This document shows positions 1 through 10,016 of a stretch of 10,016 nucleotides of DNA, piece by piece (position 1 is the stretch's first letter; each line of letters opens with the position of its first letter). The position numbers were made by a program, and so were the translations under genes. The stretch is taken from positions 1 through 10,016 of the forward strand of contig JAGRBY010000234.1 of assembly GCA_020433835.1 (NCBI GenBank), in the 5' to 3' direction. Source of the stretch: Anaerolineae bacterium (GTDB taxonomy: Bacteria > Chloroflexota > Anaerolineae > 4572-78 > J111). The notes below the pieces were generated by a model. That model worked only from the letters and a program-made list of their open reading frames with translations. It made no database searches and was not told the DNA's origin.

Positions 1-382
1 ATTGCATCACCTCGCTTTTTAATGCTTCACGTTGGGCGCGTAGGCTTAACCGGCCTTGCTCTTGCAGCATCTTAAGTCTGTGCGCTCTTTCGATCACTTC
101 CAGATCGGTTACGTCCTGAATCCGGTCAAGTGCGATCAATGCCTTACTCCGGTCGTGTTCAAATTTGGCCCCAGCTATCTCGACATCCAGATCGGCTAAC
201 TTGTCACTCTTGCGGACTTGAACCATATCCATACCAGAATTAAAAATAACCTTGCGGAGATTGTCTAAAGTAGTGACAAGCCGGTCTAAACTTTCGGAAA
301 AGGTAAACAACAAGTGAGACAAAACCCACAACACGAACAGGGTAAGAAATGTCCAAAACAGGATGATTAAAAAGAATGTCAT
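1..382 (-). CDS. membrane-anchored coiled-coil protein, 3' end outside window
   Basis: I do not recognise this protein. Reading leftwards from ATG at 382-380, the frame stays open for 127 codons to the window edge, so the C-terminus is missing. Residues 2-28 are a single strongly hydrophobic helix (it begins MTFFLIILFWTFLTLF), so the protein is probably anchored in the inner membrane by its N-terminus. From about residue 30 it is charged and helical with heptad-like spacing (for example SLDRLVTTLDNLRKV), which suggests a coiled coil. Its ATG overlaps the TGA of the gene before it (ATGA), so the two are probably translationally coupled. That neighbour is also a membrane/coiled-coil protein, and the pair may act together at the membrane. 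The single helix plus coiled coil is visible; any role in DNA transfer or lysis would be a guess. Confidence 0.7.
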   Translation of the reverse strand, partial: MTFFLIILFWTFLTLFVLWVLSHLLFTFSESLDRLVTTLDNLRKVIFNSGMDMVQVRKSDKLADLDVEIAGAKFEHDRSKALIALDRIQDVTDLEVIERAHRLKMLQEQGRLSLRAQREALKSEVMQ

Positions 383-729
383 TTTGTCACCTGCCCGTTT
401 AGGTATCTTTTAACTGTCCGTTCTGTCACATCCAAATTGTCCGCAATGTCACCAACGGACAAACCTTCTGACAACATGGACAATGCTTGCTGTTTTCGTT
501 CCTCCGCTTGTGACTGTCTTTTGGCGGTTAAGTCTGTCATTTTTTGGACATTTCGAGGAAATGTCTCCGAAATGTCATCTTTTAGCGCGTCACGTTCGAC
601 CTTAAGTGTCTCAACTTGTCCGACTATTTTGTCCAGCTCTGTCACCTTGTCTTGCAGTTCTCCATTAACCGTGTCAATTTCTGATACAAGATTGTCAATG
701 GTTTTGATAAGGCCGGCGCGTTTTGTGTC
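377..729. repeat. dense TGTC/GACA tetramer cluster
   Basis: About 22 copies of TGTC or GACA lie in roughly 350 bp, where about 3 are expected by chance. Examples start at 377, 385, 415, 424, 438, 447, 458, 470, 479, 515, 535, 547, 562, 572, 607, 617, 630, 640 and 648. Many come as pairs 8-10 bp apart. They fall in different codon phases (GTG ACA, GGT GAC ATT, TTG TCC), so codon choice alone does not explain them. The function is unknown. Confidence 0.4.
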
Positions 730-1098
730 CTGCTCAACTTTCCATATCCAAGTTTTGAACGCTGCGTAAAGGAAGATCGGCGGCAAGGCAACAACGGCTC
801 TTGTCAGTAGGTTGTCATTTGGTGCGTGTAAAACATTGAAGCCAACTGATAACACGGTACAGGTGATAATCATTGGTTGTAGGGCGCTGTTTTTGTAGCC
901 GTCCAGTTTGGCACTCAACAGCACCAGGGAGAAGATAACAACCGCCGATTCTGTCACGAGCGGCCAAAGGGCTGCTAACCAGCCATAGCCCGAATCGACG
1001 GCCACAGCGTACATACCGGCAAAACTGAGGATAAAAGAGCCTACAGCCAGGAATACTAACATGCTGCCTGTCCAACTTTCGATTCTATTAGCTGTCAT
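379..1098 (-). CDS. DUF2637-like membrane protein with coiled coil and C-terminal HTH
   Basis: This is a 239-residue protein in three parts. Four hydrophobic segments lie at about residues 13-34, 40-61, 76-92 and 102-120. A charged coiled-coil stretch covers about 125-178. A helix-turn-helix of the kind found in resolvases or sigma factors lies at about 205-235 (GLSVGDIADNLDVTERTVKR). The four-helix N-terminus plus a cytoplasmic tail resembles DUF2637 proteins, known mainly from actinobacterial mobile elements and related to the Spd plasmid-spread proteins. I infer a membrane protein that tethers or senses element DNA. The start is ATG at 1098, preceded by AGGGGGC, which can pair with the anti-Shine-Dalgarno. 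It overlaps the upstream 54-residue gene by 11 bp and the next gene by ATGA. The family match comes from topology and style, not from a search. The 3' half of the gene is unusually rich in TGTC/GACA. Confidence 0.72.
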   Translation of the reverse strand: MTANRIESWTGSMLVFLAVGSFILSFAGMYAVAVDSGYGWLAALWPLVTESAVVIFSLVLLSAKLDGYKNSALQPMIITCTVLSVGFNVLHAPNDNLLTRAVVALPPIFLYAAFKTWIWKVEQDTKRAGLIKTIDNLVSEIDTVNGELQDKVTELDKIVGQVETLKVERDALKDDISETFPRNVQKMTDLTAKRQSQAEERKQQALSMLSEGLSVGDIADNLDVTERTVKRYLNGQVTK

Positions 1099-1252
1099 TT
1101 CGGCCCCCTATAGCTTTAAGTTCGGCTAACCACTTCTGATGCTGTTCAAGATTGCGCTTGGCAAAGTCCAGCCGGTTTTGATGACGTTCCACTTCCTCTT
1201 GAATGATCGTGACTTTGCGCTCTAACCACTTGATTTTTTCCTGGTTGCTCAT
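1088..1252 (-). CDS. small coiled-coil protein (54 aa)
   Basis: This short gene has no recognisable family. The start chosen is ATG at 1252-1250. It overlaps the TGA of the preceding gene as ATGA and has GAGG seven bases upstream. An in-frame ATG at 1258 would add two residues but leaves only one base after GAGG. The product is almost entirely charged helix (it begins MSNQEKIKWLERKV and contains EEVERHQNRLDFAKRNLEQH), with no membrane segment, so a cytoplasmic coiled coil is likely. It ends with TAA at 1090-1088, 11 bases inside the next gene. Its tight packing between two coupled genes supports it as real. It may be a partner of the downstream coiled-coil membrane proteins, but that is inference from position only. 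Confidence 0.7.
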   Translation of the reverse strand: MSNQEKIKWLERKVTIIQEEVERHQNRLDFAKRNLEQHQKWLAELKAIGGRNDS

Positions 1253-1497
1253 TGCCATACCTCAATTAGTTTAGAATCGCGCGGTAATCTGTGGACTGTA
1301 GCCAACCCAAAGTCAACGATCATTCCGCTCTTATCGGCTTCTAAAATCCTACCAATAGTGCCAGCCGGAATAACAAAGCCGGTTATAACGGAGCGTAGAT
1401 CAACCGCTGCACGGACAGTTAATAGATCGTCTTTCGTGAGCCAGGTTGCGCCCTGTTCGGTTAATTGGCCGATTGTTTCAAGTACATTGTTTTTCAT
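1249..1497 (-). CDS. hypothetical protein (82 aa), small beta-rich domain
   Basis: I do not recognise this 82-residue protein. The N-terminal third is helical (ETIGQLTEQGATWLTKDDLL). The rest alternates short hydrophobic strands with glycines (ITGFVIPAGTIGRILEA, then MIVDFGLATVHRL), which suggests a small SH3-like or KOW-like barrel; the fold is a guess from pattern. There is no signal peptide or membrane helix. It starts at ATG 1497, overlaps the stop of the 43-residue gene by four bases (ATGA) and has GGGGGC upstream. It ends TGA at 1251-1249, overlapping the next start. It belongs to the leftward small-gene operon headed by the ribbon-helix-helix gene. Confidence 0.75.
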   Translation of the reverse strand: MKNNVLETIGQLTEQGATWLTKDDLLTVRAAVDLRSVITGFVIPAGTIGRILEADKSGMIVDFGLATVHRLPRDSKLIEVWQ

Positions 1498-1625
1498 CGC
1501 TGGCCCCCGTTGCTCACTGCTGGGTTGCTCATATTCTGTTTTAGCTCTTGCTTAACGGTTTTGACAATCCGCTTTATGAGGGATTGCCGATGGGGTTTTT
1601 GTGGGGTAAAATTTTGGTTAGACAT
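1494..1625 (-). CDS. short basic protein (43 aa)
   Basis: This is a 43-residue gene with a strong ribosome site, AAGGAG nine bases before ATG at 1625-1623. The product is basic and mostly polar (it begins MSNQNFTPQKPHRQSLIKRI and ends SNGGQR), with a helix at about residues 14-31 and no membrane segment. No family is recognisable. Its TGA at 1496-1494 overlaps the next ATG as ATGA, and the bases just before that junction (GGGGGCCAGCG) double as the ribosome site for the following gene. This suggests the peptide is partly a coupling leader. An internal ATG at residue 32 is also in frame but has no better ribosome site. Real translation is likely; function is unknown. Confidence 0.6.
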   Translation of the reverse strand: MSNQNFTPQKPHRQSLIKRIVKTVKQELKQNMSNPAVSNGGQR

Positions 1626-1658
1626 TGCACATAGCTCCTTATGTGTGGTGTTAGAAAG

Positions 1659-1687
1659 CGCGTCAAGGTGCGAACTTGGCGCGTTTT
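1659..1687 (+). terminator. possible weak plus-strand hairpin terminator
   Basis: CGCGTCAAG (1659-1667) pairs with CTTGGCGCG (1675-1683) around a 7-base loop, with one G-U pair in plus-strand RNA, followed by TTTT. It lies in the 67-bp gap between the ribbon-helix-helix gene and the 43-residue gene. In minus-strand RNA one pair becomes a C-A mismatch and there is no U-run. There it would be at most a processing or attenuation hairpin between the two genes. Confidence 0.35.
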
Positions 1688-1692
1688 CGCGT

Positions 1693-1860
1693 TTAATTAG
1701 CTTTTACTTTCGGCTTTTCAACTTCCCGGCGCATCGCTTCACGTTCTAAGATGTAACGCAATTGTGCGCTTATAGTTCGCTCATCATCTGTGGCCCATTC
1801 CCTCAGTAAGGTGTCAAGGCGTTTTGTGATGACATAAGAACGGGTGATTTGTTCCTGCAT
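1693..1860 (-). CDS. ribbon-helix-helix (CopG/Arc-type) DNA-binding protein, 55 aa
   Basis: The start is ATG at 1860-1858 with GGAG eight bases upstream. The 55 residues follow the ribbon-helix-helix plan. A short strand (QITRSYVITK, about 4-13) is followed by helix A (RLDTLLREWATD, about 14-25), a turn, and helix B (ERTISAQLRYILEREAM, about 28-44), then a basic tail ending KPKVKAN. Such proteins bind DNA as dimers through the strand and usually repress their own promoter. It is the first gene of the leftward operon and is divergent from the Xre repressor, with a strong promoter and repeated half-sites between them. I infer a two-repressor switch, as in temperate phages and conjugative islands. 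RHH assignment is fairly sure; the operator it binds is not known. Confidence 0.75.
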   Translation of the reverse strand: MQEQITRSYVITKRLDTLLREWATDDERTISAQLRYILEREAMRREVEKPKVKAN

Positions 1861-1908
1861 AGATTATCTCCATTGCATTTTGTATTAAATCAATACTAAT
1901 TGGTATTA

Positions 1909-1937
1909 ATAATACCATAGTAGTTATTGATTGTCAA
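1909..1937 (-). promoter_or_regulatory. strong leftward promoter of the RHH operon
   Basis: On the minus strand TTGACA (1937-1932), a 17-base spacer and TATTAT (1914-1909) are present, with TG one base before the -10 (extended -10). This is close to the ideal sigma-70 promoter. The predicted start is near 1902, giving a leader of about 42 bases before ATG 1860. The -10 lies inside the palindrome 1902-1916, so a repressor bound there would block it. Confidence 0.75.
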
Positions 1938-1959
1938 TACTAATAGGTAAATTTTCAAT
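1931..1959 (+). promoter_or_regulatory. rightward promoter of the Xre repressor gene
   Basis: TTGTCA (1931-1936), a 17-base spacer and TTCAAT (1954-1959) form a weaker sigma-70 promoter with a short leader to ATG 1988. Its -35 shares bases 1932-1936 with the -35 of the leftward promoter, so the two polymerases cannot bind together. The spacer is occupied by the operator copy at 1935-1949. Confidence 0.55.
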
Positions 1960-1987
1960 ACCTGTAGCTTTAGGTTAAAATGGAGTT

Positions 1988-2320
1988 ATGACTAACAAGA
2001 TCGGCTCTTACCTTACAGACGAATTAGAACAACGTGGGTGGTCACATTCTGAATTAGCCCGTCGCGCTGGGGTTGCTCAAGTTACCGTTTCTTTAGTGAT
2101 AGCCGGTAAACGTAATCCCGGCTGTGACTTCTGTATTAAGATCGCTCAAGCGCTAGGCGAAAGTCCCGAAAAGCTCTTGAGGCTTGCCGACATCTTACCG
2201 CCCGCGCTGGGTGATAACGCCACGGTTCAAGAAATAATGGATACCCTCAAACAGTTACCAGAACAAGAACAAGAGGAAGTGTTGAAGTATGCAAAATTTC
2301 GTCTCCAACAACAGAAATAA
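1988..2320 (+). CDS. Xre/Cro-type HTH repressor (110 aa)
   Basis: This is a phage-repressor-like DNA-binding protein of 110 residues. An HTH-3 domain fills about residues 5-65, with the HTH at about 19-40 (SHSELARRAGVAQVTVSLV) followed by IAGKRNPGCDFCIKIAQALG, typical of the family. The C-terminal 30 residues are an acidic helix (LPEQEQEEVLKYAKFRLQQQ), likely for dimerisation. There is no LexA-type peptidase domain, so relief of repression would need another signal, such as an antirepressor. It is the only rightward gene of the element and is divergent from the ribbon-helix-helix gene. The start ATG 1988 has GGAG only two bases upstream, an unusually short spacing, so translation may be inefficient. 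It converges on the packaging operon. Confidence 0.88.
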   Translation: MTNKIGSYLTDELEQRGWSHSELARRAGVAQVTVSLVIAGKRNPGCDFCIKIAQALGESPEKLLRLADILPPALGDNATVQEIMDTLKQLPEQEQEEVLKYAKFRLQQQK

Positions 2321-2322
2321 CG

Positions 2323-2375
2323 CCCCCGGCCTAGGCCAGCGGATTTACCGGCGGCTCTGGCTCCCAGACCGGGGG
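2323..2375. repeat. GC-rich inverted repeats between convergent genes
   Basis: CCCCCGG (2323-2329) and CCGGGGG (2369-2375) enclose a palindrome GGCCTAGGCC (2328-2337) and a small hairpin TCTGG-CTC-CCAGA (2356-2368). The region separates the Xre repressor from the end of the packaging operon and could fold in both transcripts. There is no U-run, so an intrinsic terminator is not shown. A stop element or a protein site is possible. Confidence 0.4.
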
Positions 2376-2383
2376 ATCGTTAA

Positions 2384-2680
2384 CTAGTGGGTAGCTGCGC
2401 GGGTTGCTTTGCGCTGTTGATTGTAGTTGTAGTTTCTGATCGCTGCGTTTGCATCATTCTGGAGCGCGGTTAGTCGCCTCTCAGCGCGTTTCAAAACTTC
2501 CTCAACTGCTAGCCCGTTAACCATTGCCAGCCGAGCAAGCTCAGTTACAGGATCGTCAGAGTTAAACAGGATAGTATCTAACCGCTGTTCTGTAATCGGC
2601 TCCCGTGCCTCTTGCAATGCTTTGGCAATCTTAGCTTTAATAGGTTGTATTTTTTGTAATTGTTCTTCCCAAGGTAACAT
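2384..2680 (-). CDS. hypothetical helical protein (98 aa), last gene of packaging operon
   Basis: I do not recognise this protein. It starts at ATG 2680 with a good ribosome site, AAGGAG eight bases upstream, and lies 12 bases after the prohead protease gene. It is predicted to be all helix and highly charged. Residues 1-36 are amphipathic (MLPWEEQLQKIQPIKAKIAK), and 44-75 form a second helical block (VTELARLAMVNGLAVEEVLK). The C-terminus is basic with an Asn/Tyr-rich patch (RNYNYNQQRKATRAATH). There is no membrane segment or signal peptide. Its place after the protease is where HK97-type clusters usually have the capsid gene, but it is far too short for that. A head-assembly accessory or scaffold-like role is only a guess from position. 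Confidence 0.7.
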   Translation of the reverse strand: MLPWEEQLQKIQPIKAKIAKALQEAREPITEQRLDTILFNSDDPVTELARLAMVNGLAVEEVLKRAERRLTALQNDANAAIRNYNYNQQRKATRAATH

Positions 2681-2692
2681 TTGATTTACTCC

Positions 2693-3199
2693 TTATGTTA
2701 AAAGTTTATACTCAACTTCGCTCAGCAACCTGCCGCCGGCGGTCGCCACTTCTACTAAATCAATCGACCATAATTTGTCGATGTCCTTCACTTTTTTGTA
2801 CCATCGTCCGCCATGCTTGAATGTCTCCGCATCGACCTTGTAATGACCGCTGACCGCTTGCGATGATAGCGTGTTTTCAATAGCACGCTGCATAAAATCG
2901 CTTGCCGTCACATCAGAAGCCGGATAGAGCAACCCGACAACGCCCTGTAAATCCTCCGACCAGGAAAAACCGCGTGCATACCCGATTAATGGTGAGCGCC
3001 CTTCATGCCCAATTAATACCGGCGTGTTATCCCATTCCCCCATTTTTCGCTTGAACAAACTCACCGGGTAAATTGAGGCTTCAAAACCTGTTCCCTCTAC
3101 ATTGCGGTTTATGATGTACCGGCCAAATATGCCCAGCTTTCGACAATGGGCCGGGCCACCACATAGCCGGAATGGAAAAGCCAATTTAGGATCGATCAT
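2693..3199 (-). CDS. HK97-family prohead protease (peptidase U35/S78-like), 168 aa
   Basis: This is probably the serine protease that processes phage proheads. From ATG at 3199 it has 168 residues, normal for the family. Visible marks are a His in VLIGHEGRSPLIG (H65), a Ser in AVSGHYKV (S117) and a closing segment WSIDLVEVATAGG with E150. The His-Ser-Glu order and gaps of about 50 and 33 residues match what is known for HK97-type proteases. The ATG at 3199 overlaps the stop of the 56-residue gene as ATGA and has no Shine-Dalgarno, so translational coupling is likely. A GTG at 3235 would add 12 residues but overlaps 40 bases of the upstream gene. It lies just downstream of the terminase genes, but portal and capsid genes are absent. 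Assignment is by motif, so a related head protein is possible. Confidence 0.68.
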   Translation of the reverse strand: MIDPKLAFPFRLCGGPAHCRKLGIFGRYIINRNVEGTGFEASIYPVSLFKRKMGEWDNTPVLIGHEGRSPLIGYARGFSWSEDLQGVVGLLYPASDVTASDFMQRAIENTLSSQAVSGHYKVDAETFKHGGRWYKKVKDIDKLWSIDLVEVATAGGRLLSEVEYKLLT

Positions 3200-3366
3200 T
3201 TTCGGTTCGTGATTGTGGTATCCGTTCTTGTACACGTTTGCCCTTTGCTTGGTGGTTCAATTTGCCCGCCTATATGGTCAACTAATCGAACCGGCGGTTG
3301 TTTGAAATTTATCCCTTCTCGGATGAGCCGCTTAATTGCGCGGCGTTGTATCTCAGTAAATCGCAT
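3196..3366 (-). CDS. small basic hypothetical protein (56 aa)
   Basis: The start is ATG 3366-3364, with AAAAGGAGG directly upstream, one of the best ribosome sites in the window. A longer reading frame back to 3420 lacks such a site. The 56-residue product is strongly basic (it begins MRFTEIQRRAIKRLIREG and ends TRTDTTITNRK). It has one amphipathic helix at about residues 4-18 and then a Pro/Gly-containing tail. No family is recognisable. It overlaps the end of the large terminase by 14 bases and the protease start by ATGA. It sits exactly where a portal gene would be expected in an HK97-like head cluster, but it is far too small to be one. Confidence 0.65.
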   Translation of the reverse strand: MRFTEIQRRAIKRLIREGINFKQPPVRLVDHIGGQIEPPSKGQTCTRTDTTITNRK

Positions 3367-4840
3367 AATGCCTCCTTTTGAATATGCTATGCCGTTCTGG
3401 TTTGTATGTGCCGATGTCAATATCTTCTATTGTGGTTCCGGCGGGTGGTGGGCCGCTGCCTTTTTGCTCCGCCTCACAGACAGCCATTGCCAGCGCTATA
3501 GCCGCGTCAATCTTCTTTGAAGCCGTGTCTTTAATTAACCTTATCCCGCGTGGAGTTTCTTTCGCCTTAGCGTTTAGGACATACTCTCTCAAGTCACTTG
3601 CGCCAGAATAGACAGACAACCGCGCTTGCTTAACCACATCGAATAAGGTGTTACCGGCTTCAGTTAGCCGTGAAGTTGACTGTATAAACTCTGTGACCGT
3701 AATGCCTTTTGTTTGTAATCGCTGCTTGATATGAAGGAATTGAGACGGATCGCCGCATAATGTTGCTATGCCGTAGGATTGCCACAACTCGACAAGATAG
3801 TCCTCAACAGCTTGTAAATCCACCTCTTTACCGCTTACCGGCTTCCACACCCGATATGGGCCTAACTTTAATTCTTTGTCCTCACGATACACTGAGACAA
3901 CAGCGGAGTGATCGCGCTTCACGCCGATGTCACAAGCCACATACAATCTAACCGCCTTGCTTGGCCCTGGTACTCTGTAAGAGGTATCGACAAGTGCGTC
4001 CCATTGTTCGGGTAGAATGAAAGCATCCTCACTTGATGCCCACTCATTTAGATGTAAGCGCCTGTAGGTTCCCGGTCTGAGGGTGTCTTTTTGTTCTCCG
4101 TAATACTCGACGCGCTCCGCCTCAGTACCACGCCAACAACGGCGCTGGGCGTCCTCACCTTGGTGAATGTATGAAAGCTGTTTACCCTTGCGGTATATCG
4201 GCCATTCATCACTAACACGCTGGCCGGATAAGCCACGATCCCAAACACGCTGCAAGAGGTTGCTTTCACCCTCAAACCCCGCGTAACTGTCGATGATACG
4301 TAGGCAATCGATTAATGGAATGGGGGTTAGCTCTTCAAAAAGGCGCTCTCCTTCTTCGTACTTGTAGCCCCATAATTCAGAAAATGAGACAGTAGCAAAG
4401 TTAGCGCCCGCCGCTCCGCTTGCGTCCATCGGTAGGCTAACAATGCGGCTGTCTGTGGGTGTAAATGTGATTGTGTCCTTCGTAATCTTGGTGTATCGCT
4501 TAAGTACCGGGTGGCGCTTAACCATTGCCGATATTTGATTAAATTGCAGCTCTTCAGCCTGTGATTGATCATTGCCGACTACAAAATGAACGCTTGGAAT
4601 AGTGAGCCAACGGTAAGCCACCAGGATACTGTTTAGCGTGGTTTTACCGGCTTTTTTGACTGTTGACAGCATCAGCGTGCTAATATGCCCACGCTGGGCA
4701 ATACACGCGCCCACTGTGGCCTTTTGCCAATCGCTAAATACAACCGGCTGTCCATCCTCTAAAATCCATCCATAATCATTCTCAGCCCATCCTATCGGCC
4801 CTAATCGCTGCCATTCGCTAATGAGTGTTAGTATCGACAT
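3353..4840 (-). CDS. terL: phage terminase large subunit (ATPase-nuclease)
   Basis: This is the motor that cuts and pumps DNA into proheads, 495 residues and apparently full length. The ATPase half has a Walker A (STVKKAGKTTL, about 59-69). Its Walker B-like strand and catalytic Glu lie at 149-158 (VSFSELWGY, E155), where the usual Asp before Glu is Ser154. The nuclease half is RNase H-like with three Asp-containing motifs: YVACDIGVKRDH (D304), LCGDPSQF (D364) and KKIDAAIALAMA (D445). All three acidic residues are kept, so nuclease activity is plausible. The start ATG 4840 has GAGG eight bases upstream and overlaps the small-subunit gene by 23 bases. Normally it would dock on a portal protein, which is not encoded here. 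Family assignment is firm. Confidence 0.93.
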   Translation of the reverse strand: MSILTLISEWQRLGPIGWAENDYGWILEDGQPVVFSDWQKATVGACIAQRGHISTLMLSTVKKAGKTTLNSILVAYRWLTIPSVHFVVGNDQSQAEELQFNQISAMVKRHPVLKRYTKITKDTITFTPTDSRIVSLPMDASGAAGANFATVSFSELWGYKYEEGERLFEELTPIPLIDCLRIIDSYAGFEGESNLLQRVWDRGLSGQRVSDEWPIYRKGKQLSYIHQGEDAQRRCWRGTEAERVEYYGEQKDTLRPGTYRRLHLNEWASSEDAFILPEQWDALVDTSYRVPGPSKAVRLYVACDIGVKRDHSAVVSVYREDKELKLGPYRVWKPVSGKEVDLQAVEDYLVELWQSYGIATLCGDPSQFLHIKQRLQTKGITVTEFIQSTSRLTEAGNTLFDVVKQARLSVYSGASDLREYVLNAKAKETPRGIRLIKDTASKKIDAAIALAMAVCEAEQKGSGPPPAGTTIEDIDIGTYKPERHSIFKRRHYAIY

Positions 4841-5234
4841 TGCTGTCCCTCGCGGCTTCTATTGCGTTTATGGTGCTATCTTCTTCAGTATCCTTAGCGC
4901 TGTCCCATTCCTTGTTGGCTGAATTAGTGGCGTAGATGAACTGCTTAATGTAACCGTCTCGTTTCTCATCATTGCCCGCCTGAGCGTGCTTGACGATTTC
5001 AAGCCACAATAGATCGCTTACCGCTTGCAGACGAAAACGGTTACGCTGTCTTATCGGCTCCATTCCTACCGCCTCATGCTCTTCACGTATGGCTAATTCA
5101 GCCTCACGAGCCGGGCCGGTAAACTCGTCGCCGTGCTGTAGCGCCTTAACCGCTCGTGATATGCCGTGTTTTTCGGCTGCATTGTTACCGCTGCCAAAGC
5201 TGTGTTTGTTTTTCTTTCGTTCGTAGTGTGTCAT
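4818..5234 (-). CDS. terS: putative phage terminase small subunit (138 aa)
   Basis: This is probably the DNA-recognition subunit of the terminase. It has 138 residues and starts at ATG 5234 with AAGG upstream. The N-terminus has the basic, glycine/asparagine-rich opening common in small terminases (SFGSGNNAAEKHGISRAV). The middle is helical and highly charged (AREAELAIREEHEAVGMEPI, then LQAVSDLLWLEIVKHAQ), suitable for ring assembly. The C-terminal 35 residues are acidic and probably flexible (DTEEDSTINAIEAARDSN). A classical HTH is not obvious. It lies immediately upstream of and overlaps the large subunit, which is the main support. It is also the first gene after the likely origin region, so a pac or cos site may lie nearby. 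In satellites, a private small terminase redirects packaging. Confidence 0.75.
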   Translation of the reverse strand: MTHYERKKNKHSFGSGNNAAEKHGISRAVKALQHGDEFTGPAREAELAIREEHEAVGMEPIRQRNRFRLQAVSDLLWLEIVKHAQAGNDEKRDGYIKQFIYATNSANKEWDSAKDTEEDSTINAIEAARDSNVDTNTH

Positions 5235-5249
5235 AACTAACCTTGAATA

Positions 5250-5258
5250 TGTGGATAA
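5250..5258 (-). promoter_or_regulatory. perfect DnaA box
   Basis: TTATCCACA on the minus strand (TGTGGATAA on plus) is the full bacterial DnaA-box consensus, 16 bases before the small-terminase start. One perfect 9-mer can occur by chance, but its place beside phased repeats and AT-rich DNA supports a role in replication initiation. Confidence 0.55.
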
Positions 5259-5283
5259 AACGCTGATTTACCTTATTTTTTAA

Positions 5284-5324
5284 GCCTCAATAGTGCCTGA
5301 AATGTGCCTATTTTGGCCTATTTT
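5284..5324. repeat. four GCCT-centred repeats phased at one helical turn
   Basis: GCCT begins at 5284, 5295, 5306 and 5316, spacing 11, 11 and 10 bp. The last two units are the identical 9-mer GCCTATTTT (5306-5314 and 5316-5324), and the flanks of the others are similarly A/T-rich. All copies therefore face the same side of the helix, as expected for a cooperative DNA-binding protein. Confidence 0.55.
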
Positions 5325-5348
5325 ACGCTGTTATGTCTACAATCTGCC

Positions 5349-5388
5349 GGTTTTACTTCGCCTAGGCTTAGTTATCCGAAGTAAAGCC
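5349..5388. repeat. 12-bp inverted repeat with palindromic loop
   Basis: GGTTTTACTTCG (5349-5360) and CGAAGTAAAGCC (5377-5388) pair with one mismatch (G-U in one RNA strand). The 16-base loop includes most of the palindrome GCCTAGGC (5360-5367). No U-run follows on either strand, so a protein site or cruciform in the origin is more likely than a terminator. Confidence 0.5.
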
Positions 5389-5486
5389 TTATCTCTTCAT
5401 AGCATCAAGCCGGTTAACATAAATGCCGTTTCTAGCTTTGGCGGCTTCATTCGGCTGTAATGATTATGTCTAGTCATCCCTAACAT

Positions 5487-5523
5487 TGTTTAATTGTTTA
5501 ATCTGTTTAATCCATTGTTTAAC
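5487..5523. repeat. AT-rich direct repeats TGTTTAAT
   Basis: TGTTTAAT lies at 5487-5494, 5495-5502 and 5504-5511, with TGTTTAAC at 5516-5523. Inverted versions follow at 5529-5535 (ATAAACA) and 5584-5593 (ATTAAACAAT). This looks like an iteron cluster or DNA-unwinding element next to the primase gene. Confidence 0.55.
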
Positions 5524-5546
5524 ACTAAATAAACAGTTTCCTATGT

Positions 5547-5593
5547 ATTGTTTATTTAATCCCCCCCCCTCTTTAGAGGGGGGATTAAACAAT
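5547..5593. repeat. C9/G6 hairpin flanked by inverted TGTTTAAT-type repeats
   Basis: Six Cs of the C9 run (5561-5569) plus TC pair with GA plus G6 (5576-5583) around TTTA. TTTAAT (5555-5560) pairs with ATTAAA (5584-5589) outside a CCC bulge. It lies 24 bp after the end of the primase-helicase gene. It could act as a factor-dependent stop or as part of the origin. No U-run follows on the minus strand. Confidence 0.5.
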
Positions 5594-5616
5594 AGGCCGG
5601 TAAATAGAAGAACAGG

Positions 5617-7491
5617 TTAGACGGTATGGTTAATTTGATAGAATTTTGCAGCGCCAGACTTATTCATTGTTACAGCGTGTTCGTTCTCTAGCTCTCTTAG
5701 CGCCGAAATGATATTGTTCCGGCCTACACCGTCGATACTGTTAACAATATCGGTTTGGTTCATCGGCTCACCATTCCGGCCTAGTGTGTCGAGTATTACC
5801 GGCTTGGCTTTTTCAACCGCTGTTTGTTCCTCATTCAGTTCAACCGTGCTGGCCTCTAACCACTGGACATAGGCCGATTGGCTGTAATGCTCCGCTTCAA
5901 GTTCAAAATAGAGTTTAGGGAAGTACTCAGCATCCTTTTGCTTGTAGCACTCAATCTCGCCTTTGCCATCGGCGTTCATCCTAACTTGGATAATCGTATC
6001 CATTGCCCCATGCAATGCCGACGATCCCCGGTAACTATTCCCGGCTTTGGTGCTGTGGTGAACAAGTAGCACGGTTGCTCCTAGCCCCTCAACTATCTGT
6101 TTAGCGGCTGCGAGGATTAAACCGGCGTCTTTGGCGTGGTTCTCATCGGCTCCCCTGGTGGCTGCGTGAAGCGTGTCGATAACTACCAAATCGGGCGACT
6201 CGCCTTGCTCCGCCAACTCGACAACAAAGGTACTGACAAATTCAGCCGAATTATTATCGAACAACTGAGGTACATTACAGTAAACCTGTAGGGCTAAACT
6301 ATCGGGATTAACCTTGTGCCGGTTAATGGCTGCCATAAAGCGGTTCCTAAGGCCGCTTACACCTTCACCCGCGCAATAAGCCACGCGTAGCGGTCGTGTA
6401 ACCTCAAACTTACCGGCGTATGGCATCCCGGCGGCTCCGCTGACAATTAGATCAATAGCTGCGAACGTTTTACCCTTGCCGCTTTCACCAAAAATCATTA
6501 CCAAGTCACCAGCGCCGATAAAATCACCCCATAGCCATTGTTTAGACGGTAGGTTAAACAGTTCGGTTAAACTAAGCGGTTTGAACACACGTTCCGGCGG
6601 TTCTACCTCAAGATAGGGGGCGTTATCCACGCGATTTTGTAGAGCCTGGGCTATTTGTCCATCCTGCAAGCCTGCAAGCCTTTTTCGCTCTATCCAGTCG
6701 CTAACATCCTCTTTATCAGCATTACTCCAACCACCTAACGCGGGCGTGATGACCTTCACACGACAACCAGCCGCCAACAGTTCCGGCGCGTCTTTTTCCG
6801 TCCGATCCTTGCCTGCCTGGTCGTTATCCTCAAGAATGATAACTTCCCGCCCGCTTAGGTCGTCTATGAATTTGCCGATACTATCACTTGTGCTTGGTTT
6901 GGTAGTGGCGATAAAACCCAATTTCGTGAGGTTATCAGCGTCTTTTTCGCCCTCGCAGAAGTAGATAGGAATATCCGGCCCGCTCTCAACAATTGCTGAA
7001 AGGTTGTATAGCGGTTCCTCTAGCTTTCCGGTCCCCTTCTCCCATCCGTTGCCGTTGCGGTGCTGCCAACGAAATGTTTTATCTACAATGGCCCCGGTGC
7101 TATCCAAAACGCGATATTTTATCTTTTTGAGTTCGTCTGTGTAGAGGTATTCAGCAATAGGGGCGCTCCAGTCTATTTGTCTGTCCTTTGGTTTTTTACC
7201 GTTACCGTTCGGAGTGACTTCTATTGCAGTAGGATCGAGCCGTTTCATTGCCTCTTCAAAGGTAATATCCTCAACCCACTGCATAAATTCGATCACATCT
7301 TCGTAGCTCGTATGGCACTTTCTACACTGGAACGCTTCTTCGGAAACTGTAAAACGATCTTTCCCGCCACATTTGGGACAAGGCCCGCGTTTCCACTTTG
7401 TATCCTTATCCGTAAGTGTAGTGTACTTAGCGGCTACGTCTCTAAGGTCGTATTTTTGCTTAACCTGGTGCGTGTGGTATTGCTCGCTCAC
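5617..7491 (-). CDS. primase-helicase: zinc finger, TOPRIM and RecA/RepA-type ATPase, 624 aa
   Basis: This is the replication protein of the element. A CHC2-like zinc ribbon has Cys at 38, 41, 56 and 59 (GPCPKCGGKDRF, FQCRKCHTSYED). A linker with WSAP...KTFRW precedes the TOPRIM domain (about 173-270: IPIYFCEGEKDAD with E180; ILEDNDQAGKD with D222 and D224). A RecA/RepA-like ATPase follows (about 315-505: Walker A GESGKGKT 335-342, Walker B LVVIDT with D439, VLLVHHS 474-480, SYRGSSAL 487-493). A C-terminal winged helix (about 560-622) may bind origin DNA. This is a primase-plus-hexameric-helicase plan like T7 gp4 and plasmid or phage replicases. GTG at 7491 overlaps the preceding TGA as GTGA. 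It should act at the adjacent non-coding origin. The domains are clear; priming activity is inferred. Confidence 0.9.
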   Translation of the reverse strand: MSEQYHTHQVKQKYDLRDVAAKYTTLTDKDTKWKRGPCPKCGGKDRFTVSEEAFQCRKCHTSYEDVIEFMQWVEDITFEEAMKRLDPTAIEVTPNGNGKKPKDRQIDWSAPIAEYLYTDELKKIKYRVLDSTGAIVDKTFRWQHRNGNGWEKGTGKLEEPLYNLSAIVESGPDIPIYFCEGEKDADNLTKLGFIATTKPSTSDSIGKFIDDLSGREVIILEDNDQAGKDRTEKDAPELLAAGCRVKVITPALGGWSNADKEDVSDWIERKRLAGLQDGQIAQALQNRVDNAPYLEVEPPERVFKPLSLTELFNLPSKQWLWGDFIGAGDLVMIFGESGKGKTFAAIDLIVSGAAGMPYAGKFEVTRPLRVAYCAGEGVSGLRNRFMAAINRHKVNPDSLALQVYCNVPQLFDNNSAEFVSTFVVELAEQGESPDLVVIDTLHAATRGADENHAKDAGLILAAAKQIVEGLGATVLLVHHSTKAGNSYRGSSALHGAMDTIIQVRMNADGKGEIECYKQKDAEYFPKLYFELEAEHYSQSAYVQWLEASTVELNEEQTAVEKAKPVILDTLGRNGEPMNQTDIVNSIDGVGRNNIISALRELENEHAVTMNKSGAAKFYQINHTV

Positions 7492-7676
7492 TTCTCAGTC
7501 TCCGCTATCATCGCCGCGATCAAATCGCTGGCCTGTCGCTTCGTGAGCCGGTTTATGGTGACATAGCGCGGAATACCACACGCCAATTTAAGCCGCTGGT
7601 ATGCCTGTTTGCCGATCCTATTCATCAGCTTGACGATTGTATCAGCTTGTTTGGTGGTTCGTGGGTCATCCCTCAT
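7488..7676 (-). CDS. small basic helical protein (62 aa), coupled to primase
   Basis: The start chosen is ATG 7676-7674, with GGAG eight bases upstream inside the preceding gene. A longer frame reaching 7865 would run on top of the TubC-like gene and looks spurious there. The 62-residue product (MRDDPRTTKQADTIVKLMNR... ending ASDLIAAMIAETEK) resembles a small module seen at the C-terminus of phage recombination proteins. That module starts with a T-x-x-Q motif and ends with LTKxQASxLI. Here the signatures are TTKQADTIVKL (about 7-17) and LTKRQASDLI (about 46-55). The role is unknown; DNA binding or a replisome accessory is plausible given that its TGA overlaps the primase start as GTGA. The resemblance is from memory of the motif only. 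Confidence 0.65.
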   Translation of the reverse strand: MRDDPRTTKQADTIVKLMNRIGKQAYQRLKLACGIPRYVTINRLTKRQASDLIAAMIAETEK

Positions 7677-7887
7677 CGGCCATTCTCCAGCCCGGCCAGC
7701 GCTCGCCAGGGAACGCAGATACAAGCCGAGTGATCTTCTCTTTATGGAATTGCGGCGCTGTTTGCAGTTCGTCCGGTATTGGGACAATCGCGTCGATGTA
7801 TAGGCCATCCGGTTCAACTCGCAAGGTGGCGCGTAAGTTGGCGACATAGGCCAGCGCTTCAACAAGGGTTAGGTTACAGATTTTCAT
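7666..7887 (-). CDS. TubC-docking-like small protein (73 aa)
   Basis: This 73-residue protein starts at ATG 7887 with GGGGGC five bases upstream. It resembles the TubC N-terminal docking fold. A leucine-rich first helix (LTLVEALAYVANLRATLRVE) is followed by a short strand (DGLYIDAIVPIPDELQ) and a helix with the characteristic His-Lys (FHKEKITRLVSAFPGE). Such domains occur in natural-product synthetases as docking pieces and as short proteins beside primase genes in phages and plasmids. Here the context is clearly replication, two genes before the primase-helicase. It overlaps the 84-residue gene by 14 bases and the 62-residue gene by 11. A protein-protein adaptor in the replisome is inferred; the family match is moderate. 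Confidence 0.6.
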   Translation of the reverse strand: MKICNLTLVEALAYVANLRATLRVEPDGLYIDAIVPIPDELQTAPQFHKEKITRLVSAFPGERWPGWRMADEG

Positions 7888-8128
7888 CGCTGCCCCCGGT
7901 CAATTGCTCGTGAACCTCTAACCATTCCTCGTAGGCATCGATCCACACATCATCACTCTGGCAGGTCTGTAATACCTCGTCTAACTGTTCCAGCCTAGCC
8001 CGCAATGTTTGACGCTGGTTGCTCTCTGGGCTAAAATATAACGAAAGAGCAAAATTCTTTTGTTGTGAACCGCCGCCGCTCTTAGCCTTTAGCCCGCCGT
8101 CACGCGGGCTTTTTTTATTGTTACTCAT
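7874..8128 (-). CDS. hypothetical protein (84 aa), basic N-terminus, acidic helical C-terminus
   Basis: I do not recognise this protein. ATG 8128 has AGGAG about ten bases upstream. Residues 1-25 are basic, low in hydrophobics and glycine-rich (MSNNKKSPRDGGLKAKSGGG), probably disordered. Residues 36-78 form a leucine-rich acidic helix pair (RARLEQLDEVLQTC, then WIDAYEEWLEVHEQL) that could bind another protein. The opening codons overlap a sequence that, on the other strand, is a perfect terminator hairpin. The stop lies 14 bases inside the TubC-like gene, and its start overlaps the 39-residue gene by 8 bases. Its tight place in the operon supports it as real. The role is unknown; the charge split suggests a nucleic-acid-binding tail with a dimer helix. 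Confidence 0.65.
   Translation of the reverse strand: MSNNKKSPRDGGLKAKSGGGSQQKNFALSLYFSPESNQRQTLRARLEQLDEVLQTCQSDDVWIDAYEEWLEVHEQLTGGSDENL
8091..8116 (+). terminator. perfect intrinsic terminator on plus strand, antisense to a gene start
   Basis: AGCCCGC (8091-8097) and GCGGGCT (8104-8110) pair perfectly around a 6-base loop, and seven Ts run from 8110 to 8116. By form this is a classical Rho-independent terminator for rightward transcription. It lies within the first 13 codons of the leftward 84-residue gene, and no rightward gene precedes it. It may stop antisense transcription entering the replication operon. Confidence 0.6.
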
Positions 8129-8240
8129 TTCGTTTTTGCTCCTGGGGCTGTTGTCGTTTCTGTTGTTGCAAACGTCTATCCCGGCGGCTGATCAACAATC
8201 GGTAGATTTGGATTATCGAGGAACTAGCGGCTTGGTTCAT
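8121..8240 (-). CDS. very short basic protein (39 aa)
   Basis: This tiny gene fills the gap between the ribbon-helix-helix gene and the 84-residue gene. ATG 8240-8238 has GAGG six bases upstream. It overlaps the upstream stop by 17 bases and its TAA lies 8 bases inside the next gene, so all three are probably coupled. The product has a short hydrophobic helix (SSSIIQIYRLLISRRDRRLQ) and then an extremely Gln/Arg-rich tail ending QEQKRNE. It is too polar for a membrane anchor, and an amphipathic nucleic-acid-binding peptide is possible. There is no family. The ribosome site and the overlaps are the evidence; it could still be only a coupling leader. Confidence 0.5.
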   Translation of the reverse strand: MNQAASSSIIQIYRLLISRRDRRLQQQKRQQPQEQKRNE

Positions 8241-8409
8241 TGCGCGCCTCGTTTTCGGTTAATCGGATGGGTTGGAGTAGACCCAATTTTTCAAGAGACT
8301 GTCTAAGCATTAAGGCGGCTTGCATCCTAACGTCTCTCTTTTCCATTTGAGCTAATATGCTTAATGCCTCTTGCTCTTTCCCTTCTAATGGAATTGTTAA
8401 TTTTGCCAT
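8224..8409 (-). CDS. ribbon-helix-helix-like protein (61 aa), first gene of replication operon
   Basis: ATG 8409 has AAGGAG eight bases upstream. The layout fits a small ribbon-helix-helix protein. A strand (AKLTIPLEG, about 2-10) is followed by helix A (KEQEALSILAQMEKRD, about 11-26) and helix B (RMQAALMLRQSLEKLGLL, about 28-45), then a polar tail. Such proteins often autoregulate plasmid or phage replication by binding tandem repeats. Here three 11-bp repeats lie 70-100 bp upstream, which fits that idea. It is the first gene after an 18-bp hairpin and leads into the primase operon, so I infer copy-number control. RHH is inferred from pattern; a plain two-helix protein is the alternative. 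Confidence 0.62.
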   Translation of the reverse strand: MAKLTIPLEGKEQEALSILAQMEKRDVRMQAALMLRQSLEKLGLLQPIRLTENEARNEPSR

Positions 8410-8427
8410 TGGTATAACTCCTTGGAA

Positions 8428-8471
8428 TCAAAAAGGCTTACTCTATCTACTCCTAGAGTAAGCCTTTTTGA
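8428..8471. terminator. 18-bp perfect hairpin, bidirectional terminator or attenuator
   Basis: The arms 8428-8445 and 8454-8471 are perfectly complementary around TCTACTCC. AAAAAGG lies on the left and CCTTTTT on the right, so both strands carry a T-run in the 3' arm. It follows the HTH gene 8512-9144 and ends 18 bases before the next start codon, leaving no room for a promoter after it. Confidence 0.75.
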
Positions 8472-8478
8472 CCGAAGT

Positions 8479-8511
8479 TATCGGTAAGCTATCGGTAAGC
8501 TATCGGTAAGT
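8479..8511. repeat. three tandem 11-bp repeats (iterons or operator)
   Basis: TATCGGTAAGC is repeated at 8479-8489 and 8490-8500, and at 8501-8511 with one changed base. It starts immediately after the stop of the HTH gene and lies just upstream (in the leftward sense) of the 18-bp hairpin. An 11-bp period puts each copy on the same helix face, as for cooperative repressor or initiator binding. Confidence 0.75.
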
Positions 8512-9144
8512 TCATTTAAAGAGGATACCTAATTCTTTCCGGTCATTATCAATTGTGTCTAACGATACTCCGAACTGTTCTGCTAAGTGCATAGGTTCGA
8601 TTTTGCCGTCCAGCAAGTCTTGACGTAGTTTCCATATCTTCTTCCGGCGTTTTCTCACATCGGGTCGTTTTCCAAAATTTGGTTCTTTTTCGACATTGTT
8701 GATATTTGCCTGCTCCGCCCCATTGCCCGTGTTTTGCTCTAGTTGTCCCCCCCTGGGTTTTGTATATGGATCATAAAGTCCCAAGCTCTCTAAAAAATAT
8801 GGGTCTTCGCAAAACCTCAACTCGATTCCAAAGGTTTCGTGCAACTCTTTGATTATCATAAAAATCAATTTGTATACTTTTGGCGATTCCCACATCAAGG
8901 TAACAAAAGCCTTGCTGCCGCCGCTAATCTCTGCACTCAATGCCGTGTCACCATGTATCGGCGGGTTTTCGCCAAGGCTGTACGCTTTCCCCACAAACAC
9001 GGCGCTCAGACTCCACGGTTCATTCTCCCTATCGGGACGAGGCTGCCCAATCCCATACGACCAGCCAGTATCACTAATCCAATGTGAGGCACAAGTAATA
9101 AAATCCTCTCGTGTGCCGTGAACGTACATTTGTATTTGTCCCAT
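8512..9144 (-). CDS. HTH regulatory protein with unknown N-terminal domain (210 aa)
   Basis: Residues 1-125 form a globular domain I do not recognise (it begins MGQIQMYVHGTREDF and includes AFVTLMWESPKVYKLIFMI and FGIELRFCEDPYF). About 130-160 is a polar, Asn/Gln-rich linker, and 162-175 is very basic (DVRKRRKKIWKL). The last 40 residues hold a DeoR/sigma-like HTH (MHLAEQFGVSLDTIDNDRKE). I infer a DNA-binding regulator of the replication operon, whose N-terminus may sense a ligand or partner. ATG 9144 has AGGAG ten bases upstream, but that site lies inside the 3' arm of a terminator-like hairpin, so expression is probably conditional. A second ATG (residue 6) with GGGA upstream is an alternative start. 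The gene ends directly at three 11-bp repeats that could be its own target. Confidence 0.75.
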   Translation of the reverse strand: MGQIQMYVHGTREDFITCASHWISDTGWSYGIGQPRPDRENEPWSLSAVFVGKAYSLGENPPIHGDTALSAEISGGSKAFVTLMWESPKVYKLIFMIIKELHETFGIELRFCEDPYFLESLGLYDPYTKPRGGQLEQNTGNGAEQANINNVEKEPNFGKRPDVRKRRKKIWKLRQDLLDGKIEPMHLAEQFGVSLDTIDNDRKELGILFK

Positions 9145-9175
9145 AAAAAAACCGCTCCTATTTGCCTAGAGCGGT
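9145..9175 (-). terminator. attenuator-like terminator sequestering the ribosome site
   Basis: On the minus strand ACCGCTC (9175-9169) pairs with GAGCGGT (9157-9151), with one more T-G pair and a 9-base loop. Seven Ts (9151-9145) run straight into ATG 9144. AGGAG (9159-9155), the ribosome site for the HTH gene, lies partly in the 3' arm. The hairpin could therefore block both transcription and translation. Confidence 0.65.
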
Positions 9176-9260
9176 AGGGTAGCGCATAATATGGCTGTCA
9201 ACCTACCGCCGCTATGGGGTTGACCATTGCCTCAGATGTGACAGCATCGTGAGGCTTTCC
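9145..9260 (-). promoter_or_regulatory. structured 5' leader with competing hairpins (candidate cis-regulator)
   Basis: Read leftwards, the leader has three elements. Hairpin 1 pairs GCCTCA with TGAGGC, plus an inner GATG/CATC stem (9229-9255). Hairpin 2 pairs GTCAACC (9197-9203) with GGTTGAC (9218-9224). GCGGTAGG (9209-9202) can pair with CCTACCGC (9179-9172), the same bases that form the 5' arm of the terminator. Pairing with the upstream segment would disrupt the terminator, a classic anti-terminator layout. I could not match it to a known riboswitch class. Confidence 0.55.
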
Positions 9261-9263
9261 CTT

Positions 9264-9272
9264 ATTATAGCA
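9264..9272 (-). promoter_or_regulatory. extended -10 promoter of the HTH gene
   Basis: TGCTATAAT on the minus strand is a perfect TATAAT with the TGn extension. The -35 region is poor (AAGCAT at the 17-base spacing), which extended -10 promoters tolerate. Transcription would begin near 9257, giving a leader of about 113 bases. Confidence 0.6.
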
Positions 9273-9313
9273 CGTCTGTGCTGAAAATGCTTACAGTACA
9301 AAGGTTTTTATAA

Positions 9314-10016
9314 ATGCAAAAGGAAAAACCGTTCTTAGTTGAAGACAACCATTGGTGGTTCAGCAGCCGTACGCGTGCGCTGAATACCGTGATACAGTCT
9401 CTTATTCCTCAAAAACCTGCCCTGAAGCTGCTCGATGTGGGCTGCGGAGCGGGTAATATGATTCATCATCTCAGCAAATACGGCCAGGTAAAGGGGTTGG
9501 AGATTGATCCGCGCCCGGTAGCCATGGCCCGCCAGCGGGGCTATGACGTTGATTTATTTGATGTGACCAAGCAGATGCCGTTTGATGAAGCTACCTTTGA
9601 CGTGATTACCGCGCTTGATGTCATCGAGCATAACGAGGATGACATGGCTATTCTGGCCGACAGTTATCGGGTGCTGAAGCCGGGCGGGCATATGGTTATT
9701 ACGGTGCCGGCCTTTATGTTTCTGTGGACCCATAATGATGATATTAATGCCCACGTCCGCCGCTATACAGCTGATGAGCTAACGGCCAAGCTGTCTAAGA
9801 CCGGCTTTAAGGTACGGCGGGTGACCTACAATAACTTCTTTGTCTTTCCGCTGGCGGCAACACTGCTGATGCTGCGGCGTTCGACCGGAGCCAAGACGGA
9901 GTTGGCCTCGCACCACATGGATGAAGACGAATACCAGGTCGAAATGGAACCGGCCTCGCCGCCGGTTAACGCCGCGCTGACGATGGTCGGTAAGGTTGAG
10001 GCGGGTTTAATTCGAC
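9314..10016 (+). CDS. SAM-dependent class I methyltransferase, 3' end outside window
   Basis: The frame is open for 234 codons to the window end. The N-terminus has the EDNHWWFSSR signature (about 10-19) of methyltransferases that often sit in cell-envelope sugar or lipid gene clusters. The SAM-binding motif I is LLDVGCGAGNM (39-49), the acidic end of strand 2 is GLEIDPR (61-67), and later motifs are ALDVIEH (100-106) and RVLKPGG (119-125). The substrate cannot be told. A hydrophobic patch at about 175-187 (FFVFPLAATLLML) may touch the membrane. ATG 9314 has AAAGG nine bases upstream. It is more GC-rich than the genes to its left and runs the opposite way, so it is probably a host gene flanking the element. 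Family is sure; host status is inferred. Confidence 0.88.
   Translation, partial: MQKEKPFLVEDNHWWFSSRTRALNTVIQSLIPQKPALKLLDVGCGAGNMIHHLSKYGQVKGLEIDPRPVAMARQRGYDVDLFDVTKQMPFDEATFDVITALDVIEHNEDDMAILADSYRVLKPGGHMVITVPAFMFLWTHNDDINAHVRRYTADELTAKLSKTGFKVRRVTYNNFFVFPLAATLLMLRRSTGAKTELASHHMDEDEYQVEMEPASPPVNAALTMVGKVEAGLIR

Follow-up and report, generated by a model that had tools for sequence, protein, structure and literature searches.

Our data indicate that the leader RNA on the minus strand of the window (the whole stretch of DNA that was analysed, 10,016 bases and apparently a whole contig) belongs to a family of leaders and, judging from conserved sequence and pairing, is very probably a countertranscript-driven transcription attenuator, with an antisense RNA as its likely controller. 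Conserved folds, a promoter and a terminator on each strand, and a strand common to two exclusive pairings are visible at the sequence level, and we infer from them that both RNAs are made, that binding of the antisense RNA causes termination and that the controlled operon drives replication. The initial annotation, which considered one strand, had seen in this leader an attenuator and suspected an unknown riboswitch. The attenuator part holds, as the exclusive pairings are kept in the family, whereas the riboswitch part is improbable, because the conserved loop reads as a promoter of the opposite strand.

Table 1. Genes and leader features of the window, with the basis of each assignment.
Feature	Positions	Strand	Basis or remark
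DUF2637 protein	379-1098	(-)	
HTH_3 protein	1988-2320	(+)	
Terminase large subunit	3353-4840	(-)	
Primase/AAA protein	5617-7491	(-)	
Controlled first gene	8512..9144	(-)	210 aa, ORFan; HTH-like C-terminal segment, by eye
Terminator U-run, seven U	9145..9151	(-)	abuts ATG 9144-9142
Terminator hairpin	9151..9175	(-)	arms ACCGCTC 9175-9169 / GAGCGGT 9157-9151
Putative antisense promoter, -35 TTGCCT	9162..9167	(+)	simple scan; same place across family
P3 3' strand CCTACCGC	9171..9178	(-)	common to terminator 5' arm
Putative antisense promoter, -10 CATAAT	9185..9190	(+)	spacer 17, without TG extension
H2 3' strand GGTTGAC	9197..9203	(-)	folding and family pairing
Predicted antisense RNA, about 68 nt	9197..9264	(+)	prediction; ends in H1 complement and TTTCCCTT
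P3 5' strand (pre-emptor/anti-terminator) GCGGTAGG	9202..9209	(-)	folding and family tests
H2 5' strand GTCAACC	9218..9224	(-)	folding and family pairing
H1 GCCTCA-C-GATG/CATC-TGAGGC	9229..9255	(-)	folding and family covariation
Sense promoter, extended -10 TGcTATAAT	9264..9272	(-)	sequence; predicted start near 9257
Methyltransferase gene	from 9314		right edge of window; opposite orientation to first gene

The leader lies between the first gene and a methyltransferase gene, the latter with 56-80% identity over the compared part to the best 20 relatives fetched from the class of genome G001. The 210-aa product of the first gene, a putative HTH regulator of replication according to the initial annotation, has no Pfam match, its sole match among 5.8 billion proteins is itself, and no relatives were found in viral contigs, in plasmids or phages by distant blastn, or among the 396 genomes searched from the class of G001 (a search without positive control); a terminase query gave no match in viral contigs either. 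A structure model of this protein, made without relatives (mean pLDDT 46.9), is too poor for use.

All details that the initial annotation had described, namely an extended -10 followed by a leader with three inverted repeats and a ribosome site inside the terminator, were found in the sequence of the minus strand. H1 consists of 6 bp, a bulged C at 9249, 4 bp and a 6-nt loop, and the 3' arm of the terminator overlaps AGGAG at 9159-9155. Folding both alternatives confirmed that anti-terminator and terminator are mutually exclusive, with a minimum free energy of -40.3 kcal/mol for the terminator form and -37.1 kcal/mol with an imposed anti-terminator. When the leader is folded step by step, the anti-terminator is present at lengths 92-108, ahead of the terminator, which prevails from 112 nt. 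Of 200 shuffles, 195 fold less well than the leader and 5 equally well (z -2.27), so that, judged on the window alone, a chance fold is excluded only moderately. A simple consensus terminator scan called nothing here; its loop limit is 8, and the loop of the window terminator is longer. The question was decided by conservation across the family, which at the level of sequence confirms the window fold as real.

The productive route to relatives was the primase, followed by comparison of upstream sequences by eye. The closest primase relative with a name (P0004) came from an Anaerolineae MAG, and the primase led to an element of similar gene layout (L002, in the Anaerolineales MAG G001) and also to the genomes G036 and G224. 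L002, the closest syntenic element (primase 48%), is without the leader RNA (10 bits, no match up to E=1), which weighs against the attenuator reading; look-alike leaders precede the layout-equivalent first genes of the G036 and G224 elements. These early leaders are alike at a glance: common to them are an H1 with the bulged C and four pairs in its tip, GGCATGGTCAACC or a close variant of it, and then a strand able to pair downstream. An exact leader pattern found no match in genome contigs, and a second pattern none in viral contigs. The covariance search that the initial annotation had proposed did reveal a family. A model built from three leaders (R1) gave full-length matches in further genomes of the same class, with 62 at E up to 0.1 among 396 genomes of the class of G001, and a second model from 31 leaders (R2) gave 36 at E up to 0.01 in 201 genomes of the phylum, 12 of these with at least 40 bits. 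Altogether, the family comprises 48 distinct sequences of at least 40 bits, window included, from genomes of the class and phylum of G001.

The trust line of 40 bits was drawn after a control with 46 genomes, where the best match reached 34.8 bits and six of the genomes had E up to 0.01, so that E-values are to be taken as rough. These control genomes came via primase loci and are, by their titles, one Chloroflexi MAG, one "bacterium" and otherwise members of other phyla; in the four best control matches the remainder of the motif is absent by eye. Likewise, 45 loci from viral contigs contained a single match up to E 0.1, with 16.1 bits. Below the line fall 13 of 61 rows, among them the second copies (B) in L264, L266 and L268 and the first copy (A) in L286, which are discussed below. 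Two alignments were used: A4 with 62 rows, the first 51 of which entered the permutation test (including two poor ones of 27.9 and 28.9 bits), and A5 with 65 rows, 61 of them distinct, with L228, L234 and L235 not among the sources. A third match in L266 (11915-12003, 28.9 bits) was excluded as background. Outside Chloroflexota, L292 and L293 (genomes G587 and G593) carry a bulged-C, H1-like hairpin just before a start codon (30-35 bits), with the remainder of the leader motif absent.

Conserved pairing, the lack of which in homologous elements would have spoken against the initial annotation, is present in the family. In the alignment of 61 distinct sequences, the share of paired cells is 82.0% compared to 37-41% for slid controls; this alignment follows the model in H1 and H2 and not in P3. 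H1 is paired in 96.9% of cells, with a compensatory change at 10/10 pairs, H2 in 80.3% and P3, whose register varies among sequences, in 59.2%; shuffles and slid partners stay below all three. P3 is absent from the pairs of every model, although its strands do lie inside modelled columns. Its duplex energy is -14.3 kcal/mol with the own partner versus -11.5 kcal/mol with permuted ones, and none of 10,000 permutations of the 51 rows equalled this value. Since the strands themselves are fairly conserved, the own partner ranks first in only 12 of the 51 rows, and P3 is weak (own partner ranking 36-50) in L194, L210, L224, L228, L231, L235 and the second L193 match; both points weigh against the attenuator reading.

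A terminator is present in 41/61 members, where 7.5 are expected from shuffles, and the count was identical with a hand-made list of 61 places and with A5. For 32 of these 41, the start of the 5' arm and the match end are 8-12 nt apart, which puts this start inside the P3 3' strand; therefore, the two exclusive pairings are a trait of the family. In the other 20 of 61 members the criterion used detects no terminator, which weighs against the attenuator reading. This group includes L188, L189, L192, L194 and L210, in which, by eye, UAGCACAUC can pair with GAUGUGC at the ribosome site (in L192 partly). In 35/61 members, the start of an ORF that is complete and has at least 100 aa is found within 62 nt, and upstream of H1 a sense-promoter score of at least 10 is reached in 27/61, compared to 0.9% of random places.

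The best conserved unpaired bases, taken from the column frequencies of the family, are AnnnUAnCACA. Read backwards, this is TGnTAnnnT, the extended -10 of a putative promoter on the opposite strand, which is preceded on that strand, at a spacing of 16-18 bp, by a -35-like box (TTGaCa) largely outside the modelled columns. Among the 61 distinct members, A2 and T6 of the antisense -10 are found in 61, T1 in 55 and the TG in 50, a place that was chosen after its conservation had been noticed. At least 8/12 promoter matches occur in 43/61 members, whereas 200 shuffles gave a mean of 0.2 and a maximum of 2. The picture is the same for members of at least 40 bits (A2 and T6 in 48/48, TG in 42, at least 8/12 matches in 37) and for the 17 of them outside the training set of R2 (17/17, 16 and 10, respectively). 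The -35 box scores 3.81 matches versus 2.30 in shuffles for members of at least 40 bits (four of the six window -35 bases lie outside modelled columns) and 3.53 versus 2.22 for the 17 non-training members. In the window, the site at 9162-9190 has 9/12 matches and is without TG, which weighs against the antisense reading. It is the sole promoter-like site that the simple scan finds in 8900-9500, but shuffles average 1.0; therefore, the promoter claim rests on the family and not on the window.

The predicted antisense RNA has a median length of 64 across the family. Because an A-rich tract precedes H1, H1 on the opposite strand ends in a U-tract, and we take H1 to be the probable terminator hairpin of the antisense RNA on the plus strand. 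In line with this, a T-tract (at least 4 T in 8 nt, with four of the eight positions being model columns) is found in 56/61 members versus 10% at random, and the antisense H1 hairpin has a mean energy of -16.6 kcal/mol in the family. For the window, the predicted antisense RNA folds with -26.7 kcal/mol (z -4.07, equalled by 0/200 shuffles), compared to the z of -2.27 of the sense leader, whereas its broken U-tract, TTTCCCTT, weighs against the antisense reading. An independent sign comes from the G-U pairs, which are costly in stems that fold in both transcripts because G-U becomes A-C on the other strand. They make up 5/587 paired cells (0.9%) in H1 and 3/240 (1.3%) in H2, but 66/575 (11.5%) in P3 and 78/502 (15.5%) in the terminators of the same leaders, the pairs of the latter two having been picked by energy folding. 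The difference is pronounced (H1 vs terminator p=6e-22; H1 vs P3 p=7e-16), with cells that are not independent across related sequences. The scarcity of G-U in H1 and H2 is thus as expected if both must fold in two transcripts.

These features have to be weighed against other ways of reading the leader. Our working view, until the column frequencies exposed the conserved loop as a reversed extended -10, was a metabolite- or protein-sensing riboswitch, in which H2 and P3 form the H-type pseudoknot of an aptamer and the loop AnnnUAnCACA binds the ligand. The conserved unpaired bases, H2 crossing P3, the terminator platform and an apparent translational platform in the five members with UAGCACAUC would all fit. 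However, with the same bases accompanied by a -35-like box at 16-18 bp, with a near absence of G-U in H1 and H2 that is unexpected for an aptamer on one strand, and with no common function of the first genes visible in Pfam, we consider this improbable. Similarly improbable is that face-to-face promoters act by transcription interference alone, with hairpins and an antisense transcript that has no pairing role. The two promoters are indeed opposed across some 70 bp, but interference alone would need neither the exclusion between pre-emptor and terminator, which is maintained by covariation, nor the strong variation of the H1 tip (57 distinct tips in 61 rows).

Ribosome-controlled attenuation via a leader peptide (candidates in the window are MLSHLRQWSTP and MVNPIAAVG) drew on short frames that begin with ATG in the leader of the window, one of which ends beside the pre-emptor strand, and on the shared position of an ATG among the first three leaders. 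This reading was dropped and is very unlikely, as the ATG after H1 is lost in several members (e.g. GGGCTGCGACC, GGGGCCACGGTC, GGGGCATCGGCC), the peptides are not conserved and no convincing ribosome site was seen by eye. Even less credible is a processive anti-termination RNA of the put/EAR kind acting on the polymerase: the leader does head operons of mobile elements, some of which contain two copies, but its terminator lies within the motif and has a strand in common with P3, and the antisense promoter has no role in that model as it is generally known. The best Rfam match to the leader, isrK (RF01394), also has a terminator before an ORF; it was rejected on viewing the alignment as a chance match (15.2 bits, E 0.3, not approaching the gathering score of 50), since other strands are paired.

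For the countertranscript-driven attenuator, the following mechanism can be proposed. The sense promoter would start a leader of about 113 nt, and as long as the polymerase has not left this leader, 9209-9202 (the pre-emptor strand) would pair with 9178-9171, so that P3 blocks the terminator and the first gene is made. The opposite-strand promoter inside the leader (-35 at 9162, -10 at 9185) would give rise to an antisense RNA, about 65 nt long, which spans the pre-emptor strand, H2 and H1 and is terminated by H1 and the U-tract. Given enough of this RNA, the pre-emptor strand would be captured and P3 would fail; the terminator would then form before the start codon, hiding the ribosome site as well, and the gene would be off. 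More copies of the element would give more antisense RNA, limiting the first operon by dosage, as in plasmids. With respect to replication, a Pfam scan of 32 first-gene proteins gave 18 families with no replication initiator among them; this and the diversity of the controlled genes weigh against the mechanism. A primase/AAA protein is encoded downstream in several elements. The first-gene products are diverse: of the 32 scanned, three have HTH_23, a few have other HTH models and some have unrelated domains, and the domains seen once include an MmeI-type methylase, an SDH-type protease, an HNH endonuclease and sigma-70 region 4. The leaders L224, L230 and L242 (about 41-44 bits) precede other kinds of genes.

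Antisense control of leaders is textbook plasmid biology, and the closest likeness is to the repC leader of pT181. pT181 uses an 87-nt counter-transcribed RNAI complementary to the leader, stem-loop IV lies directly before repC and is predicted to hold the ribosome site, and a pre-emptor pairs with the 5' arm of stem-loop IV when the antisense RNA is absent (PMC5703833). Our leader resembles it in the predicted counter-transcribed RNA of similar length and complementary to the leader, in the terminator right before the start codon that overlaps the ribosome site, and in the pre-emptor strand that pairs with the 5' arm. At the sequence level, an opposite-strand promoter, an antisense terminator, a terminator before the start codon and pre-emptor pairing are thus all found, the last with the 5' arm of the terminator and weak in some members. 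In contrast to the staphylococcal plasmid pT181, the family occurs in Chloroflexota with several members in integrative elements, the first gene is not recognisable as Rep, and some elements have a second copy near the attachment site. For the repR genes of pIP501, pAMbeta1 and pSM19035, antisense RNAIII causes premature termination in the replication-gene leader (PMC4981023), comparable to the predicted antisense RNA here, which would end leader transcription early; the pIP501 leader of 329 bp and RNAIII of 136 nt compare with about 113 and 65 nt in our case (PMC4981023). The HTH_3 gene of the window, repressor-like and oriented opposite to the rest of the element, has a 51% homolog in L002, which is of similar layout; by analogy with pIP501, its product may act alongside the antisense RNA in the way of CopR. 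Finally, the pSK41 RNAI favours a hairpin that hides the ribosome site, resulting in translational control of Rep (PMC5703833). L188, L189, L192, L194 and L210 may be of this type, given their UAGCACAUC/GAUGUGC pairing by eye, a likeness that is limited by the weak P3 in L194 and L210.

The expectation that the leader fits no known riboswitch class was borne out, as Rfam at gathering scores gave nothing in the window and only three tRNAs in 20 family loci. The Rfam ctRNA families, of which ctRNA_pT181 is an example, are not among the four window matches at E 10. In the open-access literature, we found no such leader family from Chloroflexota and no antisense attenuator that precedes an integrase. 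The mechanism is known; what appears to be new is the family, together with its hosts, its occurrence in integrative elements and the second copy. This would link copy control of the plasmid type with excision and replication of integrated chromosomal elements, in a phylum with few genetic tools. Besides, the scarcity of G-U in stems of two transcripts offers a simple check for hidden antisense RNAs among riboswitch orphans.

A contrast between copies in one genome is expected of antisense RNAs that must not cross-react. In G092, the two copies (L191, L217) are identical at 4/15 tip positions of H1 and at 69/74 positions elsewhere, as this expectation would have it. Among the seven genomes with several copies, only G092 clearly shows this contrast; the tips in G061 are 15/15 and those in G250 14/15 identical, which weighs against it, as incompatibility would ask for a difference.

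Several members lie in integrative elements. Upstream of copy A in L264, L265, L267 and L270, about 7-133 nt separate the end of a phage integrase (Pfam) from the match, and in L268 an integrase of the same cluster lies some 490 nt upstream. L263 and L184 have a serine recombinase at the other end with no such upstream integrase seen, and both types occur in L270, where the serine recombinase was assigned by cluster alone. In L264, L266 and L268, a second, weaker match (copy B, 34-36 bits) follows on the same strand about 5-6 kb further on. For hits with one copy, the annotated upstream region contained a tyrosine-integrase element in four of seven cases (L282, L283, L284, L286; Pfam confirmation of the integrase was done on two of the four), with L286 also holding a copy A of 35.2 bits. 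No such element was found in the annotated upstream region of L285, L289 and L290, and the upstream sequence of L287 and L288 is too short to judge.

Direct repeats of at least 40 bp were detected in five of seven elements tried (null maximum 12-15), namely in the tyrosine-integrase elements of L282, L283, L284, L286 and L264 of some 5-9 kb, with 71-250 bp from the left repeat to int and 144-376 bp from copy B to the right one. In L282, L283 and L284, both repeats are tRNA-Arg genes. The repeat in L266 is only 10 bp (null maximum 14), and the test of L268 used 92 bases of left-hand sequence. From the repeat positions it follows that copy B would lie about 290-450 bp before int on a circle, and we predict that copy B drives int on the excised circle. 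The copies B of L283 (L239) and L286 (L229) have no terminator by the criterion used. It is conceivable, though we hold it as a tentative view with the odds slightly against it, that the antisense-attenuator family governs chromosomal integrative elements of Chloroflexota at two points: copy A would shut the first (replication) operon, and copy B, which lies beside attR at the far end, would lead the integrase gene only on the excised circle, so that antisense dosage would sense the copy number of the circle and couple replication with re-integration. In this context, copy B at the attachment site provides a concrete proposal for how the integrase could be restricted to the circular form. Between copy B and the direct repeat, we also observed repeated TTGACAGCAC/TTGACAACAC-like units (L268:8485-8575, L238, L239, L241), which are perhaps arm sites of the integrase.
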